From Rhodovibrionaceae bacterium (GTDB lineage Bacteria; Pseudomonadota; Alphaproteobacteria; Kiloniellales; DSM-21159), in contig JANQMX010000050.1 of NCBI GenBank assembly GCA_028279885.1, forward strand, positions 1 through 64,000: DNA of 64,000 nt. The letters are read 5' to 3'. Positions within the stretch are counted from its first letter, which is position 1, and each line of letters starts with the position of its first letter. A program made the translations under genes and the position numbers. The notes under the pieces are model-generated. The model saw nothing but the letters and a program-made list of their open reading frames with translations, was not told the origin of the DNA and made no database searches. This document shows, piece after piece, positions 1-64,000 of this stretch.

Positions 1-237
1 GCCGTGCTGGTGACCGGCGCGGCCGATCCGCGAGTCGGAGAGGCGGTGCACCTGGTGTGCGTGCCGCGGCCGGGCGCCGTACCGACCGCCGAAGCGCTGC
101 ACGAGTGGGCGAAGAGCCGCATCGAGCGCTTCAAGCTGCCCGATCGCATCCACTTTGCGGCCGAGCTGCCGATCGGTGGGACCGGTAAGGCCGATCGCGC
201 CGTCTTGCGGCGGCGTATCGAGGCGGGGGAGCTGTGA
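1..237 (+). CDS. Acyl-CoA synthetase (AMP-forming), C-terminal end only
   Basis: The frame is open from the first base, so the gene starts outside the window. The 78 visible residues match the C-terminal lid domain of the ANL (acyl/aryl-CoA ligase) superfamily. They contain a motif like 'GEAVHLVCVPRPG', then 'RIERFKLPDRIHFAAELP', then 'GGTGKADRAVLRRR', in which the lysine of the GTGK segment is the usual catalytic lysine of the adenylation half-reaction. The substrate cannot be read from this fragment. An AcuI-like reductase lies downstream on the same strand, so an acrylate or propionate ligase is possible, but that is inference. The stop overlaps the next reading frame. Confidence 0.85.
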   Translation, partial: AVLVTGAADPRVGEAVHLVCVPRPGAVPTAEALHEWAKSRIERFKLPDRIHFAAELPIGGTGKADRAVLRRRIEAGEL

Positions 238-584
238 CCGCGGGCCCCGAACCGGGCAGCAGGATTGCCGCTGCGGCTGTTTCCCGGCGAAGCGCTTCCG
301 GCATGAAGCGCAGCATGGCGTTCCTGGTGTTGGCAGAAATGGCGGCCATGAGCCTTTGGTTCGTGTTCGCTGCCGTCGTACCTGAGATCCAGGCCGAAGC
401 TGCGCTGTCGCCCGTCATGACAGTCAGCTTGTCGTCGGCCGTACAGGTGGGGTTCGTCATCGGGGCCCTCTTGTTCGCCGTCCACGGGACACCCGACCGC
501 TATGACCCGAGCGTCGTCTTCGCCGTGTCTGCCCTCGGCGCTGCGCTGTGCCAGCGGCCGGTCGCGCCCATGCAATCCGGCTGA
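234..584 (+). pseudogene. MFS transporter remnant (N-terminal stub)
   Basis: The frame starts at a GTG overlapping the ligase stop, or at ATG 303 (MKRSMAFLVLAE). It encodes about 94-116 residues. Two hydrophobic stretches resemble the first two helices of a major facilitator protein: 'MAAMSLWFVFAAVVPEI' and 'VGFVIGALLFAV', followed by a 'DRYDP' loop like the A-motif region. The frame then stops at 584, whereas the family is about 400 residues, and no continuation is visible in another frame before acuI. I read it as a truncated, nonfunctional gene. A small genuine two-helix protein is less likely. Confidence 0.6.
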
Positions 585-666
585 CCGATGCGCCGCGCCT
601 GGGAAACGGTGTCCGGCGCCGGCAACGCACATCATCCACCGAAAACCCAAGAAAGGAATGACCGGC

Positions 667-1665
667 ATGCCCGACACCTTCAGAGCCTTCATGATCGACC
701 GCCCGGACGGCGAGAAAACGCAGACGACCGCGTGGCATGCGATCTCTCAGCCTGACCTGATGGCAGGCGATGTCACCGTTCGGGTGACCCACACCACGAT
801 GAACTACAAGGATGCCTTGGCGATCACGGGCAGGGGCCCGGTGGTGCGGCGGTTTCCGATGATTCCCGGCATTGACTTTGCCGGCGAGGTGACGGCGTCA
901 GACCATGCCGACTTCGCGCCGGGCGACAGCGTGATCCTGAACGGATGGGGGGTCGGCGAGGTTCATCATGGCGGCTACGCCGGTTTTGCCCGGGTGAAGG
1001 GGGACTGGCTCCTAAAGACGCCGCAAGGTCTCAGTGCAGCCGACTGCATGGCGATCGGCACGGCAGGCTACACGGCTGCCTTGTGCGTTCAACGGCTGAT
1101 CGATCTCGGCGTCGGGACGGATCGGGGGACTGTGCTGGTCAGCGGTGCGGCCGGCGGTGTTGGTTCGCTCGCGATCTCGCTGCTGTCCACGCTTGGCTAT
1201 ACCGTAGCTGCGTCGACCGGGCGCACAGCGGAGGAGGCTTACCTGAAGTCCCTCGGTGCATCGGAGATCATCGACCGGCGAGAATTCTCAGATGCCAAGG
1301 TGAGACCGCTCAACAAGGAGCGTTTCGCAGCAGCGATTGACGCGGTCGGTAGCACGACCCTCGCGAACATCCTGTCGATGATCAAGTACGACGGCGTCGT
1401 TGCAGCATGCGGCTTGGCGCAAGGCGCCGATTTGCCGGCGACGGTGATGCCGTTCATTCTGCGCGGTGTGACCCTGGCCGGCGTCGACTCTGTGATGGCG
1501 CCGAAGGCGGTGCGCGAAGCAGCCTGGCGCCTCCTGGACGAGACGCTTGATCGCGGGGCGCTCGCGGCCATCACTCGCCAGGTGGAGTTCGACGATGTCG
1601 AAAGCCTGGCAGAAGCGCTTTTGGACGGGCGTATCCGTGGTCGGTTACTGATCAAGATTGCCTAA
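667..1665 (+). CDS. acuI: Acryloyl-CoA reductase / YhdH-type NADPH:quinone reductase
   Basis: This is a 332-residue zinc-free medium-chain dehydrogenase/reductase. It has an N-terminal GroES-like domain ('VTHTTMNYKDALAITG', 'PMIPGIDFAGEV') and a Rossmann domain with the NADPH loop 'SGAAGGVGSLA' near residue 160. Length and motifs match the AcuI/YhdH family, which reduces toxic acryloyl-CoA to propionyl-CoA with NADPH in acrylate and dimethylsulfoniopropionate metabolism. ATG 667 was chosen because the AAAGGA at 652-657 is nine bases before it; ATG 658 is too close and the longer frame back to 502 has no ribosome site. The acyl-CoA ligase upstream fits an acrylate route. The family assignment is firm; the exact substrate is inferred. 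Confidence 0.85.
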   Translation: MPDTFRAFMIDRPDGEKTQTTAWHAISQPDLMAGDVTVRVTHTTMNYKDALAITGRGPVVRRFPMIPGIDFAGEVTASDHADFAPGDSVILNGWGVGEVHHGGYAGFARVKGDWLLKTPQGLSAADCMAIGTAGYTAALCVQRLIDLGVGTDRGTVLVSGAAGGVGSLAISLLSTLGYTVAASTGRTAEEAYLKSLGASEIIDRREFSDAKVRPLNKERFAAAIDAVGSTTLANILSMIKYDGVVAACGLAQGADLPATVMPFILRGVTLAGVDSVMAPKAVREAAWRLLDETLDRGALAAITRQVEFDDVESLAEALLDGRIRGRLLIKIA

Positions 1666-1828
1666 GCCCTATTGGGAAGCGAGCATCGGGCGCAGGTGGC
1701 ACGCCGCCTGCGCCATGCGGCCCTAATCTGCATCTCCGTATCTCAAAGAGCGCGACAAGCCTCTCACTATTGCTTGAGACCTCATGGCTTGCGCTGCGCA
1801 TGAGTCGTCCCGCCTGGACAATCGGCTC

Positions 1829-1856
1829 TTGCCCGCCGGTTTGACCCGCCTATATC
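1829..1856 (+). promoter_or_regulatory. Predicted promoter of glcDEF
   Basis: TTGCCC at 1829-1834 and TATATC at 1851-1856 are separated by 16 bases, which gives a reasonable sigma-70 type promoter. Transcription would start near 1862, inside the TGGTAATACCA palindrome. Confidence 0.5.
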
Positions 1857-1857
1857 G

Positions 1858-1874
1858 AATTGGTAATACCACTT
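1858..1874 (+). promoter_or_regulatory. GntR-type (PdhR/LldR/GlcC-like) operator before glcD
   Basis: TGGTAATACCA at 1861-1871 is a perfect palindrome around one central base, within AATTGGTAATACCACTT. FadR-subfamily GntR regulators such as PdhR and LldR bind ATTGGTnnnACCAAT-type sites, and GlcC belongs to the same subfamily. The site overlaps the predicted transcription start, so a repressor released by glycolate or a related 2-hydroxy acid is the simplest reading. The regulator gene is not in the window. Confidence 0.6.
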
Positions 1875-2010
1875 TGCGCGTCTGCCGAGGCGCGACCTTG
1901 TCTTTTGCGTGAGCCGCTCTTCACAGGAGCCGCTGTCTGGCTCATCCTTAGAGCAAAGCGCCCGGAAGAGGCGCCAAAGGCTGCGCAGAAGGCCGACCGG
2001 GAGGAGTAAA

Positions 2011-3504
2011 ATGTCGCTCACCATGCCCAAGCCGGAGGAGGCTATCCTCGCCAACCGCGCACGGCTGATCGAGCGGCTACGGCAGATCCTGCCCCATGAC
2101 AATGTCATCGACGAGGAGCGGGAACTGCGCGCCTATGAGTGCGATGCGCTGACCATGTACCGGCAATTGCCGCTGGTGGTGGCGCTGCCCGAGACGGTCC
2201 CGCAGGTCTCCGAAATCATGGCGCTGGCCAAGGAGATGAACGTCAAGGTGGTGCCGCGCGGGGCAGGGACCTCGCTCTCCGGCGGTTCGCTGCCGCTCGG
2301 CGACGGCATCCTTCTCGCCATGGGCAAGTTCAACAAGGTGCTGGAGGTCGATTACGCCAACCGCTGCGCCCGGGTGCAGCCCGGTGTCGCCAACCTGGCG
2401 ATCAGCAAGGCGGTCGAGCACAAGGGTTTCTACTACGCGCCCGATCCGTCGTCACAGATCGCCTGCTCCATCGGCGGCAACGTCGGTGAAAACGCAGGCG
2501 GCGTGCATTGCCTGAAGTATGGTCTCACCACCAACAACATCCTCGGTCTCGAGGTCGTGCTGTTTGGTGGCGAGGTAGTGCAGCTTGGCGGCAAGCACCT
2601 GGACTCCGAGGCCTACGACCTCATGGGCCTGATGACCGGTTCGGAAGGCCTGCTCGCGGTCATCACCGAAGTGACCGTGCGCATCCTGCAGAAGCCGCAG
2701 ACGGCGCGCGGCCTGCTGCTCGGCTTCCCGACGGTCGACAACGGCGCCGACTGCGTCGCCGCCATCATCGCCCAAGGGATAATTCCGGGCGGTCTCGAGA
2801 TGATGGACAAGATGGCGATCATTGCCGCCGACGACTTCCAGGCCTGCGGCTATCCGCGCGACTGCGAGTCCCTGGTGATCTGCGAGCTCGACGGCACCGC
2901 GAGCGAGGTCGACCACCTGATCGACGTGGTCTCTGAGATCGCGCGCGGGCAGGGCGCCACCTACATCAAGGCCTCGGACTCGGAGGAGGAGCGGCTGCAG
3001 TTCTGGGCCGGGCGCAAGAACGCCTTCCCCGCGGTCGGCGCCATCGGGCCGGACTATCTCTGCATGGACGGCACCATCCCGCGCGGTCAGTTGAGCCGCG
3101 TCCTGAAGGGCATGCAGGAGATGTCGGCCAAGCATGGCCTTCGTGTCGCCAACGTCTTCCACGCCGGTGACGGCAACCTGCATCCGCTCATCCTCTACGA
3201 TGCGAACAAGCCGGGCGACATCGAGAAGGCAGAGGCCTTCGGCGCGGACATCCTGAAGCTCTGCGTCGAGGTGGGCGGGGTGCTGACCGGCGAGCACGGC
3301 GTGGGCGTCGAAAAGCGCGACCTGATGCACACCATGTTCAGCGAAGTCGACCTGGAGACCCAGCAGCGGGTCAAATGCGCCTTCGATCCCGAGCACCGGC
3401 TGAACCCCGGCAAGGTCTTCCCGACGCTCAACCGCTGCGCCGAGCTCGGCATGATGCACGTCCACGGCGGCAGGCTGCCTTTCCCGGACATCCCGAGATT
3501 CTAG
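2011..3504 (+). CDS. glcD: Glycolate oxidase FAD subunit GlcD
   Basis: This 497-residue protein of the FAD-linked oxidase (VAO/PCMH) family oxidises glycolate (also D-lactate) to glyoxylate together with GlcE and GlcF. The FAD-binding motif 'PRGAGTSLSGGS' lies near residue 82, and the C-terminal substrate domain has 'HAGDGNLHPLILYD' near 384 and 'GEHGVGVEKR' near 426, all typical of GlcD. ATG 2011 follows GAGGAG at 2001-2006; the longer frame from 1909 lacks such a site. It is the first gene of glcDEF, with a GTG-started glcE three bases after its stop. Regulation is probably by the GntR-type site at 1861. Identification is secure from sequence and gene order. Confidence 0.95.
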   Translation: MSLTMPKPEEAILANRARLIERLRQILPHDNVIDEERELRAYECDALTMYRQLPLVVALPETVPQVSEIMALAKEMNVKVVPRGAGTSLSGGSLPLGDGILLAMGKFNKVLEVDYANRCARVQPGVANLAISKAVEHKGFYYAPDPSSQIACSIGGNVGENAGGVHCLKYGLTTNNILGLEVVLFGGEVVQLGGKHLDSEAYDLMGLMTGSEGLLAVITEVTVRILQKPQTARGLLLGFPTVDNGADCVAAIIAQGIIPGGLEMMDKMAIIAADDFQACGYPRDCESLVICELDGTASEVDHLIDVVSEIARGQGATYIKASDSEEERLQFWAGRKNAFPAVGAIGPDYLCMDGTIPRGQLSRVLKGMQEMSAKHGLRVANVFHAGDGNLHPLILYDANKPGDIEKAEAFGADILKLCVEVGGVLTGEHGVGVEKRDLMHTMFSEVDLETQQRVKCAFDPEHRLNPGKVFPTLNRCAELGMMHVHGGRLPFPDIPRF

Positions 3505-3507
3505 CCC

Positions 3508-4728
3508 GTGGAAACGCTGCTTCCCAAGGATGAGAAAGACCTCCAGGAGGTCTTCGCCGCCGCGCTGGCCAACGAGGAACCTGTCGACGTGGTCGGGCAG
3601 GGCTCCAAGAGTGCGCTCGGCCGGCCCATGATAGCGCAGCGTCGTATCGACTCCCAGGCCATGACCGGCGTATCCCTGTTCGAGCCCGCCGAGCTGGTGC
3701 TGACCGCCGGCGCCGGCACGCCCTTGAGGGAGATCGTCAACCTGCTGGACCAGCAGGGCCAGCAGCTCGCTTTCGAGCCCATCGACTACGGCCCGCTGCT
3801 TGGCAGGGAGCCGCAGTCGGGCACCATCGGCGGTCTGGCCGCAACCAATGCCTCCGGACCGCGCCGCATCAAGGCGGGTGCCGCGCGCGACCATCTGCTC
3901 GGCTTCAAGGCGGTCAGCGGGCGCGGCGACGTCTTCAAGTCCGGCGGGCGGGTGATGAAGAACGTCACCGGCTACGACCTCTCCAAGCTGATGACTGGCT
4001 CTTACGGGACTCTGGCAGTGCTCACGGAGGTGACCTTCAAGGTGCTGCCCAAGGCCGAGACGGAAGAGACATTGCTCTTCACCGGCTTGGAGGATGCGGC
4101 GGCTGTCGCGGTGATGACCGAGGCTTCCGGTCTGCCGCACGAACTGTCGAGCCTGGCCCATCTTCCGGCGGCCAGCGCTGCGGCTCTACCCGATGGCCTG
4201 CCGATGGGCGCGAGCCTGACAGCGCTCCGACTGGAAGGGCCGGCGGTCTCGGTTGCCAAGCGCAAGGATGATGTCATCGCCCACTTCAAGGCCGCGGCCG
4301 GGGAGCCCGAGGCTCTTCAGGGCTTGGCGTCTGAGCGCTTTTGGGCGGCTTTGCGCGATGTCGTGCCGCTGGCCAGACAGGACGCCCAGGTTTGGCGCCT
4401 TTCCACCGCGCCGACCGAAGGCGCCGCGGTCGTCGAGGCCATCCGCGCTGCGGAGGTGCCGGTCACCGGCTGGTTCTACGACTGGGCCGGCGGTTTGGTC
4501 TGGCTGGCCGTCGAGACAGCACCCCACGCTCACGCCGCCGCCATCCGTGCTGCGGTCGAGACGGTGGGCGGCCACGCCACTCTAATCCGCGCCGACGATG
4601 ACGTGCGCGGCGTGACGCCGGTGTTCCACCCGCAGCCGGCCGCGCTCGCGGCGCTGACGGCGCGCATCAAGAACAGCTTCGACCCGGCGCACATCCTCAA
4701 CCGCGGACGCATGCGGGACGACTTCTGA
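3508..4728 (+). CDS. glcE: Glycolate oxidase subunit GlcE (FAD-binding)
   Basis: This 406-residue paralogue of GlcD carries the PCMH FAD-binding domain but a shorter C-terminal part. 'GTIGGLAATNASGPRR' near residue 104 and 'NVTGYDLSKLMTGSYGTL' near 155 are typical of GlcE. The protein ends with the family tail 'FDPAHILNRGRM'. It starts with GTG three bases after the glcD stop, and no other start is close. The stop overlaps the glcF start (TGATG), so the two are translationally coupled. It is required for the membrane-bound glycolate oxidase complex. Confidence 0.92.
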   Translation: METLLPKDEKDLQEVFAAALANEEPVDVVGQGSKSALGRPMIAQRRIDSQAMTGVSLFEPAELVLTAGAGTPLREIVNLLDQQGQQLAFEPIDYGPLLGREPQSGTIGGLAATNASGPRRIKAGAARDHLLGFKAVSGRGDVFKSGGRVMKNVTGYDLSKLMTGSYGTLAVLTEVTFKVLPKAETEETLLFTGLEDAAAVAVMTEASGLPHELSSLAHLPAASAAALPDGLPMGASLTALRLEGPAVSVAKRKDDVIAHFKAAAGEPEALQGLASERFWAALRDVVPLARQDAQVWRLSTAPTEGAAVVEAIRAAEVPVTGWFYDWAGGLVWLAVETAPHAHAAAIRAAVETVGGHATLIRADDDVRGVTPVFHPQPAALAALTARIKNSFDPAHILNRGRMRDDF

Positions 4729-6071
4729 TGCAGACCAACTTCACCCTGGCGCAGCTGGCCGATCCGAACATCGCCGAGTCCAATCAAATCCTGCGCAACT
4801 GCGTGCACTGCGGCTTCTGCACCGCGACCTGCCCGACCTATCTGCTGCTCGGCGACGAGCTCGATAGCCCGCGCGGGCGCATCTACCTGATCAAGGACAT
4901 GCTGGAGAACGATCGTCCGGCGGACGAAAAGACGGTCAAGCACATCGACCGCTGTCTCTCTTGCCTCTCCTGCATGACCACCTGTCCGTCCAGCGTGCAC
5001 TACATGCACCTGGTCGACCACGCGCGCGAGCATATCGAAGAGACCTACGAGCGGCCCTTGAGCGACCGCCTGTTCCGCAGGCTGCTCGCCTTCGTGCTGC
5101 CGAGCCCCTTCCGGTTCCGATTGGCCCTGTTCGGTGCGGTGCTGGGGCGGCCCTTCAAGAGCCTGATGCCGGGGCGCCTCAAGGGCTTGATGGCGATGGC
5201 GCCGCCCGACATTCCCACACCCTCCTATGTCGACCGCCCGCAGGTCATCCCCGCCGTTGGCCCGCGGCGCATGCGGGTCGCGCTGATGAACGGCTGCGCC
5301 CAGCAAGTGCTGGACCCCAAGATCAACGAAGCGACCGTCCGCCTGCTGACCCGCCACGGCGTCGAGGTGGTGGTTGCCTCCGGTGCCGGCTGCTGCGGCG
5401 CGCTGACCCACCACATGGGCGACACGGCGGCCTCTCATGCCTCCGCCGCGCGCAACATCAAGGCCTGGACGCGCGAGATGGCGGGCGAGGGGCTCGACCG
5501 CATCGTCATCAACACCTCGGGCTGCGGCACGACGGTCAAGGACTACGGCTTCATGTTCCGGGAGGACAAAGCTCTGGCCGAGGATGCCAAGCGCGTATCG
5601 GAAATGACGCGGGACGTGACCGAGCTGATGCAGGAGCTTGGGCTCGCGCCGACGGGGCAGGTGCCTCAGCTCAAGGTGGCCTACCACTCTGCTTGTTCCA
5701 TGCAGCACGGCCAGAAGATCACCAAGGCGCCCTTCGAACTCCTGGACGCGGCCGGCTTCGATCCGGTCGGCGTGCCGGAGAGCCATATCTGCTGCGGCTC
5801 CGCGGGCACCTACAACATCCTGCAGCCGGAGATCGCCGAGCAGCTCAAGGCGCGCAAGGTGCAGAACATCGAGTTGGTCGCGCCGCAGTTGATCGCCGCC
5901 GGCAACCTCGGCTGCATGGTGCAGATCGGCAGCGGCACCGACCTGCCGGTCGTCCACACCGCCGAGCTGCTCGACTGGGCGACGGGCGGCCCTGTGCCGA
6001 TTGCAATTGAGCACTTGGCGGCAGAGCCTATGCTGGCGCCTGGACAAGCCTTATCGCAAGCGGCCGAGTAG
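4728..6071 (+). CDS. glcF: Glycolate oxidase iron-sulfur subunit GlcF
   Basis: This 447-residue protein has two ferredoxin-type CxxCxxCxxxCP clusters ('CVHCGFCTATCP' near residue 25, 'CLSCLSCMTTCP' near 75) for two 4Fe-4S centres. Two CCG-type cysteine-rich domains follow ('GAGCCGALTHH' near 219, 'ESHICCGSAGTYN' near 350). This is the electron-transfer subunit that passes electrons from GlcDE towards quinone. It overlaps glcE by one base and is the last glc gene. No glcG or malate synthase gene follows; the next gene is a ureohydrolase. Confidence 0.95.
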   Translation: MQTNFTLAQLADPNIAESNQILRNCVHCGFCTATCPTYLLLGDELDSPRGRIYLIKDMLENDRPADEKTVKHIDRCLSCLSCMTTCPSSVHYMHLVDHAREHIEETYERPLSDRLFRRLLAFVLPSPFRFRLALFGAVLGRPFKSLMPGRLKGLMAMAPPDIPTPSYVDRPQVIPAVGPRRMRVALMNGCAQQVLDPKINEATVRLLTRHGVEVVVASGAGCCGALTHHMGDTAASHASAARNIKAWTREMAGEGLDRIVINTSGCGTTVKDYGFMFREDKALAEDAKRVSEMTRDVTELMQELGLAPTGQVPQLKVAYHSACSMQHGQKITKAPFELLDAAGFDPVGVPESHICCGSAGTYNILQPEIAEQLKARKVQNIELVAPQLIAAGNLGCMVQIGSGTDLPVVHTAELLDWATGGPVPIAIEHLAAEPMLAPGQALSQAAE

Positions 6072-6137
6072 CGCTTCAGGCCCAAGCGGCGAGGCTGTCC
6101 CAGCGCTAACTACAAACAAGAGCAAGGGACAGAGGCC

Positions 6138-7112
6138 GTGGCGGACAACAAGCGACGCTTCAGACCGATCTCCGGCAACGTGCTGCCGCGCTTTGCCGGT
6201 ATCCCCACCTTCATGCGGCTGCCGCACCTGGCACCGGAAGAGGCTGAAGAGGTCGATATCGGCCTGATCGGCGTGCCTTGGGACGGCGGCACCACGAATA
6301 GGGCCGGTGCGCGCCACGGCCCCAGGCAGATGCGCGATCTCTCGACCCTGATGCGCAACGTGCACCACGTGACGGGGGTGCGTCCCTACGAGCTGGCCAA
6401 CTGCGCCGATCTCGGTGACACCCCGGTCAATCCGGTCGACCTGGAAGACTCCTTGGCGCGCATTCAGCACTTCTTCGAGACGGTGCACGGTCAGGGCATC
6501 ATGCCGCTCAGCGCCGGTGGCGATCACTTGGTAACCCTGCCGATCATGCGCGCGATCGCCAAGGACCGGCCGGTTGGGATGGTGCATTTCGATGCCCACA
6601 CCGATACCTGGGATCGCTATTTCGGGGACTACACCTACACCCACGGCACGCCCTTCCGCCGCGCCATAGAAGAGGGTCTGCTGGACCCCAAGCGCACCAT
6701 TCAAATTGGCATTCGCGGCGGGCTCTATACGCCGCAGGACAAGGACTGGGGCCTGGAGCAGGGCATCCGCGTGATCGAGATCGAGGAGTTTTTCGAGCTG
6801 GGGCCGCAGCGGGTGGTGGAGGAAGCCCGCCGGGTGGTCGGGGAGGGGCCGACCTACATCAGTTTCGATGTCGACGGGCTCGACCCGGTCTATGCGCCCG
6901 GAACCGGCACGCCGGAGATCGGGGGCTTCTCGACCCACGAAGCACAGATCATGTTGCGCGGCCTGCGCGGCCTCAACTTGGTTGGCGGCGACGTCGTCGA
7001 GGTCTCACCGCCCTTCGACCCGAGCGGCAACACGGCCTTGGTCGGCGTGACCTTAATGTTCGAGATCCTCTGCCTACTGAGCGAGCGCGTGGCTCAGCAA
7101 GCCAAAAACTAA
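6138..7112 (+). CDS. speB: Agmatinase-family ureohydrolase
   Basis: This 324-residue member of the arginase/agmatinase superfamily hydrolyses a guanidino compound to urea and an amine. All manganese-binding motifs are present: 'GGDHLV' near residue 127, 'HFDAHTDTWD' near 149 and 'SFDVDGLDPVYAPGTGTPE' near 241. Family members in alphaproteobacteria act on agmatine, guanidinobutyrate or guanidinopropionate, so the substrate is uncertain. The GTG start at 6138 is preceded by AGAGG. The gene lies 66 bases after glcF on the same strand. Its stop is two bases from the stop of the convergent binding-protein gene. An amidinohydrolase gene at 37328 is another guanidine-related gene in the window. Confidence 0.85.
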   Translation: MADNKRRFRPISGNVLPRFAGIPTFMRLPHLAPEEAEEVDIGLIGVPWDGGTTNRAGARHGPRQMRDLSTLMRNVHHVTGVRPYELANCADLGDTPVNPVDLEDSLARIQHFFETVHGQGIMPLSAGGDHLVTLPIMRAIAKDRPVGMVHFDAHTDTWDRYFGDYTYTHGTPFRRAIEEGLLDPKRTIQIGIRGGLYTPQDKDWGLEQGIRVIEIEEFFELGPQRVVEEARRVVGEGPTYISFDVDGLDPVYAPGTGTPEIGGFSTHEAQIMLRGLRGLNLVGGDVVEVSPPFDPSGNTALVGVTLMFEILCLLSERVAQQAKN

Positions 7113-7114
7113 TC

Positions 7115-7966
7115 TCAGTTCGGCAGACCGTTGATCAGGTAGAGCGCTTTCAGAATGTCGGTGGGCTGGGCGTTCGGGAAGGTCGCCTTGAAGACATCAC
7201 CGACGCGGCCGCTCTTGTAGAGGTAGCTGAGCACTCGATCGACGGCCAGGCGGAAATCCTCGTCTCCGCGCGGCAAGGCCAGGCCGAAAGGCTCGTGGCT
7301 GAAGAACCTGTTGGAGAGGTGAAGGTTCGCCGCCTGGTCGCTGTGTTGCAGCATGTAGGCGAGGATGGCGCGGTCAGCGAAGTAGGCGGAGATCTCGCCG
7401 GCGACGAGACGCTCGAAGCCTTCCTCATGGCTGTTCACGGCCACGACATCGGCCTGCATGCCCTCGCGCTCGAGCGTGTTGAGCAGGCCTTTCTCAGTCG
7501 TGGTGTTTCCCAACACGCCGATCGTCTGACCCGCCATCTCGGGGAAGCTCTTGGGCCCGTCGGCACGGAAGAGCACGCTGGCGCCGTCAATGAAGGTCGG
7601 CAGCGAGAAGCTGACCATCTCCCGGCGGGCCAGGGTCTGGGTGGTCGCGCCGCAGAGCAGGTGGATTTTCCCCCCGGTCACCGCATCGAAGCGGTCGGCG
7701 GCTGTCACCGGTACATAGTCGATGACCAGTCCCTCGATCTGGTGCAGTTGGCCGATGCCGGCGGCCACTTGCCGGCAGAGCTCGACGCTGTAGCCAGCCG
7801 CTTCACCGATATCGTTCTTGAAGGAGAAGGGCGGTGCATCCTCGCGGTAGCCGATGCGCAAGGTCTTGCTGCTCTTGACCTCCTCCAGAACACTGGCTTG
7901 CGGTTGCTCGGCCAAAGCAAGCGTTGCTGCGACGGCGACACCAAGGACGACTGCAAGAACCTTCAT
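7115..7966 (-). CDS. Periplasmic amino-acid-type solute-binding protein
   Basis: This 283-residue protein has a signal peptide ('MKVLAVVLGVAVAATLALA') and the type 3 solute-binding fold (SBP_bac_3). Motifs include 'LRIGYREDAPPFSF' near residue 36, 'GYSVELCRQVA' near 60 and 'FADRAILAYML' in the second lobe. Such proteins bind polar amino acids for ABC importers. No permease or ATPase gene is adjacent, so it is an orphan that must use a transporter encoded elsewhere or act as a sensor. It is 3' of phnX on the same strand with a 92-base gap, so a role in bringing 2-aminoethylphosphonate or a related amine to PhnW/PhnX is possible but unproven. GGGAGTGAGC precedes ATG 7966. Confidence 0.8.
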   Translation of the reverse strand: MKVLAVVLGVAVAATLALAEQPQASVLEEVKSSKTLRIGYREDAPPFSFKNDIGEAAGYSVELCRQVAAGIGQLHQIEGLVIDYVPVTAADRFDAVTGGKIHLLCGATTQTLARREMVSFSLPTFIDGASVLFRADGPKSFPEMAGQTIGVLGNTTTEKGLLNTLEREGMQADVVAVNSHEEGFERLVAGEISAYFADRAILAYMLQHSDQAANLHLSNRFFSHEPFGLALPRGDEDFRLAVDRVLSYLYKSGRVGDVFKATFPNAQPTDILKALYLINGLPN

Positions 7967-8058
7967 CGCTCACTCCCTGATTGAGGAACCAGTCGTCTTG
8001 TAGCCGGAGGGCGTTGTCCTGTCTTGCGCTACTTTTGGGCTAGCCGGTGAGCCGTCAG

Positions 8059-8877
8059 CTAAGGTCGTTCGCCCCGCCGCAGGCGCCCCTCGATTTCGTC
8101 AATCACCGGCAAGAGATCGCCGACGCCGTCGATCACGAAGTGGGCGCCGGAGCGCGTGAGAGTCGCCACGGCCTTGTCCCGCTGTGCGGCTCGCTCGACA
8201 GGCGACAAGGCGTCGAGCTCTTCCCGGGAAAGGCCAACCTGGTTGCCGGTCATGGTAATCCCCACAGTCCAGCAACCCGCCGCCAGCCCCTCGGCAATCC
8301 CGGGCTCAGTGTCGTCCACCTTGACCACAGATGCGGCCGGCCAGACGTCGAGGTCGAGAAAACAACGATACATCATCATGGCTGTCGGACGGCCTTGGGC
8401 GAGATCGCCGGCGCAGACCAGGTTGTCCGGCGCGTAGCCTTGCTCGGCCGCCTTCGGTACCAAAGGCTCCATGATCTGACGGACATAGCCAGTGGTGGAG
8501 CCGATCCTGATGCCGCGGCTCCGCAGCGCCTGCACGCTTTCCACCACACCCGGGATGACATCGGCATGGCGGCCGACAACCTCGACGTTGAGCGGCACGA
8601 AGATCTCGTAGAGCGCATCGATATCGCTTTCGCCGAATGCCGCGCCGCGCGCGTCCTTCCAAGCTTCGGCAACGCGCGGCATGGCACCGAGCGCCTTGAT
8701 ATGGTCGCGCTTGGGCAGGCCCATCGGCGCACGGGCTTCCTCAACCGAGATCTCGACGCCGAACTCGGCGAAGGCTTCGACGAAGGCGCCCATCGGTGCG
8801 CGGCTGCCGAAATCCACCGTGGTTCCGGCCCAATCGAAGACGACGGCCGACACCAGGCTGTCCGTCTGGTTCCTCAT
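8059..8877 (-). CDS. phnX: Phosphonoacetaldehyde hydrolase (phosphonatase)
   Basis: This 272-residue HAD-superfamily enzyme cleaves the C-P bond of phosphonoacetaldehyde to acetaldehyde and phosphate. The nucleophile Asp15 lies in 'VFDWAGTTVD', and the cap domain carries 'PMGLPKRDHIKAL' with Lys56, matching the Schiff-base lysine (Lys53) of the Bacillus cereus enzyme. Later HAD motifs 'GSTTGY' and 'VKVDDTEPGIAEG' are present. AAGGAG lies six bases before ATG 8877. It is co-directional with phnW, which supplies its substrate. Confidence 0.94.
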   Translation of the reverse strand: MRNQTDSLVSAVVFDWAGTTVDFGSRAPMGAFVEAFAEFGVEISVEEARAPMGLPKRDHIKALGAMPRVAEAWKDARGAAFGESDIDALYEIFVPLNVEVVGRHADVIPGVVESVQALRSRGIRIGSTTGYVRQIMEPLVPKAAEQGYAPDNLVCAGDLAQGRPTAMMMYRCFLDLDVWPAASVVKVDDTEPGIAEGLAAGCWTVGITMTGNQVGLSREELDALSPVERAAQRDKAVATLTRSGAHFVIDGVGDLLPVIDEIEGRLRRGERP

Positions 8878-8922
8878 ACAGCACTCCTTGGATGTAACCT
8901 GCTGCCGGTCGGCAGCGCGGGG

Positions 8923-10089
8923 TTAGGCTTTGGGCGCGCGCTCGACGACCTGCATGTTGTGCAAGGTTCGCTCGATCGCTTCTAGGACATGATGCATCTG
9001 CTGCGGGCCGACCTGGCCGATGCAGCCAATGCGGAAGGAATCGGCCACCGTCAGCTTGCCGGGATAGATGACGAAGCCGCGCGCCCTCAGCGCGTCATAG
9101 AAGGCATCGAAATCGAAGCGCTCATCTGCCGGCTTGTGGAAGGTCACGATGATCGGGGCCTGAACCTCGTCGGCAAGAAGCGTCTGAAAGCCGAGCCGCC
9201 GCATGCCATCGACGAGAATGCGGCAGTTCTCTCGATAGCGGCCGCCGCGCCCCTCTTGACCGCCCTCGGCCTCGAACGCATCGAGCGCCCGATCAAAGGC
9301 CAGCAAGGCGTGAGTCGGCGGCGTGAAGCGCCATTGGCCGTTGCCTTCCATCGCCGTCCACTGTTCGAAGAGATCGAGACTGAGCGAGGAGGCGTTGCCT
9401 TGGCAGTTGCTCAGAGCCTCCCTGTCGGCGATGCAGAAGCCGAAACCCGGGACGCCCTCCAAGCACTTGTTCGAGGAGGCGACAACAGCATCGAAGGCGA
9501 TCTGCTCGGCGCTCAAGGGCAGGGCGCCGAAGGCCGACATGGAATCGATCAAGAGACGCCGCCCGCGTCGCGCCACCACCTCGGCCACCCGCTCGATAGG
9601 ATTGAGCACGCCGGAGGTGGTTTCGCAGTGGACCACCGCGACATGAGTCACGTGCGGCTCTTCCTCCAGCTTGCGCGCGACGGCGTCCGGGTCGACCGGC
9701 GTATCCTCCGGCCACTCCAAGGTGGTGTAGCTTAGGCCCGCCACCTGGCAGATCTTAGCCATGCGCCAGCCGTAGGCGCCGTTGATGAGAATGAGCAGCC
9801 GGCCGTCCGGCGGCAGAAAGGTGGTCAGCATGGCCTCGACGACGAAGGTGCCGCTGCCTTGCAGAGGAACGGTTGTGCAGCGCGCTTCCCCATCGACGAT
9901 GCGCAGAAGGCGTTCGCGAATACGCGCGTTAAGAGCAATGAAGTCCGTGTCCCGGGAGCCGACGTCGTGCAGCATGGCGTCTTTCACCTCCGGCGACGTA
10001 GTCAGCGGGCCAGGGGTCAACAGCCAAGGGTCATTGGTAGGCGATAGAGTACAGCTTTCTTCTGTCGGCGTTGCCCGGGGCACGGCCAT
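8923..10089 (-). CDS. phnW: 2-aminoethylphosphonate-pyruvate transaminase
   Basis: This 388-residue class V (fold type I) PLP aminotransferase converts 2-aminoethylphosphonate and pyruvate to phosphonoacetaldehyde and alanine. The N-terminal 'LLTPGPLTTSPEVKDAML' and 'DVGSRDTDF' are PhnW hallmarks. Asp182 in 'IDSMSAFGAL' and Lys208 in 'ASSNKCLEGVPGFGF' are the cofactor residues. ATG 10089 was chosen because GAAGGA sits eight bases upstream; a TTG 15 bases earlier lies inside that ribosome site. The gene heads the minus-strand unit phnW-phnX-binding protein. An inverted repeat at 10176-10202 lies in its upstream region. Confidence 0.95.
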   Translation of the reverse strand: MAVPRATPTEESCTLSPTNDPWLLTPGPLTTSPEVKDAMLHDVGSRDTDFIALNARIRERLLRIVDGEARCTTVPLQGSGTFVVEAMLTTFLPPDGRLLILINGAYGWRMAKICQVAGLSYTTLEWPEDTPVDPDAVARKLEEEPHVTHVAVVHCETTSGVLNPIERVAEVVARRGRRLLIDSMSAFGALPLSAEQIAFDAVVASSNKCLEGVPGFGFCIADREALSNCQGNASSLSLDLFEQWTAMEGNGQWRFTPPTHALLAFDRALDAFEAEGGQEGRGGRYRENCRILVDGMRRLGFQTLLADEVQAPIIVTFHKPADERFDFDAFYDALRARGFVIYPGKLTVADSFRIGCIGQVGPQQMHHVLEAIERTLHNMQVVERAPKA

Positions 10090-10417
10090 CCTGTGTTCCT
10101 TCAAACGGTAAGGCGAAGGTCGTGGCGTCAGATGACGGCAGAGGGCAAGCCTAACGATTAAACGTGTTGCCCGTGTGACATGCAGCTTAGGACTTCATGT
10201 CAGACCTGTCTATACATGATAAATGTGGTGTTTTTTGCCCGCCACCGAGTTTCGGTTTCGTGCGCCAAGGGCTCATCCTGCAGGACGGACGTCGCTATTA
10301 GGTTGCTGCTTGCCGATAAAAAGCAGAAGCGGCGCTGCGCGATGGCTTTGAGCTTACGCGCGGCGCCGCTGCCGCAAAGACAACCGTTTGAGTTCGCGGC
10401 GGAGCGCCGCGCAGCCG
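10090..10417. other. Intergenic region upstream of phnW
   Basis: These 328 bases between phnW and the AsmA gene (both minus strand) carry no convincing gene. They hold a 7-bp inverted repeat described separately. No clear terminator with a T-run is seen behind the AsmA gene. Confidence 0.5.
10176..10202. promoter_or_regulatory. Inverted repeat upstream of phnW (possible operator)
   Basis: TGACATG (10176-10182) and CATGTCA (10196-10202) are perfect inverted arms separated by 13 bases, about two helical turns centre to centre. The repeat lies about 90 bases upstream of the phnW start, a plausible place for a regulator of 2-aminoethylphosphonate genes. It is not a PhoB box. The regulator is unknown. 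Confidence 0.35.
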
Positions 10418-12514
10418 TCAATCGAACAGATTCTTGATCGTATCGACCGGCGAGTCGCCGCCCTCGCCATCTCCGGTGAGACCCTTGATGGCGTCGCCGA
10501 CACCCTCGACCGCGCCTTCACCTTGGCCGGCAATGCCCTCGACCGCGTCTTGGACGGCGCCGGCTCCGCCGGTGGCCACACCCTCGACGCCTTCAAGCAG
10601 CTTGGCGGGGTCGGCAATGCCTTTCAGGACGGCTTCCATGTCCGGTTGATAGCTGGGATCGTCCCAGCTGCCCTGAATGCGGACCGGGATCGTCAGGCCC
10701 GGCGGCGCCGCGTCTCCGCCTTGGCCCTCGAGGGTCCCGACCAGCTTCGGCTTGATCAGGTAGTCGATTGTCCGAGTTGGCATAGCGATGTCGCCCTCGC
10801 CGGTCATGCGAAGGACGGGAGCTTGCATCATAAGGTCGGAGTTGCGGGCGATCCCGTCGGTAATCTGAAAGGTACCGGAAAGCTCCGCGAAGTCGGTCTT
10901 CTCCGCCTCGGAGAAGGAACCCGTGATGGCATCCAACGAAATGTTGCGGAACATGGAAGCGATGTTCACGCCCTGAATGGCACCGTCGGTGAATTTGAAG
11001 GCGCTGGTGCCGTTGAGGGCAGAGACCAGGGCCTTCTGACTGCCGCCGCTGCTGGTCACGTCGAGGTTGCCGTCCAGAGTGCCCGATAGGCGGTCCATCT
11101 CCGCCGCATCGGTCAGCAGGGGCTCCGCCTCCACGCCGGAGAGATCGAACTTCGCAGCCACGGCCGGCGTCGCGCCGCTGCCGTCGGCCACGACCTGGCC
11201 AGTCCCGTTGCCGCCGTAAAGCTGCATCTCGGTGAGGCTGGCGGTCAGGCGCCCGCCTTCCAACAGGATCGCGAGGGCCGACTGGCCAATCTCGATCTCG
11301 TTTACCTTCAGGCCGGCCGTCGAAATGGAGATGTCGGCCTCGGCGGCCTTGAGGCCCGAAAGGTCGATGGGGTCCTCGCTCCAGCCCGCGGGCTCAGCGC
11401 TTTCGCCTCCGCTATCGCCCGAGGACTCTTGCCCGGTTCCTTCGGCGCCATCGTCGGCGGCACCGAGGTATGGCGTGACGTCGAGAAACTCAGTCGAAAC
11501 GTTGGCCGTGACGCGCGGCACGGCAGCACTGTTGTCCACCTGCATGTTGCCGCGAGCGACCAGCTCGTCGAAGGTGATCTCGGCATCCTGGAAGCTGACT
11601 TTCTGTCCCACCATGTCGAGCTTGCCGTTCACCTTGAAGGGGCCGAAGGTCCCCTCAGCTGCCTCGAAGGGTTGGTCGGGCGTGGCGAAGACGATCAGCT
11701 CGCGCACCGAGGGTACGTCGAGATCGATGTTGCCGGCCACCACGGGGGCTTCGGCCTGGGTGACATTGCCGTCGAAGGTCAGGCTGACGAGATCGCTGCT
11801 GACTGCTGCCTTGACCGCTGTGGCCGTGCCGCCCATCAACTGGCCGAGGCTTGCCACGTCCAGCTCCGTACCGATTTCCTTGCCCCGCAGGACGAAGTTG
11901 CCGGCAGCATTGAACGGGCTGTCTATATCGGGCAGCGACAGCTCCAGGTTGACGTCCGTGATTTCCTCTCGGGTGCCCGCCGCACGGTCAATGTAGGTGA
12001 TCTTGCCCTCGACGATGCGAACGTCGCCAAGGCTCAAGCCGGAAAGGGCGCTGCCGGCTCCGCCGCCGCCCTGATCGCCTGCGGTCTGGTCGCTGGCAGC
12101 CGTATCGTCGGCCGTCTGCGCCGCCGCATCGCCGAACTGCCAGTTCGGCCGCCCCTGTTCGTCGACCTCCAGCAGAATCTCAGGCTTAACCAGCACGAAC
12201 TCGTCGATGGCGATATCGCCGCCGAGTAGCGGCAAAAGCTGCACTGTGGCGCGAAGCGACTCGAGCGTGGCCATCTCGGGCGCCGAACCGTCCGGCGCGT
12301 TCGAGAAACGCACGCCCTCAGCCGTCACGGCCAAATTCGGGAGGATCGTCAGCTGCACATCGCCATCGATCGCCAAGTCGCGGCCGGTCGCCGATTTGAC
12401 CTGTTCTGAAAGCTGCGTCTTGTAGGTGTCGAGTGGAATTAGGCCTGGAACGATAAACGCGGCCGCCACCACGATCACGACAACAACTGCAAGACCGATT
12501 AGAAGCTTCTTCAT
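10418..12514 (-). CDS. AsmA family protein
   Basis: This 698-residue protein has one N-terminal membrane segment ('LLIGLAVVVVIVVAAAFIVP') and the AsmA N-terminal domain ('LDTYKTQLSEQVKSATGR', 'RDLAIDGDVQLTILP'). Long beta-rich repeats and an AsmA_2 C-terminal domain ('SALNGTSAFKFTDGAIQGV', 'DLMMQAPVLRMTGEGD') follow. AsmA-like proteins sit in the inner membrane, project into the periplasm and are linked to outer-membrane biogenesis and lipid transport. A low-complexity Gly/Ser/Glu linker lies near residue 350 and the C-terminus is Gly/Ala/Val-rich. AGGGG precedes ATG 12514. The gene stands alone. Confidence 0.88.
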   Translation of the reverse strand: MKKLLIGLAVVVVIVVAAAFIVPGLIPLDTYKTQLSEQVKSATGRDLAIDGDVQLTILPNLAVTAEGVRFSNAPDGSAPEMATLESLRATVQLLPLLGGDIAIDEFVLVKPEILLEVDEQGRPNWQFGDAAAQTADDTAASDQTAGDQGGGGAGSALSGLSLGDVRIVEGKITYIDRAAGTREEITDVNLELSLPDIDSPFNAAGNFVLRGKEIGTELDVASLGQLMGGTATAVKAAVSSDLVSLTFDGNVTQAEAPVVAGNIDLDVPSVRELIVFATPDQPFEAAEGTFGPFKVNGKLDMVGQKVSFQDAEITFDELVARGNMQVDNSAAVPRVTANVSTEFLDVTPYLGAADDGAEGTGQESSGDSGGESAEPAGWSEDPIDLSGLKAAEADISISTAGLKVNEIEIGQSALAILLEGGRLTASLTEMQLYGGNGTGQVVADGSGATPAVAAKFDLSGVEAEPLLTDAAEMDRLSGTLDGNLDVTSSGGSQKALVSALNGTSAFKFTDGAIQGVNIASMFRNISLDAITGSFSEAEKTDFAELSGTFQITDGIARNSDLMMQAPVLRMTGEGDIAMPTRTIDYLIKPKLVGTLEGQGGDAAPPGLTIPVRIQGSWDDPSYQPDMEAVLKGIADPAKLLEGVEGVATGGAGAVQDAVEGIAGQGEGAVEGVGDAIKGLTGDGEGGDSPVDTIKNLFD

Positions 12515-12731
12515 GACCCCTGCCTTGAACAGTTTCCCCGCTGTGCCGCGCGCTCAGTGGCGGTCGGCAACACCAACCCATTAGGAACATAGCGATTAAC
12601 ACGCAATCAGAACAGGAAAAGGGACGTGACAATGGCTGGGCCTGCGACAGATTGACCAGACCGCCCGCACGCCGGCCCACGGTTCGTCTCCGGCATGAGG
12701 CATCTCATTCACCCATTGTATAAGTGAGTTA

Positions 12732-12759
12732 TTGAACCCGCCGGGACTTCGAGTATAAG
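12732..12759 (+). promoter_or_regulatory. Predicted promoter of the three-hairpin RNA
   Basis: TTGAAC at 12732-12737 and TATAAG at 12754-12759 are separated by 16 bases. Transcription would start near 12766, about 20 bases before the first hairpin. Confidence 0.5.
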
Positions 12760-12765
12760 GTGTTT

Positions 12766-12892
12766 TGGAATGGTTGTTGGTTTCGCGCCGCGTCAGCCCA
12801 TACCCCCCTGACGCGGCGTTTGAAACCTCCCCGACCCCAGGAGGTTTCATCGGGCCCGCAGTCAATCTTCCCGTCGGACTGCGGGCCCGTCC
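12766..12892 (+). ncRNA. Candidate small RNA or leader with three hairpins
   Basis: Three perfect hairpins follow one another. The first has 11-bp arms at 12786-12796 and 12808-12818 with the C-rich loop CCCATACCCCC. The second has 10-bp arms at 12821-12830 and 12840-12849 with loop CCGACCCCA. The third has 12-bp arms at 12851-12862 and 12878-12889. A promoter lies just upstream. C-rich loops resemble those of alphaproteobacterial anti-Shine-Dalgarno small RNAs, but the usual CCUCCUCCC motif is not in the loops. No T-run follows the last hairpin, so it could instead be a 5' leader of the gene at 13031. I do not recognise an Rfam family by eye. Confidence 0.5.
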
Positions 12893-13030
12893 CCACTCTC
12901 GCCGAGCTTATCGCAAAGACCCAACGCAGATCGATCTTGCGCGAGCGATGGCGCCCCACGAGGCTGTAGCCACTGGTGGCCTGCAAGCTCCGTCGCGGTG
13001 CGCCATGCTGTTACCAGGGAGGAGTCTGAC

Positions 13031-13879
13031 ATGAAGCTGCTGCGCTACGGCCGCCCCGGAAAGGAGAAGCCGGGGCTGTTGGATAGGGACGGGGCCATAC
13101 GTGACCTGTCCGGCAAGGTGGACGACATCACACCGACTGTTCTGTCGCCGGCGGGGCTGGCCAAACTGGCCAGGCTCAATCCCGCGCGTCTTCCCAAGGT
13201 GTCGGGTCGTCCGCGTCTCGGTCCCTGCCTGGCATCGGTCGGCAAGATCGTCGGGATCGGCCTCAACTACCGCGATCACGCCCTGGAGTCGGGAGCCCGC
13301 CCGCCGAAGGAGCCGATCATCTTTATGAAGGCGACCACCTCGATCATCGGGCCCAATGACCCCATCGTGCTGCCGAAGGGCTCGAAGAAGACCGATTGGG
13401 AGGTTGAGCTCGGCGTGGTCATCGGCACGCGCGCGCGCTACGTGACCCAAAAGGCGGCGCTCGATCATGTTGCAGGGTACTGCGTGTTCAACGATATCTC
13501 TGAGCGGAGCTATCAGCTGGAAGGCACGGGCCAGTGGGTGAAAGGTAAGTCGGCGGACAGCTTCGGGCCGATCGGGCCTTATCTCGTCACCGCCGATGAG
13601 GTTCCCAATCCGCAGGCCCTGGAGATCTGGCTGGACCTCAACGGCGAGCGTGCCCAGGACAGCAGTACGAAGCTGATGCTATTCGGCGTCAAGAAGCTGA
13701 TCAGCTTTGCCAGCCGCTTCATGACCTTGGAGCCGGGGGATGTCATCGCCACCGGCACACCAGCCGGTGTCGGCATGGGCAGGAGGCCGCAGCGCTTCCT
13801 GAAAGCAGGCGATAAACTCCGCCTTGGCGTTGAGGGCTTGGGCGAGCAGCGGCAGAAGGTCGTCTCTTTCCGGCCGTGA
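13031..13879 (+). CDS. Fumarylacetoacetate hydrolase family protein
   Basis: This 282-residue FAH-superfamily protein has 'KIVGIGLNYRDHALESG' near residue 75, 'DWEVELGVVIG' (metal-ligand glutamates) near 121, 'GKSADSFGPIGPYLV' and the terminal 'GDVIATGTPAGVGMG'. The family includes fumarylpyruvate, 2-keto-3-deoxy-fuconate and acylpyruvate hydrolases that cut C-C bonds in diketo acids; the substrate cannot be assigned here. ATG 13031 follows GGGAGGAG at 13017-13024. It stands next to a convergent cupin gene. The upstream three-hairpin structure could be part of its leader. Confidence 0.85.
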   Translation: MKLLRYGRPGKEKPGLLDRDGAIRDLSGKVDDITPTVLSPAGLAKLARLNPARLPKVSGRPRLGPCLASVGKIVGIGLNYRDHALESGARPPKEPIIFMKATTSIIGPNDPIVLPKGSKKTDWEVELGVVIGTRARYVTQKAALDHVAGYCVFNDISERSYQLEGTGQWVKGKSADSFGPIGPYLVTADEVPNPQALEIWLDLNGERAQDSSTKLMLFGVKKLISFASRFMTLEPGDVIATGTPAGVGMGRRPQRFLKAGDKLRLGVEGLGEQRQKVVSFRP

Positions 13880-13902
13880 GGGCGGCCGTTGGCTCGGCTA
13901 GC

Positions 13903-14280
13903 TCAAGGCGCCTCGACCTCCTGCGTGCTGAAATCTGCCGGCGTGACGATCTCGAGCATCTCCAGATCGTCGGAGTGCGCCACCTCGCGGTGCCGGATAC
14001 CCGGCGGCTGATGCACGCAGTCGCCGGCCTCCAGCGTCACCGGGCCCGCACCTTCGTATTCGAAGGTCACCCAGCCTTTGAGCACGTAAACCATCTGGAA
14101 GTCGAGATCGTGCACATGCCAGACGGGATTAGCGCCGTGGCCTTCTCTGGCCTTGATGACATGAGCAACGAAGCGTCCGTCCGTTGCGGCCTCGATACCA
14201 AGATCACGGTAGTGGAAGAAGGCGCGCAACCCCTCGGCCGCGGGCCCTTGTTCCGCCGCTTTATGAATTGCCAGCTTCAT
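13903..14280 (-). CDS. Cupin domain protein
   Basis: This 125-residue single-domain cupin shows the two metal motifs in reduced form: 'PVWHVHDLDFQMVYVLKGWV' and 'GDCVHQPPGIRHREV'. Small cupins of this type bind a metal and may be isomerases, dioxygenases or binding proteins; no reaction can be assigned. ATG 14280 (MKLAIHKAAEQ) was preferred to the frame start at 14325 because GGAAGG lies just before it. It converges with the FAH-family gene. Confidence 0.75.
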   Translation of the reverse strand: MKLAIHKAAEQGPAAEGLRAFFHYRDLGIEAATDGRFVAHVIKAREGHGANPVWHVHDLDFQMVYVLKGWVTFEYEGAGPVTLEAGDCVHQPPGIRHREVAHSDDLEMLEIVTPADFSTQEVEAP

Positions 14281-14476
14281 GTCTCGCCTTCCGCTGCCCG
14301 AGCCCGATTTGGCCAAATTTAGCATAAATGCAGGGCAGGCAGCGAGGCTGGCTGGCTGCGGTGCGCCGAGCGCACAAGGGCCGGCTGCGCAAATGTATTG
14401 GCACTGTTGATTTTAAATAGTTACCGAATATGGTTAAAATTAAGATTTGAGAATTATTGTTTATTTCTTATGTCTA

Positions 14477-14506
14477 CTTGACATTTTCTTGGATCTGAAC
14501 TATATT
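14477..14506 (+). promoter_or_regulatory. Consensus promoter with A/T-rich upstream element
   Basis: CTTGAC at 14477-14482 and CTATAT at 14500-14505 form a perfect match to the alphaproteobacterial housekeeping consensus CTTGAC-N17-CTATAT; read as sigma-70 elements, TTGACA-17-TATATT. The 70 bases upstream are strongly A/T-rich, unlike their surroundings, and could act as an UP element. This strength is typical of stable RNA genes. Confidence 0.85.
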
Positions 14507-14511
14507 GTGAC

Positions 14512-14698
14512 AGAGTTGAGACCGTGGCGTGGTGCTTGGGGATGCCACAGCGGTCTCGGCTTCGCCGGGCCAACAAGCCCGGCGCTAGGGGCTGGCCTTG
14601 GGGAAGGGCAACCCTTGGATTGGTAACGTTGGAGCAGATAGCCTCCTTCCAACCATGAGGCTCACCTTGCCCCCGCCGTTTCGGCGGGGGCATTTGTT
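14512..14698 (+). ncRNA. Independently transcribed small RNA (unassigned; 6S-sized)
   Basis: A transcript of about 187 bases is bounded by a consensus promoter and an intrinsic terminator, with no credible coding frame. The 5' part forms a hairpin closing GAGACCG on CGGTCTC (14518-14557 region). A second hairpin has CGCCGGGC and GCCCGGCG arms around CAACAA. The 3' part has the terminator. Length, strong promoter and isolation fit an abundant housekeeping RNA such as 6S RNA, but I cannot align it to 6S from memory. SRP RNA (no GGAAGGAAGCA motif), RNase P RNA and tmRNA are not supported. The neighbouring merR gene runs against it. Confidence 0.75.
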
Positions 14699-14700
14699 TT
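14669..14700 (+). terminator. Rho-independent terminator of the small RNA gene
   Basis: GCCCCCGCCG (14669-14678) and CGGCGGGGGC (14682-14691) form a 10-bp stem with a TTT loop, followed by ATTTGTTTT. It is the strongest terminator in the window. Confidence 0.9.
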
Positions 14701-14732
14701 CTGGCAGCCTTTGCGATGGGGGCAGGGCCGAC

Positions 14733-15158
14733 TCAGTGCCTGTGGTTGCTGCAAAGTTGATGATCGGCCAGACAAGCCATGACGCGGCAGTCGCCTATCA
14801 CCCCACCCTCGCAGGCTGACACGATGCGCTCCAGCTCAGCCTTTAAGGCCCGCAAGCGCTGCAGCCGGCTCTCAACGTCCTTCAGGTGCTGCCGCGCCAG
14901 GCGGTCGGCCTCGGCGCAGTCCTGCTCGGGCCGGTCCTGAAAACTGAGCAACTCGCGAACGGCCTCGAGCGGAAATCCAAGGTCGCGGGCGTGGCGAATG
15001 AAGCGCAGTCGCTCGATTTCCGCGCGCCCGTAGCGCCGCTGGTTACCCGCGCTACGGCCGACGGGGGCAATCAGGCCCTCCTGCTCGTAGTAGCGGATGG
15101 TCGGCACCTTACAGCCGGTTTCCCGTGACAGCTGCCCGATCGTCAATTGGTGCGCCAT
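14733..15158 (-). CDS. MerR-family heavy-metal-responsive regulator
   Basis: This 141-residue regulator has the MerR winged helix ('LTIGQLSRETGCKVPTIRYY', 'NQRRYGRAEIERLRFI'), a dimerisation helix near 82-115 and a cysteine-rich tail (Cys116, Cys124, Cys129, Cys136) plus Cys81. That cysteine layout resembles the ZntR/CadR/PbrR group, which senses divalent soft metals. It is divergent from a CDF efflux gene, and the intergenic region has a MerR-type promoter with a 19-bp spacer, so it most likely activates that transporter and controls itself. The exact metal is not evident. Confidence 0.88.
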   Translation of the reverse strand: MAHQLTIGQLSRETGCKVPTIRYYEQEGLIAPVGRSAGNQRRYGRAEIERLRFIRHARDLGFPLEAVRELLSFQDRPEQDCAEADRLARQHLKDVESRLQRLRALKAELERIVSACEGGVIGDCRVMACLADHQLCSNHRH

Positions 15159-15174
15159 GCCGTGAAAAAACCTC

Positions 15175-15205
15175 TTGAAGCTATAGTGACTAGAGCAATT
15201 ACGTT
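15175..15205 (+). promoter_or_regulatory. MerR-type promoter/operator of the CDF gene
   Basis: TTGAAG (15175-15180) and TACGTT (15200-15205) are separated by an overlong 19-base spacer. The spacer begins with the near-palindrome CTATAG-TGA-CTAGAG (15181-15195). An overlong spacer with an internal dyad is the hallmark of promoters that MerR-family activators untwist. It lies between the divergent merR and CDF genes. Confidence 0.7.
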
Positions 15206-15253
15206 GAGGCCATCGGAAGCGCTTTCAAGCCTGTTTTTACGGAGTCGCTCGCT

Positions 15254-15898
15254 GTGGCTGGGTCCTGTTGCGGTCAAAACGTTGCCTTCGATGGCCTGTC
15301 GCGCGCCTATAAGCGCGTGCTGCTGGCGGTTATTGCCATCAACGCCAGTATGTTCCTGTTCGAAGGGGCGGCGGGCTTCATCGCCGATTCGCAGGCGTTG
15401 AAGGCCGACGCATTGGATTTTCTCGGCGACAGCGTGACCTACGCGATCAGCCTAGCGGTGATTGGCGCTCCTTTGCTCATCCGTGCCCGAGTCGCGCTGC
15501 TGAAGGGCCTCAGCCTTGCGGCCATGGGACTTTGGGTGCTGATCAGCACCGGCATGGCCGTTTGGGACGACGGCGTTCCGCTCGCTCCCGTCATGGGCGG
15601 AGTCGGTTTTCTTGCGCTGCTCGCCAACCTGGCCAGCGTCGCGCTCCTGATGCGTTATCGCGAGGGCGACTCCAACGTCCGTTCGGTCTGGCTGTGCAGC
15701 CGAAATGACGCGATTGGCAATATCGCCGTGGTGATTACGGCCAGCGGTGTCTGGGCCTCGCAGAGCGCCTGGCCGGACCTGGTCGTGGCCGCCGGAATGG
15801 CTCTGTTGTTCTTCTCCAGCGCGGTCCAGATCATCCGCCAGGCCCTGGCCGAGCAGGCCTCTTTACAGGCGGTCGAACCTCTCGCTGATCACACTTAG
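15254..15898 (+). CDS. Short cation diffusion facilitator-like efflux protein
   Basis: This 214-residue membrane protein has six predicted helices and lacks the cytoplasmic C-terminal domain of most CDF transporters (about 300 residues). Helix 2 has 'LKADALDFLGDSVTY', where the usual HxxxD metal site reads DxxxD. Helix 5 has 'VWLCSRNDAIGN', where the usual HxxxD reads CxxxD. These replacements keep a four-ligand site but change its chemistry. CTD-less CDF proteins such as MmCDF3 of Maricaulis are known. The adjacent MerR regulator supports metal efflux; metal identity is unknown. The start is GTG 15254. Confidence 0.78.
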   Translation: MAGSCCGQNVAFDGLSRAYKRVLLAVIAINASMFLFEGAAGFIADSQALKADALDFLGDSVTYAISLAVIGAPLLIRARVALLKGLSLAAMGLWVLISTGMAVWDDGVPLAPVMGGVGFLALLANLASVALLMRYREGDSNVRSVWLCSRNDAIGNIAVVITASGVWASQSAWPDLVVAAGMALLFFSSAVQIIRQALAEQASLQAVEPLADHT

Positions 15899-16018
15899 GC
15901 CCTGATCCGGTAATTCCTTTGAAAGGGATCCGGGTTTAACCCTAATGTTCCAGCCGGGTGGTCCGGCTGCCCTCGGCGGCGGGCCGAGACGACACGGATC
16001 AGGGCAAGGAAGAAACTC

Positions 16019-17959
16019 ATGCGACTGACGGCGCTTTTGCTGGCAATGCTGCTTTTTGCAGCGCCGAGCTGGGCACGCCTGTCGCAAGAAGAGCGCATGG
16101 TCTATCGAGAGGCCTTCGCGCTTGCGCAAGACGGCCGCCTCGATGAGGCACGCCGCACGGCCGCCTATGCCACCGAGCCGCTGTTGCAGAAGACGCTGCG
16201 CTGGCTTGCCTACCAGGATACGGGCAGCGAGGCTGGTTTCGCCGAAATCTCGCAGTTCGTCCGCGCCAATCCGGACTGGCCGGCGCAAACCGCTTTGCGC
16301 CGGCGGGCCGAGGAAACCATGCCGGCGGCTCTCTCCGACGGCGATGTTATTGCCTGGTTTACGCGTTACGAGCCGGTCACGGGGGCAGGGGCGTATCGTT
16401 ACCTGCGGGCCCTGCTGGCCCGCGGAGAGACCAAACGTGCGTCCGAGGTGGCAAAGCGGGCGTGGCGGGAGGAGAACTTCAGCCGCGCCGATGAGCGACC
16501 TTTCTATGCATTGGCCAAGCGCTTCATCACGCCCGAAGACCACAAGCATCGCTGGGAGCGCCTGACCTCGGCGCGTCTCGCCGATCCGGCTATGCGACAG
16601 GCAGAGCGCATGGGACGCGGCTATACCGCATTGACGCGGGCGCGTCTGATCTTGGCGCGCCAGGGCTCTGGTGTCGACAAGGCCATTCGCCAAGTGCCTG
16701 CGTCGCTCGCCAACGATCCTGGCCTGCTCTATGAGCGCGCGCGCTGGCGTCTGCGCAAGAACCGCTTGGACTCGGCCCTGGAGATCCTGAGACCCGGCCC
16801 ACAGCAGGTCGTCAACGCCCGGCGCTGGTGGCGCCTGCAGCGCTGGGCCTCGCGCTGGTCTCTGCGCGAGGGGCGCATCACCACGGCCTACTACCTGGCC
16901 AGCGGCCATTCTCTCTCCCCCGAAGGCCGCGAGCTCGTCTCCTATGCCGAAGCTGAGTTCCTTGCCGGCTGGCTCGCCTTGCGCTTCCTCGAGGAGCCGG
17001 ACGACGCCTTGAAGCACTTCAATCGCCTTGAGAGGGCCGTCGGCTCGCCCATCAGTAAGGCGCGCGCCAGCTTCTGGATTGGCGAGGCGCAAGCCGCCAA
17101 GGGACGGCAAGATCTGGCGCAAGAGGCCTATCGCGCAGCCGCCCAGCACGCCTTTACCTTCTACGGCCAGATGGCCGCCGCGCGCCTCGGCACCCGGCCG
17201 ACACTCCCTCCGGCGGCGGAAGAAGGCATCGTCTCCGAAGGATTGCAGACCAGCGAGAGCGTTGCCGCAGTGCGGCTGCTTGCCGAGGTCGAGGGCAGAG
17301 CCTTCATTCCAACGTTTTTCGCCCGGCTGCGTGCCGATGCTGAAAGCGCCGCGGATTATCGCTTCGTTGCCGAGCTGGCAGGCGAGCTCGGCTTGCATGA
17401 CGAAGAGGTGCGCACCGCCAAGCGTGCCATGCGCGACGGTCACCTGCTGGTCGACAGCCTCTACACGCTGCCGAGCTTCGATGGCTTTATCGACACGCGC
17501 TCGCTCGAACCAGCTTTGGTCCTCGGGTTGATGCGCCAGGAGAGCACCTTCGACCCGGCCGCCGTCAGCCCTGCCGGCGCGCGGGGTATCATGCAGTTGA
17601 TGCCCGCCACGGCGAAGCAGATGGCGCGCAAGAAGGGTGTTGCCTACGAGCGTCGTCGTTTGACCGAGGATGCGACCTACAACGCTTTCCTGGGCCAACA
17701 CTACCTGGCCGACCGGATTGACGAGTTCGGCGGCTCCTATCCCTTGGCTTTGGCCGCCTACAACGCCGGCGCACATCGCGTGCGCACCTGGCTCAGACAG
17801 TTCGGCGACCCGCGCCATCCGGACGTCGGGATCATCGACTGGGTCGAGTCCATCCCTTTCAATGAAACCCGCAACTACGTACAACGGGTTCTAGAGGCCA
17901 CCGCCGTCTACCGCCTGCTTCTGGAACCGGACGCCGACCCTCTGCCGATAAGGCCCTAG
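16019..17959 (+). CDS. slt: Soluble lytic murein transglycosylase
   Basis: This 646-residue periplasmic enzyme cleaves the glycan strand of peptidoglycan with formation of 1,6-anhydro-muropeptides. It has a signal peptide (residues 1-20), a long superhelical alpha domain, and a C-terminal SLT domain with the catalytic Glu508 in 'GLMRQESTFDP'. 'SPAGARGIMQLMPATAK' and 'ALAAYNAGAHRVRTWL' follow. Length and architecture match the Slt70 family. ATG 16019 follows AAGGAAG. A small hairpin (15951-15957 with 15963-15969) lies in the gap upstream. Confidence 0.93.
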   Translation: MRLTALLLAMLLFAAPSWARLSQEERMVYREAFALAQDGRLDEARRTAAYATEPLLQKTLRWLAYQDTGSEAGFAEISQFVRANPDWPAQTALRRRAEETMPAALSDGDVIAWFTRYEPVTGAGAYRYLRALLARGETKRASEVAKRAWREENFSRADERPFYALAKRFITPEDHKHRWERLTSARLADPAMRQAERMGRGYTALTRARLILARQGSGVDKAIRQVPASLANDPGLLYERARWRLRKNRLDSALEILRPGPQQVVNARRWWRLQRWASRWSLREGRITTAYYLASGHSLSPEGRELVSYAEAEFLAGWLALRFLEEPDDALKHFNRLERAVGSPISKARASFWIGEAQAAKGRQDLAQEAYRAAAQHAFTFYGQMAAARLGTRPTLPPAAEEGIVSEGLQTSESVAAVRLLAEVEGRAFIPTFFARLRADAESAADYRFVAELAGELGLHDEEVRTAKRAMRDGHLLVDSLYTLPSFDGFIDTRSLEPALVLGLMRQESTFDPAAVSPAGARGIMQLMPATAKQMARKKGVAYERRRLTEDATYNAFLGQHYLADRIDEFGGSYPLALAAYNAGAHRVRTWLRQFGDPRHPDVGIIDWVESIPFNETRNYVQRVLEATAVYRLLLEPDADPLPIRP

Positions 17960-18026
17960 CCGCGCAAAACGCACCGCTTCGCCGGTCTGGGCTCCACAAC
18001 GCCGAGACTGGGAGGGAGTGTCCGTT

Positions 18027-18719
18027 ATGGCGTCCGCACGCTTTCAGCAGGTCAAGGCCTGCGTTTTCGATGCTTACGGCACATTGTTCGACGTGCATTC
18101 GGCGGCGGCCGGTGTCGCCGACCAACTCGGTGAGTCGGCACAAGCGCTCTCTCAGCTCTGGCGACAGAAGCAGCTTGAATACACTTGGTTGCGCAGCCTG
18201 ATGGGCGCCCACTGCGATTTCTGGCAGGTGACGGGGGAAGCGCTCGACTTCGCCATGGCGGCCCATGAGCTGCACGACCCGGCGCTGAAGCAGCGCTTGA
18301 TGGAGCTCTATCTGACGCTCGATGCCTACCCGGACGTTACGCCGACATTGAGCCGACTGAAGGAAGCCGGGATGGCGACGGCCATTCTCTCCAACGGCGA
18401 GCCCAAGATGCTCCAGGCGGCGGTCGAGTCAGCCGGCATCGGCGGCTTGTTGGACCAGGTGTTCTCGATCGAGGACGTGGGCATCTACAAGCCTGACCAC
18501 CGCACCTACCAGCTGGCCGTGGATCGTCTGGCGGTCGCCGCGCCTGCCGAGATTGCTTTTGTGTCGACCAATGCTTGGGACGCGCGCGGTGCTGCCCATT
18601 TCGGCTTCACGGTGGCTTGGATGAATCGCTTCGGGATGCAAATGGACGTTCTGCCGGGGGAGCCGGCAAAGATCATTCAGGGCTTGCCTGAGCTGACCGA
18701 AGCCTTGGGGCTCAAGTGA
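18027..18719 (+). CDS. (S)-2-haloacid dehalogenase-like HAD hydrolase (type II)
   Basis: This 230-residue HAD protein has nucleophile Asp15 in 'VFDAYGTLFDV', 'AILSNGEPKML' (motif II), Lys in 'EDVGIYKPDHRTY' (motif III) and 'FVSTNAWDARGAAHFGF' (motif IV). This pattern, including the asparagine-tryptophan-aspartate of motif IV, is that of L-2-haloacid dehalogenases, which hydrolyse 2-haloalkanoates to D-2-hydroxy acids. ATG 18027 is eight bases after GGAGGGAG. It overlaps the next gene (TGATG), so dehalogenase and dehydratase are co-translated. The true physiological substrate is uncertain because many type II homologues are annotated by similarity only. Confidence 0.85.
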   Translation: MASARFQQVKACVFDAYGTLFDVHSAAAGVADQLGESAQALSQLWRQKQLEYTWLRSLMGAHCDFWQVTGEALDFAMAAHELHDPALKQRLMELYLTLDAYPDVTPTLSRLKEAGMATAILSNGEPKMLQAAVESAGIGGLLDQVFSIEDVGIYKPDHRTYQLAVDRLAVAAPAEIAFVSTNAWDARGAAHFGFTVAWMNRFGMQMDVLPGEPAKIIQGLPELTEALGLK

Positions 18720-19735
18720 TGGCAATTGCAGTGGAACAGACGACACAGACTCTGCCGACCTACACTGACGTCGAGGCGGCGGCCGGACGCATCGCCGGCT
18801 TTGCCGTTGAGACCCCTTTGATCGAAAGCCCGGAGCTCAACGCTCGCACCGGCGGACGGGTGCTCATCAAGTCGGAAACCCTGCAACGGACGGGCTCCTT
18901 CAAGTTCCGCGGCGCCTTCAACCGGATCAGTCAGATACCGGAGAGCGATCGGGCACGAGGCGTGCTGGCCTACTCCTCGGGTAATCACGCGCAGGGCGTG
19001 GCGGCGGCCTGCGCCATTCTGGATATCCCGGCGACCATCGTCATGCCGGCTGATGCACCGCAGGCGAAGCTCGACAATACCCGCGCCTACGGCGCCAAGG
19101 TCGTTACCTACGACCGCTATCGCGACGTGCGCGAAGACATCGCGGCTGCGCTGTTGCAGGAGAGTGGGGCGACCCTCGTCCGCCCCTATGACGATCCAGG
19201 TATCATCGCCGGGCAGGGCACCTGTGGCAGGGAGCTGGCGCAGCAGGCCGCCGCGGTGGGTGCCAAGCTGGACGTTGTGCTGATTTGCTGCGGTGGGGGA
19301 GGGCTGAGCGCTGGCTGCGCACTGGCGCTCGACGCCCTGTCGCCGGACACGGCGGTCTACGCGATCGAGCCGGAAGGCTTTGACGACACCGGTCGCTCGC
19401 TCCGCTCCGGTCTTCGCGAGAGCAACGCCGGGGATGCGCGCTCGATTTGCGATGCGCTTCTGGCCAAGGCGCCAGGTGAGCTGACCTTCGCCATCAATCG
19501 CCGTCTTCTAGCCGGCGGCCTCGCAGTGTCTGACGACGATGCCCGCTTCGCTATGGCTTACGCCTTTCGGCGCTTGAAGATGGTGGTCGAGCCAGGCGGC
19601 GCCGTCTGCCTTGCCGCGCTCTTGGCTGGCAAGCTCGCGGCGCACAACCAGACCATCGCGCTGACGTTCTCCGGCGGGAACGTGGACCCGGCTCGGATGG
19701 CCGAAGCCCTCGACGCCTATCCGGACCCGCGCTAG
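18719..19735 (+). CDS. Serine/threonine dehydratase-like PLP enzyme
   Basis: This 338-residue fold type II PLP enzyme has Lys62 in 'RTGSFKFRGAFNRI', 'SSGNHAQGVA' and the glycine phosphate loop 'CCGGGGLSAG'. The size and the lack of a C-terminal regulatory domain match catabolic threonine dehydratase, serine racemase or hydroxyaspartate dehydratase, which cannot be told apart by eye. It is coupled to the HAD dehalogenase gene. Unusually, its TAG stop codon is part of the CTAG end of a palindromic element that begins at 19732, so the element may have set the present end of the protein. Confidence 0.85.
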   Translation: MAIAVEQTTQTLPTYTDVEAAAGRIAGFAVETPLIESPELNARTGGRVLIKSETLQRTGSFKFRGAFNRISQIPESDRARGVLAYSSGNHAQGVAAACAILDIPATIVMPADAPQAKLDNTRAYGAKVVTYDRYRDVREDIAAALLQESGATLVRPYDDPGIIAGQGTCGRELAQQAAAVGAKLDVVLICCGGGGLSAGCALALDALSPDTAVYAIEPEGFDDTGRSLRSGLRESNAGDARSICDALLAKAPGELTFAINRRLLAGGLAVSDDDARFAMAYAFRRLKMVVEPGGAVCLAALLAGKLAAHNQTIALTFSGGNVDPARMAEALDAYPDPR

Positions 19736-19809
19736 TGCGGCGGTTTTGAAGTTCCGATAACTCCGACTGACCCACCGTTTAGGAACTTCAAAACCAAAAG
19801 CCGCACTAG
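19732..19809. repeat. Palindromic element A (CTAGTG family)
   Basis: This is a 78-base near-perfect palindrome. Outer arms CTAGTGCGGC (19732-19741) and GCCGCACTAG (19800-19809) and inner arms GGTTTTGAAGTTCC (19742-19755) and GGAACTTCAAAACC (19782-19795) enclose a 26-base loop. An unpaired AAAA (19796-19799) interrupts the right arm. It shares CTAG ends, a GAAGTTC core and the A-bulge with element B, so both look like members of one miniature mobile or REP-like family. CTAG is a preferred IS630/mariner-type target, so an origin as a nonautonomous element is an inference. Confidence 0.7.
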
Positions 19810-19823
19810 AACCAAAGAGTTAA

Positions 19824-19898
19824 CTAGTGTCCTTTCGAATTCGAAGTTCGTTCGGCGCCTACCGCAAGCTCAAACGAACTTCGAATTCGGGACACTAG
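19824..19898. repeat. Palindromic element B (CTAGTG family, opposite orientation)
   Basis: This is a 75-base near-perfect palindrome. Outer arms CTAGTGTCC (19824-19832) and GGACACTAG (19890-19898) and inner 17-bp arms (19836-19852 and 19873-19889) enclose a 20-base loop. The unpaired TTT (19833-19835) is in the left arm, so on the minus strand it reads AAA in the right arm, exactly as in element A. The two elements are therefore in opposite orientation, 14 bases apart. They fall between convergent genes and may also act as a two-way terminator. Confidence 0.7.
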
Positions 19899-19951
19899 TA
19901 GCGCGGCCGGGCCCCCTGTCAGAGGCCCGGTGGAAAAACCAGCGCTGCCGC

Positions 19952-20494
19952 CTATTCGGCTGCGCTGGTGCGAGAAGCCTGCGGCTTGTTCTGCGCGATA
20001 TCGACCGGGGTCGGCCCGCTGATCGGTGCGCTCGGCTTGGACTCTTCGCGGCGCTTGATCTCGTCACCGGTGGTCCGCTTGCAGTGACCGTCGATGAAAG
20101 CGCCGGACTCGATCGCCAGGCTCTCGTGCAGGACGTCGCCGCGCACCTTGGCCGATTTCGTCAGGATGACCGTGGTCGCGCGGACCTCACCCTCGACCGA
20201 GCCGCAAACGCGCACGCTGTCGGCATGAATAGCACCGCGCACGTCGCCGGACTCGCCGAGGGTCAGGGTGCGGGTCTTGATGTCGCCGTTGACCTTGCCG
20301 TCGATCTGAATGTCACCATCGCTGGTGACGTTGCCGTCGATGGTCAGGTCGGCACTGATAATCGAGGGAACGCCATTGTTCTTCCGGGGATCGGAACTTG
20401 CCATCTTGGGGACCTCTGCAGGCTTGGGGGATGATTCGACAGGTTGGGGAGAAGAAGAGCTTGGGGAGGCGCCCTTCTTACTTTTGGAGAACAT
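19952..20494 (-). CDS. Bactofilin
   Basis: This 180-residue polymer-forming cytoskeletal protein has a Ser/Pro-rich N-terminus and the central bactofilin beta-helix with repeats such as 'IDGNVTSDGDIQIDGKVNGD' and 'VRGAIHADSVRVCGSVEGEV'. A disordered tail follows. Bactofilins assemble without nucleotides into membrane-associated filaments that localise cell-wall enzymes. The start at 20494 overlaps the stop of the M23 peptidase gene by 17 bases, so the two are co-expressed. That pairing (bactofilin with LytM peptidase) is a known shape-control module. Confidence 0.93.
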   Translation of the reverse strand: MFSKSKKGASPSSSSPQPVESSPKPAEVPKMASSDPRKNNGVPSIISADLTIDGNVTSDGDIQIDGKVNGDIKTRTLTLGESGDVRGAIHADSVRVCGSVEGEVRATTVILTKSAKVRGDVLHESLAIESGAFIDGHCKRTTGDEIKRREESKPSAPISGPTPVDIAQNKPQASRTSAAE

Positions 20495-22415
20495 CGATCT
20501 TCGCCTTCACATAGTGGTAGGGGTTAACGCGTCTGCCTTCGAACCAAACTTCATAGTGCAGATGGGGTCCGGTCGAGCGACCGGAGTTTCCAAGCTGGCC
20601 CACCTCGTCGCCGCGCTCGACCCTTTGGCCCCGCTTGACCGAGATGCGCCGCAAATGGGCATAGCGTGTTTTGAAGCCGAAGTCGTGCTGTATCTCCACG
20701 ATGCGGCCGTAGCCCGTCATCCATCCCGCTTTTGTCACAACGCCGGACGCGGTCGCGTCCAGCCGAGAGCGGTAGGGTCCGACAAGGTCGATGCCGTAGT
20801 GCATGGCTTTGCGACCGTTGATCGGGTCGCGGCGTTTTCCGAAGGCGCTGCTAATGCGGTAACCGTCGAGCGGCGTGCCGATCGGCATGCCTTCGAGCAG
20901 CACGCGCATGGCTTCCAGCCGCCCGAGCGAATTGTCGAGCGACACAAGGTTGCTGAGCAGCACGGCATTGTGCCCGCGCTCTTCGTCGAGCTCGTCGCTG
21001 TGCGGAACAAAGGGGCCGCCCTTGCCGTCGCCCACGCGCTCGCCCGCTTCTTCAAGCAGCTCCTCTACCGGTAGCCGCAGCCGGTCGAGGAAGGCTTCGG
21101 CCTCGATGACCGAGCCATTGGTGCGTTCGGAGAGCTGCTTGATGAGCTCGATCTGTTCCGCGCGCATCGCCTTCATCTGCGCCTTCATGGCCAGCATCTG
21201 CTCGCCGATCTTCTCTCCCTCCTCGACGATGCTGTTGCTCCGCCGGTCGGCGGCCACCAGCGCCGATTCCAAGTGATCTTCGCGCCGGCGCAGATCGGAG
21301 GCTGCGCCTTCGGCCTTGGCAAGCCTTTGCTCAAGATCCGCGATGTTGCGCTCGTACTCCAGCAACTGCGAACCGTCGTCGTTGAGCTTCGCTTCGGCGG
21401 TTTGCAGGGCTTCCTCCAAACTGCTGACGCGGTCCTTCAACTCGTCGCGCTCGCGATCCAAGACCGCGATCTGCTCTTCATGCTGGTTTGACTTCTCAAC
21501 GGCTTTGTCTTGTGCCGTGCGAGCTGCCGCGACCTTGCGCTCGCTCTCAGCCAGCTCGGAACGCGCCTTTTCCAGCGTGCTCTGCAGCCGGTCGCGTTCT
21601 TCGCGCATGCCGTGGAAATCTGCCGTGCTCGCGTCCAAGCGGGCCGTCACTTCCGTGTTGGCGGTTTCGGCTGCGGCGAGGCCGCCTTCGGCTGCATCCA
21701 GCGCTGCGGTCAGTTCTTCAACCTTGGTCGTCAGAAGATCCCGCTCGCTGACCAGCGCTTCCAGCGTTTCGTCTTTGGTGCGCAAGCGCTCGAGCAACTG
21801 CTGTTGGGCGCTGTCGGCCTCAAGCTTTGCCGCTTGGATGCGCTCCAATTTCGTCTTCATGTCTGCGATGTGATCGCGCAACAGTACGGTCTGGCCGGCC
21901 AAGCCGCGCAAGCCGTCCAGGAAGTTTGCAAACTTGCTCTCGTCGCCAGGCACGTTGGCCGGCTGATTGCCCTCTTGCCCTTGCGGGGAGTTGCCGTCGC
22001 TCTCTGGCGCATGCTGCAGCAGCGCAAGGAGCTGAGCCTGATTGGCGTCAAGCGCGCCTGTCAGCTCGACGAAGCGCACTTCGTAGTCACGAATCTCTTC
22101 CAGGAGTTCGTCATAGTCGGCCTTGGACTGGGCGATCTGCTGGTTCCGGTCGACCACGACCGTGGTGAGATGAACCGTTCCCAAGGTGCCCGACAGCAAC
22201 CAGACCGCTGCCAGCACGCCGGTCAGGGCGACGGTTTTCTGGCTGCGTGCGCTAATTCGAAGGTAGCGGACTTGGCCGTCGGTCCGCAGAATGATCTCGC
22301 GCGGCACGAAATAGCTGTCCAAACGGGACAGAGCCCGACGCAGCATATTCTTCTTGGGGGATTGGCTCGGCTCCTTGCCGTCCTCAATCCCAGGATTGTT
22401 CAGCCCTTCCGCCAT
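20478..22415 (-). CDS. M23-family peptidase with coiled coil (LytM type)
   Basis: This 645-residue protein has a cytoplasmic N-terminus, one membrane segment ('VALTGVLAAVWLLSGTLGTV') and a long coiled coil of about 350 residues rich in Glu/Lys/Leu. The C-terminal LytM domain shows metal ligands in 'MHYGIDLVGP' and 'GPHLHYEVWFEG', plus the catalytic 'YAHL' histidine, so it is expected to be an active peptidoglycan endopeptidase. ATG 22415 was preferred to TTG 22448 because GGAG lies six bases before it. It is followed directly by the overlapping bactofilin gene, which suggests that the filament places this enzyme in the cell. Confidence 0.9.
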   Translation of the reverse strand: MAEGLNNPGIEDGKEPSQSPKKNMLRRALSRLDSYFVPREIILRTDGQVRYLRISARSQKTVALTGVLAAVWLLSGTLGTVHLTTVVVDRNQQIAQSKADYDELLEEIRDYEVRFVELTGALDANQAQLLALLQHAPESDGNSPQGQEGNQPANVPGDESKFANFLDGLRGLAGQTVLLRDHIADMKTKLERIQAAKLEADSAQQQLLERLRTKDETLEALVSERDLLTTKVEELTAALDAAEGGLAAAETANTEVTARLDASTADFHGMREERDRLQSTLEKARSELAESERKVAAARTAQDKAVEKSNQHEEQIAVLDRERDELKDRVSSLEEALQTAEAKLNDDGSQLLEYERNIADLEQRLAKAEGAASDLRRREDHLESALVAADRRSNSIVEEGEKIGEQMLAMKAQMKAMRAEQIELIKQLSERTNGSVIEAEAFLDRLRLPVEELLEEAGERVGDGKGGPFVPHSDELDEERGHNAVLLSNLVSLDNSLGRLEAMRVLLEGMPIGTPLDGYRISSAFGKRRDPINGRKAMHYGIDLVGPYRSRLDATASGVVTKAGWMTGYGRIVEIQHDFGFKTRYAHLRRISVKRGQRVERGDEVGQLGNSGRSTGPHLHYEVWFEGRRVNPYHYVKAKIDVLQK

Positions 22416-22967
22416 CACCAACTCCGACCTCTTCGTACTCTTGTCCAACAGCCGTAACGCGTCGCGCTTGACGCGGCTTCGGTCTTGTTGCGGCCTTCGC
22501 GACCGACCGATCTTGTCGGAAAAGTCCGTCTACAACCCGGCTTGCACCAAGCCCATACCAGGCTGTTTTGCGACCTGGCGGTCGATGCCATCACGACCGC
22601 TCACCCGACCCGACCAACATCATACCAAATTCGGCAGCGACTCGCATTACTGCCGCATTCAACGGGGCCGACAGACTAACCGTCGACACGCTTAAACGCC
22701 ATTAAACCAGCGGATCTTGCTTGGCGCCGTAACCTATCGGTGCAGCCAATTAGGCGCAAGATTTCGTGAGGTGAGTTCAATTCTACTTTTGCGTTAGCTG
22801 CCTGTCTGATGCGGACAGTTTAGACGGGGGCTGTTAACCACAAGTAAAATCATCAGAAACTGCTTTTGTACTATCGAAGTGCCGGGCCCCCTTGCTCCGG
22901 CGTGATGGGCTTACTATGGTCCGACGCTAGGCTGACTATCCCTGAAATTCGAACTGAGGAAATGGCC
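22416..22967. other. Intergenic region between M23 peptidase gene and dapA
   Basis: These 552 bases between divergent genes hold no convincing gene. A small hairpin GGCTTG-CAC-CAAGCC lies at 22539-22553. The right half (about 22690-22900) is A/T-richer and probably carries the dapA promoter; TACTAT near 22869 is a possible -10 element. No operator stands out. Confidence 0.5.
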
Positions 22968-23855
22968 ATGTCCGGGCCCATGTTTTCCGGCTCGCTGACC
23001 GCACTGATCACACCCTTTCGCGACGGCGCCGTGGACGAAGATGGTTTTCGCCGTTTCGTGCAGTGGCAGATCGATGAGGGTACGGACGCGCTCGTCCCCT
23101 GCGGTACAACAGGCGAATCACCGACTCTGAGCCATGATGAGCACCGCCGAGTGACCGAGATCTGTATCGAGGTCGCGAAAGGCCAAAGACCGGTCATTGC
23201 CGGTTGCGGCTCGAACTCGACGGACGAGGCGATTGCCCTGACCAAGCACGCCGAGGCAGCTGGGGCCGATGCCGCTCTGGTCGTCACGCCCTATTACAAC
23301 AAGCCGACGCAAGAGGGGCTGTACGCCCACTACAAGGCGATACACGACGCCAGCAACATCCCTATCCTGATCTACAACATTCCGGGACGATCGATCGTCG
23401 ATATGTCATTGGAGACGATGACCAGCTTGGCGGAGCTCCCGAACATCGTCGGGGTTAAGGATGCGACCTATGACCTGGCCCGCCCGGCGCGTCAGCGGCG
23501 GCTCTGCGGCACGGCATTCTGTCAACTAAGTGGCGAAGACGCCACCGTGGTTCCCTTCCTTTCACAGGGTGGTCACGGTTGTATCTCGGTGACCGCGAAT
23601 GTCGCGCCGCGCATCCTTAAGGATATGCATGACGCGTGGAAAGCCTGTGACATACCGCAGGTTCAGCGCTTGAATGACCGCCTGACGGAACTGCACTCCG
23701 CCCTCTTTGCCGAGAGCAGCCCTGGACCGGTGAAGTTCGCGGCCAGCTTGCTTGGTTTGTGCGCCGATGAACTGCGCCTGCCGCTTGTCCCCATCAAGGA
23801 TACGACCCGCCAACGCGTCCGCGACGCCATGCGCGAAGCGGGCTTGTTGAACTAG
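22968..23855 (+). CDS. dapA: 4-hydroxy-tetrahydrodipicolinate synthase
   Basis: This 295-residue class I aldolase-fold enzyme condenses pyruvate and aspartate semialdehyde, the first step of lysine and diaminopimelate synthesis. 'PCGTTGESPTL' (Thr-Thr of the proton relay), Tyr136 in 'ILIYNIPGRS' and the Schiff-base Lys164 in 'IVGVKDATYDLAR' are present; Arg141 for the substrate carboxylate is also in place. ATG 22968 was chosen because TGAGGA at 22955-22960 is seven bases upstream, whereas ATG 22962 is too close. It is followed by smpB after 35 bases. A second, catabolic DapA-family gene is at 62752. Confidence 0.93.
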   Translation: MSGPMFSGSLTALITPFRDGAVDEDGFRRFVQWQIDEGTDALVPCGTTGESPTLSHDEHRRVTEICIEVAKGQRPVIAGCGSNSTDEAIALTKHAEAAGADAALVVTPYYNKPTQEGLYAHYKAIHDASNIPILIYNIPGRSIVDMSLETMTSLAELPNIVGVKDATYDLARPARQRRLCGTAFCQLSGEDATVVPFLSQGGHGCISVTANVAPRILKDMHDAWKACDIPQVQRLNDRLTELHSALFAESSPGPVKFAASLLGLCADELRLPLVPIKDTTRQRVRDAMREAGLLN

Positions 23856-23890
23856 GTTAACGAGCGCGTCGGCGCCAAAGCGATTTCTCC

Positions 23891-24355
23891 ATGCCTGCAG
23901 CAGCTCAACAGGTCGCCGTGCAAAACCGGCGTGCCCGCCACGAATACCTCATCGAGGATAGCGTCGAGGCCGGCCTGGTCTTGATGGGTTCCGAAGTGAA
24001 GTCGCTACGCGCTGGAAAGGCTTCGTTGGGTGAGGCCTATGCGGGCGAGCAGGAGGGCGAGCTCTACCTGCTGAACGCGCATATTGCCGAGTACAGCCCG
24101 GCCAACCGCTTCGGGCATAGCCCCAAGCGTGCCCGCAAGCTGCTGCTCCACAAGCGCGAAAGAGACCGCCTGCTTGGCCAGATTCGCCGGGAAGGCTACA
24201 CCTTGGTGCCGCTTTCGATCTACTTCAACGACCGGGGCATCGCCAAGCTGAAGCTCGGTTTGGCGCGCGGCAAGAAGAAGGCGGACAAGCGCGAAGCTGC
24301 AAAGCAGCGTGATTGGCAGCGGGAAAAGAGCCGTATTCTCAAGGCTCAAGGCTGA
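23891..24355 (+). CDS. smpB: SsrA-binding protein SmpB
   Basis: This 154-residue protein binds tmRNA and brings it to stalled ribosomes. 'NRRARHEYLIEDSVEAGLVL', 'GSEVKSLRAGKASL' and the basic tail 'KKKADKREAAKQRDW' are typical. The start at ATG 23891 and the length agree with the family. It follows dapA, an order seen in other alphaproteobacteria. The ssrA gene is not in the window. Confidence 0.96.
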   Translation: MPAAAQQVAVQNRRARHEYLIEDSVEAGLVLMGSEVKSLRAGKASLGEAYAGEQEGELYLLNAHIAEYSPANRFGHSPKRARKLLLHKRERDRLLGQIRREGYTLVPLSIYFNDRGIAKLKLGLARGKKKADKREAAKQRDWQREKSRILKAQG

Positions 24356-24393
24356 CAGGCGCGCAGGGCTGATCGGGTCGGCCCGGCTTTCGG

Positions 24394-25041
24394 CTAGGCG
24401 GCCGTCGTCGCCCGATGGGCTAAGACGGCGTCGAAGACGTCTTCGAACATGGATGCGGTCAGCCGGCCGGTATTCGTATTGTAGCGGGAGCAGTGGTAGC
24501 TGTCGGCCAGCAGGAGGTCGTTCGGCAACCGGTGCAAAGCCCCGTGACCGAAGCGATAGGCAGACTTGCGCAGCCCGAGGGCGGACAAGATGGCCCCATG
24601 CGCAATGGTGCCCAATGCGAAAAGCGTTGTCAGCTTCGGCAGGGCGTCGAGTTCTGCCTTCAGAAAAGCGTTGCAGGCCTTGATTTCTGCGCCTTCCGGC
24701 TTGTTTTGCGGGGGCACGCAGCGCACCGCATTGGTCACCCGGCAGCCGATCAGCGTCAGGCCGTCATCCTTGTGCTTGTCGTAGGTCCCGTTCGCCAACC
24801 CCTTCTTGGTCAGGGTGGCGTAGAGCAGGTCGCCGGCATAGTCCCCGGTGAAGGGGCGCCCGGTCTTGTTCGCCCCGTGAAGGCCCGGTGCCAGGCCGAC
24901 AATCAGGAGCCAGGCATCATCCCGCCCGAAGCTCGGCACCGGTGCGTTGAAGTAGCCTGCGTGTGTCGTGCGGTTGGCTTGGCGGAACCGGTGGAGGCGA
25001 GGGCACTGCGCGCAATCGGCCTCGGGCTGGGCAAAGATCAT
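24394..25041 (-). CDS. Type 5 uracil-DNA glycosylase (UDGb)
   Basis: This 215-residue iron-sulfur uracil-DNA glycosylase has cysteines Cys10, Cys13, Cys108 and Cys123 for a 4Fe-4S cluster. Motif A is 'GLAPGLHGANKTGRPFTGD', with Ala where family 4 enzymes have a polar residue, which is the signature of type 5 (UDGb). Motif B is degenerate ('SYHCSRYNTNTGRLT'). UDGb enzymes remove uracil, hypoxanthine and related lesions from DNA. It converges with smpB. Confidence 0.85.
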   Translation of the reverse strand: MIFAQPEADCAQCPRLHRFRQANRTTHAGYFNAPVPSFGRDDAWLLIVGLAPGLHGANKTGRPFTGDYAGDLLYATLTKKGLANGTYDKHKDDGLTLIGCRVTNAVRCVPPQNKPEGAEIKACNAFLKAELDALPKLTTLFALGTIAHGAILSALGLRKSAYRFGHGALHRLPNDLLLADSYHCSRYNTNTGRLTASMFEDVFDAVLAHRATTAA

Positions 25042-25074
25042 CGACCGCAGGCGGGGAGGGCGCTGCGCTGCAAG

Positions 25075-25734
25075 CTACTGCCGAGGATCGTCCTCTTCAT
25101 CCTCATAATCCTCCTCCTCGTCATCGTAGTACTCGTCCTCGTCCTCGTAGTCTTCCGACTCTTCCGGCTCCTCGGTCCGCTGACGCCGGACTGAGCGGTC
25201 GCCGCCACCCTGTCGGGCGATGCGTTCCTCCATATCGGCGAGGTCGACAAAGATGTCGGCTTGCCGCCGAAGCTCGTCGGCGATCATCGGGGGTTGAGAC
25301 CGGATGGAAGAGACGACGGTGACGCGGACGCCTTTGCGCTGCACCGCCTCAACGAGCCGGCGGAAGTCGCCGTCGCCGGAGAAGAGCACGATATGATCGA
25401 GCTTTTCGGCCATCTCCAGCACGTCGATGGCCAGCTCGATGTCCATGTTGCCCTTGATCTTGCGGCGACCGGAGGCGTCGGTGAACTCCTTGGTCGGCTT
25501 GGTGACCATAGTATAGCCGTTGTAGTCGAGCCAATCGATCAGCGGCCGTATCGGGGAGTATTCCTGATCCTCCACCAAGGCAGTGTAGTAATAGGCGCGC
25601 ACAAGGCGACAGTCCTTGTCGAAGACTTGGTAGAGCCGCCGATAATCAACGTCAAAACCCAAGGTTCGGGCCGTGGCGTAGAGATTGGCGCCGTCGATGA
25701 AGAGCGCGACGCGTTCTTCAGCGTAAAACCGCAT
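25075..25734 (-). CDS. NYN domain (LabA/DUF88) protein with acidic tail
   Basis: This 219-residue protein has the PIN-like NYN nuclease domain: 'RVALFIDGANLYATAR' near residue 8, 'NMDIELAIDVLEMA' near 98 and 'HIVLFSGDGDFRRLVEA' near 114, whose aspartates form the metal site of this fold. The last 45 residues are nearly all Asp, Glu and Tyr. NYN proteins are predicted ribonucleases; the role of the tail is unknown. ATG 25734 was chosen because AAGGAAAGG precedes it. It is divergent from folK. Confidence 0.85.
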   Translation of the reverse strand: MRFYAEERVALFIDGANLYATARTLGFDVDYRRLYQVFDKDCRLVRAYYYTALVEDQEYSPIRPLIDWLDYNGYTMVTKPTKEFTDASGRRKIKGNMDIELAIDVLEMAEKLDHIVLFSGDGDFRRLVEAVQRKGVRVTVVSSIRSQPPMIADELRRQADIFVDLADMEERIARQGGGDRSVRRQRTEEPEESEDYEDEDEYYDDEEEDYEDEEDDPRQ

Positions 25735-25890
25735 AGCGAGCCTTTCCTTGTGGTCTGCCGGTGAAGGCAAAGAAACCCTTCAATTCTCGGCGGACCAAAT
25801 GGGATTAAGTCTATTGCTGATCGGGTTATATTCTTGTTAGGTGGCATCGCTATACCGATTTGGCAAGTCACTGGCTCTCCGGAACTCTCA

Positions 25891-26391
25891 ATGGTCTTTA
25901 TTGGTCTGGGCTCGAACCTGCCGGGTCCGAGGCACGCTGCCCCGAGGGAGGTTTGCGAAGCGGCCGTGGCCCTGCTGGACAAGGAGGGACTGACGCTGCG
26001 CCGCCGCTCCTCGTGGTATGCCTCCGCACCAGTGCCGCCCTCCGATCAGCCCTGGTTTGTCAACGGCTTGGTCGCCGTCGAAACCGAGCAGACACCGGAG
26101 GAGGTTCTCGATCGGCTGCATGCCGTAGAGGCCGCCCTGGGCCGCCAGCGGAGCGGCACGCGCAACGAAGCGCGGGTTCTTGACCTGGACATCATCGACT
26201 TCGACGGTCTGATCAGGCCTGCCCCGGCGCGTCCGGAGCTGCCGCATCCCCGTCTGGCCGGGCGTGCCTTCGTTCTCATGCCGCTGGCCGAGATCGCACC
26301 GGCCTGGCGGCATCCAGTCACGGGTCAGACGATCGCGGAGCTGATCGAGGCCTTGCCGCCGGACAGCCAGTGCCGTCGTCTGGACGGCTGA
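25891..26391 (+). CDS. folK: 2-amino-4-hydroxy-6-hydroxymethyldihydropteridine diphosphokinase
   Basis: This 166-residue HPPK transfers pyrophosphate from ATP to 6-hydroxymethyl-dihydropterin in folate synthesis. Motifs 'MVFIGLGSNLPGP', 'PWFVNGLVAVET', 'RNEARVLDLDIIDFDG' and 'LPHPRLAGRAFVLMPLAEI' are all present. ATG 25891 gives the usual N-terminus; the ribosome site is weak. The longer frame from 25834 has no homology. Confidence 0.93.
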   Translation: MVFIGLGSNLPGPRHAAPREVCEAAVALLDKEGLTLRRRSSWYASAPVPPSDQPWFVNGLVAVETEQTPEEVLDRLHAVEAALGRQRSGTRNEARVLDLDIIDFDGLIRPAPARPELPHPRLAGRAFVLMPLAEIAPAWRHPVTGQTIAELIEALPPDSQCRRLDG

Positions 26392-26421
26392 TCGAAGTGC
26401 CTGACGGAGGGTAGCAAGTCC

Positions 26422-26450
26422 TTGAGCTTTGCCGGCTGTCGGCCTACATA
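26422..26450 (+). promoter_or_regulatory. Predicted promoter of rpoZ
   Basis: TTGAGC at 26422-26427 and TACATA at 26445-26450 are separated by 17 bases. This gives a good housekeeping promoter with a start near 26457, 37 bases before rpoZ. Confidence 0.55.
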
Positions 26451-26493
26451 GGCTGGGATTCAAGACATCATCTAAGTAGGAGCGTGAGCGGCC

Positions 26494-26841
26494 ATGGCCC
26501 GTGTCACCGTTGAGGACTGCGTCGAGCAGGTTCCAAACAGGTTCGATCTAGTGATGATCGCGGCGCAGCGCGCCAGACAGATTTCGGCTGGAGCGCCGCT
26601 GACCCTGGACCGGGACAACGACAAGAACCCGGTCGTCGCGCTGCGGGAAGTTGCCGAGGTCAGCGTTGACAAGGAAGAACTGCTCGAGGCCGTGGTTTAC
26701 GGCTTGCAGCGGCACCACGAGGTCGACGAGCCGGAAGAAGAAGAGCTCGTCGAGTTCGACCTGATGACCGCGGAGCTCAGCTCCGGGCCGGCCTCAGGCG
26801 TTGCGGTGCCCAATCCGGCGGAAGACGAAGAATCCGTCTGA
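26494..26841 (+). CDS. rpoZ: RNA polymerase omega subunit
   Basis: This 115-residue omega subunit contains '[20 protein letters not shown]' and '[11 protein letters not shown]', which match the conserved core that clamps the beta-prime subunit. An acidic, variable tail follows, as in other alphaproteobacteria. TAGGAG precedes the ATG. It stands before rel, the classic arrangement, and omega is also part of the ppGpp site on RNA polymerase. Confidence 0.96.
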
Positions 26842-26868
26842 TTCCAGGCTTTTCAGGCTTGCATGAGT

Positions 26869-26889
26869 CGCGCGGCACTTGGCCGCGCG
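26869..26889 (+). terminator. Hairpin after rpoZ (possible attenuator)
   Basis: CGCGCGGC and GCCGCGCG form an 8-bp GC stem with an ACTTG loop, followed by a T-rich but interrupted stretch. It could reduce readthrough from rpoZ into rel. There is no clean T-run. Confidence 0.4.
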
Positions 26890-26962
26890 CCAAGCGCTTC
26901 TTATCCTTGCTTTGGTAGCCTGCGTTGTGACGTCGGCAGAGCAAGGGAGCGCGTAAAGCGCG

Positions 26963-29131
26963 ATGATGCGGCAGTTTGAGCTTGTGGAGCGCGTTGCGGC
27001 CTATGAACCGGCCGTAAACGAAGACTTGCTCAATCGCGCTTACGTCTACGCCATGCAGAAGCACGGCACCCAGACCCGTGCCTCGGGCGACCCCTATTTC
27101 TCCCATCCCCTAGAAGTGGCCGGCATTCTGACCGGCCTGCGGCTCGACAGCGCGTCCATCGCCACGGCGCTGCTGCACGACGTGGTCGAGGACACCGACG
27201 CCACCCTCGAAGAGATCGAGCGCAGCTTCGGGGCCGAGATCGCCCGCCTGGTCGACGGGGTCACCAAGCTCGGCAAGCTCGAACTTCAATCCGAGCAGAG
27301 CAAGCATGCGGAGAACTTCCGCAAGCTGCTCTTGGCGATGTCGGAGGACATTCGCGTGCTGCTGGTCAAGCTCGCCGACCGGCTGCACAACATGCAGACG
27401 CTGCACTATGTGCGATCCCCGGAGAAGCGCAGTCGCGTGGCGCGGGAGACCATGGAGATCTATGCGCCGTTGGCCGAGCGCATTGGCATGCAGCGCTTTA
27501 AGGACGAGCTGGAAGACCTTGCGTTTCAATACCTTTATCCCGAAGCCCGGGAATCGGTCATGGCGCGTCTCGCCTATCTGGAGGATGAAGGCGGCGACCT
27601 GACGCAAAAGATCGTCGAGCGTTTGCGGCGCGACTTGGCGGAGGAGGGAATCGAGGCTGCCGTGTTCGGCCGCCGGAAATCGCCCTTTTCGATTTGGCGT
27701 AAGATGCAGCGGCGCGATGTCGCCTTCGAGCAACTGGCCGACATCATGGCCTTTCGCATCATCGTCGACAGCGCAGGCGACTGCTACCGCGCGCTAGGCG
27801 TGCTGCACGGCCGCTACTCGGTCCTGCCGGGGCGTTTCAAGGACTATATTTCGGTCCCCAAGCCGAATGGCTATCGCTCTTTGCATACGGGGATTTTTGG
27901 CCCTGAGCGCCAGCGGATCGAGGTCCAGATCCGCACACGCGACATGCACGAGATTGCCGAGTACGGCGTTGCGGCGCATTGGCACTACAAGGAGAAGGGC
28001 GACCGCAAGGACGCGCCGCAATGGGAAGGGCGGCAATACGGCTGGGTCCGGGAGCTGCTGGAGATCCTCGAGCATGCTTCGAACCCGGACGAGTTCCTCG
28101 AGCATACCAAGCTCGAGATGTTCCAGGATCAGGTCTTCTGCTTTACCCCGCGAGGTGAGCTGATCGCTTTGCCGCGTGGTGCCACGCCGATCGACTTTGC
28201 CTATGCCGTCCACTCCGAGGTCGGCAACACCTGCGTCGGCGCCAAGGTCAACGCCCGTATGGTGCCGCTGCGCACCGGCCTGAAGAACGGCGATCAGGTC
28301 GAGGTCATCACCTCAAAGGCCCAGCGCCCCTCGCCGGACTGGGAGAACTTCGTCGTCACCGGCAAGGCAAAGTCCAACATCCGCCGATTCATCCGCCAGG
28401 AGCAGCGACAGCAGTTCACCCAGCTTGGCCGCCAGATCATCGAGAAGGCCTTCCGCAAGGAGGGCTATGACCTGACCGAGAAGGCGCTGCAGTCAGTCCT
28501 CAAGAAACTCCAGGCCGCCAACGTCGAGGATTTGGACGCTCTGGTCGGGCAGGGGCACATCAGCGGCCGCGAGGTGCTGTTGGCGGTGGTGCCTGCGCTG
28601 CGGGAGAAGGAGCGGGAGAGCAAGAAGAACCAGAAGGTCGTCCCGCTATCCCGCGCCAGGAAGAAGAAGAACGCAGGCCATGTGGCCGTTCCCATCAAGG
28701 GCCTGATTCCCGGCATGGCGGTCCACTTTGCCAATTGCTGTCATCCTCTGCCGGGCGACCGCATCGTGGGCATCGTCACGACGGGCAAGGGGGTGACCGT
28801 GCACACCATCGATTGCGACACCTTGGCGAACTTCCACGACGCGCCCGAGCGCTGGGTCGATCTGGCGTGGGAGACGGAAAGCAGCGAGGAGCCCTTCATC
28901 GGCCGCCTGCATCTGATCGTCACCAACGAGCCCGGCGCGCTTGGCAGCCTTTCGACGGTCATTGGCAAGAGCGCGGGCAATATCACCAATCTCAAGTTTA
29001 CCAACAGGAAGACCGACTTTTTCGAGATGCTGGTCGACATCGAGGTCACCGATGTCAAGCATCTCAGCAACATCGTGGCGGCCTTGCGCAGCATGCCGGC
29101 GATCAGTTCGGTCGAGCGTGCGCGAGGCTAA
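26963..29131 (+). CDS. rel: Bifunctional (p)ppGpp synthetase/hydrolase Rel
   Basis: This 722-residue RSH protein has an HD hydrolase domain ('TALLHDVVEDT' near residue 70, 'LVKLADRLHNMQTL' near 134) and a synthetase domain ('RFKDYISVPKPNGYRSLHT' near 292). A TGS domain ('FTPRGELIALPRGATPIDF' near 393), a zinc-finger/helical region and a C-terminal ACT domain follow. Both catalytic halves look intact, as expected for the single bifunctional RSH of alphaproteobacteria. ATG 26963 and 26966 are adjacent and equivalent. It lies between rpoZ and pdxJ. Confidence 0.95.
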   Translation: MMRQFELVERVAAYEPAVNEDLLNRAYVYAMQKHGTQTRASGDPYFSHPLEVAGILTGLRLDSASIATALLHDVVEDTDATLEEIERSFGAEIARLVDGVTKLGKLELQSEQSKHAENFRKLLLAMSEDIRVLLVKLADRLHNMQTLHYVRSPEKRSRVARETMEIYAPLAERIGMQRFKDELEDLAFQYLYPEARESVMARLAYLEDEGGDLTQKIVERLRRDLAEEGIEAAVFGRRKSPFSIWRKMQRRDVAFEQLADIMAFRIIVDSAGDCYRALGVLHGRYSVLPGRFKDYISVPKPNGYRSLHTGIFGPERQRIEVQIRTRDMHEIAEYGVAAHWHYKEKGDRKDAPQWEGRQYGWVRELLEILEHASNPDEFLEHTKLEMFQDQVFCFTPRGELIALPRGATPIDFAYAVHSEVGNTCVGAKVNARMVPLRTGLKNGDQVEVITSKAQRPSPDWENFVVTGKAKSNIRRFIRQEQRQQFTQLGRQIIEKAFRKEGYDLTEKALQSVLKKLQAANVEDLDALVGQGHISGREVLLAVVPALREKERESKKNQKVVPLSRARKKKNAGHVAVPIKGLIPGMAVHFANCCHPLPGDRIVGIVTTGKGVTVHTIDCDTLANFHDAPERWVDLAWETESSEEPFIGRLHLIVTNEPGALGSLSTVIGKSAGNITNLKFTNRKTDFFEMLVDIEVTDVKHLSNIVAALRSMPAISSVERARG

Positions 29132-29278
29132 GGTGAAGGGCGATCCGCCGGAGGCGAGGACAAGCGTTGCGCGTATAGCCGTTATGCGAGGCGCACGGCT
29201 TCTACAGTAATTTAGGTGCTATCATGTCTGCTCTACACCACAGAGCGGGCCGCGGGCTGAACGATAAAGGACGGATGC

Positions 29279-30046
29279 ATGCGACACCTTCGACTGGGCG
29301 TGAACATCGATCATGTGGCGACCATTCGGAACGCCCGTGGCGGGCGGCATCCCGACCCGCTGCGTGCCGCCTTCGTAGCGGCGCAGGCCGGCGCCGATGG
29401 CATCACGGCCCATCTGCGCGAGGACCGTCGCCACATCGCCGATGAAGACATCGCGCGTCTGGTGAGCGAGCTCAGCCTGCCGCTGAATCTCGAAATGGCG
29501 GCGACGGACGAGATGCTGGAAATCGCCCTGCGGCATCGTCCCCATGCCGCCTGTATCGTTCCGGAAAAGCGCCACGAGCTAACCACCGAGGGGGGCCTGG
29601 ATGCCCACGGCGGCAGCAACGCCTTCAAGCGCTATGTCGACGCGCTGGGCGAGGCCGGCATTCGCGTCTCCCTCTTCATCGACCCTGATCCGAAGCAGCT
29701 CGATGCCGCCAAGATGCTGGGCGCGCCGGTGGTTGAGCTTCATGTCGGTGCCTATTGCGAACGCTATCTCGAAGACCCGACCAGCGCTGAGACCAAGCGA
29801 GAGTTCGCCAAGATCGAAGCTGCCGCGGACCATGCCGAAGCCCTCGGGCTGGAATGTCATGCCGGCCATGGCCTGACCTTCGATACCGTCGGCCCCGTCG
29901 CCGGCATCCCGACCATCATCGAGCTGAACATTGGCCACTTCCTGATCGGCGAGGCGATCTTCAGCGGCTTGGACAGTGCCATCCGACGGATGCGGGCCTT
30001 GATGGACAAGGCCCGGGCCGATGCCGTCGGCTCCCGCAGCGCCTAA
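29279..30046 (+). CDS. pdxJ: Pyridoxine 5'-phosphate synthase
   Basis: This 255-residue TIM-barrel enzyme condenses 3-amino-1-hydroxyacetone phosphate with 1-deoxyxylulose 5-phosphate. '[17 protein letters not shown]', '[16 protein letters not shown]', '[17 protein letters not shown]' and '[17 protein letters not shown]' are PdxJ signatures. It is followed by acpS after 31 bases. pdxJ-acpS-lepB-rnc-era is a conserved order. Confidence 0.96.
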
Positions 30047-30077
30047 CGCAGATCTGAGAAGCAACGCCGGGGCGGCC

Positions 30078-30488
30078 ATGATCATCGGGATCGGCAACGA
30101 CATCATTGACATTCGCCGCGTCGAACGCACGCTCGAGATGTTCGGCGAGCGTTTCACCCAGCGCGTGTTCACGGAGATCGAGCGGCAGAAGTCAGATCGC
30201 CGTCGCCTGCGCGCGGCGAGCTATGCCAAGCGCTTTGCCGCCAAGGAGGCCTGCGCCAAGGCGCTCGGCACCGGTGTACCGCGGCGCGGCGTGCATTGGC
30301 AGCATATGGGCGTGGTGAACCTGCCGAGCGGCAAGCCGACCTTGGCCCTGACCGGCGGCGCCGCGGAGCGGCTCGTCGAACTAACCCCTGAAGGCATGAC
30401 GGCTCAGATCGATCTGACCATCACCGACGACTTCCCCTTGGCCCAGGCCATCGTGCTGATATCCGCGGTTTCCAGCAGCGGATCCTGA
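30078..30488 (+). CDS. acpS: Holo-[acyl-carrier-protein] synthase
   Basis: This 136-residue phosphopantetheinyl transferase loads acyl carrier protein. '[16 protein letters not shown]' and '[18 protein letters not shown]' carry the metal-binding Asp and Glu. ATG 30078 gives the family N-terminus; the longer frame from 30021 only adds the pdxJ-overlapping segment. Confidence 0.95.
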
Positions 30489-30529
30489 GGCTATACAGCG
30501 GGGCGGACAGCGAGCCCCACAGCGAGACA

Positions 30530-31336
30530 ATGGACCCTGATAAAAGTGCAAACGGCCTGCCGAAAGGGCGAGGCCCCAAGGATGCGGGCGACGCCGCGCG
30601 CAGCAAAGGCGGCGGATTCGGCGAGACCATTCGCACGGTTATCTACGCCGTTCTGATCGCAGGCGTGCTCAGAACCTTCCTGTTCGAGCCCTTCTCCATT
30701 CCTTCCGGCTCCATGAAGCCGACGCTCCTCGTCGGCGACTATCTCTTCGTGTCGAAATGGTCGTACGGCTACAGCCGCTATTCCTTTCCCTTCGGTCTCG
30801 GCTTCTTCAATGGCCGGATTTTTGGCGACGAGACGGAGGTGGAGCGCGGCGATGTCGTGGTCTTCCGCAAGCCCACGGACACGGACACCGACTTCATCAA
30901 GCGCATCGTCGGATTGCCCGGCGATCGTGTGCAGGTGATAGAGGGTCGACTTTATCTCAACCAAGAGATGGTCGAGCGCGAGCGCCTCGGCGAGCGGGAG
31001 GTCATGTCGGCCTTCGGTCGGCCAACGATGCTGACAGAGTATCGCGAGACCTTGCCCGGCGGCCGGCAGCACCTGATCTATGAGGAAAGCGATCGCAGCT
31101 CCACGGACAATACCCGGCAGTTCGTGGTGCCTGAGGGGCATTTCTTCGCCATGGGAGATAACCGCGATAACAGCACGGACAGCCGCTTTCGCGATGTCGG
31201 CTTCATCCCCTTCGAGAACCTGATCGGCCGCGCCGAGATCATCTTCTTCTCCCACAATGGCTCGGCGAGCTGGTGGGAAGTCTGGCGCTGGCCCTTCGCC
31301 ATTCGCTTCTCGCGCATATTCGATGAAATCCAGTAG
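30530..31336 (+). CDS. lepB: Signal peptidase I
   Basis: This 268-residue membrane protease removes signal peptides. One N-terminal membrane segment is followed by catalytic Ser61 in 'FSIPSGSMKPTLLVGD' and Lys124 in 'DFIKRIVGLPGDRVQ'; box E is 'AMGDNRDNSTDSR'. The hydrophilic N-terminus (residues 1-32) is Lys/Gly-rich. It lies in the acpS-lepB-rnc-era block. Confidence 0.96.
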   Translation: MDPDKSANGLPKGRGPKDAGDAARSKGGGFGETIRTVIYAVLIAGVLRTFLFEPFSIPSGSMKPTLLVGDYLFVSKWSYGYSRYSFPFGLGFFNGRIFGDETEVERGDVVVFRKPTDTDTDFIKRIVGLPGDRVQVIEGRLYLNQEMVERERLGEREVMSAFGRPTMLTEYRETLPGGRQHLIYEESDRSSTDNTRQFVVPEGHFFAMGDNRDNSTDSRFRDVGFIPFENLIGRAEIIFFSHNGSASWWEVWRWPFAIRFSRIFDEIQ

Positions 31337-31341
31337 GAGTG

Positions 31342-32052
31342 ATGGGTAGCAGGCGCGGAATCGCGAACGACGCAGACCTCCAGGATCTTGAGGAGATCCT
31401 CGGCCACCGCTTTGCCCGGCCGAAGCTTCTGGAACATGCGCTGACCCACGGCAGCATCGCGGACAAGACACAGCAGACCTACGAGCGCCTCGAGTTTCTC
31501 GGCGACCGTGTGCTGGGCCTCGTCGTCGCCGACCTGCTGTTCCATCGCTTCACGCGGGAGGCTGAAGGGGCGCTCGGCAAACGCTTCGCCGCCCTCGTCA
31601 GCCGGACGTGCCTGTCCGAGGTTGCGGTGAACCTCGGTCTCGGTCGCTTTCTGCGTCTGTCGCCCGGCGAGTCCGAGAGCGGCGGGCGCGAGAATCCCAG
31701 CCTCCTGGCCGATGCCTGCGAGGCGGTGATTGCCGCCCTCTACCTCGATGGGGGGCTCGATGCGGCGCGACGCTTTATCGAGCCGATTTGGACCCCCTTG
31801 CTGGAAGCCAGCCCCCGTCCGCCGCAGGACCCCAAGACGGCACTGCAGGAGTGGGCGCAGGGTCGGCAGCTCGAGCTGCCGAACTATGAGGTGATCGATC
31901 AAAGCGGTCCCGATCACGCGCCCAACTTCCTGGTGCGGGTCGCCGTCACGGGCCATGAGCCGGAAACGGGCGAGGGCAAATCGAAGCGCATGGCGGAGCG
32001 CGCAGCGGCCGACCGCCTGCTCGACCGCCTGCGCGCGCAGGGCATCGCATGA
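31342..32052 (+). CDS. rnc: Ribonuclease III
   Basis: This 236-residue double-strand-specific ribonuclease has the signature 'YERLEFLGDRVLGLVVAD', 'LADACEAVIAALYLDGG' in the nuclease domain and a C-terminal dsRNA-binding domain ('DPKTALQEWAQGR', 'GKSKRMAERAAADRLL'). GTG 31339 and ATG 31342 are adjacent; ATG was chosen although GGAG is very close. The stop overlaps the era start. Confidence 0.94.
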   Translation: MGSRRGIANDADLQDLEEILGHRFARPKLLEHALTHGSIADKTQQTYERLEFLGDRVLGLVVADLLFHRFTREAEGALGKRFAALVSRTCLSEVAVNLGLGRFLRLSPGESESGGRENPSLLADACEAVIAALYLDGGLDAARRFIEPIWTPLLEASPRPPQDPKTALQEWAQGRQLELPNYEVIDQSGPDHAPNFLVRVAVTGHEPETGEGKSKRMAERAAADRLLDRLRAQGIA

Positions 32053-32954
32053 CGGACGCAGATACCCGCTGCGGCGTGGTCGCCATCGTCGGCGCGCCCA
32101 ACGCCGGCAAGTCGACTCTGCTCAACCAGGCTGTCGGCGCCAAAGTCTCCATCGTCACCCACAAGGTGCAGACAACCCGCACCCGCATCCGTGGCATCGC
32201 CATCGCCGGAGCGAGCCAGATCGTCTTCGTTGATACGCCCGGTATCTTTATGCCGCGCGACCGTCTGCAGCGCGCCATGGTCGATGCGGCTTGGCGCGCC
32301 GTCGGCGATGCGGACGTCGTCGTCCATCTGCACGATGCGGCCCGCGGCGCTTTGAGCGACGAGGCGAAAGAGCTGGCGCAGCGGCTTGCCCAGCGCGGTA
32401 GCCATCTCGTCCTGGCTCTGAACAAGGTCGACAAGATCAAGCGGGAGGCGCTGCTCGCGCTGACCGAGTCCTTCCAGGGCGTCGCCGATTACAAGGCCGT
32501 CTTCATGATCTCGGCGCTGACCGGCGATGGTGTCGACGACTTGATCGCCTACCTGGCTGCCGAGGTGCCGCCCGGTCCCTGGCTCTATCCGGAAGACCAG
32601 CTCTCCGACCTGTCGCAGCGTTTGCTGGCCGCCGAGGTGACGCGGGAGAAGCTCTTTCTCAAGCTGCACCAGGAGCTTCCCTATGCGCTCACGGTCGAGA
32701 CCGAGAGCTGGGAGGGCTTTCAGGACGGCTCGGTGAAGATATCCCAGACCATCTACGTCAGCCGCGAGGGCCATAAGCGCATGGCCATCGGCAAGGGCGG
32801 GCAGACCATCCGCGCCGTGCGCGAGGAAGCGCAGGCCGAATTGGCCGAGACGCTGGGTACCAAGGTGCATCTCTTTCTCTTCGTCAAAGTGCGCGAGCGC
32901 TGGCACGATGACCCGGAGCGCTACCGCGATTGGGGCTTGGACTTCACCGCGTGA
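32049..32954 (+). CDS. era: GTPase Era
   Basis: This 301-residue GTPase acts in 16S rRNA maturation and 30S assembly. G-motifs are 'GAPNAGKSTLLN' (residues 15-26), 'DTPGIF' and 'NKVDKI'. The C-terminal KH domain has 'HKRMAIGKGGQTIRAVREEA'. It overlaps rnc by four bases (ATGA). Confidence 0.96.
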   Translation: MTDADTRCGVVAIVGAPNAGKSTLLNQAVGAKVSIVTHKVQTTRTRIRGIAIAGASQIVFVDTPGIFMPRDRLQRAMVDAAWRAVGDADVVVHLHDAARGALSDEAKELAQRLAQRGSHLVLALNKVDKIKREALLALTESFQGVADYKAVFMISALTGDGVDDLIAYLAAEVPPGPWLYPEDQLSDLSQRLLAAEVTREKLFLKLHQELPYALTVETESWEGFQDGSVKISQTIYVSREGHKRMAIGKGGQTIRAVREEAQAELAETLGTKVHLFLFVKVRERWHDDPERYRDWGLDFTA

Positions 32955-32991
32955 TGCTTTGCTCCGCGCATCTTTGTAAGGCGGGTTGACG

Positions 32992-33714
32992 ATGATCGAG
33001 TGGCAGGCCGAGGCGATTGTGCTGGCGGCGCGGCCGCATGGTGAAAGCGCCGTCGTGGCCGAGCTCCTGACCCGACAACATGGGCGTTGCGCGGGGCTGG
33101 TGCAGGCTGGGCAAAGCAAGCGCATGCGCGCGGTGCTGCAGCCGGGCAATCAGGTCAGTGCCGTCTGGCGCGCCCGGCTGTCCGAGCATCTCGGGCGCTT
33201 TGCCATCGAGCTGACCGCTTCGCGCGCAGCCGGCTTCTTCGATTCGCCCGGCCGTCTGGCAGCGCTGTCTTCGGCGGCTGCCCTCTGTGCTGCCAGCTTG
33301 CCGGAGCGCGAGCCCCATCCGGCCTCCTACGACGGTTTTCTGGCGTTGCTCGAAGCCTTGGAGGGCGAGCACTGGGCCGAGGTCTATGTGCAGTGGGAGC
33401 TGCTGCTGCTCGCCGATCTCGGCTTCGGGCTCGATCTCTCGTCCTGCGCGGCGGGCGGGGAGAACGACCAGCTTGCCTATGTCAGCCCGCGCAGCGGCCG
33501 GGCCGTCTCGCTGTCCGCCGCCGAGCCCTACCGCGACCGCCTGATACCCCTGCCAGGCTTCTTGGCCGGCCGCGGCACGGGCGGCGAGCGCGAGGTGGCC
33601 GAGGGCTTGGCGCTGACCGCGCACTTCCTGGAGCGGCACATCTTCCACCCGCGCGACAGGAGGCTGCCGGCCGAGCGCCTGCGCCTTGCCCAACGCTTCG
33701 ACGCGGCGGCATGA
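32992..33714 (+). CDS. recO: DNA repair protein RecO
   Basis: This 240-residue mediator helps RecA load during RecFOR repair. The N-terminal OB fold begins 'MIEWQAEAIVLAARPHGES', and 'CAAGGENDQLAYVSPRSGRA' resembles the degenerate zinc-binding segment of alphaproteobacterial RecO. ATG 32992 was preferred to TTG 32986. It follows era, the usual order. Confidence 0.92.
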   Translation: MIEWQAEAIVLAARPHGESAVVAELLTRQHGRCAGLVQAGQSKRMRAVLQPGNQVSAVWRARLSEHLGRFAIELTASRAAGFFDSPGRLAALSSAAALCAASLPEREPHPASYDGFLALLEALEGEHWAEVYVQWELLLLADLGFGLDLSSCAAGGENDQLAYVSPRSGRAVSLSAAEPYRDRLIPLPGFLAGRGTGGEREVAEGLALTAHFLERHIFHPRDRRLPAERLRLAQRFDAAA

Positions 33715-33753
33715 TCGCGCCGTTCGATTGAGGGCGGGGAGGGGAGCCGGGCC

Positions 33754-35022
33754 GTGGTTGTGGCGCAAGAGTCGGAGGGAACAGCGTCGCGGGTTGCCGT
33801 GGTCGGCGCCGGCATCGTCGGCGTTTGCTGCGCGCTCTACCTGCAGCGGGACGGGCGCCAGGTCACCTTGATCGACCGGCAGGAGCCGGGCCAGGGCACT
33901 TCCTATGGCAACGCCGCCATCATTTCCGGCACCGGGGTCATGCCGGTGGCCACACCCGGCATCTTGGCCGATGTGCCCGGCATGCTGATGAACCCTCAGG
34001 GCCCATTGGCCATCCGCTGGCAGTACCTGCCGCGCTTGGCGCCTTGGCTGTTTCGCTTCGTGGCCGCCAGCAAGCCTGCCCGCGTTGAGGAGATCTCGAA
34101 GGCCCTGGCGGCGCTGTTGGCTGAGGCACGGCCGGCCTTCAAGACCTTGCTGGATGCTGCCGGTGCGCCGGACATGATCGTCCAGCGCGGCCTCCTCACC
34201 ACCTCCACGACCGAGGCTGGCCTGAAGAGCATCGAGAAGAAAAGACAGCTCCTGGAGCGCCACGGCATTGCTGTCGAGCGTCTGACCATCGAGGAAGCCC
34301 GGCAGATGGAGCCGGGCCTGTCCCGCGACCTGACGGGCGTGCACCACTATCCCAACAACGCCCACACCATTCAGAACTACCGGCTGGTCACGCTGCTGGC
34401 CGAGGATTTCGTCCGGAACGGGGGACGCCTGCAGCGCGGCAACGTCGTCGGCTATGACATCGGTCGCGCGGGGCCGAGGGCGGTGAAGCTTGAGGACGGC
34501 ACTGCGCTCGACTGCGATGCCGTGGTGCTGGCCGCCGGCGCCTGGTCGAAGGAGGCAGGACGTGCGCTGGGCGCCACCCAGCCGCTCGATACGGAGATCG
34601 GCTATCACCTCACCTTGCCGGATCCGGCCCTGCAACTGCGCCGGCCGATCGCTTCCGCCGAAGGGGCTTTCATCTGCACGCCTTTGGAGGATGGCTTGCG
34701 CATCGGCGGCACGGTCGAGCTTGGCAAGCTCGGCATGGCGCCCAACTGGGAGCGCCTTAGGATTCTGCGCCAGAACGCGGCCCGCATCCTGCCCGATCTC
34801 AACTTCGAGGGCGCCTCTCGCTGGCAGGGCTTCCGCCCGTCCATGCCGGATTCCTTGCCCGTCATCGGTCCGAGCCCCAGTCTGCCGAACACCTATTTCG
34901 CCTTCGGCCACGGCCACCTGGGCTTGACCTTTGGCGCCGTCACCGGGCGGATCATCGCCGATCTCGCTGCGGGCCGGGCGCCGACGGTCGACGCCACACC
35001 TTTCCGCGCGGATCGCTTCTGA
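33754..35022 (+). CDS. DadA-like FAD-dependent amino-acid oxidoreductase
   Basis: This 422-residue D-amino-acid dehydrogenase-like flavoprotein has the FAD motif 'VAVVGAGIVGVCCALYL' near residue 13, 'GQGTSYGNAAIIS' and a C-terminal 'FGHGHLGLTFGAVTGRIIAD'. Family members oxidise D-amino acids or N-substituted amino acids and feed electrons to the respiratory chain. The gene starts with GTG 33754 behind GGGAGGGG. It is inserted between recO and parC, otherwise a housekeeping neighbourhood, and may be an acquired addition. The substrate is unknown. Confidence 0.85.
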   Translation: MVVAQESEGTASRVAVVGAGIVGVCCALYLQRDGRQVTLIDRQEPGQGTSYGNAAIISGTGVMPVATPGILADVPGMLMNPQGPLAIRWQYLPRLAPWLFRFVAASKPARVEEISKALAALLAEARPAFKTLLDAAGAPDMIVQRGLLTTSTTEAGLKSIEKKRQLLERHGIAVERLTIEEARQMEPGLSRDLTGVHHYPNNAHTIQNYRLVTLLAEDFVRNGGRLQRGNVVGYDIGRAGPRAVKLEDGTALDCDAVVLAAGAWSKEAGRALGATQPLDTEIGYHLTLPDPALQLRRPIASAEGAFICTPLEDGLRIGGTVELGKLGMAPNWERLRILRQNAARILPDLNFEGASRWQGFRPSMPDSLPVIGPSPSLPNTYFAFGHGHLGLTFGAVTGRIIADLAAGRAPTVDATPFRADRF

Positions 35023-35086
35023 GGTCTTTCGTCGACTCTTCCTCCGTGCCTAAGCTCCCGCCGATACGTAAGACAAGGTATTGACC

Positions 35087-37324
35087 ATGAGTTCGAAATC
35101 GGAAGCCGGCGAAATCCGCTCGGTGCCGTTCGTCGAGGCGCTGTCGGAGCGCTATCTCTCCTACGCGCTCTCGACCATCGTCTCCCGCGCGCTGCCGGAC
35201 GTGCGCGACGGCCTGAAGCCGGTGCACCGCCGGGTGCTCTACGCCATGCAGCAGCTCAAGCTGGACCCCAACGCAGGCTTCAAGAAGTCGGCGCGCGTGG
35301 TTGGCGACGTGATCGGCAAGTACCACCCCCACGGCGAGCAGGCGATCTACGACTCTCTAGTCCGCCTGGCGCAGGACTTCGCGCAGCGCTATCCGCTCGT
35401 CGAAGGGCAGGGGAACTTTGGCAACGTCGACGGCGATAACGCCGCGGCCATGCGCTATACCGAGGCGCGCCTGACCGCGGTGGCGCAGCTGCTGCTCCAG
35501 GGCATCGATCAGGATACGGTCGACTTCCGCGAGACGTACGACGGCGAGGACGAGGAGCCGGTGGTGCTGCCGGCGGCTTTTCCCAACCTCCTGGCGAATG
35601 GCGCGCAAGGCATTGCCGTCGGCATGGCAACCTCGGTGCCACCCCACAACGCCGCCGAGCTATGCGATGCGCTGTTACATCTGATCAAGCACCCGAAGGC
35701 CCAGGTCGAGACGCTGGTCGAACTGGTGCCGGGCCCGGACTTTCCGACCGGCGGCGTGCTGGTGGAGCCCAAGGAGAGCATCGTCGAGGCCTACCGCACC
35801 GGCCGCGGCAGCTTCCGCCTGCGCGCCCGCTGGGAGATGGAGAAGATCAAAGGCGGCGGCTATCGCATCATCGTCACCGAGATTCCCTACCAGGTTCAGA
35901 AGGCGAGGCTAATTGAGCGCATCGCCGAGTTGCTGGAGGCGCGTAAGCTGGCGCTGCTTGGTGACATCCAAGACGAGTCGGCGGCGGACATTCGTCTGGT
36001 GCTGGAGCCCAAGAGCCGCAACGTCGATCCCGAGATGCTGATGGAGTCGCTCTTCCGGTCGAGTGAGCTGGAAGTGCGGGCGTCGCTCAATCTCAATGTT
36101 CTCGATGCCCAGCAGACGCCGCGGGTGATGAGCTTGAGGGAGGCTCTGCAGGCCTTCCTGGACCATCGCCATGTGGTCCTGGTCCGGCGTACCAACCACC
36201 GCCTGGAGAAGATCGCCAAGCGCCTAGAGGTGCTGGAAGGCTACCTCATCGCCTACCTCAACCTCGACGAGGTCATTCGCATCATCCGCGAGGAGGACGA
36301 GCCCAAGGCCGAGCTGATGCGGACCTTCGAGCTCACAGACGGCCAGGCCGAGGCCATCCTCAACATGCGCCTGCGCTCTCTGCGCAGGCTGGAGGAAGAG
36401 GGCATCCGCCGCGAGCACGCGGAGCTGTCGGAAGAGCAGGCGGAGCTGAATGCACTCCTGGCCGATGAGGGCAAGCGCTGGAAGAGCATTGCCGCCGAGA
36501 TCAAGGAGGTCCGTAAGCGTTTCGCCCCCGAGACCGAGCTGGGCCGCCGCATGACCGAGATCGGCACGCCGCCCAGCGCCGTCATCATTCCGCTGGATGC
36601 TGTGGTGGAGCGGGAGCCGATCACGGTGCTGCTTTCGGCCAAGGGTTGGATCCGGGCGATGAAGGGGCACCACGACGACGTCTCCGACGCCAAGTACAAG
36701 GAAGGCGACCGCGGCGCCTTCGCCGTCAAGGCGCAGACCACGGACAAGCTCATCCTCTTCGCCACCAACGGTCGTTTCTACACGTTGGGTGCCGACAAGC
36801 TCCCAGGCGGCCGTGGCTTCGGCGAGCCGATCAGGCTGATGATCGATTTGCCGAACGATCAGGAGATCCTGCAACTCACCGTCCATGACCCTGAGCGACG
36901 ATTGCTGGTCGCCTCCAGCGATGGCCGCGGCTTCCTGGTCAAGGAAAGCGAGGTCGTCGCCCAGACCAAGAACGGCAAGCAAGTGCTCAACCTCGGCAGC
37001 GGGGCGGAGGCGCAGGCCTGCCGGCCGGTGGCAGGTGACCATGTCGCGGTGGTCGGCGAGAACCGGAAGCTGCTGATCTTTCCATTGGAGGAGCTACCGG
37101 AGATGACCCGTGGCCGCGGCGTGCTGCTGCAGAAGTACCGCGACGGCGGCCTCGCTGACATCAAGACCTTCGCGCTGGCGGAGGGCTTATCCTGGCGCAT
37201 GGGCGGCAGCGGCAGCCGGGTGCGCACGGAAACCGACCTGACAGCTTGGCTCGGAAAGCGCGCGCAGGCCGGGCGCCTGCCGCCAACCGGCTTTCCGAAA
37301 TCCAATAGCTTCGGGGAGGTTTAG
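35087..37324 (+). CDS. parC: DNA topoisomerase IV subunit A
   Basis: This 745-residue protein has the GyrA/ParC breakage domain with '[20 protein letters not shown]', '[20 protein letters not shown]' and catalytic Tyr124 in '[11 protein letters not shown]'. The shortened C-terminal beta-propeller lacks the GyrA-box, which supports ParC over GyrA. ATG 35087 follows AAGG eight bases upstream. The residues of the quinolone-resistance region are the usual type. Confidence 0.94.
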
Positions 37325-37327
37325 ACG

Positions 37328-38287
37328 GTGAGTTCGCAGCAGGAAACCTTTCGCACGGCGGCCTACGGCGGACCCGGCTGGTCCCAGCGGACGCAAAGCC
37401 TGGCGGAGGAGATCGGCGGCGTCTGGGGCAGCTTTTCGGTCGACAGCGAGTGGCGCAAGTTGCAAGCCGTCCTGCTGCATCGTCCGGGCGATGAGCTTGG
37501 CGCGTCGCTGGAAGACCACGACGCCGTGCAGATGCTGGCCCCGGTCGACCTCGGCAAGGCGCAGGCCCAGCACGACGCCATGGCCGAGGCCTATCGCGCC
37601 AACGGCGTGATCGTGCATTACGTCGATCCGGCGGAGCGGCCCAGCCCGAACCAGATGTTCTGCGCTGATCTCTTCTTCATGACCCACGAAGGGGCCATTC
37701 TGGCGCGTCCGGCCTCCACCGTGCGGGCCGGCGAGGAGCGTCAGGTGCAGCGCCGCCTTGCGGACCTCGGCGTGCCTATCCTGCGCGGCTTGTCAGGGCG
37801 GGCGACCTTCGAGGGCGCCGATGCCATGTGGTTCGACGAGACCACGATCATCGTCGGCCGCGGCTTGCGCACCAACAGCGCCACCATCGAGCAGATCTGG
37901 CAGTACGCTCTGGACGCCTCCTTGGAGCTGATCGCCGTCGACATGCCCTATGGCACCATGCACCTCATGGGCATGCTGCGCATCTTCGACCGCAATCTCG
38001 CCATGGCCTGGCCGCGGCTGACGCCCCATGCGGCCGTCGAAGCGCTGCGCGACCGCGGCTACGAGGTCGGCTTCCTACCGGACCTCGACTACACCAGCCT
38101 GGGCCGCGCCTTCAACGTGGTCACCTTGGGGCCGCGGCGCATCTTGATGGTCGCCGGTTATCCCGAGGTCGAGCGCGCCTATGAGGCGCACGGCGTCGAG
38201 TGCGTCACGGTCGAAGCCGACGAGTTGGTCAAGGCAGCGGGCGCCGTCGGCTGCCTGACCGGTATTCTGTCGCGCCAAAGAGGCTAA
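37328..38287 (+). CDS. Dimethylarginine dimethylaminohydrolase-like amidinohydrolase
   Basis: This 319-residue pentein-fold protein has 'FEGADAMWFDETTIIVG' near residue 160, catalytic His212 in 'YGTMHLMGMLRI' and nucleophile Cys309 in 'AAGAVGCLTGILS'. It belongs to the DDAH / arginine deiminase / amidinotransferase superfamily; hydrolysis of a substituted arginine to citrulline and an amine is the likely reaction. It starts with GTG 37328 four bases after parC and precedes TRAP permease genes, so the TRAP system may import its substrate or a related guanidino acid (inference). Confidence 0.8.
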   Translation: MSSQQETFRTAAYGGPGWSQRTQSLAEEIGGVWGSFSVDSEWRKLQAVLLHRPGDELGASLEDHDAVQMLAPVDLGKAQAQHDAMAEAYRANGVIVHYVDPAERPSPNQMFCADLFFMTHEGAILARPASTVRAGEERQVQRRLADLGVPILRGLSGRATFEGADAMWFDETTIIVGRGLRTNSATIEQIWQYALDASLELIAVDMPYGTMHLMGMLRIFDRNLAMAWPRLTPHAAVEALRDRGYEVGFLPDLDYTSLGRAFNVVTLGPRRILMVAGYPEVERAYEAHGVECVTVEADELVKAAGAVGCLTGILSRQRG

Positions 38288-38380
38288 AGCCGCGCTTGGT
38301 TTTTGCTCGGATGTGGGGTAGTTGGGCCGGTAACGAAAATAGTCGGGACGCCGGCAAGGCGCCCAAGCAGGGAGTTCTGG

Positions 38381-38926
38381 GTGGCTTTTCTCGTCCGCTT
38401 CGTCGGCGGCGTTGACGCGCTCAATGAGTACATCGGCCGTGGCGTCGCTTGGCTGACCTTGGCCATGGTGCTGATCGCCTTCGTCGTGGTGATCATGCGC
38501 TACGTGTTCTCGTTCGGCTTCGTCTGGCTGCAAGAATCCTACGTCTGGCTACATGGCATCGTCTTCATGGTCGGTGCCGGCTATACCCTGATGCACGATG
38601 GCCATGTGCGGGTGGATATCTTCTATCGCCCGGCGGACCCGCGACGGAAGGCCTGGACCAATCTCCTTGGCGTCCTTCTGCTCTTGCTGCCGATGATCCT
38701 TCTGGTCTTATTCGTCAGCTACGACTACGTGCTGACCTCCTGGGCCATCTTGGAGGAATCAAGAGAGGCTGGCGGCCTGCCGGGCCTCTTCCTCCTCAAG
38801 TCGGTTCTCTGGGTCTTCTGTTTGCTGGTCGGATTGCAAGGCCTGTCTCTTGCGGCGCGCAGCCTCCTGGTCCTCACGGGTCATCCGGAGTTTGGTGAAC
38901 CCGAAGAGCAGCAGGGCGGGATGTAG
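38381..38926 (+). CDS. TRAP transporter small permease (DctQ family)
   Basis: This 181-residue protein has four predicted helices and the DctQ motif region 'FVWLQESYVWLHGIVFMVGAG', then 'HVRVDIFYRPADPRRKAW'. It forms the Q subunit of a tripartite ATP-independent importer. GTG 38381 was chosen because GGAG lies six bases upstream; the frame back to 38303 is nonhomologous. It is followed five bases later by the large permease. Confidence 0.88.
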   Translation: MAFLVRFVGGVDALNEYIGRGVAWLTLAMVLIAFVVVIMRYVFSFGFVWLQESYVWLHGIVFMVGAGYTLMHDGHVRVDIFYRPADPRRKAWTNLLGVLLLLLPMILLVLFVSYDYVLTSWAILEESREAGGLPGLFLLKSVLWVFCLLVGLQGLSLAARSLLVLTGHPEFGEPEEQQGGM

Positions 38927-38930
38927 TCGC

Positions 38931-40502
38931 ATGGATCCCGTCCTTCTCGGAGAAATCGTCAGTCTCTTGATGTTCGCCACCGTCTGCGGGGTGTTGCTGC
39001 TCGGCTTTCCGGTGGCGTTCACCCTGGCCGGCGTCTCCATCGCTTTCGCGCTGATCGGTAACCTTCTCGGTATCTTCGATCTGCGCCTCTTCACGGCACT
39101 GTCGTCCCGGTACCTCGGGGTGATGCAGAACGAGCTGCTGGTCGCCGTGCCGCTCTTCGTCTTCATGGGCGTGATGCTCGAACGCTCGAAGATCGCCGAG
39201 CAACTGCTTGAAACCATGGGGCAATTGTTCGGCAGCGTTCGCGGCGGCCTGGCCATCTCCGTAGTCATCGTCGGTATGCTGCTGGCCGCCTCGACCGGCA
39301 TCGTCGGCGCCACCGTGGTCACCATGGGCCTGCTGTCGCTGCCGACCATGTTGAAGGTCGGCTACAACCCGAAGATCGCAACCGGCACCATCTGCGCCGC
39401 CGGCACCTTGGGGCAGATCATCCCGCCCTCCATCGTGCTCATCCTGCTGGGCGACATCCTGCAGGGCGCCAACACGGAAGCGCAGCTTGAGCTCGGCAAC
39501 TTCGCGCCCGAGCCGGTCTCGGTGGTCGATCTCTTCGCCGGCGCCTTCCTGCCGGGCATGATGTTGGTCGGCCTCTACATCGGGTGGATCATCATCAGCG
39601 CGCTGCGCAACCCGGAGGACTGCCCGCCGGTTCCGCCGGACGAAAGCGACCGCCGGCTGCGTGAGCGCGTGGTGGCGGTGCTGCTGCCGCCCGCCGCCTT
39701 GATCATCCTTGTGCTGGGCTCGATCTTGATCGGCGCTGCAACGCCAACCGAGGCCGCGGCCATGGGCTCGGTGGGTGCGCTATTGCTGGCCGGACGCAAT
39801 CTCATGCCCGACCGCGCACGTGTGGTCTACGCCGCGGGCTTGGCTCTTTTGGCGCTGGTGCCGCTGGTTTCGCTGTTCGATCTGCGCATGCAGCGCGAAG
39901 TCGTGCCGGTCATCGATCAGGCTGCTGCCGGCGTGGCCGCGATTTGCGTCATCGTCCTCCTAGTCGGGGTCGCGGTTTGCCTGCGCCGGGTCTACGCGAG
40001 CGGCATTCTCACCGATGTCATGCGTAGCACGGTCAAGGTCTCCTGCATGGTCTTCCTTATCCTGCTGGGCGCCTCGGTCTTCTCGCTGGTGTTTCGCGGC
40101 CTGGGCGGAGAGGAGATCGTCGAGGATGTGCTGAGCGCGCTGCCCGGCGGGGTGATGGGTGCCATGATCGTCGTCATGGCCCTGATGTTCGTGATGGGCT
40201 TCTTCCTCGACTTCATCGAGATCACCTTCGTCATGGTGCCCATCGTCGGCCCCATCCTTCTGAAGATGGGCCTGGACCCGGTCTGGCTCGGGGTGATGAT
40301 CGCGGTCAACCTGCAGACCAGCTTTCTGACGCCGCCCTTTGGCTTCGCGCTTTTCTATCTGCGCGGGGTCGCGCCACCCTCGGTCACGACCATGCAGATT
40401 TACCGCGGCATCATTCCCTTCGTCGGCATTCAGATCGTAGGGCTTTGCCTAATCGCGCTCTTCCCGGCGCTCGCTACCTGGCTGCCCAGCGTTCTGTTCT
40501 AG
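38931..40502 (+). CDS. TRAP transporter large permease (DctM family)
   Basis: This 523-residue protein has about 12-14 membrane segments with DctM signatures: 'NELLVAVPLFVFMGVMLERS', 'STGIVGATVVTMGLLSLPTM' and 'IPPSIVLILLGD'. 'GFFLDFIEITFVMVPIVGP' follows near the C-terminus. It couples sodium or proton flow to solute uptake. It is longer than the common 430-residue DctM because of an extra segment near residues 220-370, a feature of the mannitol/chloroaromatic (large) subtype. No binding-protein gene follows on this strand; one is at 44538 on the opposite strand. Confidence 0.9.
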   Translation: MDPVLLGEIVSLLMFATVCGVLLLGFPVAFTLAGVSIAFALIGNLLGIFDLRLFTALSSRYLGVMQNELLVAVPLFVFMGVMLERSKIAEQLLETMGQLFGSVRGGLAISVVIVGMLLAASTGIVGATVVTMGLLSLPTMLKVGYNPKIATGTICAAGTLGQIIPPSIVLILLGDILQGANTEAQLELGNFAPEPVSVVDLFAGAFLPGMMLVGLYIGWIIISALRNPEDCPPVPPDESDRRLRERVVAVLLPPAALIILVLGSILIGAATPTEAAAMGSVGALLLAGRNLMPDRARVVYAAGLALLALVPLVSLFDLRMQREVVPVIDQAAAGVAAICVIVLLVGVAVCLRRVYASGILTDVMRSTVKVSCMVFLILLGASVFSLVFRGLGGEEIVEDVLSALPGGVMGAMIVVMALMFVMGFFLDFIEITFVMVPIVGPILLKMGLDPVWLGVMIAVNLQTSFLTPPFGFALFYLRGVAPPSVTTMQIYRGIIPFVGIQIVGLCLIALFPALATWLPSVLF

Positions 40503-40689
40503 AGCCAGGCAAGTCTGTTCCAACTCGCCGCTCGATCGGGCCGTCGTCCCTAAGACTCGCGAAATAAGCGCGTTTTCGGCTAGCGCCGAACCGTCATGCT
40601 GCTAGGCTACGAAGTGAATCCTCGACTGAACGTTGAGGAATTGGGGCGCGTAATCACATTCAAGTGTAAAGACGGGCGGAGGCACTCAC
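40503..40689. other. Intergenic hairpins between TRAP permease and GYD genes
   Basis: This 187-base gap has two small perfect or near-perfect hairpins: TTCGGC-TAGC-GCCGAA (40575-40590) and CCTCGAC-TGAAC-GTTGAGG (40620-40638, one G-T pair). Neither has a T-run. Their role is unknown. GGAGG just before 40690 serves the GYD gene. Confidence 0.45.
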
Positions 40690-41073
40690 ATGAGCTATTA
40701 TTTGATTCGTTGCGACTACACTGCGTCGGCGTGGCGTGAGTTGCTCAGCGAGAAACAGGTCGACACGGAGTCTCGCTTGGCACCGGTACGCAATTTGGCC
40801 CGGAGTTATGGCGGCGACTTTGTCGATTTGGTGGACGAGAATGGGAAGGGTGGCACCGTGCTCGGGAAGTTCATCAGTTTCGGTGCGCACGACCTGATCG
40901 GCATTGTGAGGATGCCGACACCGACGGCAGCACGTTCGTTCGCCATGGTCATCTCCTCACATGAGGGGGTGCGCGGTTTCGAGATTACCCCTTTGCTGAC
41001 CTTTGACGAAGGAATCGAGGCGATGCAGCAGGGACACGAGTGCAAAGGTGGCTACAAAGTACCTGGCGACTAG
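40690..41073 (+). CDS. GYD domain protein
   Basis: This 127-residue protein begins 'MSYYLIRCDYTASAWRELL' and has 'GGDFVDLVDENGKGG' followed by 'DLIGIVRMPTPTAARSFAMV'. This layout resembles the GYD family, small ferredoxin-fold proteins of unknown function, although the GYD tripeptide itself is changed here. GGAGG precedes the ATG. It lies 104 bases upstream of the large cyclase gene, and both read less GC-rich than the flanking DNA. Confidence 0.65.
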   Translation: MSYYLIRCDYTASAWRELLSEKQVDTESRLAPVRNLARSYGGDFVDLVDENGKGGTVLGKFISFGAHDLIGIVRMPTPTAARSFAMVISSHEGVRGFEITPLLTFDEGIEAMQQGHECKGGYKVPGD

Positions 41074-41177
41074 ACCGCTCCTCACAGTCGGCTCGGTCGC
41101 CTGTGGTTATCTGCGGAGGTCAAACAGTCGTTTTGGTCAGTCTTGAAGATTGATCGTCTCTGTGACCGCCATCCGGG

Positions 41178-44100
41178 ATGAGTTCGATGGAATGTCCCAA
41201 CTGCAAGGCGAGAGTGAGAGACGACGCAAACTACTGCCACAGTTGCGGAACCAACCTGGCGAGCGCGCGGCCGGCCGAGACAAAAGTCGTTACGCTAGAG
41301 GACGTGCTGTCGACCAGCGATGCGCGGCGTCCTGGCCATTCCTCCAAGGCAAAAAAGGTCTTCCAGGAGCGAAAAGAAGTCACCGTGCTGTTTGCGGATA
41401 TCGCGAACTCAACGGAAATCATCTCAGAGCATGATCCGGAATTTGCGCTCGAGTTTCTCGATGGCGCGACCTTGCGGATGGCAGAATCGGTAGAGAAGTT
41501 CGGCGGAACCGTGAGCAGGCTCATGGGCGACGGCATCATTGCGCTCTTCGGTGCTCCGGTCGCCGTCGAGAATCACGCGACGCACGCTTGCCTCGCAGCA
41601 CTCGACATGAAGGAGGCGCTCGCAGCGATGCGAGACGACCAGGCCGCCTCCAACACGGGCGACATTAGAGTTCGGACGGGTATCAGCACGGGCGAAGTCG
41701 TGATCCGCGCCATGGAATCGGATGCCGGCTTCGATTTCACGGCTATGGGAGCGACCACGCATCTGAGCGCCCGCCTGGAGCATATGGCGGACCCTGATAC
41801 GATTCTATGTTCCAGCCAAACCAAAATGCTGACCGGGCCACGCTTCAACTGGCAGCCGTTGGGGTCGACACAGCTTCGCGGGTTTGTCGAGCCGGTTGAG
41901 GTGTTTCAGCTGCTCAGCGCCGAGTCCCATGCAGCAAGCTTTGACAACCTGCCCGCATCGAACTTGAGCCTGTTCGTCGGTCGCGAGAAGCAGCTCAAGC
42001 AAATCCTGAGCTGCTTTCGACCGTCGCAGCGGGAGACGCCAAAGGGCGTTGTCATCGTTGGTGAGGCGGGTGTCGGGAAGTCGCGTCTCTCCTGGGAGGC
42101 CATCAATAGGAGTGCTACCGGCAGCGGGCATCTCATGAGGATCGAAGCGAACTCATACGGCCAGGGCATTCCTTATCTACCGTTCGCAACAATGCTGCGC
42201 AGCTATTTCCAACTGGGTTCGGGCGACAGCGAAAGCGAGATCTATTCGAAAATTCGAGGACAGCTGAGGGATCTTGAGCCGGAACTCGAGGGCCGGGCGA
42301 CGGCGGTTCTGTCGGTCTTGGGGGTTCGGATCGATGACCCCGAATGGTTCAAGATGGACTCGTCACAACGTCAACAGCTCGCCCACGATACGATCTGTCG
42401 GTTGCTGATGGCTGAAAGCCGGTACAACGGTCTGGTCGTCTTGATCGAGGATGCGCAGTGGATCGACAGCGACTCCGCGGTTCTGCTTCGGCACATTCTG
42501 TCCAACGTCGCAGGCAGTGACCTGGTCTTTCTCATAACGTCGCGCTTCAGGCAGGAAGACCTGACAAGCGCGTTTCGCGGCATTGACGAGATCACTCTGG
42601 CGCCACTGGCCCAGCCAAGCGCCGAACAGTTGATTGACTCTTGCCTGGGCAGCGATGCTTCGCTTGCGAAGCTGAAATGGGAGCTGATGGAGCGAACGGC
42701 CGGGAATCCCTTCTTCATTGAAGAGAGCATCCGGACGCTAGAAGCCTCCGGCGTCCTGCGCGGGGGCTACGGTGGCTTTCGCCTATCGGGGGCTTATCGG
42801 GAAATCGAGATTCCGTCATCCGTGAAGTCGGTTATCTCATCGCGGGTCGACGGGCTCAGCCTTTCCGACAAGGAGGTCCTTCAGGCGGCCGCGGTCATCG
42901 GTGACGTCTTTTCCGTACGATTGCTGGAAAACGTCGTTTCCACGCCAAACAAGTCGGAGCTCTCGGGTCGCCTCGCGCGTCTCTCCGAGGCCCGACTGAT
43001 TCGAAGTGAAAGCCTCGATGGCGAGCCGGCCTATCGTTTCACCCATGGGCTGATCCATGAGGTGGTGCGCAGCGAACTGCTAAGCCATCAGGTGGCTGGT
43101 CTACATCGCAAGGTCCTCACGGCTGTCGAAACGGTTTTCTCGGACCGCCTCCACGAGTTGACGGAAACGCTGGCTCATCATGCCCGGGCCGGGGAGGTGT
43201 GGGACAAGGCTCTGCTTTACACCCGTACCGCCGGTCGCCGCGCAGCCGAAAGGTCGGCTTACAAGAGCGCCGTTGCTTTCTTCGAAGAGGCGCTCCGCTA
43301 TTGCGAGCTGGTGCCGCAAACTGCCGAGACGCTGGCAAGCGCAATCGACATCAGCTTCGATCTGCGGAATGTCCTGTACCCCTTGGGTGAGATCCAGAAG
43401 GATCTCGACAATCTGCAGCGTGTTGAAGAGTTGAGCCGCGGCTTTATCGCGCCTCAGCGCCGTGCCCGCCTGTCGGCCTACATTGCGCGAGATATGGCTC
43501 TGCTTGGGCGGCCGGATGATTCGGTTTCCGCCGGACATCGCGCCTTGGTACTTGCCCGCAGCGCGCGGGACCGAGAGCTTGAGATTTTAACCAACGCCTA
43601 CATTGGGTCGGCCCACTACGCACTCGGTGATTTCAAGCAATCGGCGACCCTCTTGGGATCGGCAATCGCGGCACTCTCGCAAGGGTACGAGCACCACACC
43701 TTCGGCCTGCCCGGACCGGGCTATCTCTTCTTCGAGTCCTGGCGCCTATGGGCGCTCGCGAGACTGGGAGACTTCGAGGTCGGCAGCCGCGCGGCCGACG
43801 AGGTCGTGCGGTTCTCCCGCTCCCTCGATCACCCTTTGACCTCGGCTGTCGCGATCTACTCCGCCGGGTTCCTGCATATGCATCGCGGCGATCTTGAGGT
43901 TGCGGTCCCCTTGTTGGAGGAGGGGCTTCGGATCTGTGAGGACTGGGACTTGGTGGCTTGGTTCACGAACCTCTCATCGGCGCTGGGCCATGCTCTGGTC
44001 TTGGGTAACGATCCGACGGAGGGTCGGAAATGCCTCGAGGCAGCGGTGGCCCGCTCGCGTGAGCTTGGAATTCTAGTAAGCCATTCACTCGAGATGGCAT

Positions 44101-44414
44101 GGCTTGCGGAGGCGGCGCTGGCCAGCGGCGACCAGCGAGCGGCTGAAAGCTCGGTGGGGCTGGCTCTGGAACTCGCCGAGCAGTGCAAAGAGTGGGGCAA
44201 CAAAGCCGAAGCCCTTTGGACCCGAGGCGAGATCTTGACCTCGACCAAAGACGCGAAAGCGGCGACGCATTGTTACGAGAGCGCGCTCTCCCTGGCGGAG
44301 GCTTGCAACATGAAGCCGCTGATTGCGCGCTGCCAAGCGGCGTTAGTGCGTCACGGTGTCATGAGCGGGGGTGGAGATTACGATAGTTTTGGCGGTCGCG
44401 GCGCTCGTAGCTGA
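41178..44414 (+). CDS. Class III cyclase domain - AAA ATPase - TPR signalling protein
   Basis: This 1078-residue protein combines a zinc ribbon (CPNC and CHSC near residues 6-23), a class III nucleotide cyclase domain (about 66-240), a STAND-type ATPase with P-loop GEAGVGKS at 295-302 and Walker B 'LVVLIEDAQWID' near 417, and a helical TPR-like C-terminus. In the cyclase domain the metal aspartates are kept (Asp74 in 'LFADIANST', Asp118 in 'LMGDGIIALFG') and Arg199 is present. The transition-state asparagine position in 'GATTHLSARLE' reads His195, so activity is uncertain. Homologues are multi-domain signalling proteins with unknown inputs. An alternative start is ATG 41187. Confidence 0.85.
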   Translation: MSSMECPNCKARVRDDANYCHSCGTNLASARPAETKVVTLEDVLSTSDARRPGHSSKAKKVFQERKEVTVLFADIANSTEIISEHDPEFALEFLDGATLRMAESVEKFGGTVSRLMGDGIIALFGAPVAVENHATHACLAALDMKEALAAMRDDQAASNTGDIRVRTGISTGEVVIRAMESDAGFDFTAMGATTHLSARLEHMADPDTILCSSQTKMLTGPRFNWQPLGSTQLRGFVEPVEVFQLLSAESHAASFDNLPASNLSLFVGREKQLKQILSCFRPSQRETPKGVVIVGEAGVGKSRLSWEAINRSATGSGHLMRIEANSYGQGIPYLPFATMLRSYFQLGSGDSESEIYSKIRGQLRDLEPELEGRATAVLSVLGVRIDDPEWFKMDSSQRQQLAHDTICRLLMAESRYNGLVVLIEDAQWIDSDSAVLLRHILSNVAGSDLVFLITSRFRQEDLTSAFRGIDEITLAPLAQPSAEQLIDSCLGSDASLAKLKWELMERTAGNPFFIEESIRTLEASGVLRGGYGGFRLSGAYREIEIPSSVKSVISSRVDGLSLSDKEVLQAAAVIGDVFSVRLLENVVSTPNKSELSGRLARLSEARLIRSESLDGEPAYRFTHGLIHEVVRSELLSHQVAGLHRKVLTAVETVFSDRLHELTETLAHHARAGEVWDKALLYTRTAGRRAAERSAYKSAVAFFEEALRYCELVPQTAETLASAIDISFDLRNVLYPLGEIQKDLDNLQRVEELSRGFIAPQRRARLSAYIARDMALLGRPDDSVSAGHRALVLARSARDRELEILTNAYIGSAHYALGDFKQSATLLGSAIAALSQGYEHHTFGLPGPGYLFFESWRLWALARLGDFEVGSRAADEVVRFSRSLDHPLTSAVAIYSAGFLHMHRGDLEVAVPLLEEGLRICEDWDLVAWFTNLSSALGHALVLGNDPTEGRKCLEAAVARSRELGILVSHSLEMAWLAEAALASGDQRAAESSVGLALELAEQCKEWGNKAEALWTRGEILTSTKDAKAATHCYESALSLAEACNMKPLIARCQAALVRHGVMSGGGDYDSFGGRGARS

Positions 44415-44483
44415 GCGCCGTTTGCCGTCAAACAGCCATCGTCGAGGGCTGCCACCTAATGACGGGTCCTGTCGCAGAAACAA

Positions 44484-44507
44484 CGGCGGGGCCCGAAGAC
44501 CCCGCCG
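44484..44507 (-). terminator. Terminator of the TRAP binding-protein gene
   Basis: CGGCGGGG (44484-44491) and CCCCGCCG (44500-44507) form an 8-bp stem. Read on the minus strand it is followed by TTGTTTCTG, so it fits termination behind the gene ending at 44538. Confidence 0.75.
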
Positions 44508-44537
44508 CGAAAAGCACTATCAGAGACGTGTCCGCTC

Positions 44538-45644
44538 CTACAGGCTGACCCATTGGAAGGGCAGCGAGCGGGCGTTGTAGAAAGCACGCTCCGAGAAAGA
44601 CGCGTAGGAGATCGATTGCTTGCGGAAGGCGATGATCGACTCCATGACCTCGCGGGACATCGCATCCTGATTCGCCAAGTCGCCGATAACTTCGCCCGAA
44701 AGCTTGCCGAGACCGTTCAGCACCTCGTCCGGGAACTGTTTCACCTCGACGCCGTGCTCGGTGACCAGGGTCTCGAGCGCGGCGTTGTTCTTCGCCGTGA
44801 ACTCGTTGATCACATAGGCGTTGGCGTAGGCGTTGGCCGCCTCGACGATGGCTTTCTGGTCGCTTGGCAGCGATTCCCAGACCGTCAGGCTGACGAAGTT
44901 GTCCAGCAGCGTCGCAGGCTCGTGCCAGCCCGGGTAGTAGTACTTCTTGGCCGACTTGTAGAGGCCGAAAGCCAGATCGTTGTAGGGGCCGACCCACTCG
45001 GTGGCATCGATCGCGCCGGAAGCCAGCGCCGGTGGAATCTCGCCGCCCGGCAGGTTGACCACGTTGCCGCCGGCCGCCTTGACGACTTCGCCGCCCAGGC
45101 CCGGGATACGCATCTTCAGGCCCTTGTAGTCTTCCAGGCTGTTGATGTCATTGTTGAACCAGCCGCCGGCCTGGACGCCGGTGTTGCCGGAGACAAAGAA
45201 CTTGCAGCCGAGTTCGGCATAGACCTTGTCGGCCAGCTCCTGTCCGCCGCCGAACTGCACCCAGGCGTTCTGCTCCGTGGCGTTGAGGCCGAAAGGGATG
45301 GAGGCGATGAACTGCGTCGCCGCGACTTTGCCCTTCCAGTAGTAAGGGGCGCCATGGCCCATATCGAGGGAACCGCCGGCAACAGCGTCCATCGTCTCGA
45401 AGGCCGGGACGATCTCGCCGCCACCGAAGACCTCGACCTCCAGGGCGCCACCGGACGCCGTGGTGATGAACTCGGCAAGCTTGTTGGCTCCCGTGCCGAG
45501 GCCGGGGAAGTTCTTCGGCCAAGTCGTCTGCATGCGCAGGCGCTTGGTGCCTTGCGACAAGGCCGGTTTGGGGAACGAGGCGGCGGCCGCCGCCGTCGCG
45601 ACGCCACCGACTGCCGCGCCTGAAAGGAACTCGCGACGCTTCAT
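44538..45644 (-). CDS. TRAP transporter substrate-binding protein (DctP family)
   Basis: This 368-residue periplasmic protein has a Tat-type signal ('MKRREFLSGAAVGG', twin arginine) and DctP/TakP-family motifs: 'MQTTWPKNFPGLGTGANKLA', 'GSLDMGHGAPYYWKGK', 'MRIPGLGGEVVKAAGG' and 'GAIDATEWVGPYNDLAFGLY'. TakP-type proteins bind 2-oxo acids, often with a cation. GGGAGGTG precedes ATG 45644. No permease is adjacent on this strand; the DctQ/M genes at 38381-40502 on the other strand are the nearest partners. Confidence 0.9.
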   Translation of the reverse strand: MKRREFLSGAAVGGVATAAAAASFPKPALSQGTKRLRMQTTWPKNFPGLGTGANKLAEFITTASGGALEVEVFGGGEIVPAFETMDAVAGGSLDMGHGAPYYWKGKVAATQFIASIPFGLNATEQNAWVQFGGGQELADKVYAELGCKFFVSGNTGVQAGGWFNNDINSLEDYKGLKMRIPGLGGEVVKAAGGNVVNLPGGEIPPALASGAIDATEWVGPYNDLAFGLYKSAKKYYYPGWHEPATLLDNFVSLTVWESLPSDQKAIVEAANAYANAYVINEFTAKNNAALETLVTEHGVEVKQFPDEVLNGLGKLSGEVIGDLANQDAMSREVMESIIAFRKQSISYASFSERAFYNARSLPFQWVSL

Positions 45645-45768
45645 GGAATTGCACCTCCCTTTGTTTTGATCGTGATGTGCGCGAGATAGTTGCGCCCGTT
45701 ATGTGGGCATAATGTGGTGGGGAAACTACGCGGCGATGGTGGGGGCGGCAAGGCCGCGGTGCTGGTCG

Positions 45769-46653
45769 TTAGAATGTCAAATCGGACCAATAGCCGTCCT
45801 TGATGCCTTCAAGCGGCTCGAAACGCGTTTTGTACTTCATTTTGCTGCTTTCGGCGATCCAATAGCCGAGATAGACGTGAGTCCGGCCACGCTCCCGCAC
45901 CTGACGAATAAGCTCCAGGATCATCAGGCTGCCGAGCGAGCGTTGCGCCTCATCCGGCGCGAAAAAGCTGTAGACGGCCGAGACGCCGTCTTGCACCCAG
46001 TCGACCAGACAGGCCGCGACAAGCCTACCGTCGGGCACGCGGAACTCGACGACGCCGGTGTCGATGTTGGTTTCCTCGATCATGGCCCGGTAGTCCGCGA
46101 AGGACATGCCGCTCATCTCGCCGTCATCGTGGCGGTCTCTCAGATAGGCTTTGAAGAGGCGGTACTGCTCGTCCGTGGCGACGGCCGGGCGCTGCGCGAT
46201 GATCAGGTCGGTGTTGCGGCGCATGACACGACGCTGCCAGGGCTTCTCGATGAAGCGGTCCGCCGCCACCCTGACCGGGACACAAGCCTCGCAGTCGCTG
46301 CAGGCCGGGCGGTAGACGTAGCGATGGCTGCGGCGAAATCCGCCGAGAATGAGGCTGTCGTAGAGCTGGCGCGAGCGCCGCACCGGCAACTCGGCGATGA
46401 CCTTGCGCTCCCACCGGCCTGGCAGATAGGGGCAGGGCATCTCGGCCATCACGTAGAAGCAATGCGGAGGCTGGTTTTCTTCCGTCTTGCCCGCCGCGTC
46501 ACCCGGCTGGCTGGTTCTGGTCGCTTCGTCGCGCACGCTGACTGGTCTTTCTGCTCCGGGCGCCCTCTTGGCACAGGCCGCTGCCATCATAGCCCTGCGG
46601 AGAACTCCAGCCTTGGGACCGTCCCCAATGGCGGTCCCAATGCCCCAACTCAC
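45769..46653 (-). CDS. bpt: Aspartate/glutamate leucyltransferase (Bpt)
   Basis: This protein of the N-end rule pathway moves Leu from Leu-tRNA to proteins starting with Asp or Glu, marking them for ClpAP. 'CPYLPGRWERKVIAELP', 'RPACSDCEACVPVRVAADRF' and 'YLGYWIAESSKMKYKTRFEP' are typical of the bacterial ATE/Bpt family. The start is uncertain: the first 37 residues of this 294-residue frame (GTG 46653) look unrelated, and ATG 46590 or GTG 46536 would give a normal-sized protein. None has a good ribosome site. Confidence 0.88.
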   Translation of the reverse strand: MSWGIGTAIGDGPKAGVLRRAMMAAACAKRAPGAERPVSVRDEATRTSQPGDAAGKTEENQPPHCFYVMAEMPCPYLPGRWERKVIAELPVRRSRQLYDSLILGGFRRSHRYVYRPACSDCEACVPVRVAADRFIEKPWQRRVMRRNTDLIIAQRPAVATDEQYRLFKAYLRDRHDDGEMSGMSFADYRAMIEETNIDTGVVEFRVPDGRLVAACLVDWVQDGVSAVYSFFAPDEAQRSLGSLMILELIRQVRERGRTHVYLGYWIAESSKMKYKTRFEPLEGIKDGYWSDLTF

Positions 46654-46697
46654 GCGGGGATCGTCTCATGAAACCGCCGGAGCTGTAAACAGCTCCC

Positions 46698-47222
46698 TTA
46701 GGCGAACCCCAGGCTGGCCCTGACGGCGCTCGTTCGCACCACCAGGCTGCCCGAGAGGAAGTCGTGCACACAGCGCTTGCGTTCGTTGAACAGCGGCACC
46801 AGGAACACGAGCGGCAGGCTGAAGCTGACGAGAAACAAGGCGGCGCGCACGAAAGCCTGGATGTAGTCCAGGCGGCTGCCCGTATAGCCCCTGACTTCCA
46901 GATCAAGCAGATACATGCCCGCTGTGGCTCCGCCGGAGCCGATCATCCAGGTGAAGTAGGCGACCGGCAGAAGGCTCGCCGCCACGACCTGCAAAGGCCA
47001 GATGACCGGGCCCATGAGCCCGAAGGTCATTCCCGTCGCGACGAAGGCCGCCAGCCAGATCGCGCCGGACAGCGCCAAAAGCAGCAGAAAATCGATTGCC
47101 GACGCCAAGATGCGGCGGCGCAGCAACTCGTCGTAAAGCTCGGGGTTGTCCAGCGGCGTGGGAGCTTCCCCCACCCAAACCGGACCGCGCAATCGCAGGG
47201 TCATCCCACGGCCGTCACTCAC
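46698..47222 (-). CDS. RDD family membrane protein
   Basis: This 174-residue protein has the RDD signature near 'LLRRRILASAIDFLLLLALS' (Arg then Asp-Asp-like positions) and three to four membrane segments: about 40-60, 72-95 and 115-140. RDD proteins are poorly characterised; some are Na+/H+ antiporters. GTG 47222 was chosen because AGGAGAG lies eight bases upstream. It is on the same strand as bpt with a 44-base gap. Confidence 0.75.
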   Translation of the reverse strand: MSDGRGMTLRLRGPVWVGEAPTPLDNPELYDELLRRRILASAIDFLLLLALSGAIWLAAFVATGMTFGLMGPVIWPLQVVAASLLPVAYFTWMIGSGGATAGMYLLDLEVRGYTGSRLDYIQAFVRAALFLVSFSLPLVFLVPLFNERKRCVHDFLSGSLVVRTSAVRASLGFA

Positions 47223-47305
47223 GCGTTCATCTCTCCTGACGTCATATGCCTGATGAAACACATGGGGCGGCTGTGCCACTGCCGCAAGCGACCGTTGCGG
47301 TGGCC

Positions 47306-48340
47306 CTATTCGACGACGGTCAGGCTGCTCGCGTTGCTGGGTTGGGGCAGCTCGCTGTCGCGCCGAATAATGGAGGGCGGCTCTTGCGGCGGCGCCGGCT
47401 CCTCCGCCTCTGCGTCGGCTGCGGCCTGCGCCTTGGCCTCCAGGTTCCCGCCTGAGCGGTGATTGAGCACGATGATCGCGACACGGCGGTTCTGCGGCGA
47501 GTCCGGTTCATCGGGGAGCAGCAGCTCCGTAGCGGCCTTGCCGCTGACCTGCTCGATACGTTCCGCCGGCAGATCGTTGTTGATCAGCACACGCCGACTG
47601 GCATTGGCCCGGTCGGTCGAAAGCTCCCAATTGCTGTAGTCGTCGCGTCCCTTAAAGGGCGTGGCATCGGTGTGCCCGCTGATCGTGATCTGGTTGGGCA
47701 ACCGCCGGATGGCGGCCGCGACGAGCTCGAGCAGCTTCAGGGTCTGCGGCGCGGGCTCGGCGCTGCCGCTCTTGAACATGGCGGCGCCTTTCTTGTCGAC
47801 GATCTGGATGCGCAGGCCTTCATCCGTCTGATCGATCAAGAGATTACCGTTGAGTTGTTCTAGGCCGGGCGTTGCTTCAATGGCCTGGCGCAGCTCGGCT
47901 TCGGCCTTGTCGAAACGCTCGCGCTCGCGCTCTTCGATCTCTTTGGTGAGCTGTTCTTCGCTGACGTCGCCGTCCTCGGCCTCCACCTCCTCTTCCGGCT
48001 CGTCGGTTTCTTCCTCCGGCGAGGCAAGGCTGACGGTGACTCCCATGGGCGAGAGCTCGCTGATTGCCGCCCCTTCTTCCGAAAGGCTACGGCCGCCAAG
48101 CACGCCGCCAGCCCCGCTGTGCGAGCTGTCTGAGAGTGCCGTCGGGCTGAAGTAGTCGGCCAAGCCGGTCAACTGCTCTTCGGACGAGGTCGAGAGCAGC
48201 CACAACAACAGGAAGAAGGCCATCATGGCGGTCACGAAGTCCGCATAGGCGACCTTCCAGGCGCCGCCGTGGTGCCCGTGGCCGTGGCCCTTCTTAACCT
48301 TCTTGATAAGGATTGGCCGTTCGTCTGCCGCGTTGGCCAT
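47306..48340 (-). CDS. motB: Flagellar motor stator protein MotB
   Basis: This 344-residue protein has one membrane helix ('VAYADFVTAMMAFFLLLWLL') with the proton-binding Asp34 in the sequence typical of MotB. A Glu-rich linker is followed by a C-terminal OmpA-like peptidoglycan-binding domain ('ISGHTDATPFKG', 'NWELSTDRANASRRVL'). It anchors the stator to the wall. No motA or other flagellar gene is nearby, so it is an isolated stator gene, as often seen in alphaproteobacteria. The C-terminal 35 residues are Ala/Glu/Pro-rich and not part of the OmpA fold. Confidence 0.92.
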   Translation of the reverse strand: MANAADERPILIKKVKKGHGHGHHGGAWKVAYADFVTAMMAFFLLLWLLSTSSEEQLTGLADYFSPTALSDSSHSGAGGVLGGRSLSEEGAAISELSPMGVTVSLASPEEETDEPEEEVEAEDGDVSEEQLTKEIEERERERFDKAEAELRQAIEATPGLEQLNGNLLIDQTDEGLRIQIVDKKGAAMFKSGSAEPAPQTLKLLELVAAAIRRLPNQITISGHTDATPFKGRDDYSNWELSTDRANASRRVLINNDLPAERIEQVSGKAATELLLPDEPDSPQNRRVAIIVLNHRSGGNLEAKAQAAADAEAEEPAPPQEPPSIIRRDSELPQPSNASSLTVVE

Positions 48341-48447
48341 GCCTGGGACGACCCCGTTCCCTAATTCAGCCCGATAGGGAGGGCAGTCTGACCAATCGCC
48401 CTTAAAAAGCAGTTAGGTACGTAAGCTCACGCAGTGGCAGGGTAACT

Positions 48448-49623
48448 CTAGGCCAGGGCCTGGCGCAGGTCTGCGATCAGGTCGTCGACCTCCTCGACGC
48501 CAACCGACAGCCGGACGAGGCCGTCGCTGATACCGAGGGTAGCCCGGATGTCCGGCGGGATGGAGGCGTGGGTCATGATCGCCGGATGCTCGATCAGGCT
48601 CTCGACGCCGCCGAGAGACTCGGCCAGAGCGAAGATCTCAACCCGCTCCAAAAAGCGGCGCGATTCCTCCAGGCCGCCGTGCAGAACCGCCGTCACCATG
48701 CCGCCGCCGCCACGCATCTGCCGTAGGGCGAGGCCGTGTTGGGGGTGACTCGCAAGGCCTGGGTAGTGCACCTGCGCGACTTTGGGGTGGTTCTCAAGGA
48801 ATTCAGCCACTTGTCGGGCACTTTCACCATGCCGCTCCATGCGCAGCGCCAAGGTTTTGAGCCCGCGCAGCGCCAGGAAGGCATCGAAGGGGCCCTGGAT
48901 ACCGCCGACGGCATTGATCAGGAAAGCGAGCTCCTCGGCAAGGCCTGCATTGTCGCCGACCACCAGAATGCCGCCCACCATATCGCTGTGCCCATTCAGG
49001 TACTTGGTGGCCGAATGCATGACGATGTCGCAGCCCTGCTCCAGGGGGCGCTGAACCCAAGGGCTGGCGAAGGTGTTGTCGCAGCAGGTCAGGATGCCGC
49101 GGGCCTTGGCGATGGCGGTCACCGCCTCGAGGTCAACCAGTTTGAGCAGCGGATTGGTCGGCGTTTCTATCCAGATGAGCTTGGTGTTCTCGCGGATAGC
49201 GGCCTCCAGGCCCGCGGTATCGCTTAAGTCCACGAAGGTGAAGTCGAGGCCGGCGGAGCGGCGGCGAACCCGCTCGAACAGGCGGTAGGTGCCGCCGTAG
49301 ACGTCATCCATCACCACGATGTGGCTACCTGTCTCGAAAAGGTCGAGCAGGGTCGCGGTCGCGGCCAGGCCGGAGGCGAAGGCGAAGCCCCGAGTGCCGC
49401 TTTCTAAATCGGCAATGCAGGCTTCGTAGGCCGCTCGGGTCGGATTGTGCGTGCGGCTGTACTCGTAGCCCTTATGGACGCCCGGGCTCTCCTGGACATA
49501 GGTCGAGCTGGCGTAGATCGGCGTCATGATGGCGCCTGTTGTCGGGTCCGGCCGCTGGCCGGCGTGAATGGCGCGCGTGCCGAAGCCGAGGCGATTGGGG
49601 CGGGGTGGTGTGGTGTCAGGCAT
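48448..49623 (-). CDS. Cystathionine gamma-lyase / gamma-synthase family PLP enzyme
   Basis: This 391-residue Cys/Met-metabolism enzyme has Lys207 in 'MHSATKYLNGHSDMVGG', 'GYEYSRTHNPTRAAYE' for the active-site Tyr/Arg, and 'SLGGVESLIEHPAIMTHA' near the C-terminus. Sequence alone does not decide between cystathionine gamma-synthase and gamma-lyase. The neighbouring cystathionine beta-synthase gene 38 bases upstream on the same strand favours gamma-lyase in reverse transsulfuration (homocysteine to cysteine). Confidence 0.9.
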   Translation of the reverse strand: MPDTTPPRPNRLGFGTRAIHAGQRPDPTTGAIMTPIYASSTYVQESPGVHKGYEYSRTHNPTRAAYEACIADLESGTRGFAFASGLAATATLLDLFETGSHIVVMDDVYGGTYRLFERVRRRSAGLDFTFVDLSDTAGLEAAIRENTKLIWIETPTNPLLKLVDLEAVTAIAKARGILTCCDNTFASPWVQRPLEQGCDIVMHSATKYLNGHSDMVGGILVVGDNAGLAEELAFLINAVGGIQGPFDAFLALRGLKTLALRMERHGESARQVAEFLENHPKVAQVHYPGLASHPQHGLALRQMRGGGGMVTAVLHGGLEESRRFLERVEIFALAESLGGVESLIEHPAIMTHASIPPDIRATLGISDGLVRLSVGVEEVDDLIADLRQALA

Positions 49624-49661
49624 ACGAAACTCTTTCTTTAAAAATCATGAGGTTGGGCGCA

Positions 49662-51080
49662 CTATTTCATGCGTCGCCGTAGATGATTTAGCAGGTCGAT
49701 GCGGGTGATCAGGCCGAGGAAGGCGTCCCCTTCCTCGACGATGGCGATGTGATCGCGGGCGAAGATCGGCAGCAGGTCCTCGATCGGGTGGTCGGGTGCG
49801 ATGGTCTCAAGCTTTGTCGTCATGGCGCTGGAGACGGGCTCCTGAAAGCGGCTCTCGTCGCTGAAGACCTTCAGCAGAATGTCGCTCTCGTCGATGATGC
49901 CGACCACTTGGCCATCATCATCCAGCACCGGCAGTTGAGAGATGTCGTAGAGCTTCATGCGGCCATAAGCGATCAGCAGGCTGTCGCTCGGGACCGTGGT
50001 GACGGTGGCGCCCTCGGTATGGCGCCGGCTGATCAGGTCGCGCAGGTCGCCGCTGCTCTCCCGCTCGATAAAGCCCTGATCGATCATCCAATAGTCGTTG
50101 TAGACCTTGGAGAGGTACTTGTTGCCGCTGTCGCAGACAAAGGTCACGACGCGCTTGGGTGTCGTCTGCTCGCGGCAGTAGCGCAGGGCCGTGGCGATCA
50201 AGGTGCCTGAGGAGGAGCCGGCGAGAATGCCTTCTTTCAGCAGAACCTCGCGCGCGGCGAAGAGTGCTTCCTTGTCGGAGATGCTGTAGGCCTTTTTGAC
50301 CCGGGTGAAATCAGCGATCGGCGGGATGAAATCCTCGCCGATGCCTTCCACGACCCAGGAGCCGACCTCTTCCAACACCTCGCCGGTGTCGATGTAGTGG
50401 GCCAGAATGGAGCCTTCCGGGTCGGCCAGGACCATCTCGATGTTGGGGTCGACCGAGGCGAAGTAGCGCGCGAGACCGGTGATCGTGCCGGCGGAGCCGA
50501 CGCCGCAGACCATGGCGTCCATGCGGTGGTCCATCTGTTCCCAGATCTCGGGCCCGGTGGTGGTTTCGTGCGCCACGGGGTTGGCCGGATTGCCGAACTG
50601 GTTGACGTAGATCGCGCCTTCCTCGGCAGCGATGCGTTCGGCCATGTCCTGATAATAGTCCGGGTGGCCCTTGCCCACATCGGAGCGGGTGAGGCGGACC
50701 TCCGCCCCCAGGGCGCGCAGATGAAAGATCTTCTCCTGCGCCATCTTGTCGGGCACCACGATGATCAGGCGGTAGCCCTTCTGGGCTGCAACCAGGGCCA
50801 AGCCGAGGCCGGTGTTGCCGGCGGTCGCCTCGACCAACGTGCCGCCGGGCTTCAGGGTGCCGTCCCGTTCCGCCGCTTCGATCATCGAACGGCCGATTCG
50901 GTCCTTGATCGAGCCGCCGGGATTTTGGGACTCCAGCTTGAGGAACAGCTCGCAAGGCCCTGTATCGATGCGGTTTACCCGGACAAGCGGCGTGTTGCCG
51001 ATCATCTCCAGGCAATTGCCGTAGACCGGTGCGGAGCCGTCCGGTACGGCGGCGCCCATGGAGACGGCTGACTGTGACAT
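49662..51080 (-). CDS. cbs: Cystathionine beta-synthase with CBS domain pair
   Basis: This 472-residue fold type II PLP enzyme has Lys59 in 'NPGGSIKDRIG', 'EATAGNTGLGLALVA' and the phosphate loop 'GVGSAGTITG'. A C-terminal pair of CBS domains follows ('TTVPSDSLLIAYGRM', 'LPVLDDDGQVVGIIDESDI', 'IAIVEEGDAFLGLITRIDLL'). The regulatory domain pair and length match cystathionine beta-synthase rather than cysteine synthase. GGAG lies six bases before ATG 51080. With the downstream lyase it forms a two-gene route from homocysteine and serine to cysteine. Confidence 0.92.
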   Translation of the reverse strand: MSQSAVSMGAAVPDGSAPVYGNCLEMIGNTPLVRVNRIDTGPCELFLKLESQNPGGSIKDRIGRSMIEAAERDGTLKPGGTLVEATAGNTGLGLALVAAQKGYRLIIVVPDKMAQEKIFHLRALGAEVRLTRSDVGKGHPDYYQDMAERIAAEEGAIYVNQFGNPANPVAHETTTGPEIWEQMDHRMDAMVCGVGSAGTITGLARYFASVDPNIEMVLADPEGSILAHYIDTGEVLEEVGSWVVEGIGEDFIPPIADFTRVKKAYSISDKEALFAAREVLLKEGILAGSSSGTLIATALRYCREQTTPKRVVTFVCDSGNKYLSKVYNDYWMIDQGFIERESSGDLRDLISRRHTEGATVTTVPSDSLLIAYGRMKLYDISQLPVLDDDGQVVGIIDESDILLKVFSDESRFQEPVSSAMTTKLETIAPDHPIEDLLPIFARDHIAIVEEGDAFLGLITRIDLLNHLRRRMK

Positions 51081-51226
51081 GACGGGCTCCCTCGCAACTG
51101 ATCACGCCTTCCGCGCGCGATCTGATTGTCATGCTCGGGAGACTAGTCCAAGGCGAACCGCCGACCAAGGCAGGGAGCAGAGAGGCAGTTATGTTTCGAT
51201 ACGAAGTGCCATCCTGGTCGACCCGT

Positions 51227-52252
51227 TCAGAGTAGAAAGAGGCCGGAGACCCAGCCGGCCAATATGGAGCTTGCCACGGCGAGGCCGATGTAGAGAGCGA
51301 AGACCGGCAGGCGCACCAGCGCAAAAACCGGAATGGCGGCCCAGGCGCTGGTGATGCCACCGGCGATCAGGAAAGCCATGGCGGCGTCGGGACGCATGCC
51401 GGCTTCGATCAAGCCGCGGATGAGCGGCAGGGCGGCATAGCCGTCGAGATAGATGGGCGCGCCGACAATGGCGGAGAGTGGCACCGCCCATGCGTTGTCG
51501 CGCCCGACCCAGTCAATGACCAGCTCTTGCGGCAGATAGAGCTTGAGGAAGAACTCGGCGACGAAGGCCAGCGTCAGCCAGGGCAGCATCAGCCGCGCGG
51601 TGCTGTAGGCGGTGTCGGCGAAGACGGCGCGCCGCTCCCGCTCGTGCCAGAAGCGCCACTGGACGCGTGAAGCCGTGGCGCCGCTGCAAGCCGTTCCGGC
51701 AATGCGCGCCAAGGTGCCGCCATCCTTGGTCGGTGAGCCGAGCGCGCCAGCGGCCGTCAATCCCCAGGTGACGAGGCCGCCGAACAGCCCGATGCCAAGC
51801 GCGGCGAGCGTCTTGATGACGGCGAAATCCCAGCCCAGGGTGCCGGCAGTGATGGCCAGCATGCTGGGGCTGGTGATCGGCGAGGACAGCCAGAAGGCCA
51901 TGATCGGCGCCAGCGGCACGCGGGCGATCAAGAGACCGGCAACCAGCGGCAGCACGCTGATCCCACAGACCGGCGTCAAGGCGCCAATCAGCGAGGCGAG
52001 CCCGATCATGCGCAGATCCCGGCCCTGGAAGGCCGCGGCGATCAGGCCCATGGAGCCGCTGGCCGTGATCCCGGCGGTCAAGCCGACACCGATCAAGATC
52101 ACCGGGCTGATGATCAGCAGGTTCTCCAGCGTGAAGAGGGAGGCATCCAGGGCCAGGCCTGGAAAAGACAGGATGAAGCCTGCGGCCAACAACGCCAGAA
52201 GTGTGCGACGTGCGTAAGGGCGGGCGGTGAGGGCCAGGGTCCTACCGGTCAT
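51227..52252 (-). CDS. YraQ/UPF0718-like permease
   Basis: This 341-residue protein has about eight to ten membrane segments and paired conserved boxes 'SLIGALTPVCGISVLPLVAG' with 'FWLSSPITSPSMLAIT' and 'AIVGAPIYLDGYAALPLI' with 'GGITSAWAAIPVF', the inverted-repeat layout of the DUF318 permease family. Its substrate is unknown; relatives are linked to metal or thiol resistance. ATG 52252 was chosen because AGGAGA lies five bases upstream. It is divergent from a LysR regulator that probably controls it. Confidence 0.78.
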   Translation of the reverse strand: MTGRTLALTARPYARRTLLALLAAGFILSFPGLALDASLFTLENLLIISPVILIGVGLTAGITASGSMGLIAAAFQGRDLRMIGLASLIGALTPVCGISVLPLVAGLLIARVPLAPIMAFWLSSPITSPSMLAITAGTLGWDFAVIKTLAALGIGLFGGLVTWGLTAAGALGSPTKDGGTLARIAGTACSGATASRVQWRFWHERERRAVFADTAYSTARLMLPWLTLAFVAEFFLKLYLPQELVIDWVGRDNAWAVPLSAIVGAPIYLDGYAALPLIRGLIEAGMRPDAAMAFLIAGGITSAWAAIPVFALVRLPVFALYIGLAVASSILAGWVSGLFLL

Positions 52253-52308
52253 GATCGTCTCCTCGTCATGGCGCGGCAGGATAGGGGACGCCTTGTAAGC
52301 GAAAAAAT

Positions 52309-52323
52309 GAATAGTTATTCTAT
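52309..52323. promoter_or_regulatory. LysR-type operator candidate between permease and LysR genes
   Basis: Two overlapping palindromes, GAATA-GT-TATTC (52309-52320) and ATAG-TTATT-CTAT (52311-52323), give a T-N11-A type site in an A/T-rich patch between the divergent genes. It would let the LysR protein control both directions. Confidence 0.45.
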
Positions 52324-52327
52324 AGCC

Positions 52328-53194
52328 ATGAATGAAATCGAACGCTTGCCACTCAGCAGCGAGTGGTTGCGCAGCTTCCTGGCCGTCGCCGAGGCGGGGA
52401 ATGTTACCCACGCGGCCGAGCGCCTGGGCCGCACGCAGTCGGCCATCAGCGTGCAGATCCGCAAGCTTGAGCAGGGCATTGCTGCCCGGCTCTTCGCACG
52501 CCAGGCCCGCGGCATGGTTCTGACGGAGGAGGGGCAGCGGCTTTTACCGGTGGCGCAGCGAACCCTGTCCGAACTCAGTCGAATCGCCGAGCTCTTCTCA
52601 AATCCGCTCAGCGGGCGCATCCGGGTCGGGATCCCTGACGACTACAGTATCGCGGTCTTGGAGCGGGTTCTGGCCGCTTTTGCCGTTCGTCATCCCGGTG
52701 TCGAGGTGTCCGTGCGCAGTGGCTTTAGCATCGGCTTCCCGGATGCCGTGAAGCGCGGAGAACTCGACTTGGCCGTCTACACGGCCGCACCCGGCGAGCG
52801 GCTTGGCAAACCTCTTCTGCGCGAGCAGACCGTTTGGGCCGCAGAAGCGAGCTTATCGATCGCAGAGGACGAGCCTGTGCCCTTGGCGCTGTTCGACCGC
52901 GCCTGCTGGTGGCGCGACGCAGCCATCGAGGCCATGGAGCGCGCCGGCCGTCCCTATCGTGTCGCCTATTCCAGTGAGAGCGTCGCGGGCGTCAAAGCGG
53001 CCATCGGCGCCGGACTGGCGGTCGGCGTGCTCTCGGCGAGCGCTGTGGATAGCCCCATGCGCGTCCTTGGCGAGGACGATGGCTTTCCGGCTTTGCCGCG
53101 GTCTTCGCTCGTTTTGCTGATCGGGGAGACGGCAGAGCAAAGCGTTGCGCAGGAGATGGAGCGCGCCATCCGAGCGGCTTTGCTGTCGGCCTGA
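52328..53194 (+). CDS. LysR-family transcriptional regulator
   Basis: This 288-residue regulator has an N-terminal winged helix ('WLRSFLAVAEAGNVTHAAER', 'GRTQSAISVQIRKLEQ') and a type 2 periplasmic-binding-like effector domain ('LSGRIRVGIPDDYSIAVLER', 'GELDLAVYT'). ATG 52328 keeps the gene clear of the operator; ATG 52307 is an alternative. It is divergent from the permease gene, the usual arrangement of a LysR activator and its target. The effector is unknown. Confidence 0.88.
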   Translation: MNEIERLPLSSEWLRSFLAVAEAGNVTHAAERLGRTQSAISVQIRKLEQGIAARLFARQARGMVLTEEGQRLLPVAQRTLSELSRIAELFSNPLSGRIRVGIPDDYSIAVLERVLAAFAVRHPGVEVSVRSGFSIGFPDAVKRGELDLAVYTAAPGERLGKPLLREQTVWAAEASLSIAEDEPVPLALFDRACWWRDAAIEAMERAGRPYRVAYSSESVAGVKAAIGAGLAVGVLSASAVDSPMRVLGEDDGFPALPRSSLVLLIGETAEQSVAQEMERAIRAALLSA

Positions 53195-53386
53195 TCGCGG
53201 CCGCAAGAGGCGGGTGAAGGGCGAGCGTGCACTGCAACAAGGTGCGGCCAAGTTTCACACCTTGGCTCATTGAAATTCGCGTTTTCGTGATGCAAATTGA
53301 ACGTATTCTAATTCGCAAATGACCGCGAATCGGTGCCTTCCGGTGCCGTCAGTACCCCAACAAAGAGAAAATCCAAGGAGAGAAAG

Positions 53387-53938
53387 ATGATCGGCAAAAA
53401 GCTGCCCGACGTCACCTTTAGGACACGCGTGCGGGATGAGGCCGTCGGCGGCCCCAACCCCTTCCGCTGGCAGGACAGGACCACGGCGGACTACTTCAAG
53501 GGCAAGCGTGTGGTCCTTTTTTCTTTGCCCGGTGCCTTTACGCCGACCTGCTCGACCTATCAGCTGCCGGACTTCGAGAAGCTCTATGACGACTTCCAGG
53601 CCGAACGGGTCGATGCGATCTATTGCCTGTCGGTCAACGATGCCTTTGTCATGAACGCTTGGGGCAAGCAGCAGGGCCTGAAGAACGTCCAGCTTATCCC
53701 CGATGGCAGCGGCGAGTTCACCCGCAAGATGGGCATGCTGGTCTGCAAGGATAACCTCGGCTTCGGCATGCGCTCCTGGCGCTACGCCGCCATCGTCAAC
53801 GACGGTGTCGTCGAGGCCTGGTTCGAGGAGCCCGGCTATTCTGACAACTGCGAGACGGATCCTTACGGCGAGTCCGCGCCGCAGGCCATTCTCGACAAGC
53901 TGGTCGCTTCGGTGAAGGGCGAGCCGGTAGCCGCGTAG
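53387..53938 (+). CDS. Peroxiredoxin (Prx5 type)
   Basis: This 183-residue redoxin-fold peroxidase has the peroxidatic Cys55 in 'SLPGAFTPTCSTYQLPDFE' and the family ending 'GYSDNCETDPYGESAPQAIL'. This group uses glutathione or glutaredoxin to reduce hydrogen peroxide and alkyl hydroperoxides. AAGGAG precedes ATG 53387. A hairpin terminator follows, so it is a single-gene unit; its 190-base upstream region is A/T-rich. Confidence 0.92.
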   Translation: MIGKKLPDVTFRTRVRDEAVGGPNPFRWQDRTTADYFKGKRVVLFSLPGAFTPTCSTYQLPDFEKLYDDFQAERVDAIYCLSVNDAFVMNAWGKQQGLKNVQLIPDGSGEFTRKMGMLVCKDNLGFGMRSWRYAAIVNDGVVEAWFEEPGYSDNCETDPYGESAPQAILDKLVASVKGEPVAA

Positions 53939-53961
53939 GCTTGGCTGCTGGTACAAAGAAG

Positions 53962-53996
53962 AGGGGCCGGCCCGAAAGGGTGCGGCCCCTTTGTCT
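53962..53996 (+). terminator. Terminator of the peroxiredoxin gene
   Basis: AGGGGCCG (53962-53969) and CGGCCCCT (53983-53990) form an 8-bp stem followed by TTGTCTT. The outer CAAAG/CTTTG bases extend the pairing on both sides. Confidence 0.75.
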
Positions 53997-54060
53997 TCCC
54001 GAGTGCTTGATTGGGCCCGCTCTTTCAGGGTATAGAACATATCATGAACAAGAGGGTATG

Positions 54061-54462
54061 ATGTCCAGCTCCGCGATCAGTCACATCACCTTGGGAACCA
54101 ACGACCGAGAAAAGGCGACCCGCTTTTACGACGCCGTGTTGGGTCCGATCGGCTTCTCGCGATTACCGAAACCGGCGGATAAGCCGCCAGCCTATGCGAA
54201 GGGCGGTGGCTTTCCGATCGTCTATATCTACACGCCGTTCGATGGCGAGCCGGCGACGGCCGGCAACGGCTCGCATGTTGCTTTCATTGCGGACACGAAA
54301 GCGCAGGTGCAGGCCTTTCATCGGGAGGCCCTGGCCCATGGCGGCAGTGACGAAGGGCCCCCGGGGCCAAGGCCGCACTACGGGCCCGACTACTACGCCG
54401 CCTATGTGCGCGATCCGGACGGCAACAAGCTGCAGGCGGTTTGCTACGAGGCGAAGGACTAA
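54061..54462 (+). CDS. VOC (glyoxalase/dioxygenase fold) family protein
   Basis: This 133-residue single-domain protein has 'ISHITLGTNDREKATRFYDA', 'GNGSHVAFIADTKAQVQAFH' and 'YYAAYVRDPDGNKLQAVCYE'. These carry the paired beta-alpha-beta repeats and the terminal Glu metal ligand of the vicinal oxygen chelate fold. The reaction is unknown. ATG 54061 was taken in preference to the adjacent ATG 54058. It converges with the phnE2 gene. Confidence 0.8.
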   Translation: MSSSAISHITLGTNDREKATRFYDAVLGPIGFSRLPKPADKPPAYAKGGGFPIVYIYTPFDGEPATAGNGSHVAFIADTKAQVQAFHREALAHGGSDEGPPGPRPHYGPDYYAAYVRDPDGNKLQAVCYEAKD

Positions 54463-54511
54463 GCTGCAAGGCGAGGCGCATGGCCTCCCGGCGGGCGGCG
54501 GCTAGGCGGCA

Positions 54512-55327
54512 TCAAATGATGGCGTGGCGGACCTTGGCCGAGACCCACTCGCTCAAGATCACCGTGCAGATGATCACGATCAGAATAAGCGAGACCTCGG
54601 TCCAGGCCAGGCTGAGGATCGAAGCGTTGAGCTGCAGACCGATGCCGCCGGCGCCGACCAGGCCGAGCACGGTCGACTCGCGAATGTTGATATCCCAGCG
54701 AAACACCGAGATGCCGGCGAAGGCGGGCATGATTTGTGGGACGATGCCGTAGCTCAGCACCTGTGGCCCGCTGGCGCCGGTCGCCGTGACCGCCTCGACC
54801 TGAGTCTCGTCGATTTCCTCGATCGCTTCGTAAAGCAGCTTGGCGCAGAAGCCGATCGACCGCAGGCCGATGGCGATGACGCCGGCGAAGACCCCTGGGC
54901 CAACGATGGCGACCAGCATAAGGGCCCAGATCAAGGAGTTGATCGAGCGCGAGGAGACGATGATGAAGAGCGCCACCGGTCGCACGAAGGCTCTGCTCGG
55001 CGTGGTATTGCGCGCGGCGCAAAAGGCGACCGGAACCGCCAGTACCAGCGCCAGTAGTGTGCCCAAAGTCGCGATGTTGATGGTGTCCCACAGCGGCTGC
55101 CAGAGTTGCTCCATGTAGGAGAACTTCGGCGGCACCATGCGTTCGGCGAGATCGGCTGCCTGGACATGGGCATCGAGGACGAAGAACCAGGTCGTCTTCT
55201 CGGAGATCAGCTGCCAGCAGTAAACGAAGATCGCCGTTGCGATCAGCCAGCCGCCCCAGATGGCAAGCTGCTTGCCGCGCTCGCGGCGCTGCCAGATTTT
55301 TCTGCCGTCTGCCTGTAGGACCGGCAT
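54512..55327 (-). CDS. phnE2: Phosphonate-type ABC transporter permease 2
   Basis: This 271-residue inner-membrane permease of the PhnE family has about six helices. The EAA-type loop is near 'EAVTATGASGPQVLSYGIVP', followed by 'FRWDINIRESTVLGLVGAG', as in PhnE. ATG 55327 overlaps the stop of phnE1 (TGATG); the long upstream frame belongs to phnE1's shadow. It is the last gene of phnD-phnC-phnE1-phnE2. Transport of phosphonate is the family function, but here the neighbours suggest an amine-containing substrate. Confidence 0.92.
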   Translation of the reverse strand: MPVLQADGRKIWQRRERGKQLAIWGGWLIATAIFVYCWQLISEKTTWFFVLDAHVQAADLAERMVPPKFSYMEQLWQPLWDTINIATLGTLLALVLAVPVAFCAARNTTPSRAFVRPVALFIIVSSRSINSLIWALMLVAIVGPGVFAGVIAIGLRSIGFCAKLLYEAIEEIDETQVEAVTATGASGPQVLSYGIVPQIMPAFAGISVFRWDINIRESTVLGLVGAGGIGLQLNASILSLAWTEVSLILIVIICTVILSEWVSAKVRHAII

Positions 55328-56133
55328 CACTGCACCCACTTGCGCACATAGCCGGAGGTGTACTCCACGGCCATGACGATCGCGATGATGATCAGGAGGA
55401 TGGCGGCTGCCGACTCGAACTCGTAGCGGTCGAAGGCCGTGTTGAGGGTAGCGCCGATGCCGCCGCCGCCGACGATGCCGACCACGGCCGACTCGCGGAA
55501 GTTGATGTCGAAGCGGTAGAGCCCGAGGCCGATCATGCGCGGCATGACCTGAGGTTGGACGGCATAGTTCAGCCATTGGAACCAGGAGGCGCCGGTGGCC
55601 CGCACCGCCTCGGCCTGGCCGGGGTCCATGTCCTCGATGTCCTCGGCCAGGAGCTTGCCGTAGAAGCCGATGGTGGCGACGGAGAGCGTGACGAAGCCGG
55701 CGAAGGGCCCGAAGCCGAAGAGCTTCACGAAGAAGATCGCCAGGATGATCTCCTGGAACGATCGACTGACCGCGAGGATGCCGCGGCAGAAGAGATAGAC
55801 AGGACGCGGCGCCAAATTGCGCGCGGCGCCGAGGCCGATGGGAATCGAAAGGGCGATGCCCACCACGGTCGATGTGACGGTCATCCAAAGCGACTCGTAG
55901 ATGCCGTCGGCGATCTCATCCCACCGGGTGACGAAGTCGGGCGGGAAGAAGGCCGCAACGAAGTTGATGCCGCGCGGCAGACCTTCCGCGACGCGTCCCC
56001 AGTTGACCTCCATGGTGCCGAAGGCAAGGGCGAGGTAGACCGCCGCGCCGATGCCGAGCGCCCAGCGCAGCCGCGCGCTCTTGATGAACGGCGGTTTCTT
56101 CCAGCGGCGTGAAGGAAGGCTGATCTCTGCCAT
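55327..56133 (-). CDS. phnE1: Phosphonate-type ABC transporter permease 1
   Basis: This 268-residue PhnE-family permease has one N-terminal helix and a core with 'WMTVTSTVVGIALSIPIGLG', the coupling loop 'EAVRATGASWFQWLNYAVQP' and 'YRFDINFRESAVVGIVGGGG'. It would form a heterodimer with phnE2. It lies 19 bases after phnC. Confidence 0.92.
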   Translation of the reverse strand: MAEISLPSRRWKKPPFIKSARLRWALGIGAAVYLALAFGTMEVNWGRVAEGLPRGINFVAAFFPPDFVTRWDEIADGIYESLWMTVTSTVVGIALSIPIGLGAARNLAPRPVYLFCRGILAVSRSFQEIILAIFFVKLFGFGPFAGFVTLSVATIGFYGKLLAEDIEDMDPGQAEAVRATGASWFQWLNYAVQPQVMPRMIGLGLYRFDINFRESAVVGIVGGGGIGATLNTAFDRYEFESAAAILLIIIAIVMAVEYTSGYVRKWVQ

Positions 56134-56152
56134 GGTCCGCCTGCGCTCGCTC

Positions 56153-57004
56153 TCAGGTCATGCCCGCGAGGCGATCGCGGTCCGGCGTCGGTGCGGCGTA
56201 GTCTTGGTCGTCCACGGCCTCCTCGCCACCATCGTCCTCATCGGCATTGCGAATGGTCGCGGTCCAGTCCTCTTCGCCATAGATGTCGGTCAACGCCTCG
56301 GCCGTCAGACCTTCGGGCGGGCCGTCATAGACGATTTCGCCCAAGCGGAGGCCGACGATGCGCTCGGCGAACATCTGGGCCAGCATTACGTCGTGGATGT
56401 TGATGATGGCGGAGAGTCCGCGTTCTTTGCAGAGCTCGCAGATGAGCCGCATGATCTGGCGTGAAGTTTTGGGGTCGAGGCTGGCGGTCGGCTCGTCGAC
56501 CAGCAGCAGCTCGGGGTGTTGGATCAGCGCACGACAGATGCCGACGCGCTGGCGCTGTCCGCCGGAGAGCTCGTCGGCACGCTTGTCGACCATGTCGGCG
56601 AGCCCGACCCGGTCCAAGAGGTCGAAGGCGGCATCGATGTCGGACTGCGGAAACTTGCGCGTGTAGCTGCGCCAGAAGCCGACGTAGCCGAGCCGGCCGG
56701 ACAGCACGTTTTCCATGACCGACAAACGTTCGACCAGGGCGTACTCCTGGAAGATCATACCCATGCTGCGACGGGCGCGACGGAGCTGTGCTTGGCTGAG
56801 CTTATTGATGGGCAGGTCGTTCAGCAGAATCTGGCCGGACGTCGGCTCGACCAGGCGATTGACGCAGCGGATGAGCGTCGATTTGCCCGCGCCCGAAGGT
56901 CCGATCAGGGCCATGACCTGACCATCCGGCACATCGAGGCTGACGCCCTTCAAGGCGCGGTCGCCCGTTCTGTACTGCTTTATCAGATCGACAACACGCA
57001 GCAC
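56153..57004 (-). CDS. phnC: Phosphonate-type ABC transporter ATPase
   Basis: This 283-residue ABC ATPase has Walker A 'GPSGAGKST', Q-loop '[20 protein letters not shown]', signature '[15 protein letters not shown]', Walker B '[12 protein letters not shown]' and a final H-loop 'INIHDVMLA'. Motifs match PhnC. The C-terminal 35 residues are acidic (Glu/Asp run near 260) and extend beyond the usual end; their function is unknown. It starts with GTG 57004. A strong hairpin separates it from phnD upstream. Confidence 0.93.
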
Positions 57005-57036
57005 GCGGCCCTATCCCTTGCTTTCGAGATGCAGCA

Positions 57037-57087
57037 AGTTTCGCGGCCCGCAGGCGGTCCCGAAGACCCTGCGAGCCGCGCGAAACT
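57037..57087 (-). repeat. Intercistronic hairpin between phnD and phnC
   Basis: AGTTTCG (57037-57043) and CGAAACT (57081-57087) close a nearly continuous hairpin with further arms CGGC/GCCG and CGCAGG/CCTGCG. No T-run follows, so it probably protects the phnD mRNA 3' end or slows transcription, giving more binding protein than ATPase. A REP-like origin cannot be excluded. Confidence 0.65.
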
Positions 57088-57124
57088 CCGAGGCAGGCCG
57101 TATAGCTAGCCCGCCGCCGGGCTG

Positions 57125-58111
57125 TTACTTGCAGCTGTAGGAGACGTCGTTGGCGGCGTCGATCTTTCGAATCACGTCCCAATCGCTCTTGTGGTGGATC
57201 GAGACGAAGCGTCCCTCCTTTTGGAACTCGGCCTGCAGGTCAGAGCCCTCCCAAGGGAAGGTGAAGAAGGCCTGCTTGATCTTAGCCGCCAGCTCGGGAT
57301 GCAGGTTGTGCGCATGGCCGTAGCCGGTGGTGGGGAAGGTCTGCGACTGATAAATCGTGCGGATCTGCTCGGGCTTGATCACATCGCGGTCGATCATCCG
57401 CTTCTTCACCGAGTTGGCGATGGCGGCGGCCTCGTAGTCCTTGTTGGCAACACCCAGGATCGAGTTGTCGTGCTTGCCGGAAAAGGTCGTCTCGAAGTCC
57501 TGATCGGCAATCATCCCAAACTCGCTCTTGAGGATAGCTGAAGGCGCTTTGAAGCCGGAGTTGGAGGTCGGCGACGTGAAAGCGAGCGTCTTGCCCTTCA
57601 ACTCGCCGGCGTTTTGCAGAGGGCTGTCGGCCGGCACGATGATCTCCATCTCATAGCCGAAGGAGCCATCCTTCGAGGCCATCATGGCGAAAGGCACGAA
57701 GCCGGCGCAGCTGACCGCCACCGGGTTGCCGCCGGTGTTGACGCCGGCGATGTGCAGGCGGCCGGAGCGCATGGCTTCGTATTGCGCGGCATAGGACTGC
57801 ACGGGGAAGAACACGACGTCGCGGCCCGTGACCTCTTCCATGTGCGCGAGGAAGCCGGCCCAGACCTTCTGATAGACGGCAGGGTCTTCCACCGGTGTGT
57901 AGGAGAAGATGATGGTGTCCGGGTCGACCCAGTCGGCCGGGTCGAGCGGAAGATCGGCAACCAAGTCACCGTCGCGGTCGCAGTAGCGGTCGTCGAGCGT
58001 GCCGCGCGGGCAGTCTTCCTGGGCCGTTACCGGGGCGGCCATGCCGGCGCCCAAGGCAAGGGCAAGGCCGCAAGCGGCAAAACTGGATAGAAGAGTCCGG
58101 ACCTTCGACAT
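57125..58111 (-). CDS. phnD: PhnD-type periplasmic substrate-binding protein
   Basis: This 328-residue type 2 binding protein has a signal peptide (about 1-30). After it comes 'CPRGTLDDRYCDRDGDLVAD', with two cysteines and a DxDxD run resembling a calcium loop. The core has 'FFPVQSYAAQYEAMRSGR', 'LAFTSPTSNSGFKAPSA' (the Ser/Thr-Ser-Gly segment that holds the phosphonate group in PhnD-like proteins) and 'AAAIANSVKKRM'. GAGGAGG precedes ATG 58111. The DxDxD extension is not in E. coli PhnD, which together with the mttB neighbour suggests a different ligand. Confidence 0.9.
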   Translation of the reverse strand: MSKVRTLLSSFAACGLALALGAGMAAPVTAQEDCPRGTLDDRYCDRDGDLVADLPLDPADWVDPDTIIFSYTPVEDPAVYQKVWAGFLAHMEEVTGRDVVFFPVQSYAAQYEAMRSGRLHIAGVNTGGNPVAVSCAGFVPFAMMASKDGSFGYEMEIIVPADSPLQNAGELKGKTLAFTSPTSNSGFKAPSAILKSEFGMIADQDFETTFSGKHDNSILGVANKDYEAAAIANSVKKRMIDRDVIKPEQIRTIYQSQTFPTTGYGHAHNLHPELAAKIKQAFFTFPWEGSDLQAEFQKEGRFVSIHHKSDWDVIRKIDAANDVSYSCK

Positions 58112-58368
58112 TGAATGCCTCCTCGTTGCTGGCGTTCTCCCGCTTGTTGGCTCGTGTCCGCGACAGCGGAGCAGCCTGCGAGATTGTTCATTCGCGATAT
58201 CCGTCGCCGAACGTACAAACGAGGTAGAGGCTTTGCAAATGCCTGCCTATGCCGTTTTGCCAGTGTGAATTTCCCGCGCTTTCGCCTGTCCGATTGGCAA
58301 ATTCAGCTTGCCGGTCCGACTATGATCTATATTGTGCACATTCTGTATACGATAGAGGGGAGACGGCG
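58112..58368. other. Divergent promoter region phnD / mttB
   Basis: This 257-base control region serves two divergent units. It is A/T-richer near 58280-58350. The GntR-type site at 58332-58350 lies on the mttB side, 19 bases before its start. No second copy is seen near phnD. Confidence 0.55.
58332..58350 (+). promoter_or_regulatory. Regulon site 1, upstream of mttB
   Basis: TTGTGCACATTCTGTATAC is built from two perfect 6-bp palindromes, GTGCAC and GTATAC, with centres 11 bp apart (one helical turn). The same 19-bp element, 17 of 19 positions identical, lies in front of the dapA-like operon at 63685-63703 (minus strand). FadR-type GntR proteins often bind TGTATACA-like sites, and a GntR/FCD gene lies at the window edge. 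Confidence 0.7.
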
Positions 58369-59919
58369 ATGCCTGCAGTCTCAACAGCACGGCGAGGCGG
58401 CCGCGATGCACGGCGCGACCTGCGACGCAAGCCCTCCGCGGAGATGCTGCCCGGCCTGAAGCGTGGCCTGCCGCTGGTCGAGCCTATGACGCAGGAAGAG
58501 ATCGAGCGGATAGACGAGGCCTCGCTCCGCATCTTGGAAGAGGTGGGCGTCGTCTTCCGCGACCCCGTTGCCGTGGAGGATTGGCGTCGGGCCGGCGCCG
58601 AGGTGCGGGACGGTGATCGCATTCACCTGGATCGTGGCATGGTGCGCGAGCTGATCTCGACGGTTCCCAGCGACATCACCTTGCATGCCCGCGACCCGCA
58701 AAAGTCGGTACCGCTCGGCGGCAACCGCTCGATCTTCGTGCCCATGACGGGTGCGCCCTACCTGCGCGACCTGGAGGACAAGCGGCGCAATCCGACGCTC
58801 GACGACTTGGCCATGTTTCACAAGCTGGCGCATGTCGCGCCGGCGCTGCATTCCTCGGCCCATCACATCGTTGAGCCGATGGACCATCCGGTCAGCCAGC
58901 GGCATCTCCGGATCACCTATTCCTCCATGAAGCACTCCGACAAGACCTTCATGGGGATGACCACCTCGGGCAAGAACGCCGAGGACGTGCTCGACATGTG
59001 CGCCATTCTCTTCGGCGCCGAGTTCATGGAGAGGCATCCGATCGCCGTTGGCAACTGCAACGGCAACTCGCCTTTGGTCTGGGACGAGACCATGCTGGCG
59101 GCCATGCGCGCCTTCTGCCGGCGCAACCAGCCGGTGCTCTGCTCGCCTTTCGTGCTCGGCGGCGCCAACACGCCGGCCTCGACGGCGCCCGCGGTCGCGC
59201 AGCTCAACGCCGAAGCGCTCGCGGGTCTCGCCTACACGCAGGTCATTCGTAGGGGCTGCCCGGCGATCTACGGCCACTACCTCTCGACCGTCTCCATGCA
59301 GTCAGGCGCGCCCATGGCCGGGACGCCGGAGATCAGCCTGATGAACTTCATGATCGGGCAGATGGCGCGTCACTACGATGTGCCCTGGCGCAGCTCTAAC
59401 ACCCTGGGCGGGGCCAAGACCCTCGATGCCCAAGCTGGCTATGAGAGCGCGACGACCCTGATGGCCGTTCTGATGGCCGGCGCCAATTACATCTGGCATT
59501 CGGCGGGCTGGAATGAGGGCGGCATGCACTGCTCGGTCGCTAAATTCGTTGTCGATGCCGAGCAATGCGCCATGGGCTATCGCATGGCCGAAGGCATCCG
59601 CTGGGACGACTTCGATGAGGCGCTGGCCGCCGTGCGGGACGTTGGGCCGGGCGGACACTATCTCGGCCACCCGCACACGCAGGAGAACTTCCAGCGCGCG
59701 TTCTTCATGCCCCGGCTGTTCGACAACAATGCGATCGAGCAGTGGATTGTCGACGGCTCCAAGGACACCACCGCCCGCGCCCTGGAAACCGCGCGGCGCA
59801 TGCTGGCCGACTATGAGGAGCCCAAGCTCGATCCGGCCAAGGACGAAGAGCTGCGCGACTTCATCGCCCGGCGCGAGCGCGAGATCCCGGCGGTCGATGC
59901 GCTGAACGAGGAGTATTGA
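58369..59919 (+). CDS. MttB-superfamily (non-pyrrolysine) methyltransferase
   Basis: This 516-residue protein of the trimethylamine/quaternary-amine methyltransferase superfamily (COG5598) has 'LVEPMTQEEIERIDEASLRI', 'GAPYLRDLEDKRRNPTLDDL', 'NCNGNSPLVWDETM', 'GYESATTLMAVLMAGANYIW' and 'VRDVGPGGHYLGHPHTQENF', which are family landmarks. The frame is uninterrupted by TAG, so it is a non-pyrrolysine member. Known examples demethylate glycine betaine, proline betaine or carnitine and pass the methyl group to a corrinoid protein. No corrinoid protein gene is in the window. ATG 58369 follows AGAGGGGAG. Its stop is two bases from that of the convergent oxidase gene. Confidence 0.88.
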   Translation: MPAVSTARRGGRDARRDLRRKPSAEMLPGLKRGLPLVEPMTQEEIERIDEASLRILEEVGVVFRDPVAVEDWRRAGAEVRDGDRIHLDRGMVRELISTVPSDITLHARDPQKSVPLGGNRSIFVPMTGAPYLRDLEDKRRNPTLDDLAMFHKLAHVAPALHSSAHHIVEPMDHPVSQRHLRITYSSMKHSDKTFMGMTTSGKNAEDVLDMCAILFGAEFMERHPIAVGNCNGNSPLVWDETMLAAMRAFCRRNQPVLCSPFVLGGANTPASTAPAVAQLNAEALAGLAYTQVIRRGCPAIYGHYLSTVSMQSGAPMAGTPEISLMNFMIGQMARHYDVPWRSSNTLGGAKTLDAQAGYESATTLMAVLMAGANYIWHSAGWNEGGMHCSVAKFVVDAEQCAMGYRMAEGIRWDDFDEALAAVRDVGPGGHYLGHPHTQENFQRAFFMPRLFDNNAIEQWIVDGSKDTTARALETARRMLADYEEPKLDPAKDEELRDFIARREREIPAVDALNEEY

Positions 59920-59921
59920 GC

Positions 59922-61252
59922 TTAGAGTTCCCTGCCGGCTTTCCACTCGCCCCAGCGCATGCGGGCGTTGGCGCCGAGCCAAGCAAGCGGCTCGGGCGGT
60001 AGACGCTTCGGTGCATCGCAGGCCAGCATCTTGGCGACGAGCGGGGAGTTGCCTTTGGCCGCCAGCTCTGCGGCCAGCATGCCGGACAGAGTGCCCTTTG
60101 AGGTGCCGAGCCCGTTCTGGCAGCAGGCTGAGAAGAGGCCCTCTTCGATCTCGCCGAAGGCCGGAACGCCGTTCCAGCTCAGGCAAAGCCGGCCACCCCA
60201 GCGATACTCCATCGCGACGCCTGCCAGCATGGGAAAGCGCGCGCGGAAGCTCCTGTCGTGATCGTGGGCAACCGCCTGTAGCCGAGCATCCGAGACCTCC
60301 ATGCCCGGGTCATAGGTAAAGCGGTTGCGCACCACGATGCGGTCGCCGCCGGTGCCGGAGATGCGCCGGACGGTCGTTCCCATTGGGTCGGCCGGCAGCA
60401 CGCCCCATCGCGACTGACCGCCGAGCGCCGTGACCTCCGCGGCAGTCAACGGACGGGTCATGGAGGCATAGGTGAAGACGTGCATCAGCCGCCGCTTGAA
60501 GAAGCCGAAGCTCTCGGCATGGCCGTTGACGGCCAGAATGACCCGGGGTGCAGTGACGGATCCCTGCGGCGTCTCCGCGCGCCAGTCACCGCCTTGTCGT
60601 TCGAGCGCGGTGACCGGGCTTTGCTCGAAGAGTACTGCCTTGCCCGACAGGCCGTCCGCCATGGCGCGCATGAACATGGCCGGCTGAACCATGGCCGCGC
60701 CCGCTGTGAAGACGCCGTTCCGGTAATAGTCGATGCCCGTGAGTGCCTGCATCGCCTTGGCATCCAGGATCTCGTAAGGCTTGTCCATGGCCGCCAGGTG
60801 CCGGGCGTAGGTTTCGTTGTGCGCCTCACCGGCTTCGCTCGCGGCCGCATTGATCTTGCCGCATTGGACGAAGGCTTCCTCGGACATGCCGAGCTCTTCC
60901 GCAGCCTGGGCAGCGAAGGCGATGGCTTCCCGGTTCATCGCCGTCTGTGCCCTGTCCTCGGCCAGGGCGCCCTCGTAGCCCTCGCCGGAGAGCTTGTGCG
61001 GCAGGTCGATCATGAAACCGGAGTTGCGACCGGCCGGTCCTTCGCCGACGCGGCAGGCATCGAGCACCACGATGCGGTCGCCGCCGCGCAGCTGTGTCAG
61101 CCGCCGTGCTGCCGCGAGGCCGGCCCAGCCGGCGCCGATCACCAGCCAGTCGGCCGTGACGTTCTCTTCCAACAGACGGGGAGGCGGGGCGGGCCGCAGC
61201 AGCTCGTTCCAGGCTGCCGGCCCCGGGTCGCGCGGCAGCCGGGTGGCCCGCA

Positions 61253-61253
<1 letters not shown>
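59922..61253 (-). CDS. PuuB/DadA-like FAD-dependent amine oxidoreductase
   Basis: This 443-residue DAO-family flavoprotein has an N-terminal 'WNELLRPAPPPRLLEENVTA' leader like gamma-glutamylputrescine oxidase PuuB. The FAD motif 'WLVIGAGWAGLAAARRL' and 'GPAGRNSGFMIDLPHKLSGE' follow, with 'GRLCLSWNGVPAFGEIEEGL' and 'CCQNGLGTSKGTLSGMLAAE' near the C-terminus. Such enzymes oxidise a primary or secondary amine to an imine or aldehyde. Its start overlaps the stop of the aldehyde dehydrogenase gene by one base; the two act in sequence in related polyamine pathways. Confidence 0.85.
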
Positions 61254-62751
<1,498 letters not shown>

Positions 62752-62764
<13 letters not shown>

Positions 62765-63672
62765 GAGCAGCCCTCCGCTTCGATCTTGGCAATGGCCGCA
62801 TCCATGATCTTCACAGTTTCGGCTAGGGCGCGTTTTTCATCCTTGTTGAGCGGCTGCAGCGGCCGGCGCGGCGGGCCAACCGGAATGCCGCGCAAGGACA
62901 GCCCGTGCTTGATGCACTGGACGAACTTGCCGCCCTGCTCGAGCACCCGCATCAGCGGCAGCATCGCAGACATGATCCGGCGGCCCTTGTTGAAGTCGCC
63001 CTGGACGGCACAGGCGCGCCACAGCGCGATGTGCGCTTCAGGCGCGAAGTTGGAGCCGGCGCAAACCCAGCTCCTGGCGCCCCAGGCGAAGAACTCGAGC
63101 GCCTGATCGTCCATGCCGCAGGACAGCTGAATGTGCGGATAGTCGCGGGCCAGGAGGTGCAGGCGGTTGATGTCGCCCGAGCTTTCCTTGATGGCGCAGA
63201 AGTTGGGCGAGCGGCCGACCCGGTCGAGGAAGTCCTCGTCCATCTCCGCCGCCATGCGGCCGGGGTAGTTGTAGAGCATGACCGGCAGGTTGACCGCCCG
63301 GTCGATGGCCAGCGCATGCAGTGCGTTCTCTCGCCCGGTGGGCACGGAGTAGGGCGGGGTGGCGACCAAGATGGCGTCGGCACCCGCTTCCGTCGCCTGC
63401 TCGGCGAACCAAATCGACTCTTCGGTGCGCAGGGCGCCGGTGCCGACGATCAAGGGCACGCGTCCTTTGATGACGTCGCGCGCGACCGGCATGAGCGCGG
63501 CGCGCTCTTCGGCCGTTTGCGCGTAGTACTCGCCGGTGGTGCCGGCAAGAATGATGCCGTGGACGCCCGATGCGATCAGGTGCTCAGCCACCTCGGCAAA
63601 GCGGTTCCGATCGATCGCGCCGTCATCGCCGTAGGGCGTGACGATGGGCGTATAGATCCCCTCGAACTTCAT
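62752..63672 (-). CDS. DapA/NAL-family lyase (catabolic)
   Basis: This 306-residue class I aldolase-fold enzyme has the Schiff-base Lys162 in 'CAIKESSGDINR', Tyr136 in 'VMLYNYPGRM' and 'LAGTTGEYYAQTAEER' for the Thr-Thr pair. The Gly-Glu-Tyr after it differs from the biosynthetic DapA at 22968 ('GESPTL'). In catabolic clusters such paralogues act as aldolases, dehydratases or deaminases of keto acids. ATG 63672 was chosen because it starts the family sequence; the longer frame from 63729 adds unrelated residues. The regulon site ends 13 bases upstream. First gene of the minus-strand operon with the dehydrogenase and oxidase. Confidence 0.88.
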
Positions 63673-63684
63673 TGTATCGCCTGT

Positions 63685-63703
63685 GTATACAGATCGTGCA
63701 CAA
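63685..63703 (-). promoter_or_regulatory. Regulon site 2, upstream of the dapA-like operon
   Basis: On the minus strand this reads TTGTGCACGATCTGTATAC. It matches regulon site 1 except for the two central bases (GA for AT). It holds the same GTGCAC and GTATAC palindromes with the same spacing. It lies between the GntR gene and the dapA-like start and may control both. Confidence 0.7.
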
Positions 63704-63757
63704 ATAGCGCGGCGACACGACAAGCGCAAGCCGAGACGCGCCTACGTCGGGAAGGGC

Positions 63758-64000
63758 TCAGGCCAACTGTTCGACAGTGATCGGCAGAGGATCGGGCCGG
63801 ACGAACATCTCCATGTGGTCGCGGGAGAGGGCCCAGTGGTCCAGCGTCACCGCGACGGCCGTCTCTTCGTCGCCGGCTGCGATGGCTTCGATGAGCTGGT
63901 CGTGCTGGTCGGCGGCGGTGTCGATCCGCCCGTGCATGTCCCCGCTGCGCGCCCGCCAGAAAGTCTGTCCGATGCGGGCGTGATCGATCAGCAGACGCTG
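63758..64000 (-). CDS. GntR-family regulator, FCD domain, C-terminal part
   Basis: The gene continues past the window edge, so only its last 80 codons are present. The visible part contains the end of an FCD effector domain: 'ADQHDQLIEAIAAGDEETAV' followed by 'LDHWALSRDHMEMFV'. FCD-type GntR proteins are repressors controlled by organic acids. The gene is on the same strand as the dapA-like operon, 85 bases upstream of it, which makes it the best candidate for the protein binding the two 19-bp sites. The DNA-binding domain is not visible. Confidence 0.75.
   Translation of the reverse strand, partial: QRLLIDHARIGQTFWRARSGDMHGRIDTAADQHDQLIEAIAAGDEETAVAVTLDHWALSRDHMEMFVRPDPLPITVEQLA

Follow-up and report, generated by a model that had tools for sequence, protein, structure and literature searches.

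In the 64-kb window analysed here, i.e., the whole stretch of alphaproteobacterial DNA under study, the gap between a cupin gene and a merR gene raises the question whether it holds a gene of its own and, if so, what this gene would do. A sequence-only reading had proposed an orphan small RNA gene. This is still the best reading and it is supported: the promoter-RNA-terminator unit and its folding are kept in a sister species, and the RNA belongs to no Rfam family. The features of the locus are listed in Table 1. Because the genes on its two sides are encoded by the minus strand, the RNA is neither the leader nor the 3' UTR of its immediate neighbours. To our knowledge, few small RNAs have been described outside the model orders of the Alphaproteobacteria.

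Table 1. Features of the cupin-RNA-merR locus and their identity to the sister species (G001)
Feature	Coordinates	Strand	Identity	Remarks
Cupin protein gene	13903-14325	-		Left neighbour
Intergenic DNA, left			46%	
A/T-rich upstream block	14409-14470	+	90%	DNA just left, 46%
Sigma-70-type promoter, TTGACA-N17-TATATT	14478-14506	+	76%	11/12 match
Small RNA, predicted transcript	14513-14698	+	88% (RNA body)	Start inferred ~7 bases past the -10 element
5' long stem-loop	14513-14562	+		Outer helix common to the two MFE structures; inner part paired differently in each species
Second hairpin	14563-14584	+		GAAA tetraloop hairpin in G001
Third hairpin	14585-14618	+		Nearly invariant: one substitution, one indel
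AGCCUC-loop-GAGGCU hairpin option	14640-14662	+		With CCUCCUUCCAACC (14642-14654); G001 fold
Intrinsic terminator stem and T tract	14668-14700	+	94%	
Intergenic DNA, right			46%	
MerR-type regulator gene	14733-15158	-	83% (coding)	Right neighbour; identity below that of the RNA body

The promoter had been described as a textbook one, and this description is borne out. TTGACA(14478)-N17-TATATT(14506) is the sole site with at least 10 of 12 matches when both strands of the window are scanned, and in simulations with the local composition the number of 11/12 sites expected by chance in 341 bases is 0.003. The A/T-rich DNA upstream of it is equally real, with a GC fraction of 0.22-0.26 at about 14405-14505. 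The conserved part of this DNA is probably a UP element and/or a region where a regulator binds. Its conservation exceeds that of the core promoter, so that a regulator site may be present in addition to a UP element. No further copy of the block was found in the genomes searched. It includes ATGGTTAA at 14430-14437, the complement of which, TTAACCAT, is reminiscent of CtrA half-sites. In the sister species, the promoter reads TTGACT-N17-TATCCT, with the 17-base spacing kept and a weaker -10 element. Strong expression, as had been suggested, is predicted only from the shape of the promoter, and the RNA may be abundant.

The terminator was also correctly recognized: at 14668-14692, a strong stem of 11 pairs with a loop of 3 is followed by TTTGTTTT. 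Taken by themselves, terminator-like matches are no more frequent than expected by chance (1 vs. 1.9 expected); this one lies ~180 nt downstream of the promoter. The RNA predicted between these signals is ~185 nt long, close to the ~187 bases claimed earlier, and folds better than shuffled sequences, with a minimum free energy (MFE) of -100.2 kcal/mol and a z-score of -4.89 (-3.83 for the homologue in the sister species). In the latter, the loop of the second hairpin has turned into the GAAA tetraloop, which is closed by a new C-G pair. Within 14619-14662, two pairings, GUUGGA/UCCAAC and AGCCUC/GAGGCU, are mutually exclusive. Both are possible in both species, and the two MFE folds choose differently: the AGCCUC/GAGGCU hairpin is predicted in the sister species, whereas the pairing that competes with it is found in the fold from the source genome.

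A DNA search of 98 related genomes revealed a single homologue, in the Rhodovibrionaceae MAG PL24a_bin.31 (G001), which represents another species of the same genus. The block 14409-14700 is ~87% identical between the two. It ends abruptly at 14409 and about 14701, with identity falling to 46% in the directly adjoining DNA. The cupin-RNA-merR order is kept, and the gene beyond the cupin gene looks different. The two independently calculated MFE folds have 50 pairs in common, and only four of the 20 substitutions touch these pairs. None of the pairs is broken, compared with a simulated mean of 5.3 (P = 0.0006), a test that is biased toward its result, as the pairs were chosen for their presence in both folds; when a single structure is used, P becomes 0.085 for the fold from the source genome and 0.019 for that from the sister species. 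Covariation proper was not seen: in the two sequences compared, no pair is altered on both sides yet kept. The conservation pattern also bears on the idea that a decayed or chance arrangement of promoter and terminator is present here, which is not transcribed. This idea would fit the weaker -10 element in the sister species and the fact that the promoter is the least conserved stretch of the block, but it does not account for sharp edges of conservation at the promoter block and the terminator, outside which the intergenic DNA can hardly be aligned, and we consider it highly improbable.

Could the conserved entity be a protein? As the sequence-only reading had stated, no protein gene is evident in the gap on either strand, the flanking genes being on the minus strand and an indel in the sister species displacing the inner frames. 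The + strand of the RNA region does contain an ATG frame of 38 codons, of which the first 23 and the twelve at the C-terminal end (VTLE..ASFQP) are each similar between the two species, as would be expected of the mRNA of a small protein or of a dual-function RNA. However, a one-base deletion in the sister species throws the long frames of either strand out of register and places the two similar halves in different frames. Moreover, no start codon with a well-placed Shine-Dalgarno (SD) sequence is conserved, and the substitutions fit RNA helices. A small-protein mRNA or dual-function RNA is, therefore, very unlikely, and protein-coding DNA on the + or the - strand was rejected on the basis of the indel. 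Because the substitutions spare the shared helices and the one-base indel shifts the frames, it is the RNA rather than a protein that is conserved.

The small RNA gene appears, from sequence searches, to be restricted to the genus, in which two species are known to carry it. BLAST and a covariance model built from two sequences did not detect the RNA in the other 10 genomes of the family, in 61 genomes of the order or in a sample of 385 genomes of the class; the limited reach of a two-sequence model means that highly divergent relatives might have escaped detection. Plasmids, phages and viral contigs gave short chance matches or none. Eight other genomes of the family, from other genera, have other genes beside their cupin orthologue, and the RNA is absent there. 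Several weak matches were discarded as relatives: three (L100, L102 and L103) look like protein-coding DNA, and two (L101 and L125) are without a matching promoter-RNA-terminator layout. Conservation next to the merR and cation diffusion facilitator (CDF) genes in relatives had been named as a check; it was found in the sister species as cupin-RNA-merR and not in the other family genomes searched.

This arrangement could be taken to mean that the small RNA works with the neighbouring metal-efflux genes, e.g., that it is induced by metals and tunes their expression. The order of the genes is kept in the sister species, the merR product is most similar to CadR/PbrR and CueR, and the CDF gene encodes a cation efflux protein. 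Proximity is weak evidence by itself, though, and it is seen in two genomes only. In addition, the neighbours have their own control, and their start regions pair unexceptionally with the candidate seed of the RNA (see below), a comparison made without a null model. Thus, such a partnership is unlikely. The cation-efflux-like protein, encoded at 15254-15898 divergently to the CadR/PbrR/CueR-like regulator, is short (214 amino acids) and matches the CDF profile mostly in the later part of the profile.

The reading that we favour, and hold to be somewhat better than an even bet, is a free-standing gene for a ~185-nt non-coding RNA whose likeliest role is that of a trans-acting regulator working by base pairing. 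The segment AGCCUCCUUCCAACC (14640-14654) is invariant between both species and resembles an anti-SD sequence, and the candidate seed within it can lie in a hairpin loop, as modelled in the fold from the sister species. Anti-SD loops of alphaproteobacterial small RNAs such as NfeR1 bind translation initiation regions by base pairing (PMC3927594, PMC10746234). By analogy with these RNAs, the RNA described here would most probably serve as a trans-acting repressor. The RNA would be driven by its own housekeeping-type promoter and its transcript ended by the intrinsic terminator, and the three 5' hairpins may confer stability. The conserved C/U-rich segment CCUCCUUCCAACC near the 3' end, within a hairpin loop or adjacent to one, would then act as the seed; by pairing with ribosome-binding regions rich in G and A, it would block the translation of target mRNAs. 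An exact-pattern search with the seed revealed no site at a start codon that is kept in both species; the sites they have in common are located in other frames or in coding sequence. The full complement of the seed is not enriched (8 sites vs. 9 for the reversed pattern). An apparent target ahead of a solute-binding-protein gene was rejected, as the site is located inside the probable coding start of that gene.

Alternatively, the product might be a stable structural or protein-binding RNA, which, like 6S RNA, binds RNA polymerase or another protein. The promoter of the stable-RNA type with A/T-rich DNA upstream, the long 5' stem and the very stable hairpins would all be consistent with such a role, and 6S RNA, to which the sequence-only reading had pointed as the closest in size, shares the similar length and the strong promoter. 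The hint is, nevertheless, excluded. The source genome has its 6S RNA on another contig (G000:C107:53418-53575, i.e., L002 1501-1658, minus strand; 77.4 bits against RF00013), and this is its only RF00013 match, whereas the segment 14380-14740 does not reach the gathering score of 46.4 bits and gives no match up to an E-value of 10. Furthermore, 6S RNA folds into one long rod and mimics an open promoter with its central open bubble, whereas the MFE folds of both species consist of hairpins in series. A structural role is, thus, rather unlikely. Another reading, in which a new, genus-specific and abundant RNA would have a conserved tertiary or protein-binding architecture, with the third hairpin and the exclusive 3' pairings as a conformational switch instead of antisense action, is decidedly improbable.

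Other known RNAs do not account for the base-pairing regulator that we prefer either. No match in the 64-kb window reached a gathering score in Rfam, so that the proposal of an RNA outside the known families stands. The best sub-threshold matches in 14380-14740 cover the 3' half, which holds the terminator, and fall far short of the cut-off: 16.7 vs. 41 bits for RF00519 (mmgR/suhB), 19.1 vs. 49.5 bits for RF02837 (anti-hemB) and 18 vs. 80 bits for RF00021 (Spot 42). These likenesses rest mainly on the terminator hairpin. SRP RNA and RNase P RNA were rejected: the window has no match to them at the gathering score, and none is listed for the segment at an E-value of 10. The tmRNA was rejected as well, with no match in Rfam and none by ARAGORN. 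In all likelihood, the locus contains a real, undescribed and genus-restricted small RNA gene that is ordinary in kind. As the evidence stands, it is a further orphan small RNA that leaves the general picture unchanged; with its sharply conserved promoter-to-terminator unit, it offers a usable starting point.

Among the closest known systems are the αr14 and AbcR RNAs. Like the αr14 RNAs (NfeR1, SmelA075/SmelA099), the RNA described here is a free-standing alphaproteobacterial small RNA with hairpins, a terminator and a C/U-rich anti-SD-like segment. The αr14 RNAs carry CCUCCUCCC, unpaired, in the loop of each of three hairpins (PMC3927594, PMC10746234). Here, a single CCUCCUUCC (14642-14650) is present, and there is no Rfam match; membership of αr14 was, therefore, rejected. 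The AbcR RNAs are shorter than this RNA and folded differently. AbcR1 and AbcR2 block ribosome binding sites with a partial anti-SD loop (PMC3927594, PMC10746234), and it is in such a loop that the likeness lies, whereas the RNA described here matches no Rfam family. By analogy, its mode of action may be similar to that of AbcR and NfeR1, i.e., in trans and via the anti-SD segment. With its own promoter, a predicted structured non-coding RNA, an intrinsic terminator and conservation beyond that of its flanks, it is of the general kind of the free-standing intergenic bacterial small RNAs.
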